From Bacteroidales bacterium (GTDB lineage: Bacteria; Bacteroidota; Bacteroidia; Bacteroidales; JAADJA01), in contig JAGVPB010000093.1 of the NCBI GenBank assembly GCA_020052415.1, positions 1-64,000 on the forward strand: a stretch of 64,000 bases of DNA. The letters run 5' to 3'. Position numbers and translations under genes: made by a program. Shown piece by piece: positions 1 to 64,000 of this stretch. Under the pieces are notes generated by a model. That model was given only the letters and a program-made list of their open reading frames with translations. It did not search any database and was not told the DNA's origin. Position 1 is the first letter of the stretch, and every line of letters starts with the position of its first letter.

Positions 1-127
1 AATGTGTATCATTCTGTAAATCAATCATGTTTCGACAGGCTCAACATGACCATTGAGGTAAAAAATGACTTTTGAGACAGCCTCTTTTATATTAACTTTT
101 GAGACAGCCTCGCATAATTTCTATACA
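1..127. repeat. Intergenic edge with a 17-bp direct repeat
   Basis: The 17-base word ACTTTTGAGACAGCCTC occurs at 68-84 and again at 95-111. Before it (about 29-45) is a TTTCGACAGGCTCAACA stretch of the kind often scattered between Bacteroidota genes. No gene is visible here. The repeat may be the edge of a larger intergenic repeat outside the window. Confidence 0.5.
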
Positions 128-1591
128 TTACCTCTGCCACTTCTCCCTACCCGCCATACGTACGATTACTGGAGTGAATTTTGCCAGGATTTCAACCAGG
201 TTCTTTTGGTAAGACAAAACCCTGTCAATGTTTTTATACACTGTTGGCGCTTCGTCCACATCGCCGCCAATAAGCTCGATGCCAGCATTTTCAGTCATCG
301 CCCGGAGATCAGATGAAGTAATTGTTTTTAACGCCTTTTTCCGCGACAGCAACCTGCCTGCCCCATGTGAAGCGGAATTTAAACTTGCTTTATCGGCCTT
401 GCCCCGGACAATATAACCCGGTTGTGTCATCGAGCCGGGAATGATGCCTGTATTATTTGTTCCTGCCGGCGTAGCTCCTTTCCGGTGAATGATAACCGGA
501 GAGCCATCCTGCAGCTTTTCTTTCCAGGCAAAATTGTGATGGTTCTCAATCATTTTTAAGGGTTCAAGGCTTAATGCTTTTGCAATTTTATTATGAATGA
601 CATGATGGTTGCCGGAAGCATACTCGCCGGCAAGGTTCATTGCGATCCAATATTCCATTCCTTCTTCCGAACCAAGGTCGAGCCATGCCAGATGCCTTGC
701 AATATCGGGCAATGCTATTTTTTCACGCGCTATCTTTGAATAAGTTTCGGCTATATGCGCTCCAAATCCTCTGGAACCGGAATGCGACAACAGGGCAATA
801 TACTTTCCTTTTGGCAGTTCAGGTAAATCATCCTGACTCGTTACTTCAAGAATTCCCCATTCCACAAAATGATTGCCTGCTCCTGAAGTACCATGCTGAC
901 GGTAAGCCAGGTTCTTTAAATCCCTGATCACTTCCGTTTCATTCCAGTCTTTTTTATCAAAAAGTCCTGTATCATGATGATCTTTGGTTTCACCGCCAAC
1001 ACCAAATATGGTATTGTCAATCAGAGCTTTTTTAAACTTTTCCTGTTCTTTTTTGAATTGCCTTTCAGGAATATTATAAACCGTCATACACATCCGGCAG
1101 GCAATATCCACTCCGACAGCATAAGGTATAACCACATTGCTTTTTGTGGCCAGCACACCGCCAATAGGCAGCCCATAACCTACATGAGCATCGGGCATCA
1201 GTGCGCCGGAAACGGTTATGGGCAGCCGCATTGCAGTATCCATTTGAATGATTGCCTCTTCTTCGATCTGTTCACGTCCGAAGACTTTATAATATGGCGG
1301 TTTATCTCTTAAGGTATGAATTTCACCACTGATTTTACGGGGCTTCTTTTTCGGTTTGGGTTTAAGTTTTTCTTCAAGTATCAATATTGCAAGCGGCCTG
1401 AAATCCTCATCTCCCGATAAATAATTTTCAGGATGGTCAGCTAATTGCTGAAAAATTTCAATGATCTCCGGTTTTGAAAACTTTCCTGACCTGAGGAATT
1501 TCTTTCCCGCCCTGCCGAATTCCCTGATCAGGCTGATATTTTCAATTCCAAGGATATGGAAATCGCCTGCGGTGAATTTTTCTTTTGCCAT
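128..1591 (-). CDS. rtcB: RtcB-family RNA ligase
   Basis: RtcB is a Mn- and GTP-dependent RNA ligase that joins 2',3'-cyclic phosphate (or 3'-phosphate) ends to 5'-OH ends in RNA repair or tRNA splicing. The 487-residue length fits the family. Visible motifs: PDAHVGYGLPIGG around residues 133-145 (metal ligands D134, H136), GVDIACRM around 160-167 with the metal-binding Cys C165, a GNHFVEWG motif, SHSGSRGFG, and SHGAGR, which carries the histidine that is guanylylated. The family more often reads GVDIGCGM, so this copy belongs to a divergent branch with a charged, Lys/Pro-rich segment near residues 77-86. The ATG at 1591 is the natural start. It stands alone; the upstream gene ends at 1760 behind its own terminator. 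No archease is visible beside it. Cytoplasmic. Confidence 0.93.
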   Translation of the reverse strand: MAKEKFTAGDFHILGIENISLIREFGRAGKKFLRSGKFSKPEIIEIFQQLADHPENYLSGDEDFRPLAILILEEKLKPKPKKKPRKISGEIHTLRDKPPYYKVFGREQIEEEAIIQMDTAMRLPITVSGALMPDAHVGYGLPIGGVLATKSNVVIPYAVGVDIACRMCMTVYNIPERQFKKEQEKFKKALIDNTIFGVGGETKDHHDTGLFDKKDWNETEVIRDLKNLAYRQHGTSGAGNHFVEWGILEVTSQDDLPELPKGKYIALLSHSGSRGFGAHIAETYSKIAREKIALPDIARHLAWLDLGSEEGMEYWIAMNLAGEYASGNHHVIHNKIAKALSLEPLKMIENHHNFAWKEKLQDGSPVIIHRKGATPAGTNNTGIIPGSMTQPGYIVRGKADKASLNSASHGAGRLLSRKKALKTITSSDLRAMTENAGIELIGGDVDEAPTVYKNIDRVLSYQKNLVEILAKFTPVIVRMAGREKWQR

Positions 1592-1655
1592 TAGTTACTA
1601 ACGATCAAATTTACCGGAATACTACTTTGATTAGTACAATTCCCCACAAAATAAA

Positions 1656-1697
1656 AAACTCAAAATCCAGTTTATTGTTCCCCTGAATTTTGAGTTT
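1656..1697 (-). terminator. Rho-independent terminator of the OB-fold protein gene
   Basis: An 11-bp perfect stem (AAACTCAAAAT at 1656-1666 against ATTTTGAGTTT at 1687-1697) is followed on the minus strand by a T-rich run. It lies 63 bases past the stop of the gene ending at 1760 and separates that gene from rtcB. Confidence 0.7.
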
Positions 1698-1759
1698 CCT
1701 GTGAATCTTCTTATTTATTTCCTAAGGCAAATTTATCAGTGGAATAAAAATTCCTGAGT

Positions 1760-3193
1760 TTATTGGATCGAAATTTTTTGTGAGTTAAATGAAAAATCAG
1801 CAAATTCCACCTTTACCAGGTAAATGCCTTTTGTAAGATTCGTTACATCCTGTGCTACAGAACTAACCTGCAACCCGCTTCTTTGAATGACAAGTGCTCC
1901 AGATGCGTCATAAATTTCATAAGAAGATATTTTTTCTTTGGCCGTGATTGTAATAGCATCTGTTGCAGGATTCGGGTAAACCGTAATCTGCACTTTAACT
2001 TTGTTCTCATTTATCCCGATGAAAGGAGTAATATCATCAGCCATTCTTGGATTCAGCTTGTACTCCCCAAAGCCGTAAAGCATTACACCGGTAATGTTAA
2101 GATGATCGCCAATAGTCGGAGTATAGGCATACATGTCATCATCCATTACAATATCGGCACTCTGACCGTCAATCCCGCGCCAAACGCCATATTGATCAGG
2201 TAATTCAGTGACCTCCACATTCTGAACCTGGACAAGAACACTTTCGTAATCTTCCATGTTGGATTGTAAGGCTGTGATTGTGACAACCGCTGGTAACTGA
2301 TTTCCTTGTGATTCAACACTAAAAGACGAAATATAACCCAATTCAGTCATGTCGTAATACTCCTGAACCTCGCCGGTTACCTTTACTTCGTCACCAATTA
2401 CCGGAATATTGTCGCTATCGAATACGAATAATCCGTTCCATGCTCCGGATCCATCCTGAATCGCATAACCATTAAATGCTACACCTGTTACAATTCCTGA
2501 TGTAGAAATTACCTGTCCGTCATAAGGTGAAGCAGCGCCCTGTCCCTGGATGTCGTAGATCGAAACTTCCTGTCCGGCTGAGCCACCGATGATATCGTCA
2601 ATAGACCTCGGGTTCAGTTTATGTTCATCGAATGAGTAAGTCATAATTCCGATCAGTGTAAGTTCTTCGTTCATGGTTGGGGTGTATAAATAGACATCGT
2701 CGTCCACCCTCAGGTCATCGTTGTTCTGATCCTTGGCAGTCCAGATGCCATACTGGTCGGGTAATTCGGTTACAGTTACATTTTCGACTTTAGAGAGAAC
2801 GCTTTCGTAGCTTTCACTTTGAGCTTCGAGGGCGGTAATAACTACAGGCACCGGAAGAGGATTTCCCGATGATTGAACAGTGAAGGCCGTTACATTGCTT
2901 AATTCGGTCATTTCATAATATTCCTGAACTTTAGCAGTAAGTGTAACATCATCACCCATTGATGGTGAATAGGTATTATTGTAAACAAACACACCGTTCC
3001 ATGCACCATCGCCATCCTGAATATAAAATCCGTTAAATGAAATTGCAGTTACGATGCCATGAGTTATTACAATCTGGTTCACATAAGGAGATGCTGAAGT
3101 TTGACCCTGAATTTCGTAAATGGTAACTTCGGTCTGTGCAAATAATCCGGCTGTCAAAAACATAGCAGCTAAGATTGTGTAAAAAGTTTTCAT
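1760..3193 (-). CDS. T9SS-secreted protein with two OB-fold repeats
   Basis: The 477-residue protein has an N-terminal signal peptide (residues 1 to about 20, cleaved near LFAQT). Two homologous segments follow, starting at VTIYEIQGQTSASPY (about 23) and VSIYDIQGQGAASPYDGQV (about 209). Each carries GIVT, a W-N-G-(L/V)FV-type strand and an EVQEYY(E/D)MTEL segment. This is the YhcR/DUF5689-like OB-fold often found next to secreted nucleases. From about 400 comes a T9SS sorting domain (VYPNPATDAITI and a GIYLVKV end). It is the third gene of a minus-strand group with the DUF5689 lipoprotein and the TonB receptor (gaps 50 and 33-34 bp). No catalytic residues are evident, so binding of nucleic acid or another ligand at the cell surface is an inference. 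Confidence 0.82.
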   Translation of the reverse strand: MKTFYTILAAMFLTAGLFAQTEVTIYEIQGQTSASPYVNQIVITHGIVTAISFNGFYIQDGDGAWNGVFVYNNTYSPSMGDDVTLTAKVQEYYEMTELSNVTAFTVQSSGNPLPVPVVITALEAQSESYESVLSKVENVTVTELPDQYGIWTAKDQNNDDLRVDDDVYLYTPTMNEELTLIGIMTYSFDEHKLNPRSIDDIIGGSAGQEVSIYDIQGQGAASPYDGQVISTSGIVTGVAFNGYAIQDGSGAWNGLFVFDSDNIPVIGDEVKVTGEVQEYYDMTELGYISSFSVESQGNQLPAVVTITALQSNMEDYESVLVQVQNVEVTELPDQYGVWRGIDGQSADIVMDDDMYAYTPTIGDHLNITGVMLYGFGEYKLNPRMADDITPFIGINENKVKVQITVYPNPATDAITITAKEKISSYEIYDASGALVIQRSGLQVSSVAQDVTNLTKGIYLVKVEFADFSFNSQKISIQ

Positions 3194-3243
3194 AATAGTA
3201 TATTTTAAATTATTGTCCTGTATTCTACTGCGTTATTTTCAAA

Positions 3244-4506
3244 TTAATTTTCCGAAATTTTTATGTTATCCAATTCCCATGTAGCACATGCAGAGTTCGT
3301 TGAAGTGTACCGGAAAGCTATGTGAACATTCGATCCGATATATGCTGATATATCCGCTTTTCCCGAAGGAATCCATTCCCAGTTATTGTTTCCGGGCGAC
3401 AGAGTAATCTGAAGGTCGGCCCAGGTTCCTGTTGAAGGATCGCCCGAACCATTATAATCAGTGGAAACTTTAACCTGAAGGGCATTTCCGTTATAATTTC
3501 TTGCTGTTTCTATTGAAATAAAGGCTGTGGGAAGACCTGACAGATTGATCGAAGGAGAAATCAGCCAGTCGTCATTTGCATTATAAGAGCCGTCGTAACC
3601 GCTGATGGTAACTCCGGGTTCGGGATTTCCATAGCTTGAACTGTATTCCCAAACCTGATCCCCAACAACACTGATATTTTCCCAAGCGCCATAACCGTCG
3701 TCAAATCCTTCAAAGAAAAGGATATTACCTGTACCTCCGTCGCAACGAAGTCCGGTAAGCTGTACCTCATAAGTCTGACGTATTAAGAGTTGCGTTTCAG
3801 CATCATAAACACTTGCAATTGCAATGAGAGAACCTTTTCCGCTGGGAAGTTCAGTATTGGCAAAGCTCGCATAACCACTGCTCCTGATTATGGTTTGAAA
3901 TCCGTCACAATCTTCAAGGGTGTGGTTCTCATCAACAAGATTTGCAGAATCGGCGTACGTTTTACCCATTTCGCTGTCGGAAAATTGTACGCTATCCAAT
4001 TTAATTAATGTTGACTGATAAGCATCAATATTAGTATTTAATTCCTCTATAGAAACTGTTCTGGGTTCATAAAACAAACCTGTTTTTATCTTGTAAACAT
4101 TGTCAGCGGGTTTGAGATTTTTGATTTCATACAGGCCATGATACAATTCAACAGTACCACCTTTTAATAATATCCTGACAGAATCGCCAAGATACATTCC
4201 GCTGGTATAAATAAAATTCAACTGAATTCCCCCTGTAGCATCCTGGATAAAAGAACTTTCATAAATGTTACCTGAATTTTCATCCATAACGACAACCCCA
4301 AAGACTGAGTAAATATCGGTAAATGTATAAATCCCGCCACTGTCAACCAGCATTTGCTTGATCTGTCCGATGGTTAAAACTTTGGTTGAATCGAAAGGTA
4401 TGGATGTTGAGGGTGGTGTATCAGGAGTATCATCCACACAACTGTTTAAAAGGACTACTGTTGTTGCAATTAAAAGTACAAATCTTATTATTATCGGTTG
4501 TTTCAT
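3244..4506 (-). CDS. DUF5689 / choice-of-anchor J lipoprotein
   Basis: The 420-residue lipoprotein has a lipobox ending at C23 (VVLLNSC). Residues about 45-255 match the DUF5689 pattern (SVFGVVVMDENSGNIYESSFIQDA, GDSVRILLKGG, with an internal LRCDGG end), an OB-fold-like Bacteroidota module. Residues about 260-420 form a jelly-roll of the choice-of-anchor J/MAM-like type (FFEGFDDGYGAWENIS, DDWLISPSINLSG, ATWELDNIKI). It lies directly downstream of the TonB receptor in the same direction. It probably works as the surface-exposed ligand-binding partner of that receptor, much as SusD-type proteins do, although it has no SusD fold signature. The ligand is unknown. Confidence 0.85.
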   Translation of the reverse strand: MKQPIIIRFVLLIATTVVLLNSCVDDTPDTPPSTSIPFDSTKVLTIGQIKQMLVDSGGIYTFTDIYSVFGVVVMDENSGNIYESSFIQDATGGIQLNFIYTSGMYLGDSVRILLKGGTVELYHGLYEIKNLKPADNVYKIKTGLFYEPRTVSIEELNTNIDAYQSTLIKLDSVQFSDSEMGKTYADSANLVDENHTLEDCDGFQTIIRSSGYASFANTELPSGKGSLIAIASVYDAETQLLIRQTYEVQLTGLRCDGGTGNILFFEGFDDGYGAWENISVVGDQVWEYSSSYGNPEPGVTISGYDGSYNANDDWLISPSINLSGLPTAFISIETARNYNGNALQVKVSTDYNGSGDPSTGTWADLQITLSPGNNNWEWIPSGKADISAYIGSNVHIAFRYTSTNSACATWELDNIKISEN

Positions 4507-4539
4507 TCTGCAAATGTTTTAAAGTATTATTGCTAATCG

Positions 4540-7053
4540 TTAGAATCTGAAATTTATATTAAGAAAATACTGACGTCCGTATAAATAAAAACGATAGGGT
4601 GGAAATTGATCCAGGTCGAAAGGATCGTAGCGCCATTGTTCATACCCGCCAATAGCTAAATCCTGCGTGTCAAGAATATTATTCACGCTGAAATTCAATG
4701 AAATATTTTTGTTTTTAATTCTCCATGATTTACCGATATTGGCATCGAGGGTAAATCCCGGGTCCTCTTTTTCCTGCTCAAGGAGATCTGTACGATCGGG
4801 ATACTCAGGATCATAATTTGCTACTCCTTCAGCGCTTCGGCGGTCAGGATTAATATCCAGATAAACATTATCGTAATAATTAATACTAATACCCCCAAAA
4901 ATATAATGGGATGAAAAGTACTTAATGCCTGCCGATGCCGCTGTTTGCGGAAATCCGCCATCGAAATATCCTTTCATAAAAATTTGCCTGTTATCCAGTA
5001 CCTCAGCAGTATTATCCACTGAAATCGTTGCCATTGGATTTGAATCATAGTAGTATTGTCCCATTCCAAGAACCCCGTATAAAGTGAAGTTCTGGGTGAC
5101 CTTACCCTCAATTCCAAGTTCAGTGCCCCAGTGTATTTTATCAATTCCGGTCATCTGGAAGTTACCAAACGATTGCAGGACTTCATGATAAAAACTACGT
5201 GAATAAATCTGATCAGTAAATCTCGTATAATAAACGGTAGCCCTGGCTTGTACGTAAGGCGACCGGTATAAATAACTTAAATCCCCCGACAGGATTTTTT
5301 CGCTGTCCAGTCCATTTACAACTTCATTTCGGGTTCTGGGAGAAATATAGGTTGCTCTGAAATAAGGAGCGCGTGTTAAATACATAAGATTCGCATCAAT
5401 CAAATGACGGCCTGTGATCTTATAAGTTCCACCGGCTTTTAACCCGAAATTTTCAAAGGACTGCTTTTCCGAATCACCGTACGAATCATTCGGGAATTTG
5501 CCATTTCGCATGTGGCCCGTTCTCCAGAATTCAGTGTAAGAAATTGTGCCTGAAGTAAAAAAGTCAATCTTTTTATACTTGAAATTTGCCTGTAAAAAGA
5601 AATCATAACTATTGATATTGGCTGTATAATCATAGCCGAATTTATCCCCTTCTTTAATCACCTGATTCGGGTGATTCAGGTCATTCTGAATTTCATCCGC
5701 ATTTTGTGCGTAATCGCGTTCGGCAAACTTATCCCAGTTATGATAAAAATCTCCACCCAGTAAATCATCAACTAATTTATACTGAAAATTCTTATACCAG
5801 TTCAAATTTAAACCGCTGCTCAGTGAAATATGATCGTTGATCTTTTTTTGGTAATTGAAATTTGCACCGATCTGGCTTTTATCATTTCTTCTGTCTTCGA
5901 TCACATACTGCGAAAGCATACCTGTGGTGTTTTGACCCTGAGCACCATCAACGTTATAAATAGTATATAGACTTTTACTGTTAACAAAATAAAATTTGTC
6001 AAAATCCAGTTGCCTGAAACTTTCATCATTTTCCCAAAGATATTTTCTTTCTTCGGCGGTATAACCGTTAAAATCCCGCTCATCACTCGGAAGATTTCTG
6101 TAATAATCCGGTCGGGGATCAGCAACGTTGTACCAGTCAAGGCGAGTAGAACTACCCTTGCCGAAAGAATAAAATACGGATGAAGTCAGGGTTGTCTTGT
6201 CATTGATGTCAAAGTAATGGGTCAAAACCAGCATTGGCTGGTGGTAATTCGACACACTGGCATTTCTTTTTTCACCATTCTGATAACCCCAGTAAGGATT
6301 ATAATAATTAGTACCTGCATAGTCATTTGCTTCCTGAACACCAGCACCGTTTCTGCCATGTTTATTGGGAGAGCCGTAACCGATCAGGCCGATGCTGTGC
6401 TTTTTGCTGATTTTTTTCTCTACTGACAGAAAATAACTATATGCATCGTAAAAAGTACCTTCCACATAACCTTCCTGTGCCCATCTCCGCGAGCCGGATG
6501 CAGTGACTGCCCAGCCGTTTTCCATCAGGCCTGTTGAGTAAAGAAACATCAAACGATTGCGGTAATTCCGGTTTGTAAGCGAATAGGTAACTTTAATCTG
6601 TTTACTGAAAGTCGAAGCACGGGCAACGATATTGGTTACTCCACCAACTTCACCGAAGCCATATTTTGAGAATCCGATTCCAGTTCCGATTTCCTGATTC
6701 CGGGTTACATCGTTAAGGCCTCCCCAACTGGACCAATAAGCACCACCTGTTTCCAGGTCATTCAGAGGAACACCATTCATCAATATGCTTGTATTGTCCG
6801 ATTCATATCCCCTGATTTTATACCTGGTTTGCCCAAAAGTAAAACCAGCCGTTGAAACAAAAATATCCCGCGATGATTGCAGCAATCCGGAAATTTCCTG
6901 TGCCTGTTCATCACTCTCCAGATCTTCAGCAAAAACAGTTAGCTGCGGCATATCTGATTTATCAGACTTCATCTTCAGTGTGTCACTCTCCTGGGCGCTT
7001 GTAATTACTATCGAAGAAGCACAAAGAAGTGTAAAAAATATATTTCTAACCAT
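4540..7053 (-). CDS. TonB-dependent outer-membrane receptor
   Basis: An 837-residue outer-membrane beta-barrel receptor. An upstream in-frame ATG exists at 7086, but the ATG at 7053 is preferred because GAGGAT lies about 7 bases before it and it gives a clean signal peptide (MVRNIFFTLLCASS...). A plug domain follows (LLQSSRDIFVSTAGFTFGQ, YKIRGYESDNTSILMNGVPL, GFGEVGGVTNIV), then a long barrel with alternating aromatic strands ending in F (NINFRF). There is no N-terminal carboxypeptidase-regulatory domain, so it is not a canonical SusC. It heads the minus-strand group with the DUF5689 lipoprotein and OB-fold protein, and is divergent from a secreted endonuclease/phosphatase. That setting suggests uptake of nucleic-acid breakdown products or phosphate. 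Confidence 0.9.
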   Translation of the reverse strand: MVRNIFFTLLCASSIVITSAQESDTLKMKSDKSDMPQLTVFAEDLESDEQAQEISGLLQSSRDIFVSTAGFTFGQTRYKIRGYESDNTSILMNGVPLNDLETGGAYWSSWGGLNDVTRNQEIGTGIGFSKYGFGEVGGVTNIVARASTFSKQIKVTYSLTNRNYRNRLMFLYSTGLMENGWAVTASGSRRWAQEGYVEGTFYDAYSYFLSVEKKISKKHSIGLIGYGSPNKHGRNGAGVQEANDYAGTNYYNPYWGYQNGEKRNASVSNYHQPMLVLTHYFDINDKTTLTSSVFYSFGKGSSTRLDWYNVADPRPDYYRNLPSDERDFNGYTAEERKYLWENDESFRQLDFDKFYFVNSKSLYTIYNVDGAQGQNTTGMLSQYVIEDRRNDKSQIGANFNYQKKINDHISLSSGLNLNWYKNFQYKLVDDLLGGDFYHNWDKFAERDYAQNADEIQNDLNHPNQVIKEGDKFGYDYTANINSYDFFLQANFKYKKIDFFTSGTISYTEFWRTGHMRNGKFPNDSYGDSEKQSFENFGLKAGGTYKITGRHLIDANLMYLTRAPYFRATYISPRTRNEVVNGLDSEKILSGDLSYLYRSPYVQARATVYYTRFTDQIYSRSFYHEVLQSFGNFQMTGIDKIHWGTELGIEGKVTQNFTLYGVLGMGQYYYDSNPMATISVDNTAEVLDNRQIFMKGYFDGGFPQTAASAGIKYFSSHYIFGGISINYYDNVYLDINPDRRSAEGVANYDPEYPDRTDLLEQEKEDPGFTLDANIGKSWRIKNKNISLNFSVNNILDTQDLAIGGYEQWRYDPFDLDQFPPYRFYLYGRQYFLNINFRF

Positions 7054-7171
7054 AATTTTAATCCTCACATTTTGAAGGGGGAGCAAAAATAATTAAAAAC
7101 CTGAAAGAACAATGTTTTAATGGTTCTAAATTACCAGGGTAAAGTATATAGTTATGAACACTGCCGGCAAC

Positions 7172-7203
7172 TTGGTGTTTTCAAAACTTTTGTATTATTT
7201 TCG
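7172..7203 (+). promoter_or_regulatory. Bacteroidota-type promoter for the EEP gene
   Basis: In the 160-bp divergent gap, TTG (7172-7174) is followed 21 bases later by TATTTTCG (7196-7203). This fits the -33 TTG / -7 TAnnTTTG pattern with one mismatch and lies about 45 bases before the ATG at 7248. Confidence 0.45.
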
Positions 7204-7247
7204 CAGCATTAATTATTATAGTTGAGAATGCTCCAAATTCAGGTAAA

Positions 7248-8300
7248 ATGAAAAAAACAATTTATTATTCTTTGCTGATCTGTATCCTGTTTACAGGATA
7301 TTCCAACCGGACGACTGCACAACAGGAAACCAAATATAAGGTTGCAATAGTGGGATTTTATAACCTTGAAAATCTTTTCGATACCATCAATAACATTGAA
7401 TTAAGGAACAGTGAGGAGTTTACACCTGAAGGCAGGAACAAGTGGACATCGAAAAGATACCATGAAAAACTTAATAATATGGCATTCGTGATTTCCAAAA
7501 TTGCCAAGGAAACTTCACCTGATGGCATAGCATTGTTAGGTGTATCGGAGATTGAAAACAAGGGAGTTCTCGAAGACCTGGTTAAAGATCCCCAGATCAA
7601 AGACAGGAATTATCAAATTGTTCATTACGATTCTCCTGACTGGAGAGGTGTGGATGTAGCGCTTCTGTATCAACCAAAATATTTTAAAGTTACCAACAGC
7701 AATTCGCACTGGCTTAACATGGCTGATACAAGTTTCAGAACAAGAGATCAACTGGTGGTTTCCGGATTGCTGGATGGAGAAATGGTTCACGTTATTGTCA
7801 ACCACTGGCCTTCACGAAGCGGAGGCGAAAAAGCAAGCCGCCCCAAAAGAAATGCTGCCGCCGATCTCACTCGTCACATTGTGGATTCCCTTTTTGCCAT
7901 TGATAAAAATGCCAAAATTCTGGTAATGGGCGACCTTAATGACGATCCTGTAAATCCGAGCGTTAAAGACCATCTCAGGACAAAAGGAAAGACCGATCAA
8001 TTGCTCGAAGGTGATTTATTCAATCCCATGTATAAAATGTACAAGGACGGAATTGGGTCCCTTGCTTACAGGGACACCTGGAATCTTTTTGACCAGGTTA
8101 TTGTTTCACAGGGGCTCTTAGGTGAAGATAAAGCCACATTCAAATTTTATAATGCCAAGGTTTTCAATAAAAGTTTCCTGAAACAGGAGGAAGGCGCGTA
8201 TGCCGGTTATCCGCTCAGGACGTTTGCCGGAGGCGTTTATATGAACGGATACTCCGATCACTTCCCTGTATATGTTACACTGATTAAGACTGCAAAATAA
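7248..8300 (+). CDS. Secreted endonuclease/exonuclease/phosphatase family protein
   Basis: A 350-residue member of the EEP (DNase I/synaptojanin-like) superfamily with an N-terminal signal peptide (residues 1-25). The catalytic set is complete: FYNLENLFD (Asn), GVSEIEN (Glu), VNHWPSRSGG (His), GDLNDDP (Asp/Asn) and the C-terminal SDHFPV (His). Such proteins cleave phosphodiesters in nucleic acids or phosphate esters. It is divergent from the TonB/DUF5689/OB-fold group, with which families of this type recur in Bacteroidota. A plausible job is to break down extracellular DNA or RNA in the periplasm or at the surface. The exact substrate cannot be read from the sequence. Confidence 0.88.
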   Translation: MKKTIYYSLLICILFTGYSNRTTAQQETKYKVAIVGFYNLENLFDTINNIELRNSEEFTPEGRNKWTSKRYHEKLNNMAFVISKIAKETSPDGIALLGVSEIENKGVLEDLVKDPQIKDRNYQIVHYDSPDWRGVDVALLYQPKYFKVTNSNSHWLNMADTSFRTRDQLVVSGLLDGEMVHVIVNHWPSRSGGEKASRPKRNAAADLTRHIVDSLFAIDKNAKILVMGDLNDDPVNPSVKDHLRTKGKTDQLLEGDLFNPMYKMYKDGIGSLAYRDTWNLFDQVIVSQGLLGEDKATFKFYNAKVFNKSFLKQEEGAYAGYPLRTFAGGVYMNGYSDHFPVYVTLIKTAK

Positions 8301-8328
8301 CAGCTTTTCTTACAATTTCATTTTTGTT

Positions 8329-8387
8329 AATTTTTGGATCCCATTCCGAAAATTTACTTGAATTTTTGGATTACATTCCGAAATTTT
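8329..8387. repeat. Tandem direct repeat between convergent genes
   Basis: Two near-identical 27-base units (8329-8355 and 8361-8387) share AATTTTTGGAT followed by CATTCCGAAA. They fill the gap between two convergent genes. No terminator hairpin is obvious. Confidence 0.6.
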
Positions 8388-8418
8388 GCATAAATATTTC
8401 TGAAATCCGGATTAACTC

Positions 8419-9432
8419 TTACTTCAACTCAGCAGGTGTAACACTAATTTCATGAGCCTTACCGCTTCGAAGTACGCTTAGATTTATCATGCGTCCAATT
8501 ACACTCTCATCCATCAGCCGGTGCAGGTCATCAATTGAACCGATGCTGTTGCTATTGAAACCGACGATAATATCGCCCGGAAACAAATCTGAATTGTGGA
8601 TTCCTTTGTTATGATCCACCTCAACAACATAAACCCCCGTATGTTTTTCAAGTTTATTGTACTGGACAATCCTGGTGGTAAGCTTCACTATCTGTCCGAC
8701 GATGCCAAGATAGCCTCTTCGCACCTTACCTTCGATGATCAACTTACCTGTTATAAGCTGTGTAAGATTGGAAGAAACCGCAAAGCAAAGACCCTGCGCA
8801 GGAAGAATAATTGCTGTGTTCACACCGATTACCTCACCGGCTGAATTCACCAGCGGACCACCCGAATTTCCCGGATTTAATGCAGCATCGGTTTGAATCA
8901 CATCATCAATCAATCGCCCCGATTCGGTTCTCAAAGTCCTCCCCAAAGCACTCACCACTCCTGCCGTTACTGAGTACTGGAATCCATAAGGATTACCGAG
9001 GGCTATAGCGATTTGGCCAACCTGCAGCCGGTCGGAGTTTCCAAAGACAACCGATTTATAACTGTCGGCATAAATTTTCACTACGGCAAGGTCCGTCGCC
9101 GGATCCTGTCCAATGACTTTAGCCTCGTGTTCCGATCCGTCAGGTAAGGCAACCAGGATTTCCTCTGCATTGCTGATTACATGATTATTGGTAACAACAT
9201 AGCCGTCGGAAGAAATAATAAAACCTGAACCTGTTGCATAAGGATTTTGGGGATTGGGAGGTTTTGTTCCCGGAACCTGCTTCTTTTTTACTTTGATATG
9301 GACTACACTTTTACTAACTGATTTTGCAGCATTAACAATGATTCCTGAATAAGCGTCCAGGGCATATTGATCAGGTATTGGAATTCTGGTTTCCAAATGC
9401 AGATCATCTTCAGTTGAAATAAAACTTAACAT
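8419..9432 (-). CDS. HtrA/Deg-like S1C serine protease without signal peptide
   Basis: A 337-residue trypsin-like protease with a C-terminal PDZ domain. The triad reads H84 (VTNNHVIS), D114 (ATDLAVVKI) and S190 (NPGNSGGP). GNPYGFQYSVTAGVVSALGR is the typical Deg segment. The single PDZ spans about 245-335. The N-terminus (MLSFISTEDDLHLETRIPI) has no hydrophobic leader and no transmembrane segment, unlike DegP/DegQ, so it is either cytoplasmic or exported by an unrecognised route. No clear ATG upstream would add a leader. The protease-chaperone role is inferred from the family. It stands alone between convergent and tandem neighbours. Confidence 0.88.
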   Translation of the reverse strand: MLSFISTEDDLHLETRIPIPDQYALDAYSGIIVNAAKSVSKSVVHIKVKKKQVPGTKPPNPQNPYATGSGFIISSDGYVVTNNHVISNAEEILVALPDGSEHEAKVIGQDPATDLAVVKIYADSYKSVVFGNSDRLQVGQIAIALGNPYGFQYSVTAGVVSALGRTLRTESGRLIDDVIQTDAALNPGNSGGPLVNSAGEVIGVNTAIILPAQGLCFAVSSNLTQLITGKLIIEGKVRRGYLGIVGQIVKLTTRIVQYNKLEKHTGVYVVEVDHNKGIHNSDLFPGDIIVGFNSNSIGSIDDLHRLMDESVIGRMINLSVLRSGKAHEISVTPAELK

Positions 9433-9568
9433 ATAAATATGAATTTATTTCAGGCAAAACCAATATCGAACCAAAATGAATCTTCGACAGTTTGGCAGTA
9501 AAGAAAGATCAATTGGACAGTAATTTTAAAATACCGGCTTGACGGCAATTTAATTCCATTATCCTGAG

Positions 9569-10531
9569 TCAGGGATTTTCTACTTTTCCTTTTTTTCGCG
9601 CAGATACGAACATAATGTTGCGGTTCAGTCCATTATACCCGGCTCTTTTTATGGGAGAATTCCTGAATAGCTTTTGATATTGATCAGGATTCAATTCCTC
9701 CCAATCGTTTTTTTTCATCTTTTGTAATCCTTCCGACAAACTGAATTCAGGTTCATTGTGTGGCTCCGAAAGCCGGTTCCATGGACAAACATCCTGGCAT
9801 ATATCACAACCAAAAATATTATCCTGAAACTTTCCAGCAAAACTTTCCGGTATTTCATCACTTTTATTTTCGATTGTCCAGTATGATATGCACAGATTTG
9901 CATCGAGCTGATTTGGCTTCAATGCACCGGTGGGACACGAATCAAGGCAGCGAGTACATCCCCCGCAATGATCAGGTTCTAAATAATTATTATACTCAAG
10001 CTCCAGATCACAAATAATCTCACCGATAAAAAAGTATGACCCCTGTTCCTTGGTGATCAGGCAGGTATTTTTACCTATCCATCCCAAACCGCCGCGGACA
10101 GCCCAGGCGCGATCTAGAACAGGTGCAGAGTCAGTGAAAGCACGAGCGTTTACATCCCCAGCCTCTTTTCTTATAATGGCAATAAGTTGCTTTAACTTTC
10201 TTTTCAATACAAAATGGTAATCGGTTCCATAGGCATACCTGGCTATTTTATAGGTTTCACTTGCATTTGTGCTGGCCTGTGGAAAATAATTTAAAAGAAC
10301 CGAAATGACTGATTTTGCGCCTTCCATAAGCTTGCGCGGATCGGTTCGCTTTTCGAAATGATTGGCCATATATTCCATTCGGGCGTACTGGCTGTAATCC
10401 AGCCAATTCCTGAGCTTATCAGCATCATTTTCAAGGTAATCAGCTTTTGAAATGCCGCAGGAATAAAATCCAAGTCTTAAAGCTTCGGATTTAATCAACT
10501 CAGATAAAGATTGTTTGTTTCCGGAATCCAT
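9569..10531 (-). CDS. queG: Epoxyqueuosine reductase QueG
   Basis: QueG reduces epoxyqueuosine to queuosine in the wobble position of tRNAs with GUN anticodons, using cobalamin and two [4Fe-4S] clusters. The 320-residue protein carries both cluster motifs, CGGCTRCLDSCPTGAL and CDICQDVCPWNR, and the N-terminal family features (GFYSCGISKA, YARMEYM, AVRGGLGWIGKNTCLI). The usual C-terminal HEAT-like repeats are short here. Start: an in-frame TTG lies one codon upstream at 10534, but the ATG at 10531 is more likely. Cytoplasmic housekeeping gene, upstream of the HtrA-like gene in the same direction with a 136-bp gap. Confidence 0.92.
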   Translation of the reverse strand: MDSGNKQSLSELIKSEALRLGFYSCGISKADYLENDADKLRNWLDYSQYARMEYMANHFEKRTDPRKLMEGAKSVISVLLNYFPQASTNASETYKIARYAYGTDYHFVLKRKLKQLIAIIRKEAGDVNARAFTDSAPVLDRAWAVRGGLGWIGKNTCLITKEQGSYFFIGEIICDLELEYNNYLEPDHCGGCTRCLDSCPTGALKPNQLDANLCISYWTIENKSDEIPESFAGKFQDNIFGCDICQDVCPWNRLSEPHNEPEFSLSEGLQKMKKNDWEELNPDQYQKLFRNSPIKRAGYNGLNRNIMFVSARKKGKVENP

Positions 10532-10570
10532 CAATGGATTTAGTTAACAGTATTATTCTCTAAATATGAA

Positions 10571-10710
10571 AAACCATACCTACGGCAAGTTGGAGTATTG
10601 GGTCTATCGGATATAGGGGAAATACTGACAGTCAAACCCTTATACCCTTTATATCCCTTATTTCCCATACTTATACTTCTAAATATACTCTAATTTATCC
10701 TGCATGAAGT
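10571..10710. repeat. Dispersed palindromic intergenic element, copy A
   Basis: This stretch between queG and ruvB matches the region 54906-55060 in order and composition: CCATACC...GGCAAGTTGGA, then ATATAGGGGAAATA, then ATATCCCTTATTTCCCATA, then CTAATTTATCC. The central GGGGAAATA and TATTTCCC-type words are inverted with respect to each other, so it could fold as a long hairpin. No coding capacity; a small MITE-like repeat is the simplest reading. Confidence 0.55.
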
Positions 10711-10734
10711 AAAATTCTTTTTGAAATACCCTGA

Positions 10735-11757
10735 TTAAAAAAGCTTTGCCTGATCAGTGTTTCTGGTTTTTCCAAGATGCTTATATGCCAGTTCGGTAAC
10801 CTCGCGGCCACGGGGTGTTCGCATGAGGTAACCCTCCTGTATGAGGAAAGGCTCATACACTTCTTCAATGGTTCCCGGGTCTTCGGCAACTGCTGTGGCA
10901 ATAGTCGTAATCCCAACCGGCCCGCCTTTGAATTTATCAATCATGGTAGTAAGGATTTTTGTATCCATTTCATCCAGGCCGTTTTTGTCAACATTCAGCG
11001 CAGAAAGGCCGTACAGAGAGATTTCCATATCTATTTTACCATTTCCCTTTATCTGTGCAAAATCCCTGATACGCCTCAGCAACAGGTTGGCAATCCTCGG
11101 TGTACCCCGGCTGCGGCGGGCTATTTCGGCAGCAGCATCATCACTGAGTTGCACCTTGAGGATTTTTGCAGAACGTTTTACAATGTGGTTCAGCGTTACA
11201 GAATCATAATAAGATAAACGCGAATTGATCCCGAAGCGCGAGCGCAGGGGCGCAGTTAAAAGCCCTGAGCGGGTTGTCGCTCCGATAAGCGTAAAAGGAC
11301 TAAGGCTGATCTGAACGCTTCTTGCATTTGGCCCGGTTTCGATCATGATATCAATGCGGTAATCCTCCATTGCACTGTAAAGATATTCCTCAACCACAGG
11401 GCTTAAACGATGGATCTCATCAATAAAGAGAACATCGTTTTCCTCCAGATTGGTGAGCAGGCCGGCAAGGTCACCGGGTTTATCGAGTACCGGACCGGAA
11501 GAAATCTTTATATTTACTCCGAGCTCATTAGCTATGATGTGTGATAAAGTTGTTTTTCCCAGTCCCGGCGGGCCATGCAGCAGAACATGATCGAGAGATT
11601 CGCCGCGCAGTTTGGCGGCTTCTACGAATACCTTCAGGTTATCCACCACGTTCTTCTGGCCTGCAAAATCATCAAAGCTAACCGGCCTGAGGACTTTTTC
11701 GATTTCCAGTTCAGTTTTAGTAAGGAATTTCCCGCTTGCATCCAGATTTTCGTTCAT
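10735..11757 (-). CDS. ruvB: Holliday junction branch migration helicase RuvB
   Basis: RuvB is the hexameric AAA+ motor that drives branch migration of Holliday junctions with RuvA. The 340-residue length is typical. Visible are [13 protein letters not shown] at the N-terminus, Walker [11 protein letters not shown], Walker [10 protein letters not shown], the sensor/arginine-finger region [18 protein letters not shown], and the winged-helix C-terminus ([20 protein letters not shown]). It starts with ATG at 11757. ruvA is not in the window, as is common in Bacteroidota. Confidence 0.96.
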
Positions 11758-11904
11758 TTAATCCAAAATATAAATACCGGGCAAATGTAAGAATTTTAAG
11801 GAAGGCGGGTTACTGTTTCAGAGCATTAGTTCAATCAAATTTCCTGCAAAATACAATATTAAAATATTTTGTAATTTAGCGCATCAATTTAAAAGATCAG
11901 GGCC

Positions 11905-12747
11905 ATGAAGCACATTATTGTAGCAATTGATTTTTCCCGCTCTTCGCTGCACGCATTGGAATATGCAATTAATCTGGCGAACCGTATTAAATCCAACATC
12001 ATACTGGTATGGGTAGATAACACCAAAAGTGACGAATCCGTTTACCCTGACCTGATGATCGGCAGCAGAAAGGAAATTACCATCAGTTTTGATGAAATAG
12101 TTGCGAAGTACAGTCCAATGTTAAAAGAGGGTGAGATCACCTATAAAATCAGGAAGGGTAAAGTACATATCGAAGTAGCCAATCAGGCTAAATACAGCGA
12201 TGCCATGCTGGTTGTAGCCGGCGCTCACGGAGTGACAGGATTCGAAGAATTCTGGATTGGAAGTAATGCTTACAGGATAGTTACTTATTCTCCATGTCCG
12301 GTCATTACTATTCGCAGCGATTATAATTTTAAAAAAGACATTAAAAAGATTGTCCTGCCCATTGACAGTACTCTCGAAACAAGGCAGAAACTTCCCTTTT
12401 CAACCATCATTGCCAAATATTTTAATTCTGAAATACATGTGGTTTCCCTGCAAAATACAACCATTAAAGCCGTAAGGCAAAAGGTAGATAATTATACAGC
12501 CCAGGTAAAAAAATATCTTGAGGAAGAAAATGTTCCTTTCATTAACGAATCGGTGGATGCTGAAAATATTACAAATGCTACAATCGAGTATGCAAACAAA
12601 ATCGGAGCTGATTTAATCGTAATAATGACAGAACAGGAAATGACTACAGCCAACCTCTTTTTGGGAGCCTATGCCCAGCAAATGGTGAATCATTCTCCCA
12701 TACCTGTTTTGAATATTCATGCAAAAGAATACGTTAGAGTAGGATAA
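11905..12747 (+). CDS. Tandem universal stress protein (two Usp domains)
   Basis: The 280-residue protein is two UspA folds in a row: residues 1 to about 145 (IIVAIDFSRSSLHALEYAI ... VVAGAHGVTGFEEFWIGSNA) and about 148-280 (KKIVLPIDST ... LIVIMTEQEM). The first half keeps an ATP-binding-like G-x2-G-x9-G(S) pattern (GAHGVTGFEEFWIGS). The second half has lost its glycine loop, so only the first may bind nucleotide. It leads the run SPOR protein, sixA, ppk1 with short gaps (10, 8 and 12 bp), so co-transcription with the polyphosphate genes is likely. Confidence 0.88.
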   Translation: MKHIIVAIDFSRSSLHALEYAINLANRIKSNIILVWVDNTKSDESVYPDLMIGSRKEITISFDEIVAKYSPMLKEGEITYKIRKGKVHIEVANQAKYSDAMLVVAGAHGVTGFEEFWIGSNAYRIVTYSPCPVITIRSDYNFKKDIKKIVLPIDSTLETRQKLPFSTIIAKYFNSEIHVVSLQNTTIKAVRQKVDNYTAQVKKYLEEENVPFINESVDAENITNATIEYANKIGADLIVIMTEQEMTTANLFLGAYAQQMVNHSPIPVLNIHAKEYVRVG

Positions 12748-12757
12748 CAACATTGCT

Positions 12758-13165
12758 ATGAGTAAGGTATTTCTTTTATTGTTTTTATTTGTCGCGATCC
12801 AATGGCTGAAAGGACAGGATAATGGCGGAAATGTAAAAATAATTCAGGATGCAAGGATTGACAGCCTGGTGCAAAAACACATTGAGTTGAATAAAATAGA
12901 TCCCTGCATTAAAGGCTGGAGGATCAATATTTTCTTCGAATCGGGTAATAATTCAAAACGGATGGCTATTGAAGCCAAATCGCAGTTTGTTCAAACTCAT
13001 CCTGATATTCCATGTTATTTGATTTTCCAGGAACCATACTATAAAATAAGGATCGGGGATTACCGCACAAAGGTTGAAGCCTCCGGGATTCTAAAGGAAA
13101 TTGAAGCAGAATATCCGTATGCTTTCGTGGTGGAAGATAAAATTAACTTCCCGGAACTTTATTAA
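12758..13165 (+). CDS. Secreted SPOR-like domain protein
   Basis: A 135-residue protein with a signal peptide (cleavage near WLKGQD). The C-terminal half resembles a SPOR peptidoglycan-binding domain (WRINIFFESGNNSKRMAIEA ... YYKIRIGDYRTKVEASGIL). In that family it binds denuded glycan strands. Two cysteines (DPCI and IPCY) could form a disulfide. It is the second gene of the usp-SPOR-sixA-ppk1 run. Its link to polyphosphate metabolism is by position only. Confidence 0.72.
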   Translation: MSKVFLLLFLFVAIQWLKGQDNGGNVKIIQDARIDSLVQKHIELNKIDPCIKGWRINIFFESGNNSKRMAIEAKSQFVQTHPDIPCYLIFQEPYYKIRIGDYRTKVEASGILKEIEAEYPYAFVVEDKINFPELY

Positions 13166-13173
13166 AATTAAAT

Positions 13174-13692
13174 ATGAAAACCCTGTATATTGTACGACAT
13201 GCCAAGTCCGCCTGGGACCAAATTGCCCTGGATGACCATGAGAGACCTATAACTGAAAAAGGCAAAAAGCGGACGAAAAAGGTGATTGAATACCTTGTTG
13301 AGAAAAAGGTGACCGTGGATTTAATCATTTCTTCGGATGCAGTGAGGGCAAAGGACACCGCCATGATCATTGCCAAAGGGCTCTCTTATCCTATTAGAAA
13401 CATTCAGCTATCAAGCTCAGTTTACAATAGTGATTTACAAACCCTGATGAATTACTTTTATGACCTTTCCAAAGATGTTGAGTCCTTAATGATGGTTGGC
13501 CACAATCCTACCTTTACCTCCTTCGCCAATTTTTTTCTTGATAAGAAAATTGACTGGCTGCCAACCTCGGGAATTGTGTGTATTGAGTTTGAAACTGAAC
13601 AATGGGAAAATGTACTGAATGCAGAAAAAAGGACTAAATTTGTGGTCTCACCAAAGATCATAAAGGCGAGGAAAAAGGGAAATAAAAATTAA
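13174..13692 (+). CDS. sixA: SixA-like histidine phosphatase
   Basis: A 172-residue member of the histidine phosphatase (phosphoglycerate mutase-like) superfamily. The nucleophile motif is LYIVRHAKSAWD at the N-terminus, and the second catalytic His is in VGHNPTF. The short length and RHAKS motif match SixA, which removes phosphate from phosphohistidine in signalling proteins. It sits 12 bp before ppk1, an arrangement that hints at phosphate-linked regulation. Substrate not provable here. Confidence 0.85.
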   Translation: MKTLYIVRHAKSAWDQIALDDHERPITEKGKKRTKKVIEYLVEKKVTVDLIISSDAVRAKDTAMIIAKGLSYPIRNIQLSSSVYNSDLQTLMNYFYDLSKDVESLMMVGHNPTFTSFANFFLDKKIDWLPTSGIVCIEFETEQWENVLNAEKRTKFVVSPKIIKARKKGNKN

Positions 13693-13704
13693 CTTTACGG
13701 TTGA

Positions 13705-15774
13705 ATGTTGGAATCCGATTTTAATCACACGACTTCAGATTATATTATTAACAGGGAGATCAGCTGGCTGCATTTTAACGGCAGGGTTTTACAGGAAGCT
13801 ATTGATCCGGCGACTCCTTTGGCTGAAAGGATAAAGTTTCTCGGCATTTTTTCGAATAACAGGGACGAGTTCTTCAGAGTAAGAGTTGGCTCGCTGAACC
13901 GTATGATAAAGCTGGAACGGGAAGATTTAAAAGAAGATCCGAAATTAATCCTGAGTCAGATAAAAGAAATTGTGGTTCAGCAGGAAAGGGTATTTACCGA
14001 AACCTACTTTACGATCGTTTCGGAACTTGCCGGTGAAGGCATCCACATTATCAACGAAAAGGAGCTGGATGCAGAACAGGGTAAATTCGTTAAGCAATTT
14101 TACCGTGAGGAGCTCAGGCAATACCTTTATCCGATGATGCTTCAGGATTTTCAGAAAATAACCTCCATCAAAGACGGCTCAATCTATCTTGCTGTAGAAT
14201 TAAAAAGCTCATCGGAGGGTCAAAATGTGAATTATGCCCTGATAAAAGTTCCCCAGAAATCACTTTCACGATTTCTTATTCTGCCGTCAAAAAACGATCA
14301 TCATTTCATCATTTTACTTGACGATGTGATCAGATACTGCCTCGGTGACATATTTTCTATTTTTGGCTATGATACTTTTAACGCTTACACCATAAAAATT
14401 ACAAGAGATGCTGAACTCGATTTAGATGAAGATATTTCGAAAAGTTTTCTTGAAAAGATGAGTCTTGGTATCAAACAAAGGAAAAAGGGAGTGCCCGTAA
14501 GGTTTGTTTATGATGAGAAAATACCTGAGAATTTTTTAAAAAAAATAACCCGTAAGCTTAAAATTTCAGGTGAGGACAGCATGAGGGGCGGTGGACGCTA
14601 TCATAACTTCAAGGATTTTATGGCATTTCCAAAAATAGGCGCGGAAAAATTATTTTATCCGGCTTTTCCACCACTCGCCAATAAAAATATTCCGGCAAAT
14701 ACAAGCATCATTAAAATACTGAAGGAAAGGGATCTTTTGCTGCATTTCCCTTACCAGTCCTTCCAGTACATTCTTGATTTGCTCCGCGAGGCTTCCATAG
14801 ATCCGGATGTGACTGAAATTAAAATGACTTTTTACCGTGCTGCCAAATATTCAAATGCAGTGAACGCTCTGGTGAATGCAGCGAGAAACGGCAAAAAAGT
14901 AACGGTATTTCTCGAAATCCAGGCTCGATTCGATGAAGAGGCAAATATCACCCTTGCCGGGAAACTTCATGATGAAGGGGTAAAGATTGTTCCTACCATT
15001 CCAGGATATAAAGTTCATTGTAAACTGATTTGCATTAAACGCAGTGAGGCTGATCAGGATGTTTTTTATGCCAACATAAGCACAGGGAATTTTAACGAAT
15101 CTACTGCAAATATTTATGCTGATGAAAGTTTGCTTACTGCCCGGCAGGAAATCTCGACAGAAGTGGATATGGTGTTCCGTTTATTTGAAACACGGTTGTA
15201 CAATCCTGAATTCAATAATCTTATTGTATCCCCATTTTACACCCGAAAGTTTTTTATAAATTTGATTGATACCGAAATCAGGAATGCTAAGCAGGGTAAG
15301 GATGCCTGGGCAATCGTAAAGGTTAACAGCATTGTTGACAGGAAGATGGCTTTAAAGCTTTATGAGGCAAGCCAGGCAGGTGTGAAATTAAAACTGATCG
15401 TCAGAGGTATATGCGTCCTGATACCAGGGATGGATGGAGTAAGCGAAAATATTGAGGTGATCAGCATTGTGGATCGCTTTCTTGAACACTCAAGGATTTT
15501 TGTATTTTGCAACGACAACGACCACCAATACTATATCGGGTCTTCCGATTGGATGCCCCGGAATCTTGATAACCGCATTGAGGTAACAGTACCGGTGGCC
15601 GATAAAGAATTAAGGAAGGAATTGTGGGACCTGCTCCAGATTCAGCTAAACGATAATTGCAAGGCAAGGATCAGCGGTTCGGGCTTTATTAATGAATATC
15701 GCAAAACCGATTCGAAAAATCCGGTCAGGTCCCAGTTTGAAATTTATAAGTACTTCAAAAACAAAATAATCTGA
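13705..15774 (+). CDS. ppk1: Polyphosphate kinase 1
   Basis: Ppk1 makes polyphosphate reversibly from ATP through a phosphohistidine intermediate. All four domains are present over 689 residues: N-terminal (INREISWLHFNGRVLQEA), head, and two PLD-like catalytic domains. The phosphorylated His is in YKVHCKLICI and the second His in LEHSRIFVF. FYRAAKYSNAVNALVNAA and SSDWMPRNLDNRIEV are conserved. ATG start at 13705. It follows sixA directly and is followed by ppx after a repeat-rich 194-bp gap, so synthesis and breakdown of polyphosphate are encoded together. Confidence 0.96.
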   Translation: MLESDFNHTTSDYIINREISWLHFNGRVLQEAIDPATPLAERIKFLGIFSNNRDEFFRVRVGSLNRMIKLEREDLKEDPKLILSQIKEIVVQQERVFTETYFTIVSELAGEGIHIINEKELDAEQGKFVKQFYREELRQYLYPMMLQDFQKITSIKDGSIYLAVELKSSSEGQNVNYALIKVPQKSLSRFLILPSKNDHHFIILLDDVIRYCLGDIFSIFGYDTFNAYTIKITRDAELDLDEDISKSFLEKMSLGIKQRKKGVPVRFVYDEKIPENFLKKITRKLKISGEDSMRGGGRYHNFKDFMAFPKIGAEKLFYPAFPPLANKNIPANTSIIKILKERDLLLHFPYQSFQYILDLLREASIDPDVTEIKMTFYRAAKYSNAVNALVNAARNGKKVTVFLEIQARFDEEANITLAGKLHDEGVKIVPTIPGYKVHCKLICIKRSEADQDVFYANISTGNFNESTANIYADESLLTARQEISTEVDMVFRLFETRLYNPEFNNLIVSPFYTRKFFINLIDTEIRNAKQGKDAWAIVKVNSIVDRKMALKLYEASQAGVKLKLIVRGICVLIPGMDGVSENIEVISIVDRFLEHSRIFVFCNDNDHQYYIGSSDWMPRNLDNRIEVTVPVADKELRKELWDLLQIQLNDNCKARISGSGFINEYRKTDSKNPVRSQFEIYKYFKNKII

Positions 15775-15809
15775 AACGTCTTAATTACATGAACACCATT
15801 AAAAGCACA

Positions 15810-15957
15810 ATTCCTTCACCTCACCCGATTCAACCAATTCAGTCCACGAATTACACGAATTCCACGAATCCACCGATTCAACCAATTCACCCGATTCAAC
15901 CAATTCAGTCCACGAATTCCACGAATTTCACGAATCCACCGATTCAACCAATTTAAC
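15810..15957. repeat. Tandem repeat array between ppk1 and ppx
   Basis: Degenerate short repeats built from the words CCGATTCAACCAATTCA and CACGAATTCCACGAAT alternate several times. They are plus-strand-pyrimidine/purine mixed and without spacers of uniform length. This low-complexity class is common between Bacteroidota genes. It is not a CRISPR array. Confidence 0.7.
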
Positions 15958-15968
15958 AGTTAACCATA

Positions 15969-16862
15969 ATGCTCTTTGCAGCCATAGACATAGGATCCAA
16001 TGCAGCCCGGCTTTTATTTGCAAATGTTTATGAACCCGGGAAAAAAATCATTGTCGAAAAAGCTACTCTTGTACGCATCCCGACCCGTCTTGGTGAGGAT
16101 GTTTATACCATCAATAGAATAAGCCAAGAAAAAGCGGATAACCTGATCAAAACCATGAAAGCCTTCAGACTTCTCATTGAAGTATATAAGCCTGTCTCTT
16201 ACGATGCGTGTTCAACGGCAGCTATCAGAGAAGCTGAGAACGGATCAGAGGTTATCGAAAGGATTAAAAAGGAGTCAGGATTTAAAGTGAGGATGATTGA
16301 CGGGATAGAGGAAGCCAATATCATTCGGCAGACCAATATCATTGGATTTGAACATCCGTCGAACCTGACTTTATATGTTGATGTCGGCGGAGGCAGCACC
16401 GACATTTCCATTATGAACAGCGATGAAGTTTTAGGTGTAAAGTCTTTTAATATCGGAGCTTTACGTATTCTGAACGAAAAGGTGGATGAAAAGGAATGGG
16501 ATAAGCTTGAAAAATGGCTTAATAAATACAAGGCATATTTTGGTGAAATAAATATCGTTGGATCAGGTGGAAATATTAATAAAATAAACAAACTTTACGG
16601 CGATCCGTTCCATCTGGTTCTGACTTTCGAAAAACTGAAATATGCTTATAAGTATTTAAAGAGTTTTACTCTTGAAGACCGGATAAACAAACTTGGCCTC
16701 CGTCCCGACCGTGCTGATGTAATTGTGCCGGCAGCTAAAATATTTCTATTTGTGATGAAGATAACTTATGCAAAATCAATCCTCGTACCTAAAATCGGAT
16801 TGGTTGACGGCCTGGTTTATCAGTTGTATAAAAACAATAAAATGATAAACAACCCGGACTGA
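15969..16862 (+). CDS. ppx: Ppx/GppA-family exopolyphosphatase (short form)
   Basis: Removes terminal phosphate from polyphosphate or hydrolyses pppGpp. The protein has 297 residues and contains only the ASKHA-type ATPase/phosphatase core: AIDIGSNAARLL at the N-terminus, DACSTAAIREA, and the phosphate-loop DVGGGSTDISI. The C-terminal HD domain of long E. coli-type Ppx is absent, as in the many short bacterial forms. The neighbour ppk1 favours polyphosphate as substrate. Confidence 0.88.
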   Translation: MLFAAIDIGSNAARLLFANVYEPGKKIIVEKATLVRIPTRLGEDVYTINRISQEKADNLIKTMKAFRLLIEVYKPVSYDACSTAAIREAENGSEVIERIKKESGFKVRMIDGIEEANIIRQTNIIGFEHPSNLTLYVDVGGGSTDISIMNSDEVLGVKSFNIGALRILNEKVDEKEWDKLEKWLNKYKAYFGEINIVGSGGNINKINKLYGDPFHLVLTFEKLKYAYKYLKSFTLEDRINKLGLRPDRADVIVPAAKIFLFVMKITYAKSILVPKIGLVDGLVYQLYKNNKMINNPD

Positions 16863-16874
16863 GATTACCCGGGT
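16852..16874. terminator. Terminator between convergent ppx and T9SS gene
   Basis: A 6-bp stem (ACCCGG at 16852-16857 with CCGGGT at 16869-16874) spans the ppx stop and is followed by CATTTTATTTAT. Short, but well placed between converging genes. Confidence 0.45.
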
Positions 16875-16892
16875 CATTTTATTTATGGTTTT

Positions 16893-18194
16893 TTATTGTT
16901 TAATTAATTTGAGTTTCTGTATGCAAAATTCATTACCGTTTTTCACCCTCACAAAATAAATTCCACCTGAATATTCACTCAAATCAACTGATTTTACAAT
17001 TGTTCCGCCGGCCAATCCTTCAAATGAATAAACATCATTTCCAAGAAGGTCAACAATTGCAATGGAATATTTCCCGGTAAAGTTCGCTTTAATAATAAAA
17101 TTACCCGAAGAGGGATTTGGATAAAGCATCATGTTACTTACACCAAACTTTTGTATTCCAGTGCACGGATCCACATAGATATCCTGTTGGGCTGATTTTT
17201 CACAACCGTTGAAACCCGTGTAGGAATAGTAAATGGTATGAGTGCCAATACCGGCTGTACCCGGATCAAACCAGCCTTCCGTAATTCCAGGTCCTGTATA
17301 AGTACCGCCTTCCGGCAATCCGCCGGTGAGTTCAAATGCCGGCCAGGTAAGGCAAACGTCGGCAAAAGGCTCAAGTGTGGTTGGAGGTAAGGCATTCACT
17401 GTGATATAGTCTTCAATCAGCATCGTATTGGTGCCGGAACCACTCGAAACCGTAAGTTCGACATCATAAACTCCAAAAGAATTATACAGGACTGTCGGAT
17501 TTTGTTCAGTCGAGGTCGCCGGATCACCGCCAACAAATGTCCAGTTCCAACCGGTAATAATTCCAGTGGAGTTATCCATAAACTGAACCTCTCCGGTTTC
17601 GCAAATCTCCGTCAAATCTGAACCGAAATTGGCTACCAGGGTATTGTCAATGCAATCCTGAAAATAAGGATCGAAACACGAAGCCGAACCCGGAGGCCAG
17701 CAAACATCAAAGCTCATTGTGTTGTCGGGGCAGATAACTACATAAGTAGGATAACCAATAAAAGGCTGGCCGGCAATTACAGTGTTTATGGCTGCTGGCC
17801 CTCCCCCCTGCGTTCCCGCACAAGGATTGGTAATTCCATATTGAGCTTTATAAGCATTGATCTGAGCATTATTGTCGGTAGGTGACAGGCCCCACATCAG
17901 GACATCTTCCTGACCGGCGCCCCAGTTAACGTACACTTCTTCAATTAATGGAGCATACGCTATACATGACGGTCAGGTAGTGTAAAACAGATCCAGAAAG
18001 ATTGTCTTACCCAGGGCAAGCTGTTCATAAAGATTCCACGTATTTCCATCCGAATCGGTGATGGTGAAATCACCGACCAGGTTTGCCGTTTTTACCATTG
18101 AAGGTTGAGCCGGCCTCTCTGCAATGTTTTCTCCCTGCGACCAGGCAAGACTAAAGGCAAGGGAGAGGGTCAGGAGCAGTAAAATTTTTTTCAT
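16893..18194 (-). CDS. T9SS-secreted thioredoxin-fold protein with in-frame UGA (candidate selenoprotein)
   Basis: Reading through one UGA gives a single 433-residue protein with a signal peptide (1 to about 19), a thioredoxin/redoxin domain (about 38-190), a PKD domain (about 200-275, TGWNWTFVGGDP) and a T9SS sorting domain (MLYPNPSSGNF to the end). The UGA (17973-17975) is codon 74, inside LFYTT-UGA-PSCIAYAP, exactly where thioredoxins carry the first Cys of CxxC; the second Cys is C77. The fold continues in frame afterwards, with the cis-proline strand GYPTYVVI (P149). UxxC is the classic form of thioredoxin-like selenoproteins. The internal GTG at 17936 is not a credible separate start. 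Alternatives are a Cys-to-stop mutation (TGT or TGC to TGA) making a pseudogene, or a sequence error. No Sec-machinery gene lies in this window. Confidence 0.72.
17929..17960 (-). promoter_or_regulatory. Possible SECIS-like hairpin after the UGA
   Basis: Twelve bases after the UGA, the mRNA can form a 9-bp stem (GCGUAUGCU with AGUGUACGU, three G-U pairs) closing a 14-base loop. The distance to the loop fits the bacterial SECIS range. However, the loop begins with CC and lacks the guanine usually found at its start, and the stem is weak. Suggestive only. Confidence 0.25.
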
Positions 18195-18322
18195 TTTTCT
18201 AAGTTTTAGTTTAACATTCGTAAAACCTGAACAAATATAACTTGTTTATTTAATTGACAACACAATCCGTTTTTAAGTTCGCTGGGACTGAAAATTAATA
18301 ATTTTGCCGGATTAAAAAGAAA

Positions 18323-19174
18323 ATGGGAGAAATAAAAATAAAAAAGCCTGAGTGGCTTAAAACCCGGGTTCCGATTGGTAAAAGATACCTCGGAGTAAGG
18401 GATATTGTAGAAAAAAACAAGCTTCATACGATCTGCTCCAGCGGTCATTGCCCGAATATGGCCGAATGCTGGGCAAGGGGAACCGCGACCCTGATGATCC
18501 TTGGCGATATCTGCACCCGCTCCTGTAAATTCTGCAATGTAAAAACCGGAAGACCTCTGACTGCCGACTGGAATGAACCTCAGAGGGTAGCGGAATCCGT
18601 CAGATTGATGGGTGTTAAACATGTGGTGATCACATCCGTTGACAGGGACGACATGGAGGATGGCGGTGCAGCAATCTGGGCCTTGACAATTGCTAAAGTG
18701 AAAGAACTGAATCCAGACACAACGATCGAAACCCTGATACCTGATTTTGACGGGAAAAAGGATTTGATCCTGAAAATTATTGGAGCCAGGCCGGAAGTTA
18801 TTTCGCACAACCTTGAAACTGTAAGAAGAATTACACCGATCATCAGGAGCAAGGCAAAGTACGATCTGAGCCTTGAAGTGATACGTTTTGTAGCTGAGTC
18901 CGGAATAAGGTCGAAATCCGGGATCATGACCGGACTGGGTGAAGCGGAAGAAGAAGTTTTAGAAACCATGGATGATTTGCGCTCTGTGGGTTGTGAAGTT
19001 CTGACCATTGGACAATACCTTCAGCCTACAAAACACCATCTTGCAATTAAAGAATTTACCTCACCGGAATTGTTTGAAAAATACCGAAGGGCAGGACTCG
19101 AAAAAGGATTCCGGTATGTGGAAAGCAGTCCGCTGGTAAGGTCGTCGTATCACGCAGAAAGACATGTTTTTTAG
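18323..19174 (+). CDS. lipA: Lipoyl synthase LipA
   Basis: LipA is a radical-SAM enzyme that inserts two sulfurs into octanoyl-lipoyl domains. The 283-residue protein shows the auxiliary cluster cysteines C38, C43, C49 (CSSGHCPNMAEC) and the radical-SAM motif C64-x3-C68-x2-C71 (CTRSCKFC). VITSVDRDDMEDGG and the C-terminal SSPLVRSSYHAE with the conserved serine ligand are intact. ATG at 18323. Monocistronic, cytoplasmic. Confidence 0.97.
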   Translation: MGEIKIKKPEWLKTRVPIGKRYLGVRDIVEKNKLHTICSSGHCPNMAECWARGTATLMILGDICTRSCKFCNVKTGRPLTADWNEPQRVAESVRLMGVKHVVITSVDRDDMEDGGAAIWALTIAKVKELNPDTTIETLIPDFDGKKDLILKIIGARPEVISHNLETVRRITPIIRSKAKYDLSLEVIRFVAESGIRSKSGIMTGLGEAEEEVLETMDDLRSVGCEVLTIGQYLQPTKHHLAIKEFTSPELFEKYRRAGLEKGFRYVESSPLVRSSYHAERHVF

Positions 19175-19670
19175 TTCAAGGTTTCAAGTTTCGGGTTTCA
19201 AGTTTCAGGTTTCAGTTTGACCTTGCCTGAACAACGTTGACCGTTTTTTGTTTATGTTATTGTTATGTTGACTTTTTCTTTTTTGGTTACTTTTTTCTTT
19301 TTGTTGATAACCCATGTTCGGCTTAGGCTCTGCCTAAGTCGAACATATCTCCGGAGGCTTATGCCTCTTATACTATACTGTTTTCAACAACAAATCAAGT
19401 TTTATTACATCCATAACAAAGTCTAATTCTGTATAATTCCTCGCATTTGAATATTAATAATCTTCCGGACTGACCTACACCTCCTATCGCTTATTTTGTA
19501 ACCTGTTGACAATTATTCGAATTTATTGGGAACTGATATAAATAGTTTCATTTTGTCTGGAATGGACTGTTTTATCAGGCTGTAGCCTGGCAGGATATAT
19601 TCGACTTAGGCAGAGCCGTAGCCGAACAATGGTTTAAGTGACCGATGTGCGCTACACCTTTTTGTCCTTG
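19175..19670. mobile_element. Non-autonomous REP/RAYT-derived element and flanks
   Basis: The 496-bp gap holds a 312-bp element at 19316-19627. Its left end is a two-hairpin unit (GTTCGGCTTAGGC...GCCTAAGTCGAAC at 19316-19344, then GAGGC-TTAT-GCCTC at 19354-19367). Its right end carries the same unit inverted (CAGGCTGTAGCCTG at 19576-19589, then the arm at 19600-19627). The interior aligns with both ends of the transposase gene at 56588-57148: about 100 bp of its 3' coding part followed directly by about 30-45 bp of its 5' part, with the middle missing. It is therefore an internal deletion derivative of a RAYT element. The left flank (about 19216-19242) also resembles the flank of the full copy. 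Confidence 0.78.
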
Positions 19671-22598
19671 TTATTTTACAATCAGTTTCTCAATCCATAC
19701 CTTATCACCATTACTTATTTGAACCAGATAAATACCTTTTCCTTTATCCGAAATGTCGAATAAAGCAGGACTTCCGCCAGAGGATGAAAGAACAGACTTA
19801 TAAACCTCACGGCCTGTAAGGTCTGATATTTTTATTTCAACAGACCCTGTAATATTACTCAGGATTACAGTAAATGAACCATTAGTTGGATTTGGAAAGA
19901 TGGTAATATTGTCCAAAACCGGAGGTACTTCACTTGTTCCGCTAAGCGTACCTTCAATTTTTACATTGTCAATAAAAATATTATTCCCGAAACCGTTGTA
20001 GGATTCAAATACCACACGGAGATCAGGGTAACCCTTCCAGGGAGTTAAATCAATAGCGGGACAAACAGGATTACCTTCGGCGCCGCACCAGTCGGCTTCC
20101 GATTGAGGAATGAAATTATTTGAAGTAGGATCTGTCGTTGCAAAATTTCCAAGACTGTCCTGCCCAAGCTGAAGTAAACGAACCCATTGCGATCCGCAAT
20201 CAAAGTTAACGTACACGATCAGGGAATCTGTGTATTGAGGAAAACGCTGTGCATAAGCATACTGAAACTCAAGACTGGCTTCTTTATAATCGGTCAGGTT
20301 GATCAGCGGAGAGATCAGCCTGTCGCGCTGTGCAAGTCCGATATAGTTTTTAATATTGATATAAGCCGCATTGCTCCCCGGGTCATTACCTTCCACCGCA
20401 ACGATTTCCCAGGTTTTACTGCTGTCAGGATTTTCAGTTGACCAACTCTTGTTTTCCAGTAGAAGTGTTTCAAAATCTTCATCAAAAGGTAAGAAAAGGC
20501 CGCCCGGATTTATCATTGCATTTTTGGTAAGGGTACTGCTTCCGTTTAGGTTTGTCGCAGTAAGCGTTACGTTATAAGGCATGGGAATACCGAGTACAAC
20601 TTCGGGATTCTGTGAGTTCATGGTAGTTCCGTTCACAAAAGTGACTGAATCAGGATAAAAGCTCCATTGCCATTCAATCGGGTTATATACTGTAGCATCA
20701 GTGAACTTCACGGTATCGCCGGTGCACGGTAAAGTATTGCCGGCAGAATAAGCCACTTCGGGCAATATGGTTGTATTGGCATTGATAAAATCCTGCATGA
20801 TCAGCGTGTCCGATCCGAGATAGTTGGTGGCAATAAGGGTAACATTATATAATCCGGAATAAGTATAAATGATGTTCTGTGGATTTTGATCGCCTGAAAT
20901 ATGAGGAGTCCCGCCTTCAAAAATCCACTTCCATTGAGTAGGTTCATATTTTGACAGGTCGGTAAAGTTGACTCCGCTGCCTGTAGGTACGGAAGTTATA
21001 TTTGATTCGAACGCAGCTTCGGGCATGGCATCTATATTCACCATCGCCCACCAGGTTCCCCACTCGTCCTGTGAAGCGGGCACTTCGGCATATTGTTGAA
21101 TGGTCCAGAAATCAAGGTCATCCACCGGATCTATCATGGTTGCCGTGTAATCGCCCCACCGGTTGCGGTCGGCTCCATAAGTCTTGAAATACGGCGCAAG
21201 CCCGTCAACGAATTGGTAACTGTCGCGCAATATATTCGATGGATCTGTTGCGTATCTGAATGAGTAACTTCCGCTGGCGTATTGTTCCGGTGAAAAGCTT
21301 GCATACCCGACCATGATATCTTCATTTGCATTAACGGCGATGGTTGCAAAAGCATAACACCGGTTTCCATTGGCATCATCAACCCTTCCCCTTTGAAGTA
21401 TTGTACCATCCAATGCCAGTTCAAACCACTGAACAGAACACCTTGTAGGATCATCAGCCGGAAGATAAATATGATGGGTGCACCACAATTTTCCATGACG
21501 GTAAACCATATTTTCCATCCTTGCATCCACGGTATTGATTTTTTCGTCCGATCCAAGCTGTGGCGCAAAATTACCTCCGTTGGCATAAGAACCGTTGCCC
21601 CAGGGATCGGCAATTTCAATGACGCCGATATCTTCCACCGTTTCATTTCCCAATCCGCCCGTCACCTTTCTCAAACCCAGATAGCCAAATCCGCCAACAT
21701 TACCGCCGGCGTTATTTACAATGTAAATATCTTCTTCATCTGTGTCGAAAGTTACGGCAGGTATCAGTGTGAACCCGTCATAAATCTGGAAGCGTGTATA
21801 ATCAACTACCGGCAAATGATCATAGAAGTCACCTTTTTCAAAAACATAAAGTGCCGAATATCCGAAACTGCCGCCGAACATATTGCCCGAAACCACGATC
21901 CAGTTTTTATTAAATCCGACATTGGGGTAATCGAACCAATGCGTATCATCCGGGTCGCCGTCGAATACGTAAAGGAACCAGTTTCCAGTGGGATCCGAGT
22001 TCTCCGAAACCCCGACCATCAGTTTCGACAAAGCGGGGTTTGATTCGCTGGGCATGATGAATATCCAGCGGTTTTCATAAGGATCGTAATTGATTTTCGG
22101 ATCAAACACTCCGCCGGCTCCGGGAACAGAATGCCAGAAACTTCCGGTACTCACGGTTGAAATAATGCTGCCGTCTTTATCCATGACCCTGATCTCCGTG
22201 TTCAGTGTTACCATCAGGTGATCCGGTCCCGGGGCGCCGTTCACATCCGGAGGAATGGAAGTGTTATTGTCGGTCAGAGCCTGGAAATCCTTGTCGGGAA
22301 GCGGAGACGGATCTTTTGCAGAGCTTGCCTGCGATCCGGTCCATACACTTTTATCCATGTAAAGTACAGGCTTACCTGTAAGCGGGAATTCCGGGTAAAT
22401 GAACGGTTCCTTATTCGGAACCTTAGGCTTGAAGGTAGTAACCGGATGGGCTTTATCCCAGGCTTCGATTTCCTTAAAGCTGGTTTTTGTGCTGTATTCG
22501 GAAATCCCCTTATATTTTTTTACGGTCTGAGCCTGGTTAACCTGGCTGACGAGAGAGAATAAAAATACGGATACAAAAGTAAAAACGAACGATTTCAT
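19671..22598 (-). CDS. Large T9SS-secreted protein with propeller-like and PKD domains
   Basis: A 975-residue secreted protein. A signal peptide (1 to about 23) precedes a long N-terminal region (DVNGAPGPDHLMVTLNTEI, FDPKINYDPYENRWIFI, WFDYPNVGFNKNWIVVSGN) that looks like a repeated-blade propeller of unknown function. Two PKD-type domains follow (QWKWIFEGGTPH and EWQWSFYPDSV), then a jelly-roll of the choice-of-anchor J/MAM type (PFDEDFETLLLENKSW, RLISPLINLTD, NIFIDNVKI) and a T9SS sorting domain (IFPNPTNGSFTVIL to the end). No catalytic motif is recognised. The last three domains have the same order as in the 1214-residue protein at 24331-27975. Confidence 0.82.
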   Translation of the reverse strand: MKSFVFTFVSVFLFSLVSQVNQAQTVKKYKGISEYSTKTSFKEIEAWDKAHPVTTFKPKVPNKEPFIYPEFPLTGKPVLYMDKSVWTGSQASSAKDPSPLPDKDFQALTDNNTSIPPDVNGAPGPDHLMVTLNTEIRVMDKDGSIISTVSTGSFWHSVPGAGGVFDPKINYDPYENRWIFIMPSESNPALSKLMVGVSENSDPTGNWFLYVFDGDPDDTHWFDYPNVGFNKNWIVVSGNMFGGSFGYSALYVFEKGDFYDHLPVVDYTRFQIYDGFTLIPAVTFDTDEEDIYIVNNAGGNVGGFGYLGLRKVTGGLGNETVEDIGVIEIADPWGNGSYANGGNFAPQLGSDEKINTVDARMENMVYRHGKLWCTHHIYLPADDPTRCSVQWFELALDGTILQRGRVDDANGNRCYAFATIAVNANEDIMVGYASFSPEQYASGSYSFRYATDPSNILRDSYQFVDGLAPYFKTYGADRNRWGDYTATMIDPVDDLDFWTIQQYAEVPASQDEWGTWWAMVNIDAMPEAAFESNITSVPTGSGVNFTDLSKYEPTQWKWIFEGGTPHISGDQNPQNIIYTYSGLYNVTLIATNYLGSDTLIMQDFINANTTILPEVAYSAGNTLPCTGDTVKFTDATVYNPIEWQWSFYPDSVTFVNGTTMNSQNPEVVLGIPMPYNVTLTATNLNGSSTLTKNAMINPGGLFLPFDEDFETLLLENKSWSTENPDSSKTWEIVAVEGNDPGSNAAYINIKNYIGLAQRDRLISPLINLTDYKEASLEFQYAYAQRFPQYTDSLIVYVNFDCGSQWVRLLQLGQDSLGNFATTDPTSNNFIPQSEADWCGAEGNPVCPAIDLTPWKGYPDLRVVFESYNGFGNNIFIDNVKIEGTLSGTSEVPPVLDNITIFPNPTNGSFTVILSNITGSVEIKISDLTGREVYKSVLSSSGGSPALFDISDKGKGIYLVQISNGDKVWIEKLIVK

Positions 22599-22789
22599 TT
22601 TTAAAGGATTTTAATGATGCTTCACTAAGACAATTAACAAAGGTAAAAAAGTTTGGTTGAACTACGAAATAAGAAGATTTATATTCAAAAAAAAAAATTT
22701 GACTTCTGATTTTTTTTAATTTACTTTTGGCTTCAAATCAACAATTAAACGCCGATATACAGCTATGGACAAATCATGATTTTTGATAA

Positions 22790-24121
22790 ATGAAAAAACT
22801 GATTTTTACTTCATTATTAATGTCATCGCTTTCATTGAGCTGTTTCAGCCAGCAAATTTTTGAAAAAATATTCGATTTCTCCAACACGGATGCGGCCTGG
22901 GATATGATCCTTACCTCCGACAACTCATTGTTGATCTGTGGAAATTCTGCAAATGGTTTGGTTTTGATCAAGACCGACCTCGAAGGAAATACCTTATGGC
23001 AGAAGGAAAAGAGTTCTTTTGGTTACGAGGTAATAGAATCACAAACTGGTTTTTATTACGTAGCGGGTTCGTCTTCTTACATGGCTAAATTATTAAAAAT
23101 CAATAGTGACGGAGAAACTATTTGGAGTAAAGAATGGAATGCCCAGCCTGAATTTCCGAAGCGACTTACTCATATCAAACAAAATGAAGAAGGATATTTT
23201 TTACTCTCAGGGCAAATGGATAATATATACTCTCAGCCTCCGGACGCTTTCACAATGATTACGGATACCCTGGGCAACAACTTCTGTAATCTGAATTATT
23301 CACTTTCAATAATTGTGCAGGATTTAATTCTTGATGACGGATTTTTAACCTTGAGGGTAGATCTGGATTACTATGGAGGCACATTCATTAGCAGATTCAA
23401 TTCATTTTGTTACCCTCACTCTACTGTTAGTTATGATTCCTTATCTGGTTACTTCGGCGATTTCATTTCGGACAATATTGGTAACTACTACATAGGATTG
23501 CACCAGTTGGCTAAGTCGGATACTTCTGGTTCAATATTATGGATACTCGATCCCTATCAGGATTTTTCATTTTCCAACAAGTCAATCCTTTTATCGGGTG
23601 ATAAAATCATTTCAACAGGTGCACATGATATACCTAATTCACAATGGCCTGAATTTTTCATTATGATTTGCGACACATCGGGTTCTCTTCTTAATCTTTA
23701 CACCGACAATACTTACCTTTCTCAGGGTGGAAGAAAAATACTTGAAATTGATAATGCTTTTTATATAGCCGGCGGGGCTAAAACAAATGAAACGAACAGC
23801 GATATTTTTCTCCGGAAATATTCGAAGGATTCACTCTTCACTTACACTAAAGAAAACATAACATCAAATGAAGAAATTATTAAAACCTATCCCAACCCCG
23901 CTTCCACTGACATCAACATCGCTTTCCAAAACACTGAATATCACATGGACATGATGCTTGATTGCTTCGACATTTACGGCCGACAGGTTCACAACGAAAA
24001 GATATGGAAGGGACAACAGGAGACAAGGATTGATATTCGGGAATGGGCAAAGGGGCTATACTTTGCGGTGGTGAAGATCGAGGGGAACGTGGCTGGGACG
24101 GGGAGGTTTGCGAAGAAATAG
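22790..24121 (+). CDS. T9SS-secreted protein with repeated beta-strand blades
   Basis: A 443-residue secreted protein with a signal peptide (1-20, MSSLSLSCFSQQ) and a body of repeats such as LLICGNSANGLVLIKTDLEG and YYVAGSSSYMAKLLKINSDG. These resemble the blades of secreted propeller proteins that repeat a G-x-x-x-L-x-K-x-(D/N)-x-(D/N)-G motif. A T9SS sorting domain (KTYPNPASTDINI ... GLYFAVVKIEG) closes it. It is divergent from the 975-residue protein and convergent with the 1214-residue one. Function unknown; the body has a surface or binding character. Confidence 0.78.
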   Translation: MKKLIFTSLLMSSLSLSCFSQQIFEKIFDFSNTDAAWDMILTSDNSLLICGNSANGLVLIKTDLEGNTLWQKEKSSFGYEVIESQTGFYYVAGSSSYMAKLLKINSDGETIWSKEWNAQPEFPKRLTHIKQNEEGYFLLSGQMDNIYSQPPDAFTMITDTLGNNFCNLNYSLSIIVQDLILDDGFLTLRVDLDYYGGTFISRFNSFCYPHSTVSYDSLSGYFGDFISDNIGNYYIGLHQLAKSDTSGSILWILDPYQDFSFSNKSILLSGDKIISTGAHDIPNSQWPEFFIMICDTSGSLLNLYTDNTYLSQGGRKILEIDNAFYIAGGAKTNETNSDIFLRKYSKDSLFTYTKENITSNEEIIKTYPNPASTDINIAFQNTEYHMDMMLDCFDIYGRQVHNEKIWKGQQETRIDIREWAKGLYFAVVKIEGNVAGTGRFAKK

Positions 24122-24246
24122 GAAATTGGTTGAAATAAATGGAAATTTGTTGAGATTGATTGAGCCAGGTGGAGAATCAATTTCAGTCAAATGCAGATTT
24201 GAAGGTGCGGATAAAAAGGGTGATGGTGAAAATCCACCCCCATAAT

Positions 24247-24311
24247 CCCGCGCCAGCGGGGGAAAGTTCGTATAAAAAAACCGGCAACCTTTATCTGGCA
24301 ACCGGTTTTTT
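24247..24311. terminator. Bidirectional terminator between convergent T9SS genes
   Basis: A stem AAAAAACCGG (24275-24284) / CCGGTTTTTT (24302-24311) gives a T-tailed hairpin on both strands. A smaller hairpin (CCCGC-GCCA-GCGGG, 24247-24260) precedes it. It serves the genes ending at 24121 and 24331. Confidence 0.75.
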
Positions 24312-24330
24312 ATGTTGTTATGCTTGTTGG

Positions 24331-27300
24331 TTATTTCAGGATAAGTTTCCTTACCTCATTCACCTGTTCACTCTGCACCCGAACGAAATATATTCCTTTT
24401 CTGCAGGCGCTCAGATCAGCCGTATGCAATCCTGTTCCTGTCTGCGACTGATACACCAGCGTTCCATCCGCGGCAAAAACCGTGACTGTAACATTTGCAT
24501 GGTTTTCCGGAATGTAAATATTGACCATTCCTTCTGCAGGATTCGGAAAGATCATGATTTCAGATTTCGAATAATCTATCTGAATATCCGTCAGCAATCC
24601 GATCGAAACATTATCAATATAAAGGTTATTACCGAAATAGTTATAGGTTTCAAAAGCAACCTGGATATTCTCCTGTCCTGCCCATGCTGAGAGATCAAGG
24701 AAAATGCAATCGGCTCCCCAACCGTAACCGCACCAGTCTTCTTCAGTTTGAGGAACAAAAGGAGTGGTCATCAGTTCGTGGGTTGCAAAAATGCCTGTAC
24801 CGTCTTCACCTGCTTCGAATAAGCGGGTCCAGTTTTCGCCACAGTCGTTTGAGATATAAACGATGAGAGAATCCGTAACGGAGGTATGCCGTTTGGCATA
24901 GGCATGTTTAAAAGCCATATAAACCTGGTTGAGCCCTCCAAAACTGAGAACCGGTGTAATCAGCCTGTCACGTGGTCCGGGCGGGACAACATAATCATAG
25001 AAATTCAACCTCGCTGCCTTGTCTCCAGGAAGATTACCGTTTATTGTTGCCACATCCCAGGTAATATCAAAATCGGGATTTTCAATGGTCCAACTCTTGG
25101 CTTCAAGATTTCCGGATTCAAAATCATCCGAGAACGGAAGGCTGATGCCTCCGATATGGATGTAGTCGTCTTTTGTGAGGGTGTTGCTGCCTGCAGCATT
25201 GGAAACCGTAAGCGAAACCGTATAGTTCCCCGAAGCATTGAAGATCACCTCTGGATTCTGCGAAGTCTGATTGGTTCCGTTAGTAAAACTGATGGTGGAG
25301 GGATCGAAAACCCAGGTCCACCCGGTCGGGCAGTTGGCGCTCAGATCGGTAAACTGAATGCTGACTCCCGAGCAGGTAATGGAATCGCTTACCGTAAAAT
25401 TAACGATCGGTCCTGCGCTGGCGCTAACAATGATATACCCTTCGATGGTTTCTGTGTCCGTTCCTTCCGAATTGTTAACAGTGAGCGAAACGTCGAAAAC
25501 ACCTTCAGTCATATAAACCACATCTTCAGGATTTTTCAGAGAAGAAGTTGCAGGGGTACCGCCTTCGAAAGTCCAGCTCCATGAGGTTGGAACGCCGGTA
25601 GAAAGATCGGAGAAGTCAATTCCGCAGCCCACTGTGACTTCGGTTTCGCTGGCTTCAAAACCGGCAACAGGAATATTGTGCCACATCGGCGATGACCATA
25701 ATCCGCGTCCGTAAGTGCCAGCCCTGATCACATCTTCAGCCGGATTGGCCGGATTATGGTAAATCTCAACTTCATTTATAGAAGCGTCAACCGGAAGTCC
25801 GGCGCTGTACATCACCCAGTCGCTCATAGAAGCATCCCTGTAATAAACTCCTGCATCGGATCCCACATACATTCCATCAATGCTGTTCAGATAAAAAGCG
25901 ATCGAATTCATATTGATTGCAGGCAGGGTTCCTGAAATATCGGTCCAGGCATAGCCTTTGTTATCCGATTGGTAAACTTTAGTTCCGCGTGTTATAACCA
26001 CAATATTTTCATCAAAAGGATGGGCTTCAACCTCATGTACATCTCCTGATCCCGGAAGATAGGAGGTGAGGGTAATCCACTCGGGCGATTCGCTCATTAC
26101 GTTGTCGCTTCGGTAAAGCTGACCGCTGCGGGAATAATAAAACAGGTCATAATTTGCCGGTGAATGTTCAACTACATAAATATCCGAGGAGCCTTCAGTC
26201 GTAAGCTTTTTCCATGTGAAGGTATTGGTTTTTATACCTTCGGCTCTCCAAACATTTTTATATCCTCCAAACATGATATCGGCATCGCCTTCATGGAGGC
26301 AGAACGGAGTGATCCACCCACCGCTTTCGGTCATCCCGTGGACTCCGTTTCCGGCAACATGTACTCCGCCGCTGTTATTGAAATGTCTGTAAATATCGCC
26401 GTAATAAATGGTGGAATAGGAATATGATGGAGTCTCATGGTCAAAGGCGCATTCCATACCATCCCCGCCATTGGTGGTTTGCCAGTATGGCGTTCCCATA
26501 TAAGTTGATGTCCCGTTATCCTGGTAACCGTTGATCACTTTGTTGATGTCGGTTTTAGCCTGTCCGATTCTGTAAACCTGGCTGATGGGAAGTCCGCTTG
26601 TAATTTCGGGCCAGGAAGTGCCGTCGTTTGCAGTGTAATAAATACCACCGTCATTTCCTGCATAGATTCTATTATTGATCGGATTGTATTCAAGAACATG
26701 CAGATCAGCATGAACCGCGGGAACTCCGCAATCGCCCCACCAGTGTGAGCTGATATCCCAGGTAATCCCGCCATCAACTGACTTAAAGCAATTGACTCCT
26801 CCTGCATAAACAATATCTTTATCTTCCGGATCAGCAAGTACATCGAGGTCATACCAGGCCTGGCCGCCATCTCCTCCATTGCATCCCCAGCTCATGATAT
26901 TGGGGGTGGTTGACATTTCGGTGAAAGAAGTGCCTCCGTTAGTGGAACGGTAAATTCCTTTGTAAGAATCTCCGTTGGATAACAGGCAATACACATATTC
27001 AGGGTCATCGGGAGTAACTGCAATAACCGATCTGCTTCCTCCGGGAATGCCATTTGTAATTTGTTGCCAGGTTGTTCCGGCGTCCTGGGACCGGAAAAAA
27101 TTGCCGTTTCCGCCTGCATACAGTACATCTGTATTACCCGGTTTGAAAACGATATCTTTAAATCCCCCGGTTTTTATCTGTGTCCAGTTTGCCCCGCTAT
27201 TGGTAGTTTTATATATTCCTGAACCGGAGGCAGCATAGATAATGCCTGCATTTGCAGGATGCTGTAAAAGCCTGCCAACAGTAGTATTTCCCATGCCGCT

Positions 27301-27975
27301 ATTCCAGATTTCCCATGTCAGACCGCCATCCGTACTCCGGAAAACACCCATTCCTGCAGCATCGCCGGCGTCGCGGTCGCCGGTGCCGATAAGAATGTTG
27401 TCAGGATCGCTCCAGTTGACAATAATTGATGAAACGCCCAGTGTCGGCAGGTCATCCGTTGCGCTTGTCCATTGACCTGAAGAAGCGTCGAATTTCCAGC
27501 AACCGCCTGCCGGTGCACCAATAAACAGAATATCGGGATTGGTGGGGTGAAATGCAATGGCGTTTATTCTGCCAAGTCCCTCATAGCCTTTTGAGGGTAC
27601 GGCAAACGGACCCAGGTTAGTCCAGTCGGCTTCTGATTTTATTACATCTGGATGCGAAGCCATATATTTCAAATATTCCTTGTAAATATGATCCGGTTCC
27701 TGACGGGTCCCATCCGGGTTGATGTGTTGTCCCTGCCACCATTCCCATCGTTTGAAGGGTTTCCAACCGTTGCCTTTGGTGATTTCACGGTTTTCCCAGT
27801 AAGCATTGAATGCTTTCTGAACTTCGAAAAAATTGACCGAATGATCCTGCATCATTTCGATCCAGTAAGGGTATGAAGAGTAGTCGGGCGGCTGAGTGCT
27901 GCCTTTTTGCGACCAGGCATTGATGCCAATGATCACACCGGCTAATACGAATAACAAGCTTTTAGAGGTTTTCAT
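24331..27975 (-). CDS. Giant T9SS protein: BNR/sortilin-type propeller, PKD domains
   Basis: A 1214-residue secreted protein. After the signal peptide come many BNR/Asp-box blades (S-x-D-x-G-x-T-W, e.g. STDGGLTWEIW, SQDAGTTWQQI, SVDGGITWDIS, SDNKGYAWTDI) over about residues 140-760, forming one or more VPS10/sortilin-like propellers. Two PKD domains follow (SWSWTFEGGTPATS, GWTWVFDPSTISF), then a choice-of-anchor J/MAM-like jelly-roll (PFSDDFESGNLEAKSW, NLYIDNVSIG) and a T9SS sorting domain (IFPNPAEGMVNIYI, GIYFVRVQ). In the related family such propellers bind glycans or peptides. No sialidase catalytic set is recognised. Likely a surface adhesin or carbohydrate-binding protein. Confidence 0.84.
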   Translation of the reverse strand: MKTSKSLLFVLAGVIIGINAWSQKGSTQPPDYSSYPYWIEMMQDHSVNFFEVQKAFNAYWENREITKGNGWKPFKRWEWWQGQHINPDGTRQEPDHIYKEYLKYMASHPDVIKSEADWTNLGPFAVPSKGYEGLGRINAIAFHPTNPDILFIGAPAGGCWKFDASSGQWTSATDDLPTLGVSSIIVNWSDPDNILIGTGDRDAGDAAGMGVFRSTDGGLTWEIWNSGMGNTTVGRLLQHPANAGIIYAASGSGIYKTTNSGANWTQIKTGGFKDIVFKPGNTDVLYAGGNGNFFRSQDAGTTWQQITNGIPGGSRSVIAVTPDDPEYVYCLLSNGDSYKGIYRSTNGGTSFTEMSTTPNIMSWGCNGGDGGQAWYDLDVLADPEDKDIVYAGGVNCFKSVDGGITWDISSHWWGDCGVPAVHADLHVLEYNPINNRIYAGNDGGIYYTANDGTSWPEITSGLPISQVYRIGQAKTDINKVINGYQDNGTSTYMGTPYWQTTNGGDGMECAFDHETPSYSYSTIYYGDIYRHFNNSGGVHVAGNGVHGMTESGGWITPFCLHEGDADIMFGGYKNVWRAEGIKTNTFTWKKLTTEGSSDIYVVEHSPANYDLFYYSRSGQLYRSDNVMSESPEWITLTSYLPGSGDVHEVEAHPFDENIVVITRGTKVYQSDNKGYAWTDISGTLPAINMNSIAFYLNSIDGMYVGSDAGVYYRDASMSDWVMYSAGLPVDASINEVEIYHNPANPAEDVIRAGTYGRGLWSSPMWHNIPVAGFEASETEVTVGCGIDFSDLSTGVPTSWSWTFEGGTPATSSLKNPEDVVYMTEGVFDVSLTVNNSEGTDTETIEGYIIVSASAGPIVNFTVSDSITCSGVSIQFTDLSANCPTGWTWVFDPSTISFTNGTNQTSQNPEVIFNASGNYTVSLTVSNAAGSNTLTKDDYIHIGGISLPFSDDFESGNLEAKSWTIENPDFDITWDVATINGNLPGDKAARLNFYDYVVPPGPRDRLITPVLSFGGLNQVYMAFKHAYAKRHTSVTDSLIVYISNDCGENWTRLFEAGEDGTGIFATHELMTTPFVPQTEEDWCGYGWGADCIFLDLSAWAGQENIQVAFETYNYFGNNLYIDNVSIGLLTDIQIDYSKSEIMIFPNPAEGMVNIYIPENHANVTVTVFAADGTLVYQSQTGTGLHTADLSACRKGIYFVRVQSEQVNEVRKLILK

Positions 27976-28213
27976 AAAAAAGAATCTTATTATATAAATT
28001 TAATTTTACGATGAAATTATTTCAGGCAAAATTAATCAAGCTGAGGGAATAAACATCATTCAGACACCATTAAATTTACAAGGGTTGCATATATGTTAAG
28101 TCTGTGATAACAATCGAGGGTTTGGATAAAATATTAACACTAATGGTCGAAGATTATACTGTACATTCACCTTTTCACACATTTGAATAGCTGGCTGGAT
28201 CATAGTTTGATTA

Positions 28214-29395
28214 TCAGTTTAATTGTGACTTGGATATATTTGCATTCGTTTCAATATTCCGGAAATTGATAATTTCCACGTCCTGCACTTTTTGCTGCAT
28301 CTCACCATCGTATATTAAAACCGGATTAATTGTTTTATCAGGATAGGTTTTATTAAAATGTTTAAACTGTTTTAAAAATTCGGAATGAAATGTTTGTGCT
28401 GATTTAATTTCAACCGGCTGTAACCGGTTTCCATGCTTTATAATAATATCAATTTCGTTATGGTGACTGTCATGATAAAAATAAATGTTGCTGTCAAGTC
28501 CTTTGTTGAAGCGAATTTTAATCAGCTCTGAAACTATCATGTTTTCAAACAAGGCCCCTCTGAGAGGATCTCTGTCGATCTGTAATATATCCTCAATGCC
28601 CAAAAGAAAAGCAACCAATCCTACATCGTAAAAGTAGATTTTTGGCGATTTAATATATCTCTTTCCAATATTTTCATAATAGGGATGCAAAAAGAAAATA
28701 ATAAAAGATGCTTCGAGTATTGCCATCCAGGATTTAACAGTTCCGACTGAAATACCCGTTTCATTTGCAATGGCGGAAGCATTGATAAGGTTGCCAATCC
28801 TGCCGGCACATATTCTTACAAATTTTTGAAATAAACCGAGATCTTTAATTTGTATTAATTTGCGTAAATCCCTTTCAAGATATGTTTCGTAATAATTGCG
28901 GTATGCTTTATAAGGAGTAAGATTGTGGGCATAAATTCCGGGGTAAAACCCTTTAAGAATCAAATCATTGGTCGGTAAAGACTTCTCTTCGCCAATTTCC
29001 GATAACCCCAAAGGGAGGAGTTTCAGTATGGCTGTCCTTCCAGCCAAAGACTGTGTTACTTTATCGAGCAACATAAATTGATTGCTACCGGTGAGGATAA
29101 ATTTCACCTCATTTCTTCTGTCATCAACAACTTGCTGTAAGTAAGATATCAGTTCAGGAACGTACTGAATCTCATCGAGAATTGCTCCTTCTCTGTTACT
29201 GTTCAGAAATGCCCTCGGGTCGGTTGTTGCAAATAACCGCGTATCCGGATTTTCAAAACTATAGTAAGGCAATTCATTAAAAAGATACTTTGATAAAGTT
29301 GTCTTACCCGACTGCCTTGGACCAGTAATGATAATAACCGGATATTGTTTTGCCATGGCAATTACTTCATCCTCAATAACCCGCTTGAGATACAT
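28214..29395 (-). CDS. AAA_14/DUF4143 family ATPase
   Basis: A 393-residue P-loop ATPase. Walker A is ITGPRQSGKTTLSKYLF near the N-terminus, Walker B is AILDEIQYVPEL, and LTGSNQFML looks like a sensor. The C-terminal half is DUF4143, ending in a nuclease-like strand pattern (FYHDSHHNEIDIIIKHGNRLQPVEIKSAQTFHSEF), whose E-ID...VEIK arrangement resembles a PD-(D/E)XK core. These genes are scattered in bacterial genomes as single units of unclear job. Candidates are toxin-like or mobile functions, but nothing here decides. ATG at 29395. Confidence 0.88.
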   Translation of the reverse strand: MYLKRVIEDEVIAMAKQYPVIIITGPRQSGKTTLSKYLFNELPYYSFENPDTRLFATTDPRAFLNSNREGAILDEIQYVPELISYLQQVVDDRRNEVKFILTGSNQFMLLDKVTQSLAGRTAILKLLPLGLSEIGEEKSLPTNDLILKGFYPGIYAHNLTPYKAYRNYYETYLERDLRKLIQIKDLGLFQKFVRICAGRIGNLINASAIANETGISVGTVKSWMAILEASFIIFFLHPYYENIGKRYIKSPKIYFYDVGLVAFLLGIEDILQIDRDPLRGALFENMIVSELIKIRFNKGLDSNIYFYHDSHHNEIDIIIKHGNRLQPVEIKSAQTFHSEFLKQFKHFNKTYPDKTINPVLIYDGEMQQKVQDVEIINFRNIETNANISKSQLN

Positions 29396-29449
29396 TTTGT
29401 GTAAATTTAAAGTTCAACTGCAAAAATACACAAATTTTCAAATTGTTAA

Positions 29450-30244
29450 AATTGTAGTATCGTTGGAATCGATGGCAGCAATATGATTGGTTATGATGGA
29501 ACAATTACAAGCAATCTTTATGTCATCGTTTGGCACCGTAACCATCTTGCCTTAATGTCCTCCGGACCGCTTAGTGAAAGCGGTGGAATTTATGCCTGGG
29601 ACTTTACTTACCAGCTTGCAAAGGCTTTCCTTGATGGACAAAAAGATATTGGAAGTGGGATGTTTGGGATGATTGGCGGGGATTGCAATGCAAGTGGAAG
29701 CATAAATGCTTATGATGAAAATAAGGATTGGAGTTTGGATGCTGGAAAAACAAGTAATTATCAGAGTGATTTAATTTTAGATACCCAGGTAAATAACCTT
29801 GACAAAGATGATACCTGGTCACCCAACTTTGGTAAAGTTGTTCAATTGCCGGAAGGTAATATTTCTATTTGTGGTACAGAAATATTAGATGACCGTGATG
29901 GTCAATATTATAATACTGTTCAAATAGGAACCCAATGCTGGATGGCGGAAAACCTGAACATTGGCACTATGATAACGGGCACAACTGAAATGGCAAACGA
30001 CAGCATTATTGAAAAGTATTGTTACTGCAATAGTACAGCTAACTGCGACATTTATGGCGGACTTTATCAATGGAATGAGATTTCGAAAATCTTACTTTAT
30101 ACGGACAATTCTGGTCATCATCAGAGTCATCTGCTACCTGGACATGGTACAGGTATCTCTTCTACAATAACGGGCAAGCCTATAGAAACGACTATTTCAA
30201 GACATTCGGTTTTTCGTTGCGCTGTTTGCATGATTAAATTGTAG
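29450..30244 (+). pseudogene. Truncated and frameshifted FISUMP-domain secreted protein
   Basis: The remnant opens after a stop (TAA at 29447-29449) without a signal peptide. It starts in the middle of the usual T9SS-associated segment (VIVWHRNHLALMSSGPLSES, GMIGGDCNASGSINAYDENK) and then enters a FISUMP domain (DDRDGQYYNTVQIGTQCWMA, YGGLYQWNE). After QWNE the reading frame is lost. In the +1 frame the true domain end resumes (GQFWSSSESSATWTWYRYLF ... FSLRC), ending at a TAA near 30235-30237. The middle of the domain is deleted. So both ends and the centre are damaged; expression of a functional product is unlikely. Confidence 0.78.
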
Positions 30245-30369
30245 CATGAGCCTTTCTGTTGAGGATACAGGAGTTTAAAACAAGTGAGCCAGGCAGAAGT
30301 GTCGAAAATGAGTGCAGAATATATGGAAACAAATATGGCAGGGTGGTAAACAAATAAAACAGGATTTAT

Positions 30370-32244
30370 CTACTTCAGGATGATCATCGGGATATTAATC
30401 CTTTTCTGAACGGTTGATATTGTCCGTCCTTTGAAAAAGCGGTGCAGTTTTCCTTTCCTGTGCGACGACATCACGAGCAGGTCTGCTTCGACACGTTTTA
30501 CAACTTCAGGGATCACATTACGCGCCAGCCCGAAATCAATGATCGTGGATGATTTATAATTGCCGGCAACAAGCTGCTCCGAATACCGTGCAAGGAAATT
30601 CCTGTCATCCGAGGTTTCCCTGTCCGAAATCTCCGAAGTCATCATTCTCGCTCCTGCCGATTCCACAACATGTATCAGGAAATATTCGGCATCCTTACCT
30701 CCCTGCGACAGGGCAAAGTTAATGGCATTGTTATCGGATTCGGAAAAATCGAGGGTAACGGCGATCCGTTTAAAGGCAATAGGTTGCTCAAATTTTATCT
30801 CGCGCGGTACATGGTGAGCCGGAGCCAGTTTTACAGGAATTCTGAACTTTATCATAGGTTCTACAATGGTGTATAAAAGTAGTAAAAAAGCACCAGCTAC
30901 CGGGACTAAAATCAATAAGTAAACAACTACCGGATGACTTGTTGTTTCGAGAAATCCTTTCATAGTATCAATAACCAGCCTTACATTCAGAGCCACGATA
31001 ACACCTACTGCCAGCCAGGAAACAAACCTTGCGGGAATATTAATGCGGAAATCGCCCATGATATGCTTGGATGAAACCCAATGGACGAGCGGCACTATGG
31101 CAAATCCGAGTTGCAGGCTAAGGATTACCTGGCTCAGGATTAACAGCGCTCCCGACATGCTTTCGCCGGCAATCCATATTGTAATAAATGCAGGTATTAC
31201 CGCCAGCGAGCGTGTGATCAACCGCCGCAGCCAGGGCTCGATACGAAGATTAAGGTATCCCTCCATTATGATCTGACCCGTGATGGTGCCGGTAAGAGTA
31301 GAACTCTGACCCGATGCAATGAGGGCAACGGCAAAAAGCACCGGCGCAAGGATGGTTCCAAGAACAGGTTCCAGCATGCTGTGAGCATCCATAATATCTT
31401 CTATTTCGGTGTGCCCCGTTTTGAAAAAGGCCGATGCTGCAAGGATAAGAATCGCGGCATTCACAAAGAGTGCAAGGTTAAGGGCGATGGAAGTGTCGAG
31501 AAAATTAAAGCGGATGGCATGTTTAATGCCTTTTTTGTCGGTTGAATATTTCCGGGTTTGAACGATGGACGAATGCAGATATAGGTTATGTGGCATCACT
31601 GTAGCGCCGATGATACCGATGGCAATGTAAAGGGCGCCGGGTCCGGGTAAAGTTGGTAAAAAACCTGTGAAAATTTCTGACATGACAGGTTTTGACAGGA
31701 AAAGTTCAATCACGAACGAAATGCCGATGATGCTTACCAGACCGATGATGATGGCTTCGAGCATACGCATGCCGCGCCTTACAAGAAACATGATGAGGAA
31801 AGTATCAAACAAAGAAAGTGATACGCCAATGAGCATATTAAGTCCAAAGAGCAGTTTCAATCCAATGGCCATTCCCAGAACTTCGGCGAGGTCGGTGGCA
31901 GCAATGGCTATCTCAGCTAAAATCCAGTAGATAAAATTCAGGAAACGCGGATAATAAGAACGGCTGAACTGAGCTATGTCTTTTCCTGTCACCAGTCCCA
32001 GCCGGGCGCTGTGGCTCTGCAACAGGATGGCAGTGAAGTTCGATAAAACGATCACCCAGATCAATGCATAACCGAATTTGCTCCCGGCCGCAATATCGGT
32101 TGCCCAGTTGCCCGGATCCATGTATCCGACGCTTACAAGGTAGGCAGGGCCCAGAAAAGCAAGCATGCGCCTCCATTTCGATTTCACATTAATAGTATCA
32201 ATACTCGAATGATACTCTCCGAATGATTTTATGTGATTTGTCAT
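30370..32244 (-). CDS. mntH: Nramp divalent-metal transporter fused to a Usp domain
   Basis: A 624-residue inner-membrane protein. The N-terminal part is an Nramp/MntH-type H+-coupled Mn(II)/Fe(II) importer with both metal-site motifs: DPGN in TM1 (YMDPGNWATD) and MPHN in TM6 (VMPHNLYLHSSIVQTR), and about 11 hydrophobic segments in all. The last 140 or so residues form a cytosolic UspA domain (FKRIAVTLDFSESDNNAINFA ... LLVMSSHRKGKLHRFFKG). Its G-rich loop is replaced by SSHRKGKLHRFFKG, so ATP binding is unclear. Start: the longer reading would begin at a TTG (32283); the ATG at 32244 is preferred. The fused Usp domain may regulate transport by nucleotide or stress state, an inference. Confidence 0.88.
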   Translation of the reverse strand: MTNHIKSFGEYHSSIDTINVKSKWRRMLAFLGPAYLVSVGYMDPGNWATDIAAGSKFGYALIWVIVLSNFTAILLQSHSARLGLVTGKDIAQFSRSYYPRFLNFIYWILAEIAIAATDLAEVLGMAIGLKLLFGLNMLIGVSLSLFDTFLIMFLVRRGMRMLEAIIIGLVSIIGISFVIELFLSKPVMSEIFTGFLPTLPGPGALYIAIGIIGATVMPHNLYLHSSIVQTRKYSTDKKGIKHAIRFNFLDTSIALNLALFVNAAILILAASAFFKTGHTEIEDIMDAHSMLEPVLGTILAPVLFAVALIASGQSSTLTGTITGQIIMEGYLNLRIEPWLRRLITRSLAVIPAFITIWIAGESMSGALLILSQVILSLQLGFAIVPLVHWVSSKHIMGDFRINIPARFVSWLAVGVIVALNVRLVIDTMKGFLETTSHPVVVYLLILVPVAGAFLLLLYTIVEPMIKFRIPVKLAPAHHVPREIKFEQPIAFKRIAVTLDFSESDNNAINFALSQGGKDAEYFLIHVVESAGARMMTSEISDRETSDDRNFLARYSEQLVAGNYKSSTIIDFGLARNVIPEVVKRVEADLLVMSSHRKGKLHRFFKGRTISTVQKRINIPMIILK

Positions 32245-32283
32245 CAACTTATGATGGCCCGGTGAACAATGCCCATCATTCAA

Positions 32284-32562
32284 CCATATTTCACCGGTAA
32301 ATTGATAGTATAAAAGTAATAATTCTTTGCCTTGTTTCCCGATAACAAATTCCCATTACATTTTCTTTTACGGGAGACAACATCTTACAACAATCTTCGT
32401 CTGATTTGGTTTTGGTATTGGCAGAATTATTGACTTTAAAACAACATGGAGTTTGGGGCATACGGTATGGTCCCCATCAATTTATCATTTCAATATTCCA
32501 TTTTCCAAGGTTCCGTCATTCCAAACTTATAACCCTTATTTCCTTATATCCCTCCTGCCGTC
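32284..32562. other. Intergenic stretch with weak repeat similarity
   Basis: 279 bp between cydB and the Nramp gene. At about 32527-32556 the words AACCCTTATTTCCTTATATCCCT resemble the centre of the dispersed element at 10571-10710, but the flanks do not clearly match. No gene seen. Confidence 0.35.
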
Positions 32563-33603
32563 TCAATAGCTCGTTTCATCCATCTTCACCTTACCCCAAA
32601 AGGTTCGGTAAACGAAAACGGTGTAAGTGATCACCAGCGGTGCACCGATGGCGCTGATGATCAGCATTATCCCAAGCGCCTTATCGGATGAAGCGGCATT
32701 GTAAATTGTAATGTTATATTGCTGGTCAATGGTGCTGATTACCAAAACCGGGTATAGTTCGATCGCCACAAGGATCAACAGCAAACTTACCGTAAGGGAT
32801 GAAAAAATAAATGCCATCAGATACCTGCCTTTGGATACAAGTCTTGGAACATTTGCAATACTCAGGAAAGCCAGTAAAGGAACAATAAACAGCTCCGGAT
32901 TTTTTTGCAGGCTGTCGGACAGGTGAGGAATGAAAACCAGGGTATAGATAGTGACAATAACATAGCACACAACGAAAAAAATAATTGCTTCGCGCAGCAA
33001 TACAGTGACTTCAGCAAACAGTTTCCCTTCGGTCTTCATTGCAAGGTAAATGGCGCCGTGCATCATGAACAAGGCCAGTGTAGTGATCCCAACCAAAATG
33101 GCAAAAGGATTCAGAAATTCAAACCAGTGGCCTGTAAATTCATATCCCGGCCCGATGGCTATTCCATTAAGTACATTTCCCAAAACAACTCCTAATAGCA
33201 AAGCAAGCATTGCGCTTGAAATGCAATAAGAAGTATCCCACAGGATTCGCCACCATTTCATTTCTTCCTTACTCCTGAACTCGATTGATATCGCCCTGAA
33301 GATCAGAAAAGCGAGAAAAAGCATAAAGGGAATGTACATCCCTGAGAACAGGGAAGCATATAATACCGGAAAGCCTGCAAACATGGCTCCGCCACCGATC
33401 ACGAGCCACACTTCATTGCCGTCCCAGACCGGCCCCACAGCATTCAATGCAATCCTCCGGCCTTTTTCATCCTTCAAAAACACGTGCCATGCTCCGGCGC
33501 CAAGGTCAAAACCATCGAGTATGGCATAGCCGGAAAACAAAGCTCCAACTACAAGAAACCACCAGGTAGGATAATCCATTCCAAGTAAAGTTGCCATGAT
33601 CAT
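32563..33603 (-). CDS. cydB: Cytochrome bd oxidase subunit II
   Basis: CydB is the second subunit of the quinol-oxidising cytochrome bd terminal oxidase in the inner membrane, which supports respiration at low oxygen. The 346-residue protein has about eight hydrophobic segments and family motifs: WFLVVGALFSGYAILDGFDLGAGAWH, GPVWDGNEVWLV, FRAISIEFRSK. It overlaps the end of cydA by 3-4 bases (33600-33603), so they are translated together. An ATG two codons in (33597) is an alternative start. Confidence 0.95.
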   Translation of the reverse strand: MIMATLLGMDYPTWWFLVVGALFSGYAILDGFDLGAGAWHVFLKDEKGRRIALNAVGPVWDGNEVWLVIGGGAMFAGFPVLYASLFSGMYIPFMLFLAFLIFRAISIEFRSKEEMKWWRILWDTSYCISSAMLALLLGVVLGNVLNGIAIGPGYEFTGHWFEFLNPFAILVGITTLALFMMHGAIYLAMKTEGKLFAEVTVLLREAIIFFVVCYVIVTIYTLVFIPHLSDSLQKNPELFIVPLLAFLSIANVPRLVSKGRYLMAFIFSSLTVSLLLILVAIELYPVLVISTIDQQYNITIYNAASSDKALGIMLIISAIGAPLVITYTVFVYRTFWGKVKMDETSY

Positions 33604-34979
33604 ATCTCTTTTTGCGTTTGAACAATGCTTCTCTGGAACGGACGGTCTTCCATCTTTGATTCATCATACGGACCTGCCTTAATTTTCCGGTCGAGCAAAT
33701 AGATGAAGAGTAAAAACAGCAGAATATAAATAAGTGTGAACATGATCAGTGAGAATAAAACCTGTTTTGCATTAACATTTGCAGAAAGTGCATCGGAGGT
33801 TCTTAACAGTCCATAAACGACCCACGGCTGACGTCCCATTTCGGCTGCAAACCATCCGAACTCATTAGCCAATTGCGGAAGAATTACGGAAAAAACAAAT
33901 ATCCACATCAGCCATCTGAAACTAAACAACTTTCCCCTCCACCAAAGGAAGGATGCAAACAAAGTAAGTGCGATAAAAAACAATCCCAGCGCTATCATCA
34001 GATGATAGAACTGGAAAACAGCATTTACTGCTGAGGGCTGTTCATCTTTTGGAAAATCATTGAGTCCGGTAATGGGTTCATCGAAATCCCAGTGAACAAG
34101 GTAACTAAGCCCACCGGGAATCTTAGGGCCATAAACCGCTTGCTTTTCCTTATCCACCCAACCAAAAATGTACATATCTGCGGATTGCTGAGTGTTGAAA
34201 TGCCCTTCAAAAGCGGCTAATTTGGCAGGTTGGTTTTCGGAAACTCCATTGGAAGACATGTGACCTGTAATCAGCTGGCTTATTGAAAAAACGGCTCCTG
34301 CAACCAGCGCAATTTTAAATGCTTTTTCCGATAATTCGACATACCTGTCTTTCAGGATATAAAATGCATGAACACTCATCACAAGGAAAGCTCCGGCGAT
34401 TAAAGCGCCTATCCAAACATGCAGAATCCTGTCCACACTTGACGGGTTGAAAACCATTGCCCAGAAATCGGTGATCTCCGCTCTGGCATTTGATCCCTCG
34501 CCAACAATATGATAGCCTGAAGGAGTTTGCTGCCAGCTATTTGCCACCACGATCCAAATTGCTGAAAACATACTACCAAGCCATACTCCTAAAGTTGCAA
34601 TAAAATGTACTTTGGGAGTTACCCGGTTCCAGCCAAATAACAAAACTCCCAGAAATCCGCTTTCGAGAGCAAAGGCAAATATACCTTCTGCCGCCAATGC
34701 GCTACCAAAAACATCGCCGACATATTTTGAATAGGTTGCCCAGTTGGTTCCGAATTCAAATTCCATGACAATGCCGGTTGCCACTCCGATTCCAAATATC
34801 AATGCAAATATCTTTGTCCAGAAACGGGTCATGGTTTCATAAATCTTATTTCCGGTTCGCAGGAAACTACCTTCCATTACTACCATAATCAGCCCCAGAC
34901 CAATGCTCAAAGGGGGATAAATATAATGAAACCCTATGGTGAAAGCGAATTGAATCCGTGCTAATAGTTCAACATCCAT
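33600..34979 (-). CDS. cydA: Cytochrome bd oxidase subunit I
   Basis: CydA carries the hemes b558, b595 and d and the quinol site. In its 459 residues are the N-terminal [20 protein letters not shown] (heme-ligand His), the [10 protein letters not shown] segment and [16 protein letters not shown] near the C-terminus. The Q loop is of the short type. It is first in the cydAB pair and starts with ATG at 34979. The transcriptional signal was not identified. Together with cydB it indicates microaerobic growth or oxygen scavenging. Confidence 0.96.
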
Positions 34980-35145
34980 TTAATCAACGTGAGAATTAAG
35001 TGTATAAACGATATTTAAATAAAAATGTTAAAATTACTGAAATGTCCTGTATTCTTTTCCACTTGTTATTCTGAATTACTGAATAAGTTTAATTTTGCCC
35101 TTCATTTTATAAATTTAAAACAAACTTTTCAACGATCTGAGTGTT

Positions 35146-38028
35146 ATGATGGCAATAAAAAAAATAGGAATGAGAAAAAATGCAATTCTGTTGATGGCTG
35201 TGTTGATGGGATTGGGGATAACAGCCCAGGAAACTGTCAACATTGAACAAGAATTTTTAAAAAATACCCGGCAGCTTATATATGAAGGCAATCGTTCGGG
35301 AGAAGGGTATTTTTCTGACGACGGCAGATATCTTATTTTCCAGAGCGAACGCGAAGCCGATAATCCTTTTTATCAAATTTATATCCTCGATTTTGAAACC
35401 GGTGACATTAACCGTGTTTCTCCAGGTTACGGGAAAACAACCTGCTCCTATTTCCAGTGGAATGGCGACCGTGTGATGTATGCCTCCAGCCACCTCGACC
35501 CGGATGCAAAGAAAAAACAAAAAGAAGAACTTGATTTCAGGGCTTCAGGCCAGAAAAAACGCTATTCCTGGGACTATGAACCTCAAATGGATATATTTAC
35601 CAGCAAACGGGATGGTTCAGACATAAAACAGCTTACCAAAGATTTCGGTTATGATGCTGAAGGTTCTTATTCTCCCGATGGCAAACTCATTGTTTTCAGT
35701 TCCAATAAACATGCTTTTATTCCGGGTTTATCAGCAAAAGAAAAAGAAACTCTGGATATTGATCCTTCCTATTTCTGCGAACTTTATCTCATGAATGCAG
35801 ATGGTTCAAACGTAAAGCAACTGACCCATACACCCGGCTATGATGGAGGCCCGTTCTTTTCATCGGATGGCAAAAAAATAATCTGGCGCCGGTTTTCAGA
35901 AAACGGAATGAATGCTGACGTTTACACCATGAATGTTGATGGAACCGGTGAGAAGCGGATTACAGATTTTGGAAGTTTAAGCTGGGCGCCCTTCTTTCAC
36001 CCTTCCGGAGATTATATTGTGTTTGCCTCCAATAAACTTGGATTTACAAATTTTGAAGTTTATCTCGTTGATGCAGAAGGATTAAAAGAACCGGTTCAGG
36101 TTACTTTTACCGACAAATTCGACGGCCTTCCGGTCTTTTCTCCTGATGGCACAAAACTGGTTTGGACTTCAAGCCGCTGTGCAGACGGTAAAACCCAGCT
36201 TTTTATTGCCGGCTGGAACGATGCTTTTGCAAGGGAACAATTAGCCAAATCACCAATCAGGAAAACTTCAACCGGAAGTCTGAACTATAAGTTTAAACCG
36301 GAAATACTCGAATCCGAATTGCAGGAAAAATTAACCTATATCGCTTCCGATGCCACCGAAGGCAGGCTGACTGGTTCGAAAGGGATAAAGATGACAGCAG
36401 ATTATATAACCAAAATCTTTAAAGATCAGGGTTTGCAGCCCCTAACCGGTCATGCAGATTATTTCTGGCCTTTTGATTTTACAGCCGATATCAAATCAGA
36501 AGCTGGTTCCAATCATTTTGTAATGGATGGTAAAGCTTATGAATTAAACAAAGATTTTAAGCCCCTTTCATCCACTGACAACGGGGAAGCTGAAGGGGAA
36601 ATAGTTGTAGCAGGCTATGGTTTGAAAATCAATGATGGAGGCAGCTACGAATACAACTCTTATGAAAAGATTGATGTAAAAAACAAAATCGTCATGGTGC
36701 TGGATGGGATTCCGGAAGGATTGGATGAAGAAAAAGAAAAACTTTTTGAACGCAACACTGCCAGTGGCTACAAGCAAATGCTTGCCCGTCAAAACGGAGC
36801 TAAAGCCATTATGATTGTTACTCCGAAAGTTCATAATGAAAAAAATCATGAAATCGTCGGAACATCTGGAATAATTTCGATGAATATATCTGAAGAGCTG
36901 GCCAATAAAATTCTTTCAAAGGATAACCAGACCATCGAAACACTGAAGGAAAAACTAAAGGATGGCGATCAGAAAGGAAATGAACACCTGTTTGCTACAG
37001 GTGAAAATGTAAAAATAACTGCAAAAGTTGAACGTATAATTAAACAGGATAATAATATTGTCGGTATAATCCCTTCCGCTAATCCTGATGCAGACTATAT
37101 TTTTGTCGGCGCCCATTACGATCATCTTGGTTTTGGCGAGGTTAATTCACGGTCATTGGGCGAACACAAATCCGAAGTACACAATGGCGCTGATGATAAC
37201 GGTTCGGGTACGGTTACAATTATTGAACTTGCCGAGTATTTTGCTGGTCTGAAAAAAGAAAATCCTGCAGCAATTACTTACAACCTTGTTTTTTGCTTAT
37301 GGTCGGCTGAGGAATTGGGGTTGTTGGGATCCAACAGCTTTACCTCAAAATTGCCGGTTGCTGAAGAAAAGATCAAGGCATATTTAAATTTCGATATGGT
37401 TGGCAGGCTAAAAGATAACCGACTTGATTTACAGGGTATCGGTTCTGCGGCAGAATGGAAAACCATCGCTGAAAAGAAAAATGTGGTTTCGGGCTTTAAC
37501 CTGGTGATGGCCGAAGATCCGTATTTGCCGACAGATGCAACTTCCTTTTATCTGAAAGGTATTCCCGTGGCAAGTTTCTTTACAGGCGTTCACAACGATT
37601 ATCATACATATAATGATGATGTTGAATTTATCAATTTTGAAGGTATGCTGAGCATCTCAAAGTTCTCCTCTTTGCTGATCCGGGAAATTATGAAGCCCGA
37701 TCAGTTGCTTACTTATAAGGAAGTGAAAATAAACAGTCAAAAAGCCAGTAAGGGCGCAACCTCAGTTTCACTGGGAACCATTCCGGCGTATGCAGGAAGT
37801 GATCAGCCGGGGGTTCAGATACAGGGTGTGAGGCCGGGAGGTCCTGCAGAAAAAGCAGGACTATTGGCAAACGATATCATCATCGGATTGAACGGTAAAG
37901 AAACAAATAACATCTATGATTTTATGAATATACTCGGTGAACTGAAGGCTGACGTTGAAACCGAAATCGTAATCAAAAGGAATGAAACGAAAATGACCTT
38001 CAGAATCGTTCCGGAGGCAAAGCAATAA
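35146..38028 (+). CDS. Secreted TolB-propeller / M28 peptidase / PDZ protein
   Basis: A 960-residue secreted protein joining three modules. After a signal peptide (start MMAIKKIG...; a second ATG at 35170 would also give a good leader) a TolB/PD40 propeller occupies about 35-390 (ISYSPDGKLIVFSS-like blades: YSPDGKLIVFSSNKH, FSSDGKKIIWRR, FSPDGTKLVWTS). An M28 metallopeptidase with an inserted PA-like domain spans about 400-850; zinc ligands are in VGAHYDHLG, HNGADDNGSG, WSAEELGLLG, LNFDMVGR and the final HNDYHTYNDD. A PDZ domain covers about 865-955 (PGVQIQGVRPGGPAEKAGLL). The substrate may be peptides or aminoacylated cell-wall fragments. Probably periplasmic. Confidence 0.9.
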   Translation: MMAIKKIGMRKNAILLMAVLMGLGITAQETVNIEQEFLKNTRQLIYEGNRSGEGYFSDDGRYLIFQSEREADNPFYQIYILDFETGDINRVSPGYGKTTCSYFQWNGDRVMYASSHLDPDAKKKQKEELDFRASGQKKRYSWDYEPQMDIFTSKRDGSDIKQLTKDFGYDAEGSYSPDGKLIVFSSNKHAFIPGLSAKEKETLDIDPSYFCELYLMNADGSNVKQLTHTPGYDGGPFFSSDGKKIIWRRFSENGMNADVYTMNVDGTGEKRITDFGSLSWAPFFHPSGDYIVFASNKLGFTNFEVYLVDAEGLKEPVQVTFTDKFDGLPVFSPDGTKLVWTSSRCADGKTQLFIAGWNDAFAREQLAKSPIRKTSTGSLNYKFKPEILESELQEKLTYIASDATEGRLTGSKGIKMTADYITKIFKDQGLQPLTGHADYFWPFDFTADIKSEAGSNHFVMDGKAYELNKDFKPLSSTDNGEAEGEIVVAGYGLKINDGGSYEYNSYEKIDVKNKIVMVLDGIPEGLDEEKEKLFERNTASGYKQMLARQNGAKAIMIVTPKVHNEKNHEIVGTSGIISMNISEELANKILSKDNQTIETLKEKLKDGDQKGNEHLFATGENVKITAKVERIIKQDNNIVGIIPSANPDADYIFVGAHYDHLGFGEVNSRSLGEHKSEVHNGADDNGSGTVTIIELAEYFAGLKKENPAAITYNLVFCLWSAEELGLLGSNSFTSKLPVAEEKIKAYLNFDMVGRLKDNRLDLQGIGSAAEWKTIAEKKNVVSGFNLVMAEDPYLPTDATSFYLKGIPVASFFTGVHNDYHTYNDDVEFINFEGMLSISKFSSLLIREIMKPDQLLTYKEVKINSQKASKGATSVSLGTIPAYAGSDQPGVQIQGVRPGGPAEKAGLLANDIIIGLNGKETNNIYDFMNILGELKADVETEIVIKRNETKMTFRIVPEAKQ

Positions 38029-38065
38029 AGAAGAAGATTTTCTTTAATTACGGTCAGATAAAATA

Positions 38066-39550
38066 CTAATATTTGATAAACTTGCCACTCCCGGAATGGT
38101 TAGTTTTATAGTAATAAATTCCCGATGCAAGTTTTGAAATGTCAATAATTGTAAGATCTTTTGATAATTCTCCCTGGATTACAAGATTCCCATCCATTGA
38201 ATAGATTCGGTAATAATCACTTTTCCGTGGTAAATGAAACTTAAAAAGAATATTATTTTTGGCAGGATTCGGGTATAAATATACTTCAGGATTTAGGGAA
38301 AGTGCAGGCAATCCAACAGAATAATAAAGCAGTTCGGAAATATTAAAATCAACCGGTGGTTTCATATATGCGGGGCTGCCCTCACGATAAACAGAAATCC
38401 TGAATACATCTGTTTCGGGAATAAACTGCATAAACTGTATGTTGCCAATTGAACTGTTTGAGTAATCGCGCATGATCTGCCAGTTTTCATCCTGTCCTAT
38501 TCCAGTTCCGTCTCCCAGAGAGTTCACTACGGCATTATACCTCGGACAATAGTGGTTATGATTATTCCTTTTGATCTCATAGTTTGCAGCATACAAATTG
38601 TCTCCGTTAATGTTGTCGGGATAACTATTGCTTCTGAATGTCAGTAACGGTTCCAGCGGAGCCACCTCCGCCACAAGAGCGATCAGGCTGTCCTGTCCCT
38701 CAGTGGAACGAGCCAGTGCAGTAATGATATAGCCGTCGGCATATCCCATAGGATTTGCATTGATCGCATCCATAACATCCGCAGTATTGTTAGCCCCGTC
38801 ATTGTTATAATCCAGCTTTTCGACAACTTTTCGTAACGTAAGCCATACCGGTTCGAACCCGGCTCCTTGAACAGAAGCGGCTGTGAAATCGCTCATCATG
38901 TGCTGAAAAACAGCAAGGTTCTGATTAAATCCGGAAAGAACACTCATCTGACCTGCAAAACCTATCATGGCCCAAGGTTGTTCATCTGCTTCAGAGGGTA
39001 CATGGATTACCAACACCTGGTTATTGATTAAAGTTGGATGAGGTGTCCAGTCAAGATGCCTTGAAATAACAGATTTTCCATCAAGATCTGTTCCCAGTGT
39101 GGCATCTCCCCAGCTCATCAGGCTTGAACATCCCGGACCATCGGAGCTCATCCCGAGTAACTTCACAATATCGAGGAAAGCATTAAAAACCAGGCCATCA
39201 ATGTAGTCAATGTCCGCGTAATTGTTACCGGCTGCGTTCATTCCTTCGATTACAGCTATTGATTCGTCAATGTATTCCTGATCTATAACAATATCTTCTC
39301 CATCAATGATGATCTGACGGGCAGCATTCATATACGAACCGAAAGTCGGCAACATATAACCGGTAACCATTTCGCTGATTTGCTCGCCCAAAAGAAAGCC
39401 ACTGGCAAATCCACGTTCCTCATGAGTTCCCCAAACATTGATCACGGTAAGATTTGCCGAATCGGAAATAATTACCCCGTTTATATTCTGGGCATTTAGT
39501 ACGTTAAAATTTATAATTGCAAATACAAATACCGGAAGCAGGTGTTTCAT
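38066..39550 (-). CDS. T9SS-secreted Ntn-type hydrolase (C45/phospholipase B-like)
   Basis: The 494-residue protein has a signal peptide (1-20) and resembles the C45 acyltransferase/phospholipase B-like Ntn hydrolases. It shows GTHEERGFASGFLLGEQI, a likely nucleophile C141 in GPGCSSLMSWGDAT and RHLDWTPHPTLIN, which matches the (R/H)NLDW-type motif after the nucleophile. In this family the cysteine becomes N-terminal by self-cleavage. A T9SS sorting domain (VYLYPNPAKNNILFKF ... GIYYYKTNHSG) closes the protein. Substrate unknown: amide or ester bonds in lipids, antibiotics or acylated peptides are possible. Confidence 0.75.
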   Translation of the reverse strand: MKHLLPVFVFAIINFNVLNAQNINGVIISDSANLTVINVWGTHEERGFASGFLLGEQISEMVTGYMLPTFGSYMNAARQIIIDGEDIVIDQEYIDESIAVIEGMNAAGNNYADIDYIDGLVFNAFLDIVKLLGMSSDGPGCSSLMSWGDATLGTDLDGKSVISRHLDWTPHPTLINNQVLVIHVPSEADEQPWAMIGFAGQMSVLSGFNQNLAVFQHMMSDFTAASVQGAGFEPVWLTLRKVVEKLDYNNDGANNTADVMDAINANPMGYADGYIITALARSTEGQDSLIALVAEVAPLEPLLTFRSNSYPDNINGDNLYAANYEIKRNNHNHYCPRYNAVVNSLGDGTGIGQDENWQIMRDYSNSSIGNIQFMQFIPETDVFRISVYREGSPAYMKPPVDFNISELLYYSVGLPALSLNPEVYLYPNPAKNNILFKFHLPRKSDYYRIYSMDGNLVIQGELSKDLTIIDISKLASGIYYYKTNHSGSGKFIKY

Positions 39551-39697
39551 ATTTTATCATTTATTGATTTACAAATTATAAAATCAAAAATACAACAAAT
39601 ACTCATCCACGATACCGGATGATTTTATGTTTGATCCCGTGTGAGAGAAGAAATAAATGTAATTTTCGAAATTGAAAAAGCTGTAGCTGGCGACCTG

Positions 39698-40447
39698 TCA
39701 AAGTTTGATTGCTACCAGGCCATGGTAGGGTAACGCTTTATATATGGATTTGGCTTCATTGGCCGGAATATCAATTCTGATCCACGGATGGTACTCCGGT
39801 ACTTTAAATTTTAAAAGTGATTTGATCAGATAACTGATCTTTTCCTTATGCAAGCGTTTGTTGTATTCCTGGTATTGTACGTTTTTAAGCGTATCAACCT
39901 GGCGAATATCAATCCTGAAATTCCTGTCAAGATAAAGATTAAAGCAAATGGATTCTTTATTTAGGGTATCTGTTTTTGCGACAGGCGGAGCAGTTTCGGT
40001 GGTATCTTTCGGCGCCTGCTTGATGATGAAAGCTTCTTTTGGGAAGGTCGAATAATCCGTTTCAATTTTAAAAGGAGTTGATAAATACTCAAGGTAAGTG
40101 CTCCTTCTGAGCCTTTTAAAAATTTTACTCGACTGCATATATTCTATCCTCGATTTCAATAACATCACCCCCTGCAATTCAAGGGTTACTGTGCTGTCAG
40201 CGAGGTTTATCACCAAACAGACAGAATCGGAATTTAACATTTTTGTTTTTGCTTTGAGAAAAGCTTCTTCTTTTTCAAGGATGAAATATTCATCAGAGCC
40301 ATCCTCTAAATAGGCAGTATCATAATAAGTTTGATTGAGGTTTTTAATAGCTTTTATAGGTGATAAGATGGAGAGAACACTGAAAGTACCAAGGACGGCT
40401 ATGATTAATCCGAAAAAAACAAACAGGATAATGATTCTAATTTTCAT
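39698..40447 (-). CDS. Unknown membrane-anchored envelope protein
   Basis: The 249-residue protein starts with one transmembrane helix (about 4-26, IIILFVFFGLIIAVLGTFS). A mostly beta or mixed extracytoplasmic region follows, with a Pro/Thr-rich break near 145-160 (KDTTETAPPVAKTDT). No known domain is recognised. It is the last gene of a minus-strand envelope cluster beginning with the helical lipoprotein at 43100 and including two L,D-transpeptidases (59-bp gap to the nearer one). A role in cell-wall attachment is inferred from position only. Confidence 0.6.
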   Translation of the reverse strand: MKIRIIILFVFFGLIIAVLGTFSVLSILSPIKAIKNLNQTYYDTAYLEDGSDEYFILEKEEAFLKAKTKMLNSDSVCLVINLADSTVTLELQGVMLLKSRIEYMQSSKIFKRLRRSTYLEYLSTPFKIETDYSTFPKEAFIIKQAPKDTTETAPPVAKTDTLNKESICFNLYLDRNFRIDIRQVDTLKNVQYQEYNKRLHKEKISYLIKSLLKFKVPEYHPWIRIDIPANEAKSIYKALPYHGLVAIKL

Positions 40448-40506
40448 CTTTCAGTAATTGCAAACTATTGGTAAATGAAGTTTATGATTTTTATGATGAT
40501 TGAATT

Positions 40507-41247
40507 TTAATAAATAAAAACTTTCGCACCGGTGCTAAGGGTTTTATATACAGCTTCAAGGTCGGCATCGCCAAGCCTGATGCAGCCGTGTGTGACCGGC
40601 ATTCCAAGAAACCGCTGATAAAGTGTTCCGTGGATCATGTATCCGTCGCCCAGGCTAAGGGCATAATCACCCAGTGTCCCATATTCGAATCTCGAAGGGT
40701 GGTTCGGTGATGGTACCGGCAGTCCTTCTTCAACAAATGCCCAGTCCGGTTTTTTCCAAACCGGCGCTGTTTTTTTCTCCCTTATTTTAAAAATGCCTTT
40801 GGGAGTCCTGAAAATCCATTTTTGCTCCTCTCCTTTTACGAGTAAAGTATAGCTTCCCGTCGAGCAAATTCCTTCTCTCATCAGTTTTTTACCGGAGTAT
40901 AGAAAAAATTTATTTTGAGTTGTATTAACTATCAGGTAAGGGGTCTTAGGCAATTGCTTATCCAATTGCTTTTGCAGGCTGAAAAGCTTTTTTTCTTTTT
41001 CATTTATTTCTTTCGATGAAAGAGAATCCTGCCCGGCCACTACGGAGGATTTCGGTTGGGTAACCGGCATCAGGCTTGCTCCTCCCTCCTGTGCCGCAGG
41101 AAAAACAAAAATGACAAAGGCATAAAAAATCAGCAAGCTCGCAATCATAATAACCGTTCCTGTAACAATATTAACAGTTATCCTGAATTCCTTGGAAGTA
41201 CTGTATCTTTCTTTGGATAAAGCCGAAAATAAAACTGTGCCTGACAC
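40507..41247 (-). CDS. Membrane-anchored L,D-transpeptidase (YkuD)
   Basis: A 246-residue protein with a cytosolic N-terminal tail, one transmembrane helix (about 33-52, IMIASLLIFYAFVIFVF) and a YkuD/ErfK domain (about 95-246). The catalytic Cys is in THGCIRLG, with the upstream His in GYMIHGT. The enzyme transfers between peptidoglycan stem peptides or attaches proteins to mDAP through L,D-bonds. The start is a GTG at 41247; no nearby ATG fits. It sits between a second YkuD protein and an unknown membrane protein. Confidence 0.88.
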   Translation of the reverse strand: MSGTVLFSALSKERYSTSKEFRITVNIVTGTVIMIASLLIFYAFVIFVFPAAQEGGASLMPVTQPKSSVVAGQDSLSSKEINEKEKKLFSLQKQLDKQLPKTPYLIVNTTQNKFFLYSGKKLMREGICSTGSYTLLVKGEEQKWIFRTPKGIFKIREKKTAPVWKKPDWAFVEEGLPVPSPNHPSRFEYGTLGDYALSLGDGYMIHGTLYQRFLGMPVTHGCIRLGDADLEAVYKTLSTGAKVFIY

Positions 41248-41300
41248 TTTATTCGTTTTTAATGTACTATTATTTTATTTAATCTTTAATTTGAATAATA

Positions 41301-42419
41301 TTAAAAATCCACAACATCAGATAATCTTATCAGTGAACCAACTATTGTAACAGTAGTACCCACATCTGTTTCCCTGTAAACGATATCCATCTCAGAATCT
41401 CTCAGGGCCACACAGCCGTCAGTCCAGTTAACTCCTTTTCCTCCGCCGCCATGGATTTCAATCAATCCTCCTATCTGAGCCTTTTTTGATAGTGTTCCTC
41501 TTTTTTTCTCACGGTCGAACCTGTTTTTATCCGTCTCGTTTGGATAGTTTATCATCAGCGCTTTATAATATTTTGTCTTTTTTCCATGAAGTTTTTTTGT
41601 TACATAATAGACACCTTCAGGAGTAGCTTTGTCGCCTTTATAAAGTTTCGCACCTATCCAGTTTTTACCTAATTCAACCTCAAAGGTATGTTTTAATTTA
41701 CCGTTTTTGTATAGATAACATTTTTTAGCGTATTTGTCCACAACCAAGGCTGTGGTTTTATTCTTTTTAGAATTATTTATTGTTGAATTATTCCATTCTG
41801 CCCACAAGGAATAATTGGTAAAATAATCTTTAAGATAAGACTTGACCGATGTAAAAGAGTCATTGAGATACTTTGATGAGCCATCAATTTTTTTCTTGCA
41901 AACAAGGTAATTTTTTAATTTGTAATCATATTTTGCTTCATTCAACAGCATTTTACCTTTTTCATAATCCTGAACAACCTTATTTCTTAAAGGAAGATTC
42001 GAAAACAAATCATCGTATTTCTCAATTGAGCGGCCAAGAGATTTGATCGTAGCGCCCAGCGAAGTATGCAAGTCGCTGGAGTGTGATAGGGCACTGTTCT
42101 TTGCTTCTTTAGCCTTTGAAACGGATAAATCAACAATGGCATTAATGGATGAAAAATCTCTTTTTAAAATGAACTTTGCATTTTCGGCTTTCCACCTGGA
42201 AATTGCAGATTTATAAAGCTTTTCCGATTCAAGGAACAGGGTTGGAGCATACGAATCGGCGCGTACTTTTTTTGCTTCAGAAATAGCGACTCTTGCTTTT
42301 TCAATCTTTTCAAGTGGTGGGACCGGCGTCATTCTCACAAACAGAAAAACAACGGTAGCAGCTATGAGTACAAAGCTTAAAGATATGATCGTGACCTTTG
42401 TTCTTCTTTTCATTGTCAT
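41301..42419 (-). CDS. L,D-transpeptidase with helical DUF4398-like N-terminal part
   Basis: The 372-residue protein has a transmembrane anchor (about 8-28), a helical region (about 35-210: EKARVAISEAKKVRADSYAP ... LYKSAISRWKAENAKF) and a C-terminal YkuD domain (about 225-365) with IHGGGGKGVNWTDGCVALRD, where the TDGC Cys is catalytic. The helical part follows the same EAK-A-(D)-Y-P pattern as the lipoprotein encoded just upstream (LALSEAKAAGADLYLPDQYN), suggesting that the two interact or share ancestry. A second in-frame ATG lies two codons in. Confidence 0.87.
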   Translation of the reverse strand: MTMKRRTKVTIISLSFVLIAATVVFLFVRMTPVPPLEKIEKARVAISEAKKVRADSYAPTLFLESEKLYKSAISRWKAENAKFILKRDFSSINAIVDLSVSKAKEAKNSALSHSSDLHTSLGATIKSLGRSIEKYDDLFSNLPLRNKVVQDYEKGKMLLNEAKYDYKLKNYLVCKKKIDGSSKYLNDSFTSVKSYLKDYFTNYSLWAEWNNSTINNSKKNKTTALVVDKYAKKCYLYKNGKLKHTFEVELGKNWIGAKLYKGDKATPEGVYYVTKKLHGKKTKYYKALMINYPNETDKNRFDREKKRGTLSKKAQIGGLIEIHGGGGKGVNWTDGCVALRDSEMDIVYRETDVGTTVTIVGSLIRLSDVVDF

Positions 42420-42440
42420 TTTACAAATTCTGCCTTAAAT

Positions 42441-42472
42441 AAAACCCCGGAAAGAACCTTCCCGGGGCTTTT
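42441..42472 (-). terminator. Terminator after the helical lipoprotein gene
   Basis: CCCCGG (42445-42450) and CCGGGG (42462-42467), flanked by A and T runs, form a strong bidirectional-type hairpin 30-60 bases after the lipoprotein stop. It may lower transcription into the downstream L,D-transpeptidase genes, so the lipoprotein can be made in excess. Confidence 0.75.
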
Positions 42473-42503
42473 ATTTTATCAGACGATGATTTGTCTATAC
42501 TTA

Positions 42504-43100
42504 TTACTTTCCACCCTTCTTTTTAGCAATTGCTGCTTCAAGTTCAGCCTTAATTGATGCGGCTTTTTCTTTTGCAGCATTTACTTTGCTCTGGGCAGCC
42601 AGCAAATCACCACTTGCAAGTAGTCCGCTAACTTCGGTAGCAGTAGTTTCAAGAACTGAAAGTTCGCTTGTGATTGCATCCAATACTTCTTTACCTTCTT
42701 TGCCGCGAGGGGCTTTTGCGAGTAATTCTTTATCTTCTGCAAGAAGTGCTGTTACTTCAGTAAGCGTATTTTCGACTTCAAGTTTGATTTCGTTTTTACG
42801 TACTTCTGTATTTGCTTTTACTTCACCAGCTTTAACTTTAACGGCTTCGAGCTGTTTAACGCTTTCCCCGTAACGGGCAAACCATTTTGATTTCTTAGCT
42901 TCGATAGTCTGCATTGCAACGTTCATTGAATCCTGAACTGCATTGTATTGATCCGGCAGATATAGGTCTGCTCCGGCAGCTTTTGCTTCGCTTAAAGCAA
43001 GAGTTGCAGCGTCAATTTCTACTTGTGGCGGTTTATTACAACTTGTCATAAATGCCACGGTAATAACGGTAATTAAGCTTAATAAAATTCTGTTTTTCAT
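42504..43100 (-). CDS. Helical outer-membrane lipoprotein (DUF4398-like) ending in Lys
   Basis: A 198-residue lipoprotein. The lipobox ends at C21 (VAFMTSCNKPPQ). The rest is almost entirely charged helix (LALSEAKAAG, EVKANTEVRKNEIKLEVENT), and the chain ends IAKKKGGK with a C-terminal lysine. A strong ribosome binding site (GGAGGT, 7 bases before the ATG) is unusual for this genome and implies high expression. Followed by its own terminator and then two L,D-transpeptidases. This organisation recalls Braun lipoprotein (Lpp), a coiled-coil lipoprotein fixed to peptidoglycan by its C-terminal Lys through L,D-transpeptidases. The comparison is inference; Lpp is much shorter. Confidence 0.8.
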   Translation of the reverse strand: MKNRILLSLITVITVAFMTSCNKPPQVEIDAATLALSEAKAAGADLYLPDQYNAVQDSMNVAMQTIEAKKSKWFARYGESVKQLEAVKVKAGEVKANTEVRKNEIKLEVENTLTEVTALLAEDKELLAKAPRGKEGKEVLDAITSELSVLETTATEVSGLLASGDLLAAQSKVNAAKEKAASIKAELEAAIAKKKGGK

Positions 43101-43284
43101 GATGTTACCTCCAGTATTAATTTTAAATATTTAATTATTATTAGGTGTGAATTTACAATTTATTTCTTTTCCTTGCGGAAGATTAAAAATCAATGCTTTC
43201 AAAAAACGATTTCAAAATTAATGCTATTTAGACGAAGAAATACAAAAAAGTAACAATTTTTTTTAGATTTTTTAATTTGAATCA

Positions 43285-43313
43285 TTGAGGTATGATAACA
43301 ATGCTTAACTTCG
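43285..43313 (+). promoter_or_regulatory. Candidate promoter of the ECF sigma gene
   Basis: TTG at 43285-43287, then 18 bases, then TAACTTCG at 43306-43313, near the Bacteroidota -33/-7 pattern. About 25 bases before the ATG at 43339. Confidence 0.4.
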
Positions 43314-43338
43314 CCCTTGCTAAAATTCGTATTAAAGG

Positions 43339-43911
43339 ATGAATACTGATCAGTATAAATCACTTAAGGATGAAGAAATAGTTTCTATTATTATCAATGA
43401 AAATAAAAATGATTTATTTCAGATTTTGTATGAAAGATTTAATAGAAAGGTCCATGACAAATGTTATGGCCTCCTGAAAAACAAGGAATTGACCGATGAT
43501 TCGGTTCAGAATATTTTCGAGAAAACCTTTGAAAAGTTACCTTCTTTTAAAGGAAATTCATCATTTTCCTCATGGCTATATTCGGTATCCTATAATTATT
43601 GTATAGATTTGTTACGTGTTAAAAATAAATTACATTACCCAAACTGGAACAGCAGTAACGAAATTCCTGAGATTATTGATGAAACTGAAGAAGACCTTAC
43701 TGAGATCAATTATAAACGGCTATTAAAAATCTTTGATTTAATCCATCCTGAAGAAAAAGCGCTCCTGCTTATGAAATATAATGATGAACTTCCGATCAGT
43801 GAGATTGGAATTTCTCTTCGTATCAGTGAAAGTGCTGCTAAAATGAGAATCAAAAGAGCACGTGCACGGGTAGTGTTTTTATATAAAAAAATCTACTCCG
43901 ATACGTATTAA
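43339..43911 (+). CDS. ECF-type RNA polymerase sigma factor
   Basis: A 190-residue group 4 sigma-70 factor. Region 2 (residues about 30-95: ILYERFNRKVHDKCYGLLKN ... FSSWLYSVSYNYCIDLLR) and region 4 (about 125-185: LLLMKYNDELPISEIGISLRISESAAKMRIKRAR) are both complete. No FecR-type anti-sigma factor is adjacent. The next gene is a small PepSY-like protein. Target promoters are unknown, but the divergent neighbour is the envelope lipoprotein cluster, so envelope stress is one option. Confidence 0.9.
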   Translation: MNTDQYKSLKDEEIVSIIINENKNDLFQILYERFNRKVHDKCYGLLKNKELTDDSVQNIFEKTFEKLPSFKGNSSFSSWLYSVSYNYCIDLLRVKNKLHYPNWNSSNEIPEIIDETEEDLTEINYKRLLKIFDLIHPEEKALLLMKYNDELPISEIGISLRISESAAKMRIKRARARVVFLYKKIYSDTY

Positions 43912-43959
43912 TTTTGTGACCGAACACCAAAATTTCCGTCTTAATACAAAATTTTACGA

Positions 43960-44358
43960 GTGAAAAGACTTATCAGAAATCTGTTTCTACGTAAATCTCT
44001 TAGATTGCCAAAAACTGTTATCAGGGGATTTAGTGACCATTTTAATACATCTAAGAATATTGAATGGTCTAAAATTGGAAAGATTTATGAAGTCTTATTT
44101 TATGATAATGATACTGAAAAAATTGCCCGGTACGATAAAAAGGGTAACCTGATTGAAGTCCGGACCAATATCGCCCCTCATTTACTTCCTGAAAATATCA
44201 AACCAGTTGCGGAAAATAAAGGTGAAATCATGAATTCAATCCTAATCAACAAACCGGATTCATTATTCTATGAAGTAATTGTCAGAGAAAATCCGCTAAA
44301 GCGAATCATGTTATTGATGAACGACAAAGCAGAAATCCTCGAACTGAAAGTACTCTGA
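43960..44358 (+). CDS. Small PepSY-like protein
   Basis: A 132-residue protein starting with GTG at 43960. It shows one PepSY-like/BLIP-like unit (IRGFSDHFNTSKNIEWSKIG, KIYEVLFYDNDTEKIARYDK, KGNLIEVRTNI), a short beta-rich module often found in Bacteroidota periplasmic proteins. No convincing signal peptide is seen (KRLIRNLFLRKSLRL is basic and weakly hydrophobic). It follows the ECF sigma gene by 48 bp, and its end nearly touches arsM on the other strand. Function unknown. Confidence 0.6.
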   Translation: MKRLIRNLFLRKSLRLPKTVIRGFSDHFNTSKNIEWSKIGKIYEVLFYDNDTEKIARYDKKGNLIEVRTNIAPHLLPENIKPVAENKGEIMNSILINKPDSLFYEVIVRENPLKRIMLLMNDKAEILELKVL

Positions 44359-44362
44359 AAAT

Positions 44363-45154
44363 TTAATTTGCATGTTTATCCGGATTGCAGCAGCAGTTTT
44401 CTGCAGAGCATTCGGAAGGTTTTTCCCCAATTAAAGTCACGTTAAAAATTCCTTCATCGGTATAAATATCCTTGTATCTTTCAACCTCTTCAGAGCTAAG
44501 GTATTTGTGGAAAATATCATCAGGGAGGTAAACTTTGCTCATTTCTACAATTTCAACATTAACAAAACCGGTTCTTCTGAAATAATCCATGAAATCGTTG
44601 ATTTTTTCAGCACCTGCAATACATCCGGCAAGTTCAGCACCATCTTTTCTTAATCCATCAGGTATTTGCTGCAGTATTACAAAATCCGAAACACAAACAT
44701 ATCCGTTATGCCGGGCTATCCTGTACATTTCGTCGGCTACTTTTTGCTTATTTTCCTGGAGGTTAAAAACACAATTGGATAATACAATATCAGCATATTC
44801 TTTCGGTAAGGGAACACTGTTTATGTCGCCATGCCGGAATTCCACGTTATTGATGCTCAATTGGTCCATATAATCGCGGGCGGTGTTAATATTCTTTTCG
44901 GAAATGTCAATACCCATAACCTTACCGGTAGGTCCAATAACCTGGGCAGCAGTAAAACAATCGTTCCCGGTTCCTGAACCGAATTCAACAACCCTGTCAC
45001 CCTGCCTTAGAATTTGGAACCGAACAGGTAATTCATTTTGTTCGTGAGTGTGATTGTGTTCATGACCGTGGCATCCGCATCCGCCGGATCCACAAGCGCA
45101 GGCACTTTCCTGAACCTGTTCCTTTTGTTCTATTACTTTTATATTTTCTTCCAT
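44363..45154 (-). CDS. arsM: Arsenite S-adenosylmethionine methyltransferase
   Basis: ArsM methylates As(III) with SAM to volatile or less toxic forms. The 263-residue protein carries the SAM motif VVEFGSGTGNDCFTAAQ, whose Cys (C66) is one of the conserved arsenic-binding cysteines, NCVFNL, and a second conserved Cys in LAGCIAGA. The N-terminus has a metal-rich tail (CACGSGGCGCHGHEHNHTHE, about residues 19-38) and the C-terminus another Cys cluster (ENCCCNPDK). Both are outside the usual core and may bind metalloid. It is downstream of arsR in the same direction (105-bp gap), so repression by ArsR is probable. Confidence 0.9.
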   Translation of the reverse strand: MEENIKVIEQKEQVQESACACGSGGCGCHGHEHNHTHEQNELPVRFQILRQGDRVVEFGSGTGNDCFTAAQVIGPTGKVMGIDISEKNINTARDYMDQLSINNVEFRHGDINSVPLPKEYADIVLSNCVFNLQENKQKVADEMYRIARHNGYVCVSDFVILQQIPDGLRKDGAELAGCIAGAEKINDFMDYFRRTGFVNVEIVEMSKVYLPDDIFHKYLSSEEVERYKDIYTDEGIFNVTLIGEKPSECSAENCCCNPDKHAN

Positions 45155-45192
45155 TTTAAATTGTTTTTTCCATTATTACTATATCGTTCAGG

Positions 45193-45260
45193 GTTCTGTG
45201 TTTTTAGTTCTGAGTTCAGGATTTGAAAAAACCGACAACCCGGAACCCGGAACACAGAAC
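45193..45260. repeat. Inverted repeat between arsR and arsM
   Basis: GTTCTGTGTT (45193-45202) and AACACAGAAC (45251-45260) are perfectly inverted. Within them lie GTTCTGAGTTCAGG and CCCGGAACCCGGAAC words of the low-complexity type seen in other gaps of this window (47095-47130, 47555-47590, 52288-52320). The right arm touches the arsR stop. Confidence 0.55.
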
Positions 45261-45598
45261 TATTTCTTACATCCGCATGTTAGCTCGTGCAATCCATCAT
45301 TAAAAAAACTATCCATAGCTCCTTTATACATCAGGAGCATTTCAGTGTTGACTTTGTAGCAAACCTGCACTCCCGTTACTTCATATTCTACTAATCCCAG
45401 ATTTCTGAGTTCCTGAAGATGTTGGGATACTGTAGTCCGGCTGAGAGGTAATTCACTTGCAATATCACCCGATTTGCAGGTACAGCATTTGGATAAATGC
45501 TGAAGAATAGCCAGACGTGCCGGGTGCGACAGTACTTTAGCAAATTTTGCCACCTCCTGTAATCCTGATTCAAATGCGACTGATTTCGTATATGTCAT
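45260..45598 (-). CDS. arsR: ArsR-family metalloregulator
   Basis: A 112-residue winged-helix repressor. The metalloid site resembles the ArsR alpha3 type: cysteines C38, C39 and C41 (LSKCCTCKSGDIA). The recognition helix is in LSRTTVSQHLQELRNLGL. Two more cysteines close the chain (TCGCKK). It should leave DNA when arsenite or antimonite binds, allowing arsRM transcription. The start at 45598 lies 12 bases from a perfect 7-bp inverted repeat that fits an operator. Confidence 0.92.
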   Translation of the reverse strand: MTYTKSVAFESGLQEVAKFAKVLSHPARLAILQHLSKCCTCKSGDIASELPLSRTTVSQHLQELRNLGLVEYEVTGVQVCYKVNTEMLLMYKGAMDSFFNDGLHELTCGCKK

Positions 45599-45610
45599 AG
45601 CATTTTAAAA

Positions 45611-45632
45611 TATGACGCAAACATACGTCATA
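45611..45632. promoter_or_regulatory. Candidate ArsR operator
   Basis: TATGACG (45611-45617) and CGTCATA (45626-45632) form a perfect 7-bp inverted repeat with an 8-base spacer, just upstream of the arsR ATG. A further half-site-like TATGTCATA overlaps the start codon. Confidence 0.6.
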
Positions 45633-45685
45633 ATATTCTATCTGCCAAAAAAATTATTAAAAGTCAAAAAAATTTTATCTTTTTC

Positions 45686-45715
45686 TTGTTTATAAAATAA
45701 ATTACTTTATTTTTG
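45686..45715 (+). promoter_or_regulatory. Promoter of the membrane-protein/regulator pair
   Basis: TTG (45686-45688), a 19-base spacer and TATTTTTG (45708-45715) match the Bacteroidota primary promoter exactly. The 13-base word TTTATAAAATAAA occurs at 45689-45701 and 45723-45735 on either side of the -7 box, a possible operator pair. Confidence 0.65.
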
Positions 45716-45739
45716 TAGCTTATTTATAAAATAAAAAAT

Positions 45740-46321
45740 ATGGAAACAAATTTGACAGAACAGGAAAGTTTTAAAATCATTCAGGAAATGATTGCAACTT
45801 CAAAGAACAAAATCAAGGACAACAGTTTTTTCTTTCTTCTGTGGGGTTGGATGGTATTAATCGCCAGCCTGTCCCATTACACCTTTCTAAGAATAAATAT
45901 TGGCTATGAATATGCTTATTTGCCCTGGCCTATTCTCATGTTTGGCGGGATGATCATTTCTGTTATCGCAGGAATCAGGTTAGGAAAGCAGGCAAAGGTG
46001 ATTTCGCATTTTGATAAAATGATGATGTTTCTGTGGTGGGGATTTTGCATCACGCTTTTTATAGTCCTCATTGTTGCGTCATTTGGAAAAATCTCATGGG
46101 AATCGGCTTATGCATTGATCATCGCATTATACGGACTGGGTACATTTGTTTCAGGCGGAGTCTTAAAATTTAAGCCGCTCATCATTGGTGGAATTGCGAG
46201 TTGGATTATTTCGGTGGTTGCATTATTTGTTGCACCCGTTAACGTGTTATTGCTGATCGCCCTATCCATTATTGTGGCTTATCTTATTCCTGGCTATATG
46301 TTGAAATCAAAAGAAAATTAA
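45740..46321 (+). CDS. Multi-pass inner-membrane protein
   Basis: The 193-residue protein has a short N-terminal amphipathic stretch and about five hydrophobic segments (e.g. FFFLLWGWMVLIASLSHYTF, LPWPILMFGGMIISVIAGI, WWGFCITLFIVLIVASF, LIIGGIASWIISVVALFV, LLIALSIIVAYLIPGYML). No known family is recognised. It is followed by a winged-helix regulator 2 bp downstream; such membrane protein/regulator pairs recur in Bacteroidota. Confidence 0.75.
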   Translation: METNLTEQESFKIIQEMIATSKNKIKDNSFFFLLWGWMVLIASLSHYTFLRINIGYEYAYLPWPILMFGGMIISVIAGIRLGKQAKVISHFDKMMMFLWWGFCITLFIVLIVASFGKISWESAYALIIALYGLGTFVSGGVLKFKPLIIGGIASWIISVVALFVAPVNVLLLIALSIIVAYLIPGYMLKSKEN

Positions 46322-46323
46322 TT

Positions 46324-46614
46324 ATGTTCCGCGTATTGGATCCATTGCTGCATAACCAGCTCAGGCTTTCAATCATGAGTCTGCTGATCAGTGTGGAATC
46401 GGCTGAATTTAATTTTCTTCTTGAAAAGACCGGTGCCACTTCAGGGAATTTAAGCATTCAGATCAATAAGCTCAGGGACGCCAACTATATAGAAGTAATA
46501 AAAAGCTTTAAAAACAATTATCCTCTTACTACCTGCAAGGTAACGACAACGGGTGTTGATGCATTTGCAAAATATGTTGATGCTCTTCAGGAATATTTAA
46601 AAATCAAAAAATAG
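46324..46614 (+). CDS. Winged-helix transcriptional regulator
   Basis: A 96-residue single winged-helix protein (LHNQLRLSIMSLLISVESAE, FLLEKTGATSGNLSIQINKL, TTTGVDAFAKYVDALQEYL) of the small HTH type related to MarR/ArsR folds, without metal-binding cysteines. It ends in a dimerisation helix. Its start lies 2 bp after the stop of the membrane-protein gene, so the two are coupled. It may control its own promoter through the paired 13-bp repeat upstream. Confidence 0.82.
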   Translation: MFRVLDPLLHNQLRLSIMSLLISVESAEFNFLLEKTGATSGNLSIQINKLRDANYIEVIKSFKNNYPLTTCKVTTTGVDAFAKYVDALQEYLKIKK

Positions 46615-46668
46615 TTTAAGGAGAGGATAATTTTCGAACAATTGATATCCTGGCATTTTGTATAAAAC

Positions 46669-46705
46669 GAAAAGCCACCGCACAGCAATGTGGGGTGGCT
46701 TTTCG
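46669..46705. terminator. Bidirectional terminator
   Basis: CGAAAAGCCACC (46669-46679 plus next base) and GGTGGCTTTTCG (46694-46705) form a strong stem, T-rich on either strand, between the regulator gene and ssb, which converge. Confidence 0.8.
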
Positions 46706-46722
46706 ACTTGGATAAAATCAGG

Positions 46723-47061
46723 CTATTCTTTCGATTTCAGCAGCAGTATTTCGTTGGCGACCACTTCGGTGATGTAGTGCTTTTTACCGTCTTTGTCGTC
46801 CCAGGTGCGGGAGGTGAGTTTACCCTCGATAACGGCTTCGCAGCCCTTTTTTAAAAGTTTTTCAACGATTTTAGCTGTTCCGTTCCAGGCTACGATGTTG
46901 TGCCATTGGGTTTCGGTGACTTTTTCACCACTTTCTTTCTTGTAGGTTTCACTTGTGGCAATTGAAAATTTTGCCATTGTTTTTCCACCGTCAAAAGTTT
47001 TTAATTCGGGATTGTTTCCCAGGTGTCCGATGAGTTGTACTCTGTTTCTTAAAGCGTTCAT
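46723..47061 (-). CDS. ssb: Single-stranded DNA-binding protein, short form
   Basis: A 112-residue OB-fold SSB (NALRNRVQLIGHLGNNPELK, WHNIVAWNGTAKIVEKLLKK, GKLTSRTWDDKDGKKHYITE). The linker and the acidic C-terminal tip (DDDIPF-like) that bacterial SSBs use to recruit partners are missing; the chain ends LLLKSKE. It may be a specialised paralogue or a Bacteroidota short form. Confidence 0.9.
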   Translation of the reverse strand: MNALRNRVQLIGHLGNNPELKTFDGGKTMAKFSIATSETYKKESGEKVTETQWHNIVAWNGTAKIVEKLLKKGCEAVIEGKLTSRTWDDKDGKKHYITEVVANEILLLKSKE

Positions 47062-47145
47062 AATTGTAATGTTTAGAAATTAATTAATGATTTTTTTATA
47101 GTTTGGAGTTTGATGTTCGAAGTTTGAAGTTGAACAACAAGCTCT

Positions 47146-47544
47146 TTATTTTATTAATTTGAATTTATATCCTTTATGATCTGATGACTTTAAATATTCT
47201 ATCAGGCCATGAAGCATTTTGTTGATTTCCAACGACATTTTATACAATATGTTCAATTCGGTGTCTGAAATGAATTCCTGATCGAGTGCTCTGTAAAGTT
47301 GAGACCTGAGTTCAGCACTGGAACCTTTTGCAATAGACAGAAATTGAATAAATTCCTTATTTCCTCCGCGCTCGAATCCTTCAGCGATATTATCCATAAT
47401 GGATCCCGCTGATTTTTTAATTTGCCAGACTAACGATTGATCTTTACCAAATTCTTTTCTTTTAACAATTGAATGTATTTCGTTCGATAATTCCCTGCTT
47501 TTTTTCCAGGCGTTGATGTCTTCAAATTTTTCAAAAGTTGCCAT
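47146..47544 (-). CDS. Four-helix-bundle protein (23S rRNA intervening-sequence family)
   Basis: A 132-residue all-helical protein (FEKFEDINAWKKSRELSNEI, WQIKKSAGSIMDNIAEGFER, KEFIQFLSIAKGSSAELRSQ) of the S23/four-helix-bundle family first found in rRNA intervening sequences. Here it stands alone, not inside an rRNA gene. The start is put at ATG 47544; an upstream in-frame ATG at 47571 would add a lysine-rich tail. The upstream gap carries AACTTCGAACTTCAAACTCTG-type repeats. Confidence 0.85.
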   Translation of the reverse strand: MATFEKFEDINAWKKSRELSNEIHSIVKRKEFGKDQSLVWQIKKSAGSIMDNIAEGFERGGNKEFIQFLSIAKGSSAELRSQLYRALDQEFISDTELNILYKMSLEINKMLHGLIEYLKSSDHKGYKFKLIK

Positions 47545-47571
47545 TTGTTTTTTTTTAACTTCGAACTTCAA

Positions 47572-48220
47572 ACTCTGAACTCCGAACGGTTTGTTGATGA
47601 GGCAAAATTATATCCGCTGCCAAACCCGATTCGGTTAATAAACATTTGTATTCGTTTAACATTCGTTTGTAACCGGGTGCAATTGGGTAAAGTGCTGAAA
47701 ATTAATCTTTGCACCTGCCGATGGAAAAGATTTTTACATACTAAAACTAACTTTCCATACAATGGCTATGAATTCCAAAATAGTAGAAACGATTTTCTTG
47801 AAAGTTGCTGGTTTGTGCTTTAAATTGAAACCGATGGGGGATTGCCTCCTCATTGGTTTTTGACCTCACCCTACTATTAGTTTTAATTTGGGGGTGTCGG
47901 ATGAATGGAGGGGGAAAATGTATAAATTTGAGAATTGAAAAATTAACTGATTGACTTTATGAATGCAACTAGTAGTGTAGGCCTTGGAAGGAAGACTCTT
48001 GATAAAAGTGATGTTACTAGTAAGGAAGTTATACCAATAGGAAATTATTACAATAAATAAAATCAACTTTAATGATTATTTTTAAGAAATTGACTTACTT
48101 TTGAAAATAAAATCTGATACTTTTATGGTTATTTGTGGATTTTTGATACAAACCCAGGAAAAATTTAGAGGTAGAGGTATTAACGACCCGGTAGGCATGG
48201 TGGTTTACTATTAGCTTAAG
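47572..48220. other. Long non-coding stretch before the MORC-like system
   Basis: About 650 bp, part of an 866-bp gap. It is AT-rich. Only short ORFs appear, e.g. 33 codons at 47959-48060 and 29 codons at 48125-48214, with no recognisable similarity. No terminator, RNA gene or transposase fragment was identified. It may be the edge of an acquired island. Confidence 0.4.
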
Positions 48221-48412
48221 ATGATTGTAAATGTAAAGGGTTATTTATATCGCTCTCTAATTATGGGGAAACAAGTAGTTGTCAGGCTATTTGAACTTTA
48301 TCGTACAAACCGTGAAGTACAATGGTATTTAGCCGCATCACTATAGTCGAATTACTGGCAGGTTATAGACAATATTGCCGATTCAAGAAAAACAGAAGGA
48401 GTAAAGCAATGA
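48221..48412 (+). pseudogene. Possible decayed small ORF upstream of the system
   Basis: From ATG 48221 the frame reads 41 codons (YRTNREVQWYLAASL near the end), meets a TAG at 48344-48346 and continues without stop (SNYWQVIDNIADSRKTEGVK) to TGA 48410-48412. That stop overlaps the next ATG in an ATGA arrangement. The continuous, protein-like reading suggests a gene with one nonsense codon, but it is unrecognised. Confidence 0.25.
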
Positions 48413-48441
48413 ACATAGAAGAAAGGAGTTGTGAACAATGA
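48409..48441 (+). CDS. Ten-codon leader ORF (MNIEERSCEQ)
   Basis: An ATG at 48409 is preceded by GAAGGAG and encodes ten residues. Its stop TGA (48439-48441) overlaps the ATG (48438) of the MORC-like ATPase gene. A second strong AAGGAG motif inside the leader serves that gene. This looks like translational coupling. Confidence 0.4.
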   Translation: MNIEERSCEQ

Positions 48442-51005
48442 ATTCTCAGTATAGAGGAGAACCTCAGGAATTATTTGAAATGGCGGGGAGCGTAACCGAC
48501 CAGATTGATGTAAAGATTAGTCACAGGATTATACAGCTTTTCTCCGAGGGTCTTTATTCCAGCCCTAATAAAGCTGTAGAAGAACTTGTTTCTAATTCTT
48601 TTGATGCAGGAGCTCAAAATGTTAACATCATTCTTTCTGCGGATTTACGTGACCCGGATGCAACAATTGTGGTCATTGATGATGGGGAAGGTATGAATGC
48701 TGATAGTCTTAAACAACATTGGGTTATTGGTGAAAGCATAAGGCGTTTGAGTTCTGGTTCTCAGAGGCGTAAACCAATTGGTAAATTCGGTATTGGCAAA
48801 TTATCCACATATGTATTGGCCTCAAAGCTTACTCATATTTGTAAATCAGGTAATACTTATTATGGTGCAACAATGGACTATACAAACTTAACAGGCAGTG
48901 CAGAAAAAGCTTCAGTCGGTGTTTTTGATGAGCAGACGATTCATATACCGTTACGAATCCTAACGCATCAAGAAGCCAGGAATACATTAAAGCTATGGAT
49001 TAATGGAACGAAGGAGGGTTATCGAGTGCTTGATTTGTTTGGAGAAGAGGCCCCAGAATCGTGGACTGTTGCAATAATGTCAGGCCTCAAAAAAATGGGG
49101 AAGGAAATTAAAATAGGTCGGTTAACATGGGTTTTGAAAACCGCCATGCCAAAGAGCAATGACTTTCATCTTTTTCTAGATGGTGATCCAATAATGCCAC
49201 CAAAAATGGATGAACCGTTGGCTAAATGGGTAATAGGCAAGGACATTATTCAGATGCCAAAGCCATGTCCTCAAGAACTGATTGAGAGGGAAGATATCAG
49301 TGAGCCTTTAGATTCCGTTCATAGGTATGGCATCTACCATGAAGACTTGCTTGGTCGAATAACAGGATTTATTGAAGTATTTATAAACGAACTCGATGCA
49401 GGCAAACCGAAATATGAGCAGAGTTCCGGATTTTTCGTCTATGTGCGTGGACGACGTGTTAATGTAGATGACCCAGGCTTTGGAATAGAACGGAATCTGC
49501 TTCGACATGGAACATTCTCTAGATTTAGAATGATAGTGCATATTGATAGTCTGGATGAAGCTCTTCGATCTTCACGTGAATCATTTCAGCAAGGTGAACT
49601 TTATGAAGAAGTGCAAAACTTCCTTCGCGCAGGTTTTAATCTTGCCCGCAATCGTTTAGTCGAATACGACCGATCTCAATCACCCGCAGCTCTGATTTCT
49701 GATCGCATATCCTCTGCCCCAGGTAGTATGACTCGAAAACCGCTGTTATCACTTGCACGGCTTGTTGCTGAGAATAAGGCAACGCCATTCTACCTGCGAT
49801 TTCCTTCTGGTCTTTCTGCTACAGAGATGATTGCGTTCTTAGAGAGTTTAAAAGAACGTGTGGAAGGGCCGGCAGGATTAATCCGAAATTCAGATATGGT
49901 TGCCTTAGACTCGAAAGAAGGACTGGCGGTTTTTGATGTTCAAGTAGGAAAATTACTTATAAACTTATCTCATCCATTTGTTGCGGCTTTTCAGGAGTCG
50001 TTTATCGATAACCAAAAGAGCATACCACTTGAAATGTTCGTAATGTCTGAAATTTTGATGGAAGCTCATTTGTATAATATGGATTTAGATGAGAGCGTAA
50101 TCCGCGAAGTGATTGCCAGACGTGATGAATTACTCAGACAGTTTGTAAGATCATCTGCACGCCGGACGGCTGGAATGATTGCCTTAGCACTTAATGAAGC
50201 GCGTAATGATGAAGATAAATTAGAAGAGGAAATGCGAGCCGCATTTGAAGTGATGGGTTTCGCAAATGTTATTCGTATCGGAAAGAAAAACAAACCAGAT
50301 GGAACTGCTGAAGCACATCTCGCGGCAGCAGAAGATGGGAGTTTACAACGCTATAAGGTTGGGCTTGAAGCAAAAAGTGGACAAACAGTTTCCGCTAAAC
50401 GTTTAGACGTATCGGGGATCGCTAGGCACATGCAAGATTATAAATGTGACCATCATCTGGTAATTGGTAATGGTTTTGCAACCTCTACAGGGGAAGATTC
50501 TGCATCGGTTCGAGAAATTAAATCTAACAAAGAAAACACTGGGAAAACAATAACGCTGATGCAAATTGATGATTTGGCACGGTTGATTCGGATTGCTTCT
50601 TCGAGGCGTGTCGGAGGCCTTAGCCGCCTTCGTAATCTCTTTAAAAGCTGCATAACTCCTGAAGAAAGCAAGGGCTGGGTTGATGCGCTGGAATCTGAAA
50701 CCCCGGACAACTGGCCATATAGAGAAATTTTGGAAACTATTTGGGAGCGTGCAGAAAAGCGACCAGATACGGCAATTGAATATTCTGCTGTCATGACAGC
50801 TCTTGAATATCGCAATCCACCAATTACTATTTCAAAAAAAGAATTGATCGATTGCTGCCGTTCAATGCAAGTTATGGCACGTGGAGTTGTCTTTGCCCGC
50901 GAAAATACCGTTGAAATTGACAGACGACCAGACTTAATATTAGATGATATAAGAGTGGCTGTTGGTGAATTCCCAGAAAAGGAAAGGAAGGCAATATATA
51001 TATGA
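48438..51005 (+). CDS. MORC/Hsp90-like GHKL ATPase fused to PD-(D/E)XK nuclease domain
   Basis: An 855-residue protein. The Bergerat ATP-binding fold is at the N-terminus: E49/N53/D56 (EELVSNSFDAGA), D81-x-G83-x-G85 (DDGEGM), G115-x-x-G118-x-G120 (GKFGIGKLS). A GHKL transducer-like region follows (about 290-400, with SSGFFVYVRGRRV and RFRMIVHIDSLDEALRSSRE). Further on is a nuclease-like core P620-D621-G622 ... E644-A-K646 (KPDGTAEAHL, KVGLEAKSG), the PD-(D/E)XK signature. The C-terminus is helical or winged. The next gene, a DNA methyltransferase, overlaps its stop by 4 bases. Together they fit the predicted restriction-modification systems built on MutL/MORC-type ATPases. Strong ribosome binding site AAGGAG 10 bases before ATG 48438. 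Confidence 0.82.
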   Translation: MNSQYRGEPQELFEMAGSVTDQIDVKISHRIIQLFSEGLYSSPNKAVEELVSNSFDAGAQNVNIILSADLRDPDATIVVIDDGEGMNADSLKQHWVIGESIRRLSSGSQRRKPIGKFGIGKLSTYVLASKLTHICKSGNTYYGATMDYTNLTGSAEKASVGVFDEQTIHIPLRILTHQEARNTLKLWINGTKEGYRVLDLFGEEAPESWTVAIMSGLKKMGKEIKIGRLTWVLKTAMPKSNDFHLFLDGDPIMPPKMDEPLAKWVIGKDIIQMPKPCPQELIEREDISEPLDSVHRYGIYHEDLLGRITGFIEVFINELDAGKPKYEQSSGFFVYVRGRRVNVDDPGFGIERNLLRHGTFSRFRMIVHIDSLDEALRSSRESFQQGELYEEVQNFLRAGFNLARNRLVEYDRSQSPAALISDRISSAPGSMTRKPLLSLARLVAENKATPFYLRFPSGLSATEMIAFLESLKERVEGPAGLIRNSDMVALDSKEGLAVFDVQVGKLLINLSHPFVAAFQESFIDNQKSIPLEMFVMSEILMEAHLYNMDLDESVIREVIARRDELLRQFVRSSARRTAGMIALALNEARNDEDKLEEEMRAAFEVMGFANVIRIGKKNKPDGTAEAHLAAAEDGSLQRYKVGLEAKSGQTVSAKRLDVSGIARHMQDYKCDHHLVIGNGFATSTGEDSASVREIKSNKENTGKTITLMQIDDLARLIRIASSRRVGGLSRLRNLFKSCITPEESKGWVDALESETPDNWPYREILETIWERAEKRPDTAIEYSAVMTALEYRNPPITISKKELIDCCRSMQVMARGVVFARENTVEIDRRPDLILDDIRVAVGEFPEKERKAIYI

Positions 51006-52270
51006 TATCCGCTGCACAGAAAGCACATGTCCGTACAATTCATCCTTTTCCAGCACGGATGGCTCCATCTATTGTGTGGGACTGTTTACCAAATTCAGAT
51101 AGGCCAAAAAGAATTCTTGACCCAATGGCCGGATCCGGAACAACCCTTGTCTGCGCCAGAGCAAAAGGACATTACGCTATAGGCTACGAAACCGACCCCT
51201 TGGCATTTCTTATTGCACGAACTTGGTGCTCAGATATTGACCGTGTAAGGGTGAATAACCGTGCGGTCATTGTTTTGGAACGAGCAAAAATTCTCGCAGA
51301 TAAATTAGATTATCACGAGGCTTATCCTAAAGGGGCTGACGAAGAAACCCGTCATTTTATCAATTTTTGGTTTGACAATGAAAATCGTCGTCAATTAACC
51401 GCTTTGTCCACATGCATTAATCGAATAAGTTCCGAAGACGAGAGAATATTTCTTTGGTGTGCTTTTTCACGTCTGATTATCACTAAGTCCACAGGTGTTT
51501 CACTCGCAAGGGATGTTTCTCACAGTAGGCCACACAAAGTTTACCAGACAGCTCCCATACACCCATTTGATAAATTTCTAAAAGCGGTTGAACATGTAAT
51601 CAATAACTCACCATTTCATCAAAGCAATAAATCTGTAGGAAGAAACCCTTTTGCGGATATTCATATGGGTGATGCTAGGTATTTACCCATTAACTCTAAT
51701 AGCATTGACATGATCATTACCTCACCACCCTATCTTAATGCTATTGATTATTTGCGGGGACATAAGCTCTCCCTTGTATGGATGGGTTATCGTATTGCAA
51801 TGATTAGAGGTATTCGTTCTGAAAACATAGGTTCAGAGATATCAGATCATCCACAACTGGAAAACACCATTCTTGAAGCGATTAAAGCAATGGGGAAATT
51901 AAGTGATTTGAATAATCGTCAAATGGGTATGTTAAGACGTTATGCATATGATATGAATAGTGTATTGAAAGAATGTGCGAGAGTTATCAAAAAAAATGGA
52001 AATGCTATTTTTGTCGTTGGCGATTCAGCTTTGCACGGGGTATTTATAAAAAATTCTGATGGGCTTATAAATCTTGCAGTCAACCACGGCTTTTCTTTAG
52101 TTTCGAGAGTAGTTCGCCCGATAGCAGAAAATAAAAGGTATCTTCCTCCTCCGAACTTGCAACAAACTGGAGAACAATTACAAAGACGTATGAGAGAGGA
52201 GGTCATTCTAAAATTTATCTCTAATGGAAAAGTTGAAAGAAAAGATTTTACAAAGATGAATACAAAATAA
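51002..52270 (+). CDS. DNA methyltransferase (adenine-N6 or cytosine-N4 type)
   Basis: A 422-residue amino-methyltransferase. The SAM-binding motif I is DPMAGSGTT (D40-T48) and the catalytic motif IV is TSPPY (T240-Y244) followed by LNAIDYLRGHKLSLVW. Motif I precedes IV, the opposite of the beta class. The N-terminal HPFPARMAPSIV resembles methyltransferases that accompany restriction systems. About 190 residues between the motifs could hold the target-recognition part. It starts 4 bases inside the end of the ATPase-nuclease gene (ATGA), a one-transcript, paired system. It should protect host DNA from that partner. Recognition sequence unknown. Confidence 0.88.
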   Translation: MISAAQKAHVRTIHPFPARMAPSIVWDCLPNSDRPKRILDPMAGSGTTLVCARAKGHYAIGYETDPLAFLIARTWCSDIDRVRVNNRAVIVLERAKILADKLDYHEAYPKGADEETRHFINFWFDNENRRQLTALSTCINRISSEDERIFLWCAFSRLIITKSTGVSLARDVSHSRPHKVYQTAPIHPFDKFLKAVEHVINNSPFHQSNKSVGRNPFADIHMGDARYLPINSNSIDMIITSPPYLNAIDYLRGHKLSLVWMGYRIAMIRGIRSENIGSEISDHPQLENTILEAIKAMGKLSDLNNRQMGMLRRYAYDMNSVLKECARVIKKNGNAIFVVGDSALHGVFIKNSDGLINLAVNHGFSLVSRVVRPIAENKRYLPPPNLQQTGEQLQRRMREEVILKFISNGKVERKDFTKMNTK

Positions 52271-52321
52271 AGGCTGTCGCTGAAAGAGATAAACTTCAAA
52301 CCCGGAACTCAGAACTTCGAA

Positions 52322-52696
52322 CTAATTATCCACATACTCCTGCTTCATCACAAGGGCGAAATAGTTGTCTTCCACCGGCAGATAGCCGTATTCATAGCAG
52401 AAATAGTAAGTTTTCCCGGCTTTGGTTTTATAAGTGTTGGTGTAATAATCGAAATTAAAGCCTTTGTCTTTAAGTTTGTTGTGATGCACCCTCGCCTTGC
52501 CATTGGGGTTATATTCCTCAAGTATGCGGCGGTTTTTCCTTAAAATGCCATTCACATTTCTTACATAGTTATTTGAATCCTGCTTCAGCCTGTTGTTGTA
52601 CGTGTTCCGGCACTGATCGGAACAAAACTTTTTATCCGACCTGCCGATGATCTCAAATCCGCATTCAAGACATTTTTGTTTTTCCATATTCATCAT
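52322..52696 (-). CDS. Zinc-ribbon protein of unknown function
   Basis: A 124-residue protein with an N-terminal zinc ribbon (CLECGFEIIGRSDKKFCSDQC, cysteines C10, C13, C26, C30) and a conserved helical/beta tail (NNYVRNVNGILRKNRRILEE, TYYFCYEYGYLPVEDNYFAL). It looks like a small family conserved in Bacteroidota. Convergent with the methyltransferase gene, and not part of that system by orientation. Nucleic-acid binding is an inference. Confidence 0.72.
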   Translation of the reverse strand: MMNMEKQKCLECGFEIIGRSDKKFCSDQCRNTYNNRLKQDSNNYVRNVNGILRKNRRILEEYNPNGKARVHHNKLKDKGFNFDYYTNTYKTKAGKTYYFCYEYGYLPVEDNYFALVMKQEYVDN

Positions 52697-52756
52697 TCCT
52701 TTTCTAATCCAAAAATAGAAAAAATAAAAATTCCGAATTAACGATCAATTTCAGAT

Positions 52757-52764
52757 TATTTTTG
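52757..52764 (+). promoter_or_regulatory. -7 box before the ABC transporter genes
   Basis: TATTTTTG matches TAnnTTTG. No clear TTG is seen at -33. Because transcription would begin near 52770, the ATG at 52795 is favoured as start over the upstream TTG (52762) or ATG (52768). Confidence 0.4.
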
Positions 52765-52794
52765 TTAATGAATCGGTTCAAAGAAAATACGGCC

Positions 52795-53733
52795 ATGAAT
52801 TCATTTCCTGTGATTGATGTAAGAGATGTTTATAAATCCTTTAAAAGCGTTGATGCGGTGAAAGGAATTGATATGCATGTGGATCGCGGACAGTTTGTTG
52901 CTGTGCTCGGTCCAAACGGCGCCGGCAAAACCACCCTCGTGGAAATGATAGAAGGGATAAGGAAACCTGACAAAGGTGAAATTCAGATCATGGGGAAAAA
53001 GTGGAAAGGCAATGAAGATGAACTCCATCAGATTATCGGTTTGTCTCTCCAGGAAACGAAATTCATTGATAAGCTGAACGTAAGGGAAACCCTGAGATTG
53101 TTTGCCGGCTTTTTCGGTTTGGGTGGCGAGAGGGTTGAAGAAATCATACAAATTGTCGGATTGGAAGATAAAATCAAGTCATGGGTAGTAAATCTGTCCG
53201 GGGGGCAGCGGCAAAAGCTGGCATTGGGAATCGCATTGCTGAATAAACCGAAAATTTTGCTGCTGGATGAACCTACCACCGGACTTGACCCGGCGGCACG
53301 ACAGGAAGTATGGACGATATTACGCAAACTCAGGGATAAATCAGAAACTTCGCTGATTCTTACCACCCATTATATGGAAGAAGCCGAACGCCTGTGCGAT
53401 TTTATCATCATCATTGATAAAGGTAAGATCCTTAAGCAGGGAACGCTTGAACAATTGCTGAACGGTGATGGATCGAAACGAAAAGTGCTTGAATTTACTC
53501 TTGATAATCCGGGCTCTTCGACTGAGAAATTGTTGAATGACTCCCGCTTTCGGATCAAATGGGAAGGTGAAAATGAAAAAGGAATTGTTGAGTTTGCAAG
53601 CTGGGAAGAGGATATTCCTGTTTTTATGTCGTTTTTAAAGAAGTCGGAATTGAGATTGAAAAATCTGGAATTCAGGAAAAAAACCCTCGATGATTTATTT
53701 ATTTCACTTACAGGAAGGCATTTGAATGATTAG
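52795..53733 (+). CDS. ABC transporter ATP-binding protein
   Basis: A 312-residue ABC-2-type ATPase. Walker A LGPNGAGKTTL, Q-loop LSLQET, signature LSGGQRQK, Walker B ILLLDEPTTGLDP and H-loop TTHYMEEAERL are all intact. The C-terminal 80 residues form the extra domain common in drug/polysaccharide exporter ATPases. It overlaps the permease gene by 8 bases. Substrate unknown (drug, lipid or gliding/secretion component). Confidence 0.93.
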   Translation: MNSFPVIDVRDVYKSFKSVDAVKGIDMHVDRGQFVAVLGPNGAGKTTLVEMIEGIRKPDKGEIQIMGKKWKGNEDELHQIIGLSLQETKFIDKLNVRETLRLFAGFFGLGGERVEEIIQIVGLEDKIKSWVVNLSGGQRQKLALGIALLNKPKILLLDEPTTGLDPAARQEVWTILRKLRDKSETSLILTTHYMEEAERLCDFIIIIDKGKILKQGTLEQLLNGDGSKRKVLEFTLDNPGSSTEKLLNDSRFRIKWEGENEKGIVEFASWEEDIPVFMSFLKKSELRLKNLEFRKKTLDDLFISLTGRHLND

Positions 53734-54871
53734 GAAGATCGCGAACCATCAGCTATATCTGTTGATTCTTTCCTATTTCAAGGAAATGATCCGTGAGCCC
53801 GGTATCCTTTTCTGGGGTATTGCTTTTCCGATATTGATGTCGCTGGGACTTGGAGTAGCCTTTACACGAAAATCAGATGTCGTCCGGAAAGTGGCTGTAA
53901 TAAACCAACCAGGTTTGGAAGCTTCCCAACCGCATGCAAACCTGAAGATCATTGATTTCTTAGATAAGCATGCCGTGAGGGATACTGTACCAGGCAATGA
54001 GAACCTGACTTACAGGATAAACCTTCCTGACGATAAAATGGGCAATACCATATTGCTGTTTCAGCAAACCGGTTGGAATGAAGCCATGGTGCTGCTGAAA
54101 CGCGGGAACCTGAATGTAGTTATGGAGGAAAAAAATGGGAAAATAAGCTATCACTTCGACCCTTTGAATCCTGATGCACAGCTTACTTACCTCAGGTTGT
54201 CAAAGCTGTTCGGTAATGAAAATCCGGAAATAATCGCGAATAATGATCATGTAGAGCCGTTAACTCTGAGCGGGACGAGGTATATTGATTTCCTTGTCCC
54301 GGGCCTCATCGCTATGGGCGTTATGATGTCGTGTATGTGGGGACTCAGCTATGGCATTATCGAAAAAAGATCGAAAAAGCTGCTGCGCAGGATGGTGGCT
54401 ACACCCATGAAAAAATCCTATTTTCTTATTGCACTCATAACTGTAAGGGTGGGTATGAATTTTATTGAATCGGGTTTGCTGCTCCTCTTCTCATGGATCG
54501 TATTTGGAATAACCATACAGGGAAATTTACCCTCGCTGATACTTTTATTTATAGCGGGTAATATTGCCTTTGCTGGGATAGCTGTTTTTATTTCATCGCA
54601 TACCTCAAGCACCGAAGTTGGCAACGGATTTATCAATGCCATCGTTATGCCGATGATGGTGCTTTCGGGTGTATTCTTCAGTTACCATAATTTCCCCGAT
54701 TGGAGTATCACCTTTATTCAGAAATTACCTCTTACCATATTAGCCGATGGGATTCGGAGCATCATTATCGAGGGCGCGGGTTATAAAGAAGTTACTATTG
54801 CATTTATCATCTTAATTACCACCGGGGTAGTTTTTTTTATTGCAGGACTGAAGATTTTCAAGTGGCATTAA
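53726..54871 (+). CDS. ABC-2 type permease
   Basis: A 381-residue membrane partner of the preceding ATPase. It has one N-terminal transmembrane helix (LFWGIAFPILMSLGLGVAF), a large extracytoplasmic loop (about 50-185) and about five C-terminal helices (YIDFLVPGLIAMGVMMSCMW ... IILITTGVVFFIAGLKIF). This is the YhgE/Pip-like ABC2_membrane layout with a big periplasmic domain. It probably dimerises with a second copy. Confidence 0.88.
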   Translation: MIRKIANHQLYLLILSYFKEMIREPGILFWGIAFPILMSLGLGVAFTRKSDVVRKVAVINQPGLEASQPHANLKIIDFLDKHAVRDTVPGNENLTYRINLPDDKMGNTILLFQQTGWNEAMVLLKRGNLNVVMEEKNGKISYHFDPLNPDAQLTYLRLSKLFGNENPEIIANNDHVEPLTLSGTRYIDFLVPGLIAMGVMMSCMWGLSYGIIEKRSKKLLRRMVATPMKKSYFLIALITVRVGMNFIESGLLLLFSWIVFGITIQGNLPSLILLFIAGNIAFAGIAVFISSHTSSTEVGNGFINAIVMPMMVLSGVFFSYHNFPDWSITFIQKLPLTILADGIRSIIIEGAGYKEVTIAFIILITTGVVFFIAGLKIFKWH

Positions 54872-54905
54872 GTGTGGTTATCGGTTTGAAAATATTGTGT
54901 CAGGT

Positions 54906-55060
54906 AATTTATACCATAAACAGGAGAAAACCGTACATTCTGCAAATTGGAATAAGGGTATAGGGGAAATAAGGGAAATACGAATGGGCAAGCCCATATA
55001 TCCCTTATTTCTCATATTCCCATATTTTTCATTTTGGTATAATTTATCCCGTGTGCAGTA
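54906..55060. repeat. Dispersed palindromic intergenic element, copy B
   Basis: The second clear copy of the element at 10571-10710. Its centre is a long hairpin: AATAAGGGA ... TCCCTTATT around TGGGCAAGCCCA. The outer ends (AATTTATACCA at 54906-54916 and TGGTATAATTT at 55035-55045) are inverted with one mismatch. About 140-150 bp, no coding content; it also reaches the tail of the histidine-kinase gene region. Confidence 0.65.
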
Positions 55061-55099
55061 TAAATACCAAACCTTGATTTTATTAAGGGTAATTTCATG

Positions 55100-56284
55100 T
55101 CAGGCATTTGGTAAGGTAAACCTGAAGGTGCTGCCAACACCCTGTGTGCTGGAAACGCTTATCCGGCCCTTGTTCATTTCGATAAATTCTTTGCTCACAA
55201 CGAGTCCTAATCCGAAACCGCTTTCATTTGCAGTGCCAACGGTTGAGAAATTTTCTTCGATACTGAATAACTTATTGATGTTCTCCTCTGCTATACCAAC
55301 ACCAGTATCGGAAACCCTTACTTCGGTCATGCCATCCTTTTGGTCAGCATCAATCATGATTTTACCACCGTGTGCAGTAAATTTTATAGCATTCATCATT
55401 AAATTCCTTAAAACAGTCTTAATCATATTCTCATCAGCAAAAGCATAAATACCATTTAATTTAGCAGTGGCTATTTCGACTCCCTTAAATTCGGCAAAAA
55501 CTCTGACATAATCTACATTTTCTTCGATCATTTCCCTGATGTTCAGCCTCCTGGGTACAAACCTGATTTCACCGGTTTGAGCTTGTGCCCAAAACAATAA
55601 ATTCTCGAATATCCGGTGTGTTTGAATGGATGTTTTATGAATTTTTTCAAGGGTGAGTTGTAATTCTTCCCTCGATATTTCATCCAGGCCGGTCCGGAGT
55701 AAATCGGATATTCCGATAAGGAAATTAAATGGATTTCTGACATCATGTGCAAGTATGGAAAAATATTTATCCTTTGCCACAAGCGCATTACGTAAGTTTT
55801 TCTCAGATTGTTCTAATGCAATTTCAGCCCTTCTTCGGGGTGTGATATCCCTGTTGTATTCGATCACTTTTATGAGTTCTCCCTTCTTATTAAAAACCGG
55901 GAATCCGTGCAACTCATAATATTCAACCTGACCATTGATCTCAATTTCAAGGTCGTCGGTTTTATATTGTTCTTTTGTTTTATAAAGATTTTCGAGAGAG
56001 CAGTTGCAACCCTGTCCTTTGCATGGTTTATTAATTTTACCGTGAAGAGTGGAACACCTGTTTTTTATTGGCAGCCTGTCCGACAATGCAGCGTGATTTG
56101 CAAATTCGATCCTGTGATTTTTTGCATTGATCACATAGAATGGTTGCGAAAATGAATTTATAACATTTCTTACCAGGTTAAGGCTCCGTCTTTTTGAGCG
56201 ATATGAAAATGAAAAGACAACCAGCAAAACAATAACAATAGTGATCAGTATAAAAAGCAGGTATGTTCTATTGTCATAATCCAT
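55100..56284 (-). CDS. PAS-domain sensor histidine kinase
   Basis: A 394-residue membrane kinase. One transmembrane helix (about 8-27), a PAS domain (about 40-150) with an unusual cysteine run (RCSTLHGKINKPCKGQGCNC), a HisKA domain with the phospho-acceptor His in SILAHDVRNPFNF, and a HATPase_c domain (NAIKFTAHGGKI N-box; DTGVGIAEENI G1; GFGLGLVVSKEF G2). No receiver or response-regulator gene is adjacent, so the partner is elsewhere. The cysteine pattern may sense redox state or bind metal, an inference. Confidence 0.9.
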   Translation of the reverse strand: MDYDNRTYLLFILITIVIVLLVVFSFSYRSKRRSLNLVRNVINSFSQPFYVINAKNHRIEFANHAALSDRLPIKNRCSTLHGKINKPCKGQGCNCSLENLYKTKEQYKTDDLEIEINGQVEYYELHGFPVFNKKGELIKVIEYNRDITPRRRAEIALEQSEKNLRNALVAKDKYFSILAHDVRNPFNFLIGISDLLRTGLDEISREELQLTLEKIHKTSIQTHRIFENLLFWAQAQTGEIRFVPRRLNIREMIEENVDYVRVFAEFKGVEIATAKLNGIYAFADENMIKTVLRNLMMNAIKFTAHGGKIMIDADQKDGMTEVRVSDTGVGIAEENINKLFSIEENFSTVGTANESGFGLGLVVSKEFIEMNKGRISVSSTQGVGSTFRFTLPNA

Positions 56285-56529
56285 TTTAATATTGATTTGT
56301 TAAATATAACAAATTTCAAACCCCATTATATGTGAAAGCATGAATCATTAATTATAAATTGCGCTTCAATCCTATGATTGAGTCCTAATTAAACAATAAA
56401 AATATACAGTATGTTCAGGAATCAGAAAACTTCATCATTAAAAATGTGCCGGTGGGTAATAAAGTTCAGGGTTTCGGGTTCAGAGTTCTGAGTTTGATCA
56501 TTGACCATGCCTGAATAGCGCCTGACCTC
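56285..56529. repeat. Gap with the left flank repeat of the RAYT element
   Basis: From 56426 to 56527 the sequence (AAAACTTCATCATTAAAAATG, GTAATAAAGTTCAGGGTTTC, GCCTGAATAGCGCCTGACC) is repeated with few changes at 58658-58752. The first 140 bp show nothing recognisable. Confidence 0.65.
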
Positions 56530-57258
56530 GTTCGGCTTAGGCTCCGCCTGAGCCGGTCATATCTCCGGAGGCTTATGCCTCCATGATTTAAACTGTTTTC
56601 CATTCCAATTCAAGTTTGATAACTTCCAGTTCATAGTCTAAGCCTGCATAATTCCTGGCGCTTGAATACAGATAATCCTCTGGTCTGGATACAATGCCCG
56701 CTCTTACAGGATTATTATGAATATATTCGATTTTTTGTTCGATAAATTTTTGACTGTAAATTTCTTCTGCATGATTTTCATGTGTCCATACCTGGTGGTC
56801 TTGTTTGTTTTTAAACTTTCCATGGAATTCAAACACGAGTTTTATCCAGTCTCTCCTGCTTTCACTATCATTATCCAGAACTTCCAAAAACTTTTTGCTT
56901 GTGAAGTTCTTAAAATTCCTGATAATACCGCTTAAATCACCGGTTTCGCTTCTTGCTAACAAATGAATATGGTTCGACATAATAACGTATGCAAAAAGCT
57001 CCAATCCTTTATTATTCTGGCAATATCGAAAGCTGTCAATAACCATATCTTTGTAAATTCGTCGTGTGAAAAGATCAACCCATCCCACAATTTGAAAGGT
57101 AAGAAAATACAAAGCCTGTCCTTCACTTATTTTGTAACCTGTTGACAATTTGTATTAATTAATTGCATCAAATTTACTTATTATTATACATCACAGACTA
57201 CTTATTCAGGCCTGAGCCTGAAAGGATATATTCGACTGAGGCAGAGCCTCCGCCGAAC
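56530..57258. mobile_element. REP/RAYT element with intact transposase
   Basis: A 729-bp element bounded by inverted two-hairpin units. Left: GTTCGGCTTAGGCTCCGCCT (56530-56549) and GGAGGCTTATGCCTCC (56567-56582). Right: CAGGCCTGAGCCTG (57207-57220) and the arm ending CCGCCGAAC (57258). It encloses the RAYT gene. An internally deleted relative is at 19316-19627 and a solo right-type end at 58629-58651. Confidence 0.8.
56588..57148 (-). CDS. REP-associated tyrosine transposase (RAYT, Y1 family)
   Basis: A 186-residue single-domain Y1 transposase related to IS200/IS605 TnpA. The HUH motif is in YVIMSNHIHLLA; the catalytic Tyr is expected in the helix near QKIEYIHNNPVRAGIV. YLYSSARNY is a typical RAYT segment. 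The start is a TTG at 57148; no in-frame ATG fits. The same start region survives in the deletion derivative. RAYTs act on single-stranded REP sequences, which surround this copy. The full-length reading suggests it may still be active. Confidence 0.88.
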   Translation of the reverse strand: MSTGYKISEGQALYFLTFQIVGWVDLFTRRIYKDMVIDSFRYCQNNKGLELFAYVIMSNHIHLLARSETGDLSGIIRNFKNFTSKKFLEVLDNDSESRRDWIKLVFEFHGKFKNKQDHQVWTHENHAEEIYSQKFIEQKIEYIHNNPVRAGIVSRPEDYLYSSARNYAGLDYELEVIKLELEWKTV

Positions 57259-57294
57259 TGGGAAGTCAAAACAAAACTGCCATCAGCAGTAAAT

Positions 57295-58569
57295 TTACTT
57301 TATCAATACCATCTTTCCTGAATAAATATGATCATTATTAACAATCGAAAAGTATAATACACCTGTTATAAATTGCTTGTTTTGGAATATATACTTACCA
57401 GTATTTTCAATTTCTTTATTAAAAATGGTTTTACCAGTTGCATCCGTTATCATCAGTTTCACATATTCATCACCTGTAGAATTATTCCATTGGATTAAGG
57501 TTTTATTTGAAAAAGGATTCGGATAGTTGATTGTTTGAAGTACCTGAGTTAATGTTTGCTCCTTCATACCTGTAGTAACTGGTTCAATGCTTCGATAAAA
57601 TCCTAAACCTTCAGCATAAATCAAGTTATTAGGGTGGCGAAAAAGAAAACCGATTGAGGTGCCGTTCCCTCCGTTCATTCCACTATTCAAAGGTTCAAAA
57701 TTTTGTCCTCCGTCCTCCGAATAAATGATGCCATCGAAACCATTTGGTTGGTAAAACAGCCCGACAAAAACTTTATTATTTCCTACAAACAAAATTGCAT
57801 CAGGTGTCACAACCGGATAATAAAGGGGAGTCCATTGTTGATTGGTGAAATTATACCGGTATAATCCCCAGCCAAAAAAACCTGCAAACAAATCACCTTG
57901 GGGATGAAATGCTAATGAATAGACCAATGTCCAATAAGGAGCCGGAATATCCGGTGGTTCAAAATTGATCCATGTATCTCCCAGATCAATTGTGTACCAG
58001 ATACTGCCATTGCCAAAAAAATTATCAGTTCCCGCCCATACATGTCCTTCAGGTGATACAGTCATTGTTTCAAGATTTTCCTCCCCAGAATTGGTAAAAA
58101 CATGCACTGTATCCCATGTATCCCCAAAATCCTTTGAGCGAATTATTCCATGTAAATTGTCAACGCCTCCGGCAAAAACATAACCATTCGACAGAGAAAG
58201 AAGGGTAGTAATATTACCAACCGGAAAATATACCTGGTACCAAGTGAACCCCCCATTATTGGATTTATAAATACCATTATAAACCCCGGCAATGATATCA
58301 CCGTTTGAACAGACTTCTAAAGCATATATCGGTTTCTCGTCCAACCCGAGATATTGCCAGGTTTGCGCATTGTCTATTGATCGGTAAACTCCGCCGGGAT
58401 AAGTAAATCCCCACATGCCTAAATAAATGTCACCATTAGTGCTCATATCCATACAACGATATTGGAGTGAATCCGGTATCGTAATTCCTTCCCAAAAATC
58501 CTGCGAAAAACCACAAACTGAGAGGATGCCAGCTATCACGGTAAATATTATGCTTTGTATTTTTATCAT
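57295..58569 (-). CDS. T9SS-secreted BNR/Asp-box propeller protein
   Basis: The 424-residue protein has a signal peptide (1-22) and Asp-box blades (S-x-D-N/G-x-x-T-W: SIDNAQTWQYLG, SNNGGFTWYQVY, SKDFGDTWDTVH, TIDLGDTWINFE, SEDGGQNFEPL) forming one propeller over about 25-340. A T9SS sorting domain closes it (INYPNPFSNKTLIQWNN ... FSIVNNDHIYSGKMVLIK). It resembles a smaller relative of the 1214-residue protein. Its gene is flanked by direct copies of the RAYT right-end sequence. Function unknown, perhaps surface binding. Confidence 0.83.
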   Translation of the reverse strand: MIKIQSIIFTVIAGILSVCGFSQDFWEGITIPDSLQYRCMDMSTNGDIYLGMWGFTYPGGVYRSIDNAQTWQYLGLDEKPIYALEVCSNGDIIAGVYNGIYKSNNGGFTWYQVYFPVGNITTLLSLSNGYVFAGGVDNLHGIIRSKDFGDTWDTVHVFTNSGEENLETMTVSPEGHVWAGTDNFFGNGSIWYTIDLGDTWINFEPPDIPAPYWTLVYSLAFHPQGDLFAGFFGWGLYRYNFTNQQWTPLYYPVVTPDAILFVGNNKVFVGLFYQPNGFDGIIYSEDGGQNFEPLNSGMNGGNGTSIGFLFRHPNNLIYAEGLGFYRSIEPVTTGMKEQTLTQVLQTINYPNPFSNKTLIQWNNSTGDEYVKLMITDATGKTIFNKEIENTGKYIFQNKQFITGVLYFSIVNNDHIYSGKMVLIK

Positions 58570-58628
58570 ATTAAAAATTAATCAGGAAAAAAGTATTGAT
58601 AAAAGTAAAACATTTTTTTCAGCTACGG

Positions 58629-58752
58629 GGCAGAGCCTCCGCCGAACTGGGTATTATAAAACTTCATTATTGAAAATGCGCTGGCTGGTAATAAAGTTCA
58701 GGGTTTAGGGTTCTGAGTTTGACCATTGGCCATGCCTGAATAGCGCCTGACC
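58629..58752. repeat. Solo REP right-end and flank-repeat copy
   Basis: GGCAGAGCCTCCGCCGAACT (from 58629, 23 bp in all) repeats 57240-57262 exactly. The flank repeat (58658-58752) then repeats 56426-56527. So the T9SS gene at 57295-58569 lies between two copies of the right-end word, and the whole block between two flank copies. Confidence 0.75.
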
Positions 58753-58768
58753 GTTTTTTTATTTATGT

Positions 58769-58776
58769 TACTTTTG
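58769..58776 (+). promoter_or_regulatory. -7 box of the ECF sigma/FecR/TonB operon
   Basis: TACTTTTG matches TAnnTTTG, 22 bases before the TTG start at 58798. No obvious -33 TTG. It lies just past the repeat copy. Confidence 0.35.
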
Positions 58777-58797
58777 TATTAAAATCCTGTATTTCGA

Positions 58798-59358
58798 TTG
58801 ACTTTAGAAAATACAAATATAATTTTCAATGAGCGATACGTTGAGCAGCTATTCAGGGAGCAATTCGAAAACCTGTGCAATTTTGCAAAAGCTTATATTC
58901 ATGATCCAGACATTGCCAAAGAAATTGTCCAGGAAGTTTTTATTAACCTGTGGACCAAAAGGGATAGCATAGAACCGGGAAAACCGGTGAAATCTTATTT
59001 ATTTACTTCGGTCAGGAACCGCAGCCTGAACTATATCCGTGACCATAAGAAATTCCAGAGCTTTGTTTTGGATGTAGAAATTGAAGAAAAATTCAGGTCG
59101 GATGATTTGGATATGATGGAAAGTGAGGAAGCCCGTATAAAAATTGAAAACGCCATACAAAAACTACCGGAAAAATGCAGGGAAGTATTTGAGATGAGCC
59201 GGTTCGAAGAAATGAAATACAACGAAATTGCTGTAGAATTGAACATATCAGTTAAGACGGTGGAGGTTCACATATCAAAAGCACTGAAAATCCTTCGTGA
59301 GGAACTGAAAGATTTACTGATGATCCTATTGTGGATCCTTTTAAATACTGGTAAATAA
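58798..59358 (+). CDS. ECF sigma factor (FecI-like)
   Basis: A 186-residue sigma-70 factor with region 2 (LFREQFENLCNFAKAYIHDP ... SYLFTSVRNRSLNYIRDH) and region 4 (PEKCREVFEMSRFEEMKYNE, LNISVKTVEVHISKALKIL). The start appears to be TTG at 58798; no in-frame ATG lies before the first conserved helix. It is followed by a FecR-type anti-sigma gene and an STN-bearing TonB receptor, the classic cell-surface-signalling array of Bacteroidota, in which ligand binding by the receptor frees the sigma factor. Confidence 0.88.
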   Translation: MTLENTNIIFNERYVEQLFREQFENLCNFAKAYIHDPDIAKEIVQEVFINLWTKRDSIEPGKPVKSYLFTSVRNRSLNYIRDHKKFQSFVLDVEIEEKFRSDDLDMMESEEARIKIENAIQKLPEKCREVFEMSRFEEMKYNEIAVELNISVKTVEVHISKALKILREELKDLLMILLWILLNTGK

Positions 59359-59510
59359 TGAGTTATGATAATTCATGTCAAATGGAATATTGCAGATGTT
59401 AAGTGGAAAAAGGCTTATTCAATCGTACATTTTCCATTTCATATTTTACTTCTGCAATGTAACATACGCATAAGGGTAAATGAAGACGAAAGTGTATTCT
59501 TAATGTTAAA

Positions 59511-60524
59511 ATGAACAACGGTAACAAACATATTGATTTTGAAGAGCTGATCGGGAAGTACCTTTCGGGTGAAGCACAGGCTGATGAAATCTCACAACTA
59601 GAAGGCTGGGTAAAGGAAAGTCAGCAGAATGAAAAAACATTTGCTGATCTTAAAAAGCTTTGGATTTTATCCGGAATAAATGCCAAATCTTCCACTATCA
59701 ATGTAGATAATGAATGGCAGATACTTAAGGCGAAAATGTTTACCGCAAATCAGGATTTGGGCTTTGAAAAAGAAAAGGGGAAAATCAGGACACTCCGGCC
59801 TTTGTTGCGTTATGCTGCAATATTTATTATTCTTGCAGTACTTGCCGGAGTGCTGTTTTATATGCTTTCACGACCTGCTACAGAAGAACTGACCGCCATA
59901 AATTCCATCATCACGGCGACGCTTCCGGATGGATCGGAAGTGACATTGAATCTTGGCTCGAAGCTTATATATCCTTCAAAATTCACTGGTGATAGCCGGA
60001 TGCTTGAATTGGAAGGGGATGCATTCTTTTCAGTGACTCCCAACAAGGAAAAACCCTTTATTGTTCGTGCCGGTTCTGCTGAGGTTAAAGTACTGGGAAC
60101 CTCATTTTACCTGAATGCAAAACCCGGCTTGTCTTCGGTAGAAGTTGTTGTCAGCACCGGAAAAGTTTCATTTAAAACAGGGCGGCAGGAGGTATTTCTT
60201 GAAGCAGGCGATAAAGGAATTTTTAATAAAACAAAAGGTAGTTTGAGCAAAGAGGCAAATGAAGATGAAAACTACATTTCCTGGAAAACGAAAAAGCTGA
60301 TTTTCAATAATGAGCGGCTGGAAATGGTATTCCATAAAATTGAACAGACCTACGGAACGAAAATACAGGTTCTGAATCCTGAAATCCTTGATTGCCGGCT
60401 GACGGCCACTTTCGATAATCAACCAGTAGCAATTGTGATGGAAATTATTGAGGCTACATTCGGGTTTGAAATTTCGGGTCAAAATGGTTTAGTGCTGATT
60501 TCCGGTTCGGATTGTACCAAATAA
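59511..60524 (+). CDS. FecR-family anti-sigma factor
   Basis: A 337-residue inner-membrane protein. The cytosolic N-terminal part (about 1-90: EELIGKYLSGEAQADEISQL) binds the sigma factor; a transmembrane helix follows (about 98-118, YAAIFIILAVLAGVLFYML). The periplasmic FecR domain (about 130-235: TATLPDGSEVTLNLGSKLIY, FFSVTPNKEKPFIVRAGSAE) and a C-terminal DUF4974/STN-like segment (FNNERLEMVFHKIEQTYGTK) sense the receptor. ATG at 59511, 152 bp after the sigma gene. The TonB gene follows. Confidence 0.92.
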   Translation: MNNGNKHIDFEELIGKYLSGEAQADEISQLEGWVKESQQNEKTFADLKKLWILSGINAKSSTINVDNEWQILKAKMFTANQDLGFEKEKGKIRTLRPLLRYAAIFIILAVLAGVLFYMLSRPATEELTAINSIITATLPDGSEVTLNLGSKLIYPSKFTGDSRMLELEGDAFFSVTPNKEKPFIVRAGSAEVKVLGTSFYLNAKPGLSSVEVVVSTGKVSFKTGRQEVFLEAGDKGIFNKTKGSLSKEANEDENYISWKTKKLIFNNERLEMVFHKIEQTYGTKIQVLNPEILDCRLTATFDNQPVAIVMEIIEATFGFEISGQNGLVLISGSDCTK

Positions 60525-60619
60525 TCGTCTCAAAAAACATGAAAAAAATCGGGAATTGCTCAAGATTATTTTCAGGTTATGGGTTCACTTCAAATAGTGA
60601 CAATATCGCCACAAAAACA

Positions 60620-60687
60620 CTAAAACACAAAAACCCACCAAGAATAATCAACACCTTCATAAAGCCTTTTGTTTCTTTGTGTTTTAG
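60620..60687. repeat. Inverted repeat before the TonB receptor gene
   Basis: CTAAAACACAAA (60620-60631) and TTTGTGTTTTAG (60676-60687) are perfectly inverted. This CACAAA/TTTGTG palindrome type is scattered between genes in many bacteria. It marks the region as leader rather than coding sequence. Confidence 0.6.
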
Positions 60688-60712
60688 AGATATTACGACA
60701 AGGATACGGGTT

Positions 60713-63340
60713 GTGATTTTTCGAAGAAGACTCATTCATTTTTCTATTTTCATTTTATTAATTTTAATCCTTATTCCATCATTGTCGAAAGGACAGGAAT
60801 CAAACTTATCCAAGCCGGTAACCATCGAAGTTCAGGATGTGCCGCTGGAGCAGGTTCTGGAAAAAATAACAAATCAAACAGGGATAAATTTTTCATTCAA
60901 CAGCAGGATCATCACTGATGTCATTATCACTGTAAATCTGAAGCAAAGGCCACTTCATGAGGTTCTTGATACGATCCTTCATCCTTACAGATTGGATTAC
61001 AAGCTGGTTGGTGATCAGATCGTGGTGAAAAAGCAGAATCCAAATGCTGCAACTGAAAAATCATTTACGATCAGCGGATTTATACGTGACAACGAAACTT
61101 CCGAAAGTCTTCCCGGCGCTACAGTCATGATTGCGCAAACAGGCAATGGCACGATCAGCAATGCTTATGGCTTTTATTCCCTTACATTGCCCGAAGGTGA
61201 TTATACGATCAACTATTCTTTTATTGGTTTCGAGCCTCAGAATACGGATATCAAGCTTGAAAAAGACCTCGCACTCAACACAAAAATGGTTTTTAATACC
61301 AAACAGTTGGGTGAGGTAACCGTTACTACCAATGATAAGCTTGAATCCATTGAAAAAAGCCAGACGAGCAGGATCATTGTGAATCCAAAAAATCTGGTTT
61401 TCCTTCCGGAATTTGCAGGTGAAATCGGTTTGAACCGTTGCCTTCAAACCCTTCCCGGAATTAAGACCCACAGCGACGGATCTTCGTTTTTCTTTGTCCG
61501 CGGAGGGAATAAGGATCAGAACCTGATCCTTATAGATGAGGCTCCGGTTTTCAATCCTTCGCATTTATTCGGTTATTACTCCGTAATAATTCCTGAAGTA
61601 GCCAAGAGCATCAGCATTTACAAAGCTGACATGCCGGTTGAAAAGGACAACAGAATTTCTTCGCTGATCGAAATTCAAACTAAAGACGGGAACATGAATA
61701 ATTACGAAGTCAACGGAATGCTGAATCCTCTTATCTATCGCCTCTCGCTCGAAGGCCCAATCGTAAAGGAAAAAGCTTCAGTTTATACTTCGTTCAGGCA
61801 TTCAAACTTCAGGTGGCTTTACAGGCAGGCCGCGCCAAAAAGCGATGTTTACCTTTATGATTTTAACGGAAAGATCAATTTCATGCTAAATCCCAATAAC
61901 AGGTTTTACTATTCTCTGTTCTATGGGAAGGACAATCTCACCAACAATATCAATAATGAAACCGGCGGTATCCGCTGGACGAATTTAGCCTCTACTCTGC
62001 GATGGAACCATATTTTTAACCGGAGACTCTTCTCAAATCTCACTTTATTTGGGAGTTCATATAATTATAATTTGCTTAGTACAGGCGTGAAATGGCTCTC
62101 TGAAATCAGCAGTGTTAACATTAATCTTGATTTATCATTTTTCAGCAGGCCGGGCCTCACCATGAAATTTGGATTGAATCAGAGCTTTTATACCTTTAAT
62201 CCGGGAAACCTGGAAATCGAGGAGTCAACCTTTATTTTTCCCGTAGTTGCGAAAAGCAGATCATCTTTGACCGCTTTATATTTTACAAGAGAGCAAAAAA
62301 TTTCACAAAGACTTTCCTTCTCTGCAGGAATCAGGATGCCCGTTTGGTCGAACCAGGGGCCGACGACGGTTTTTGTTTTCGATACCGGTTACCAGGTTAT
62401 TGATACCCTTGATTATGCAGAAAGCGGAACCTATAAAACATTTGTAAACATCGATCCGAGGATCAGTCTGAAATATTTGGCTGACAGCACGTTTTCCCTG
62501 AAAGCCAGCTATGGCATTTATCATCAGTACCTCAATCTGCTGTCCAATTCAATCAGTCCTTTTACTTCCTTTGAATTATGGCTTCCGGCAGGACAAAATA
62601 TAAAACCGCAGAGATCGGATCAGGTAGCCCTGGGTTTGGTAAAGTATTTTAAGAAAATTAACATTGAATTTACAGCCGAGGCTTATTATAAATACCTGCA
62701 AAATCAGATTGATTATGAACCCCATGCCAGCCTGATTTTAAATCCTCTTATCGAAGGTGAGCTAAGGTTCGGAACAGCACAGGCTTATGGCATCGAATTC
62801 CTGCTGCGAAGGACACAGGGAAGGCTTAGCGGTTGGATGAGCTATACATGGTCACAGGTTCGCAATAAGTTTGAAGGAGTTAATAATAATAAACCTTTTC
62901 CGCCCTTTTACGACCGGCCTCATGACTTTTCAATCTTTATTTCCTATAACCTTACACGGAAGGTGAATCTTTCGGCCAACTGGATTTATTACACCGGTTC
63001 GGCGATTACCACACCGGTTGGTTTTTATGATTATAACGGAAATACAGTGCCATTGTATGGTGATAAAAATAACGACCGGTTGCCCGATTATCACCGGCTT
63101 GATGTGGCTCTGACCTGGAACCTGAATAAGCCTGAGCGAAAATTCCAGCATAGCTTTGCTTTCGGGGTTTATAATTTTTATAACCGCCACAACCCGGTTT
63201 CTGTCAACTTTAATAAATTAGAAACTGACAATGACAAATTTGTGGTACCGGCAAACCTTTATGGAATGCAAGATATTGTTACGACCCAAACCTATTTGCT
63301 GGGAATAATGCCCTCGATAACCTATAAATTCAAACTCTGA
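60713..63340 (+). CDS. STN-domain TonB-dependent receptor (SusC-like)
   Basis: An outer-membrane receptor of about 875 residues. The frame is open back to an ATG at 60512, but that would add 67 residues encoded by an intergenic palindrome. The GTG at 60713, with AAGGA 8 bases before it, gives a clean signal peptide (VIFRRRLIHFSIFILLILIL). The protein then has an STN domain (VTIEVQDVPLEQVLEKITNQ), a carboxypeptidase-regulatory/beta-sandwich domain (SLPGATVMIAQTGNGTISNA), a plug (LPEFAGEIGLNRCLQTLPGI, SSFFFVRGGNKDQNLILIDE) and a barrel ending LLGIMPSITYKFKL. The STN domain contacts FecR, so binding of the ligand (often a siderophore or glycan) is relayed to the sigma factor. Confidence 0.9.
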   Translation: MIFRRRLIHFSIFILLILILIPSLSKGQESNLSKPVTIEVQDVPLEQVLEKITNQTGINFSFNSRIITDVIITVNLKQRPLHEVLDTILHPYRLDYKLVGDQIVVKKQNPNAATEKSFTISGFIRDNETSESLPGATVMIAQTGNGTISNAYGFYSLTLPEGDYTINYSFIGFEPQNTDIKLEKDLALNTKMVFNTKQLGEVTVTTNDKLESIEKSQTSRIIVNPKNLVFLPEFAGEIGLNRCLQTLPGIKTHSDGSSFFFVRGGNKDQNLILIDEAPVFNPSHLFGYYSVIIPEVAKSISIYKADMPVEKDNRISSLIEIQTKDGNMNNYEVNGMLNPLIYRLSLEGPIVKEKASVYTSFRHSNFRWLYRQAAPKSDVYLYDFNGKINFMLNPNNRFYYSLFYGKDNLTNNINNETGGIRWTNLASTLRWNHIFNRRLFSNLTLFGSSYNYNLLSTGVKWLSEISSVNINLDLSFFSRPGLTMKFGLNQSFYTFNPGNLEIEESTFIFPVVAKSRSSLTALYFTREQKISQRLSFSAGIRMPVWSNQGPTTVFVFDTGYQVIDTLDYAESGTYKTFVNIDPRISLKYLADSTFSLKASYGIYHQYLNLLSNSISPFTSFELWLPAGQNIKPQRSDQVALGLVKYFKKINIEFTAEAYYKYLQNQIDYEPHASLILNPLIEGELRFGTAQAYGIEFLLRRTQGRLSGWMSYTWSQVRNKFEGVNNNKPFPPFYDRPHDFSIFISYNLTRKVNLSANWIYYTGSAITTPVGFYDYNGNTVPLYGDKNNDRLPDYHRLDVALTWNLNKPERKFQHSFAFGVYNFYNRHNPVSVNFNKLETDNDKFVVPANLYGMQDIVTTQTYLLGIMPSITYKFKL

Positions 63341-64000
63341 TGAAGAACAGTTTACTCTTACCGTTTGTTTTAAGCTTGCTTCTTTATTCGTGCGAAGAAA
63401 AGACAGATTGGAACCTTCAGCCCGAAAATTTGAATACCATCGTTGTGGAAGCTTTAATCACCAACGAATACAAAAAACAAATAATAAAACTCAGCCAGCC
63501 ATTTTCTGATCTGAACGGAAAGGCCATCCCGGTTTCCGGCGTTGAAGTCACCATAAGTGAAGGCTATACAACAATGAATTTTATTGAATCGGAAATCTTG
63601 CCGGGAACCTATTTAAGCATAGAACCTGTTGGAGCTTCCATCGACAAGGTTTACATTCTTGAAGTACAAAGCGGTGAAAAGACATATTCTGCTGAGGCTT
63701 ATCTGGTTCCTGTAATTCCATCCTGGCCGTTACAGATAGTGACAGCGGAAGATACCCTCCGGAAAATGGAATGGATTGCCCCCGGCTACAATCCCGACGA
63801 CCTTGCCATGTATGAAGTAACGATTTCCTGGTCGCATCTTACCGATACCACAATCGCCGATACCATTACCGAAGCTCGTCTTTTGCATTATACCTTAAAT
63901 ACGATTGATGTCAGCTATATTGTTTTTCCGCAGGAAAAGGAAGCAGTATTATTTCCGCCCGGGAGTATTCTGATTGCAAGAAAATATTCATTAACCGAAG
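63340..64000 (+). CDS. DUF4249 lipoprotein (3' part cut by window end)
   Basis: An ATG at 63340 overlaps the TonB receptor stop (ATGA), so the two are co-translated. It begins with a lipoprotein leader (MKNSLLLPFVLSLLLYSCEE; lipobox LLYSC), then NTIVVEALITNEYKKQIIKL, SGVEVTISEGYTT and YILEVQSGEKTYSAEAYLVP, the N-terminal pattern of DUF4249. At least 220 residues are seen, open to the window end. DUF4249 lipoproteins commonly accompany STN-type TonB receptors and may be the surface partner. Confidence 0.85.
   Translation, partial: MKNSLLLPFVLSLLLYSCEEKTDWNLQPENLNTIVVEALITNEYKKQIIKLSQPFSDLNGKAIPVSGVEVTISEGYTTMNFIESEILPGTYLSIEPVGASIDKVYILEVQSGEKTYSAEAYLVPVIPSWPLQIVTAEDTLRKMEWIAPGYNPDDLAMYEVTISWSHLTDTTIADTITEARLLHYTLNTIDVSYIVFPQEKEAVLFPPGSILIARKYSLTE

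Follow-up and report, generated by a model that had tools for sequence, protein, structure and literature searches.

Is the in-frame TGA of a thioredoxin-like gene in an uncultured member of the Bacteroidales a lesion, a sign of an altered genetic code, or a codon for selenocysteine (Sec, U)? The gene lies on the minus strand of a 64,000-nucleotide stretch of contig JAGVPB010000093.1 (the window), and a first-pass annotation of that stretch had proposed a Sec-containing redox protein exported through the type IX secretion system (T9SS). As that annotation noted, thioredoxin-like selenoproteins with a UxxC motif are known from bacteria; they appear in the Sargasso Sea set (PMC1088965) and in a table of PMC13188914, where the families include thioredoxin, Prx-like UxxC, cd02966 thiol-disulfide isomerase-like, and redoxin proteins. 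Surveys of 2006 (PMC1794560) and 2015 (PMC5322559) reported the Bacteroidetes to be without the Sec-decoding trait.

A single TGA in a frame under selection

When re-read, the minus-strand frame runs from ATG to TAA and meets TGA once only, at codon 74 (tca on the plus strand), in the residue context FLDLFYTT-U-P-S-C (Table 1). The earlier description, of a 433-codon frame interrupted by a UGA where a CxxC motif would have its first Cys, was thus exact. The window holds 19 TGA-split frames in which 40 or more open codons precede the TGA and 60 or more follow it; 2 of them have UxxC, and of these two this gene alone continues as a long frame (360 codons). A lipoyl-synthase-like gene, so named by inspection of its translation, adjoins it.

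Purifying selection acts strongly on the codons 3' of the TGA. When the window gene is compared with six orthologues that have U at this position, pN in the thioredoxin part after the TGA is 0.17 to 0.24, compared with a pS of 0.67 to 0.85, and the TGA is retained in all seven compared genes despite near-saturated synonymous sites. The same TGA is present in about 10 separately assembled genomes, which makes a sequencing error very unlikely.

Table 1. Features of the candidate selenoprotein gene, in window coordinates
Feature	Position	Strand	Basis
Predicted selenoprotein gene, 433 codons, one internal TGA (proposed Sec), TAA stop	16893..18194	-	Reading frame; at least nine further orthologues
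TGA codon 74, proposed Sec, first residue of UxxC (U74-P-S-C77)	17973..17975	-	TGA or Cys there in homologues
SECIS-like hairpin, 11-bp stem, 10-nt loop with invariant G	17929..17960	-	Covariation; own sequence alone z = -0.89
Putative N-terminal signal peptide, residues 1-19 (MKK, hydrophobic core, AWS/Q)	18138..18194	-	By inspection
ResA/TlpA-like thioredoxin domain, residues about 36-183, with U74, C77, and conserved P149	17646..18089	-	ResA profile, predicted structure
PKD domain, residues 200-266	17397..17597	-	PF18911, E 5e-10, above cutoff
T9SS type A C-terminal sorting domain, residues 357-428	16911..17126	-	PF18962 and TIGR04183, above cutoff

Domains that continue past the TGA

The first-pass annotation had seen a thioredoxin fold, a PKD domain, and a T9SS domain continuing beyond the UGA, and each was recovered, the last two above profile cutoffs and the first through the ResA profile and a structural model. 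No thioredoxin domain was reported for the window protein by Pfam. Membership in the ResA subfamily defined by NCBIfam NF002854 was rejected at 26.8 bits, below the cutoff of 170, the fold being of the ResA type nonetheless. In an AlphaFold2 model with a mean pLDDT of 87, the predicted thioredoxin domain superimposes on 1su9 and 3or5 (ResA and a Chlorobium TlpA-like protein) with Z of about 17 and 2.3 A over 136 to 139 residues, and the modeled fold places UxxC at a helix start and includes the conserved Pro. The U74 column (with U counted as C), the C77 column, and P149 are invariant in 23 homologues, as is Q20, the residue after the putative signal peptide.

The C-terminal tail matches PF18962 (Por_Secre_tail) with an E of 3e-12 and 47 bits (cutoff, 27) and TIGR04183 with an E of 4e-10 and 39.7 bits (cutoff, 23). 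Por_Secre_tail is found in 19 of the 23 homologues, similar tails occur on many other proteins of the window's genome, and SprA, the T9SS translocon component that was searched for, is present there at 2,566 bits.

TGA or Cys at the same position in the family

Searches of 60 relatives returned 46 matches to the thioredoxin domain, half of which (23) contain exactly one stop. That stop is TGA every time, with no TAA or TAG among the 23, and in all 17 that were read out (15 together, plus a paralogue on contig C52 of the window's genome and the second gene of genome G049) it is the first residue of CxxC. The first-pass annotation had suggested asking whether position 74 is always Cys or Sec and whether close relatives carry stops elsewhere. 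In close relatives the codon is TGA or Cys and the matched part holds no other stop; Trp never occupies the position among the homologues. When named genomes were scanned, nine orthologues with U emerged, from metagenome-assembled genomes whose titles mostly read Bacteroidales or Bacteroidetes (for three of the nine, the contig equals in size that of a relative already found). The scan also yielded forms with Cys, L089 and L093 among them. One record, L091, has tandem U-type thioredoxin genes on the plus strand, near 992 and 2095, with UGTC and UGSC motifs. Another, L092 (JAUVIX010000076.1), is titled Chlorobiota bacterium, and its match equals that of G004, a member of the window's genus; the title may be misassigned.

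On a tree of 79 thioredoxin domains, four changes between U and C are needed, a number that none of 500 shuffles matched or undercut, and the window's clade comprises 11 U rows with support of 100/94. Resolution is poor at the deep forks, which leaves it uncertain how many times Sec was gained or lost. The C52 paralogue (L119, plus strand, 5057 to 5884) is a second in-frame-TGA gene in the window's genome. Its product is short and thioredoxin-like, with a UGTC motif, and carries a T9SS tail; a strong hairpin (-20 kcal/mol) follows the UGA of the gene.

A covarying hairpin after the UGA

Past the UGA, the alignment of ten orthologous U genes is free of gaps, and all share the stem and loop listed in Table 1, with the loop G invariant in 10/10; the stem begins 12 nt 3' of the UGA, within coding sequence. 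In the stem alignment 91.8% of cells pair, and both sides have changed at five pairs; columns 33/48, for example, occur as A-U, C-G, U-A, and U-G. The covariation score was reached by none of 500 shuffles, and every slid register was far worse. Because the region is coding, synonymous recoding was used as a control: among 1,000 recodings of all ten sequences the lowest consensus energy was -5.6, compared with -12.85 observed. U genes retain 9 to 11 of the 11 stem pairs and Cys homologues 4 to 6, and the hairpin is absent from the latter.

The first-pass annotation had proposed a SECIS search here. The alignment contains a covarying SECIS-like hairpin, of which the window's own sequence forms 10 of the 11 pairs, but that sequence folded singly is unremarkable, and the support comes from the alignment. 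RNAalifold found no common structure for 11 more distant U paralogues taken together, which limits the SECIS claim to the window's clade; taken one at a time, paralogues can fold well, as the C52 gene does. An Rfam scan of the window gave no match. Like the classical bacterial SECIS, the element is a hairpin right after the UGA with a G in its loop, but at 10 nt this loop exceeds the small one described for the classical element.

Sec machinery and its distribution

The window's genome (4.67 Mb, 97% complete) was searched for selA, selB, selC, and selD, as the first-pass annotation had advised, and all four were found. They lie contiguously on one contig and one strand as a complete selC-selA-selB-yedF-selD cluster, in which selC is a tRNA-Sec with anticodon TCA and yedF encodes a YedF-like TusA/DsrE protein. 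Sister genomes have the same gene order, which rules out a stray contaminant as the source of the cluster. Separate from it, on contig C81, is a second selD (L010, minus strand, 1384 to 3594) fused behind a domain named by inspection as NifS-like cysteine desulfurase/Sec lyase, in a product of 736 amino acids.

Among the 60 relatives, selA scored above cutoff in 15, and the identical 15 have a tRNA-Sec match of at least 56 bits; RF01852 cross-hits to other tRNAs, present in every genome, were set aside by score, the next best being 49.6 bits. TGA in the family tracks selA and tRNA-Sec. The 26 genomes with the family divide into 13 with both TGA and selA, 1 with TGA only (G049), 2 with selA only, and 10 with neither (Fisher p = 0.00017, an optimistic value because the genomes are related). 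Three members of the window's genus (G003, G005, and G013) are without selA and have Cys in their family member. G009 and G043 have selA but, at the threshold used, Cys members only.

Across 395 Bacteroidia genomes, selA was found in the window's own only, and the family matches of the 52 others that have the family contain no stops. Within the order, selA occurs in 13 of 17 genomes of the genus and in 2 of 43 others. Across the class, Sec decoding is therefore rare, and it clusters in this genus.

The gene stands apart from the sel cluster in the window's genome. In G004 (L092) and G015 (L123) it is the last gene of the sel operon, 3' of selA-selB-yedF-selD, and in G047 (L122) it adjoins selC-selA. 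G049 has two thioredoxin genes with TGA at the Cys position, on separate contigs (L120, plus strand, near 6599; L121, minus strand, near 5632 of the reverse complement), and selA, selB, and tRNA-Sec were not found in this 95%-complete assembly. A missing contig, which that completeness allows, is the simplest reading of the absence; the U-type genes themselves would fit either a missing contig or a relic of a lost Sec system.

Discussion

We favor, with a probability of about 0.88, the reading in which the gene encodes a true selenoprotein with hairpin-directed UGA decoding, export through T9SS, and thioredoxin chemistry at U74/C77. The parts of this proposal, which is close to that of the first-pass annotation, differ in strength. 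Recoding of UGA as Sec is strongly supported at the sequence level by the sel cluster, the conservation of the TGA, and the hairpin. Export through T9SS is moderately supported, the tail and SprA pointing to it, and redox activity is suggested by the fold and motif. In the proposed route, SelB and a Sec-tRNA with anticodon UCA would decode UGA 74 as Sec under the direction of the hairpin 12 nt downstream, the signal peptide would lead the protein through the general export pathway into the periplasm, and the type A domain would carry it through T9SS to the cell surface or the medium. There the U74/C77 pair may act on an extracellular substrate by chemistry of the thiol-disulfide type (selenenylsulfide). 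Since an electron donor beyond the outer membrane is not obvious, oxidase/isomerase or peroxidase roles are as plausible as that of a ResA-like reductase; an oxidase or isomerase could act on other secreted proteins, and a peroxidase could use environmental thiols or sulfide.

Two accounts dispense with Sec. A recent nonsense mutation or assembly error that left a pseudogene or a 73-residue fragment would suit a window drawn from a fragmented metagenome-type assembly, with a hairpin that alone is not distinct from shuffles. It is extremely improbable given a TGA common to about 10 separately assembled genomes, 23 of 23 family stops that are TGA, purifying selection 3' of the TGA, and a covarying hairpin; the first-pass annotation had likewise thought a random nonsense mutation unlikely. 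We also give very little credence to UGA being read as Cys or Trp through a changed code or a suppressor tRNA. The presence of Cys at this position in homologues would agree with such decoding, as would the TGA codons of G049, where sel genes were not detected, but a tRNA-Sec with anticodon TCA is present together with selA, selB, and selD, Trp never appears at the position, and a code change needs no covarying hairpin. In-frame TGA is, moreover, rare, occurring in 1 of 19 redoxin-family matches in the genome (the C52 paralogue).

A different doubt concerns location. The protein could be a selenoprotein that works as a periplasmic ResA/TlpA-like reductase, and its T9SS tail would then not carry it out of the cell. 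The nearest solved folds (ResA, TlpA-like, CcmG, and AhpE) belong to proteins located in the periplasm, at the membrane surface, or in the cytosol, and a reductase beyond the outer membrane is left with no obvious source of electrons. Por_Secre_tail is nonetheless above cutoff here and in most homologues (19/23), with similar tails on many proteins of a genome that has SprA, and we regard a periplasmic location as unlikely.

An exported selenoprotein of this kind would join features known separately. Like other bacterial UxxC thioredoxin-fold selenoproteins, the predicted protein has Sec in place of the first Cys, common Cys homologues, and a hairpin just after the UGA, but it is fused to PKD and T9SS type A domains and comes from the Bacteroidota. 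It resembles ResA/TlpA-like oxidoreductases in fold, in the place of CxxC, and in the conserved Pro, whereas U replaces the first Cys and the protein, with its PKD and T9SS domains, would be exported rather than anchored in the membrane. With T9SS type A cargo it shares modular domains including PKD and a TIGR04183/PF18962 tail, and the putative signal peptide recognized by inspection would be a further common feature; the predicted Sec sets it apart. The first-pass annotation considered the combination of Sec and T9SS undescribed, and among openly licensed full texts we found no paper describing a selenoprotein or selenocysteine-containing T9SS cargo; PMC12016528 mentions both selenocysteine and type IX secretion, but for different isolates. 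The family table in the available portion of the 2026 review PMC13188914 names no T9SS or PKD fusion, the text of that review has no word beginning with "Bacteroid," and NCBIfam selenoprotein models did not match the window protein.

The gene lies in or near the sel operon in three genomes and several distinct branches of the family contain Sec, and on these grounds we suggest, tentatively, that T9SS-exported UxxC thioredoxins might be a main reason that the genus keeps its Sec system, serving as surface selenoenzymes that act on extracellular thiols, sulfide, or peroxides. Annotation pipelines that treat TGA as a stop only would miss or split such genes. Of 17 genomes from one uncultured Bacteroidales genus, 13 retain selA and tRNA-Sec, and the genus appears to use Sec in T9SS-tailed proteins. 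If confirmed, this would place selenol chemistry on or beyond the outer membrane, and the survival of a reactive selenol through two export steps would become testable.

What the first reader, a model, noticed from the sequence alone, without database searches (positions are those of the whole stretch)
48438..52270. MORC-like GHKL ATPase-nuclease paired with a DNA methyltransferase
Seen: complete Bergerat ATPase motifs, a PDG...EAK nuclease core in the same chain, and a downstream TSPPY/DPMAGSGTT methyltransferase overlapping by 4 bases. Known: Iyer, Abhiman and Aravind predicted restriction-modification systems with MutL/MORC-type ATPases (Biology Direct 2008, from memory). Inference: a compact two-gene R-M or modification-sensing defence system in which ATP-driven clamp closure licenses cleavage. 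Few, if any, have been shown to work.
Basis: partly seen in the sequence, partly recalled or inferred. Interest (0 to 1): 0.82.

Follow-up and report, generated by a model that had tools for sequence, protein, structure and literature searches.

The report
GHKL ATPase-nuclease restriction-modification gene pair
Two overlapping genes encode a DNA-marking enzyme and a DNA-cutting enzyme carrying a MORC/Hsp90-like ATPase; the pair recurs as a unit across many bacterial phyla, so it is very likely a little-studied restriction-modification system whose cutting may be gated by ATP.

Summary
ORF 48438-51005 (855 aa) has an intact GHKL ATPase and transducer whose predicted fold is closest to MORC3 and Hsp90, plus a PD-(D/E)XK nuclease domain (Pfam Mrr_cat above threshold; the family profile reaches HindIII). 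ORF 51002-52270 (422 aa) is an N4/N6-type DNA methyltransferase; the genes overlap by ATGA. Of 71 informative family loci, 47 have a same-family methyltransferase adjacent or overlapping, and about 12 more have another DNA methyltransferase within about 0.5 kb. In 64 aligned proteins the ATPase residues are invariant and the nuclease residues are kept in 61-63. Distances of the two proteins agree (Mantel r 0.82, 0 of 5000 permutations). This fits a stand-alone two-gene restriction-modification system; in some species it lies inside Type I operons or beside a Z1 helicase. It is not BbrUII/HgiDII and probably not paraMORC3/Shedu, but belongs to the kind Iyer et al. predicted in 2008. "Few, if any, have been shown to work" is dated: VcSduA (GHKL plus Shedu nuclease) blocks phages, and BbrII of Bifidobacterium appears active. 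Function, recognition site and ATP-gating of the window's pair are untested. New variant of a known kind.

The parts
48422..48428 (+). AAAGGAG ribosome-binding site of the ATPase-nuclease gene
   Evidence: sequence; 9 nt before the ATG
48438..51005 (+). 855-aa GHKL ATPase-nuclease (proposed restriction subunit)
48513..49679 (+). GHKL ATPase plus S5/transducer module, residues 26-414 (E49, N53, D81, G83, G115-K121; invariant R380 in an SRE loop)
   Evidence: HATPase_c_3 2e-18; MORC3 Z 24.8, Hsp90 Z about 22; residues invariant in 64 of 64
50157..50603 (+). PD-(D/E)XK nuclease domain, residues 574-722 (E596, D621 at 50298-50300, E644-A-K646 at 50367-50375)
   Evidence: Mrr_cat above threshold; HindIII E 0.006, hhalign 40.6 vs at most 18.9 in 60 shuffles; topology
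50604..51002 (+). C-terminal mostly helical region, residues 723-855, no assigned family (possible DNA-recognition part, inference only)
   Evidence: secondary structure
50981..50991 (+). GGAAAGGAAGG, likely RBS of the methyltransferase gene
   Evidence: sequence
51002..51005 (+). ATGA 4-base overlap, suggests translational coupling
   Evidence: -4 or -1 overlap recurs in 20 homologous loci
51002..52270 (+). 422-aa permuted amino-methyltransferase (motif I 51119-51145, TSPPY 51719-51733)
   Evidence: N6_N4_Mtase 1.7e-11; PADLOC Type II methyltransferase models in 45 of 45 members; model pLDDT 87.6, pTM 0.88

Best explanation
A stand-alone two-gene restriction-modification system. The methyltransferase marks a specific site in host DNA, probably as N4-methylcytosine (inferred from TSPPY). 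The 855-aa protein is the restriction subunit: a MORC/Hsp90-like dimer that closes on DNA when ATP binds and thereby brings two HindIII/Mrr-like nuclease domains together to cut DNA lacking the mark. Shown here by computation: domain make-up, intact catalytic residues, conserved coupling and co-divergence of the two genes. Inferred: that the system restricts, the target, the dimer, and ATP-gating.
For: Pairing: 45 of 71 informative loci have a same-family methyltransferase within 120 bp, 2 more have an adjacent frame-split one, and about 12 have another DNA methyltransferase (N6_N4 or C5) within about 0.5 kb. Co-divergence: Mantel r 0.82, 0 of 5000. Catalytic residues of ATPase and nuclease kept across at least 15 phyla by record titles. 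Purifying selection on both genes, dN/dS 0.03-0.08 in diverged pairs. Nuclease related to HindIII, a Type II restriction enzyme. Decay pattern: in L038 the methyltransferase is a remnant and the nuclease lysine is R. Horizontal spread: no matching methyltransferase in 16 congeners, nearest relatives in other phyla. GHKL-plus-nuclease defence by VcSduA requires ATPase and nuclease residues (PMC12137116).
Against: No activity data. L083 has intact motifs but no methyltransferase beside it (its genome has a 33% identical one elsewhere). Haloarchaeal members lack a directly adjacent same-family methyltransferase. pTM is 0.59, so the arrangement of ATPase and nuclease is not predicted reliably. In L067 the methyltransferase was exchanged for a distant one with no local change in the ATPase-nuclease, so how the two keep a common target is not explained.
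Confidence: 0.75

Rival explanations
1. Classic Type II R-M in which the nuclease cuts without ATP and the GHKL module only dimerises or folds the protein.
For: Nuclease resembles HindIII, an ATP-independent enzyme; the GHKL-containing BbrUII/HgiDII enzymes are filed as ordinary restriction enzymes.
Against: All ATP-binding and hydrolysis residues and R380 are invariant in 64 of 64, which a mere scaffold would not need; VcSduA loses protection when its GHKL glutamate is replaced (PMC12137116).
Confidence: 0.2
2. Modification-sensing (Type IV-like) or invasion-sensing nuclease; the methyltransferase is a regulator or tags the target instead of protecting the host.
For: The Mrr_cat family includes methylation-dependent nucleases (established knowledge; match); VcSduA works as a single gene (PMC12137116).
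Against: Tight conserved pairing with methyltransferases of at least three kinds; an active methyltransferase beside a nuclease that cuts methylated DNA would attack the host.
Confidence: 0.12
3. Accessory part of a larger R-M machine (Type I or Z1-helicase system), not a self-sufficient unit.
For: In L056, L060, L063, L064 and L109 it lies with Type I hsd genes, and in L057, L062, L072, L085 with a Z1 helicase.
Against: Most loci, the window included, have no such neighbours; clustering found no other gene shared by many loci.
Confidence: 0.1

Closest known systems
MORC/paraMORC GHKL proteins of prokaryotic R-M operons (Iyer, Abhiman and Aravind 2008, PMC2292703)
   Same: GHKL plus S5 module, RE-fold nuclease, neighbouring methyltransferase, patchy horizontal distribution; some loci carry a Z1-domain helicase (Pfam PF10593)
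   Different: The fused-nuclease family described there is paraMORC3 with a RecB-like nuclease; this family has a HindIII/Mrr-like nuclease, mostly no helicase, and a permuted amino-methyltransferase
BbrUII/HgiDII restriction enzymes (NCBIfam NF050001)
   Same: N-terminal GHKL domain, adjacent DNA methyltransferase (m5C, GTCGAC; PMC5867850)
   Different: Window protein scores 63.6 bits against a cut-off of 550, only over residues 37-157; no alignable C-terminal half with a family relative; different methyltransferase class
VcSduA, GHKL-Shedu nuclease (PMC12137116)
   Same: One chain with GHKL ATPase and PD-(D/E)XK nuclease; shown to block phages, both active sites needed
   Different: Shedu DUF4263 nuclease, single gene, no methyltransferase partner
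HindIII (Type II restriction endonuclease)
   Same: Nuclease-domain sequence similarity including the (D/E)AKS active site
   Different: HindIII has no GHKL domain
Eukaryotic MORC3/MORC2 and Hsp90
   Same: Predicted ATPase-transducer fold (Z 19-25)
   Different: No nuclease domain and no methyltransferase partner

Membership tests
GHKL ATPase superfamily | N-box E/N, DxG, GxGxxG/K ATP-binding motifs | tested here: met
   HATPase_c_3 2e-18; invariant in 64 of 64
MORC family (Iyer 2008) | GhXhhpXXRhl motif in the S5 domain | tested here: not met
   Window has GFFVYVRGRRV at 331-341: the polar position is V336 (V in 60 of 64) and the window has R at the next-to-last, hydrophobic position; the fold is nevertheless MORC-like
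paraMORC3 / GHKL-Shedu | C-terminal Shedu (DUF4263/SduA_C) nuclease | tested here: inconclusive
   No SduA_C match in Pfam for the window or for 61 nuclease domains, Mrr_cat instead; against a record named ParaMORC3 similarity stops near residue 410, but that reference protein itself had no Shedu hit in Pfam
BbrUII/HgiDII restriction enzymes | NF050001 score of 550 bits over the whole protein | tested here: not met
   63.6 bits over residues 37-157 only
PD-(D/E)XK restriction-endonuclease fold | core topology with D and (D/E)xK on neighbouring strands | tested here: met
   Mrr_cat 7.5e-5 over threshold, 25 of 61 members; topology; the domain was not folded and searched alone
DNA amino-methyltransferase (N6_N4_Mtase) | motif I and (D/N/S)PP(Y/W) in a Rossmann AdoMet fold | tested here: met
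   motif order permuted
Restriction-modification system | methyltransferase linked to the nuclease gene | tested here: met
Restriction-modification system | same target for both enzymes; methylation protects; nuclease restricts foreign DNA | not testable with these tools
   needs methylome and restriction assays

The most novel reading that the evidence does not exclude
A mechanistically separate class of R-M: an ATP-operated MORC/Hsp90-like clamp, not a helicase motor, licenses a HindIII-like nuclease to cut DNA lacking the partner methyltransferase's mark, making this pair a simple working model for how MORC-type ATPases act on DNA.
Probability: 0.45. Interest if true: 0.8.

Novelty: new variant of a known kind. 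Interest (0 to 1): 0.58.

Why it matters
Well-studied ATP-using R-M enzymes are driven by helicase-type motors (established knowledge of Types I and III). A widespread pair with a MORC/Hsp90-type clamp fused to a restriction nuclease would give a tractable two-gene system to test how GHKL clamps control DNA cleavage and to compare with eukaryotic MORC proteins, and would add a family of site-specific methyltransferases and nucleases with unknown targets.

Tried and rejected
Close relatives in viral contigs: none with the single protein; one full-length viral member with the profile (L127). Phage and plasmid collections: only the ATPase domain or distant members. Close relatives in Bacteroidota: one divergent genome among 395. 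Empty-site analysis: flanking genes are not clearly syntenic within the genus, so no clean empty site. Composition: cassette GC 0.33-0.43 like its flanks. Target-recognition swap by sliding identity in L067: no local divergence. The PDB list for the methyltransferase is dominated by Rossmann enzymes, best archaeal Trm11, Z 17.3, 2.2 A over 176 residues: says fold, not substrate.

Full report
Observation. The window encodes two overlapping genes on the + strand: 48438-51005 (855 aa) and 51002-52270 (422 aa). The 4-base ATGA overlap and an RBS for each gene are visible in the sequence. Pfam finds HATPase_c_3 (2e-18) and Mrr_cat (7.5e-5, over its threshold) in the first, and N6_N4_Mtase (1.7e-11) in the second.

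Fold. The AlphaFold2 model of the 855-aa protein, built on 61 family sequences, has mean pLDDT 85 and pTM 0.59, so the domains are usable but not their arrangement. Residues 26-414 match solved structures of MORC3 (Z 24.8, 307 residues, 3.2 A), MORC4, Hsp90 (about 22), MORC2 and SMCHD1. The strict MORC motif GhXhhpXXRhl of Iyer et al. (PMC2292703) is nearly but not fully met (GFFVYVRGRRV). An invariant arginine (R380) sits in an SRE loop as in Hsp90 (Hsp90 comparison from memory). Residues 574-722 show helix-strand-strand-strand-helix-strand order with D621 and E644-x-K646 on neighbouring strands. A profile of 61 nuclease domains finds HindIII in the PDB set (E 0.006); the profile comparison scores 40.6 against at most 18.9 for 60 shuffled copies, and the HindIII segment in turn picks family members first among 6416 ORFs, though weakly (E 0.045 at best). 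Mrr_cat is matched by 25 of 61 members. The methyltransferase model (pLDDT 87.6, pTM 0.88) is a Rossmann AdoMet fold with an inserted helical region; its profile matches solved amino-methyltransferases, among them a cytosine-N4 enzyme.

Family. A genome-wide scan gave 80 loci, most with full-length relatives. The nearest are 60-73% identical and come from Neomarinimicrobiota, Nitrospirae and Chloroflexota. In 395 genomes sampled from the window's own phylum only one other carries a full-length relative, and 16 congeners show no matching methyltransferase, so the pair was most likely acquired horizontally. Brevibacterium and Cellulosimicrobium share a 6-kb stretch at 99% identity that includes the pair, a recent transfer. 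In 64 aligned full-length proteins the ATPase residues E49, N53, D81, G83, G115, G118, G120, K121 and R380 are invariant and E596, D621, A645 and K646 are kept in 61-63.

Partners. Among 76 family loci, 5 are cut by a contig end. Of the other 71, 45 have a same-family methyltransferase within 120 bp or overlapping (20 of them by 4 or 1 bases), and in two more the methyltransferase is frame-split but adjacent. Five have a more distant N6_N4 methyltransferase next door, one viral locus has another N6_N4 enzyme, and a separate clade has C5 methyltransferases. The type of partner follows the tree of the ATPase-nuclease: 7 changes against a shuffled mean of 16.5. Distances of the two proteins correlate (r 0.82, none of 5000 permutations). 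L067 is an exchange: its ATPase-nuclease is 76% identical to that of L063 but its methyltransferase only 41%, with no local divergence in the ATPase-nuclease. Both genes are under purifying selection (dN/dS 0.03-0.08 in diverged pairs).

Wider context. In four loci the pair lies directly behind or near Type I hsdM/hsdS, with hsdR following in two; a fifth lies beside Type I genes too. In four others a Z1-domain helicase accompanies it. Clustering of neighbours found no other widely shared gene, so the two-gene form, as in the window, is the usual one. In L038 (same contig as L114) only a remnant of about 49 residues of the methyltransferase remains and the nuclease lysine is arginine; this single case fits an R-M pair in which the nuclease cannot stay active without its methyltransferase. 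L083 is an exception with intact nuclease motifs and no local partner, although its genome encodes a 33% identical methyltransferase elsewhere.

Known relatives. Iyer et al. predicted that GHKL proteins of R-M operons work with nucleases and helicases (PMC2292703). Their fused-nuclease family, paraMORC3, was later tied to Shedu; VcSduA, of that architecture, protects against phages and needs ATPase and nuclease residues (PMC12137116). The BbrUII/HgiDII family of restriction enzymes also starts with a GHKL domain; transposon data show the BbrI-III methylase genes to be essential, from which the authors infer active enzymes that earlier assays had missed for BbrI and BbrII (PMC5514069). The window's family fails the BbrUII model (63.6 of 550 bits). 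Its nuclease does not match the Shedu Pfam model, but the reference protein named ParaMORC3 did not match it either, so that test is inconclusive.

Judgement. The pair is very likely an R-M system (0.75). That ATP-driven clamp closure gates cleavage is plausible and rests on invariant ATPase residues plus analogy with VcSduA and MORC (about 0.45). The base modified (m4C) is inferred from TSPPY only. Novelty: a distinct, unnamed variant of a known kind as far as the libraries searched here go; REBASE was not available.

Noticed in passing
L056, L060, L063, L064 (also L109): The GHKL-nuclease/methyltransferase pair is embedded in Type I R-M loci, behind hsdM-hsdS and in two cases before hsdR, sometimes overlapping hsdS by 1-4 bases.
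   Followed up: partly
L057, L062, L072, L085: A 616-665 aa Z1-domain SFII helicase accompanies the pair.
   Followed up: partly
L071:5547-11603 and L087:5548-11604: A 6-kb stretch with the pair is 99% identical between Brevibacterium and Cellulosimicrobium, a recent transfer.
   Followed up: partly
window 47100-47131, 47557-47587, 52292-52324: Copies of a GAACTTCGAACTTCAAACT-type repeat flank a four-helix-bundle (23S IVP-type) gene and follow the methyltransferase; 77 hits in the genome against 6 for the reversed control.
   Followed up: partly
window 44363-45598: ArsR-type regulator next to a cysteine-rich methyltransferase resembling arsenite methyltransferase ArsM (ArsM assignment by eye).
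   Followed up: no
window 56588-57148 (-): 186-aa protein that by eye looks like a REP-associated tyrosine transposase.
   Followed up: no
L033:3046-9185 (Allorhizobium plasmid): A 37% identical methyltransferase sits head-to-head with a cassette of another methyltransferase, a GHKL histidine-kinase-like protein and a further gene, apparently the two-component-like R-M cassette of PMC8011034.
   Followed up: partly
window 49962-49976 (residues 509-513 of the ATPase-nuclease): An invariant N509..H512 motif (NLSHP) between transducer and nuclease has no assigned role.
   Followed up: no
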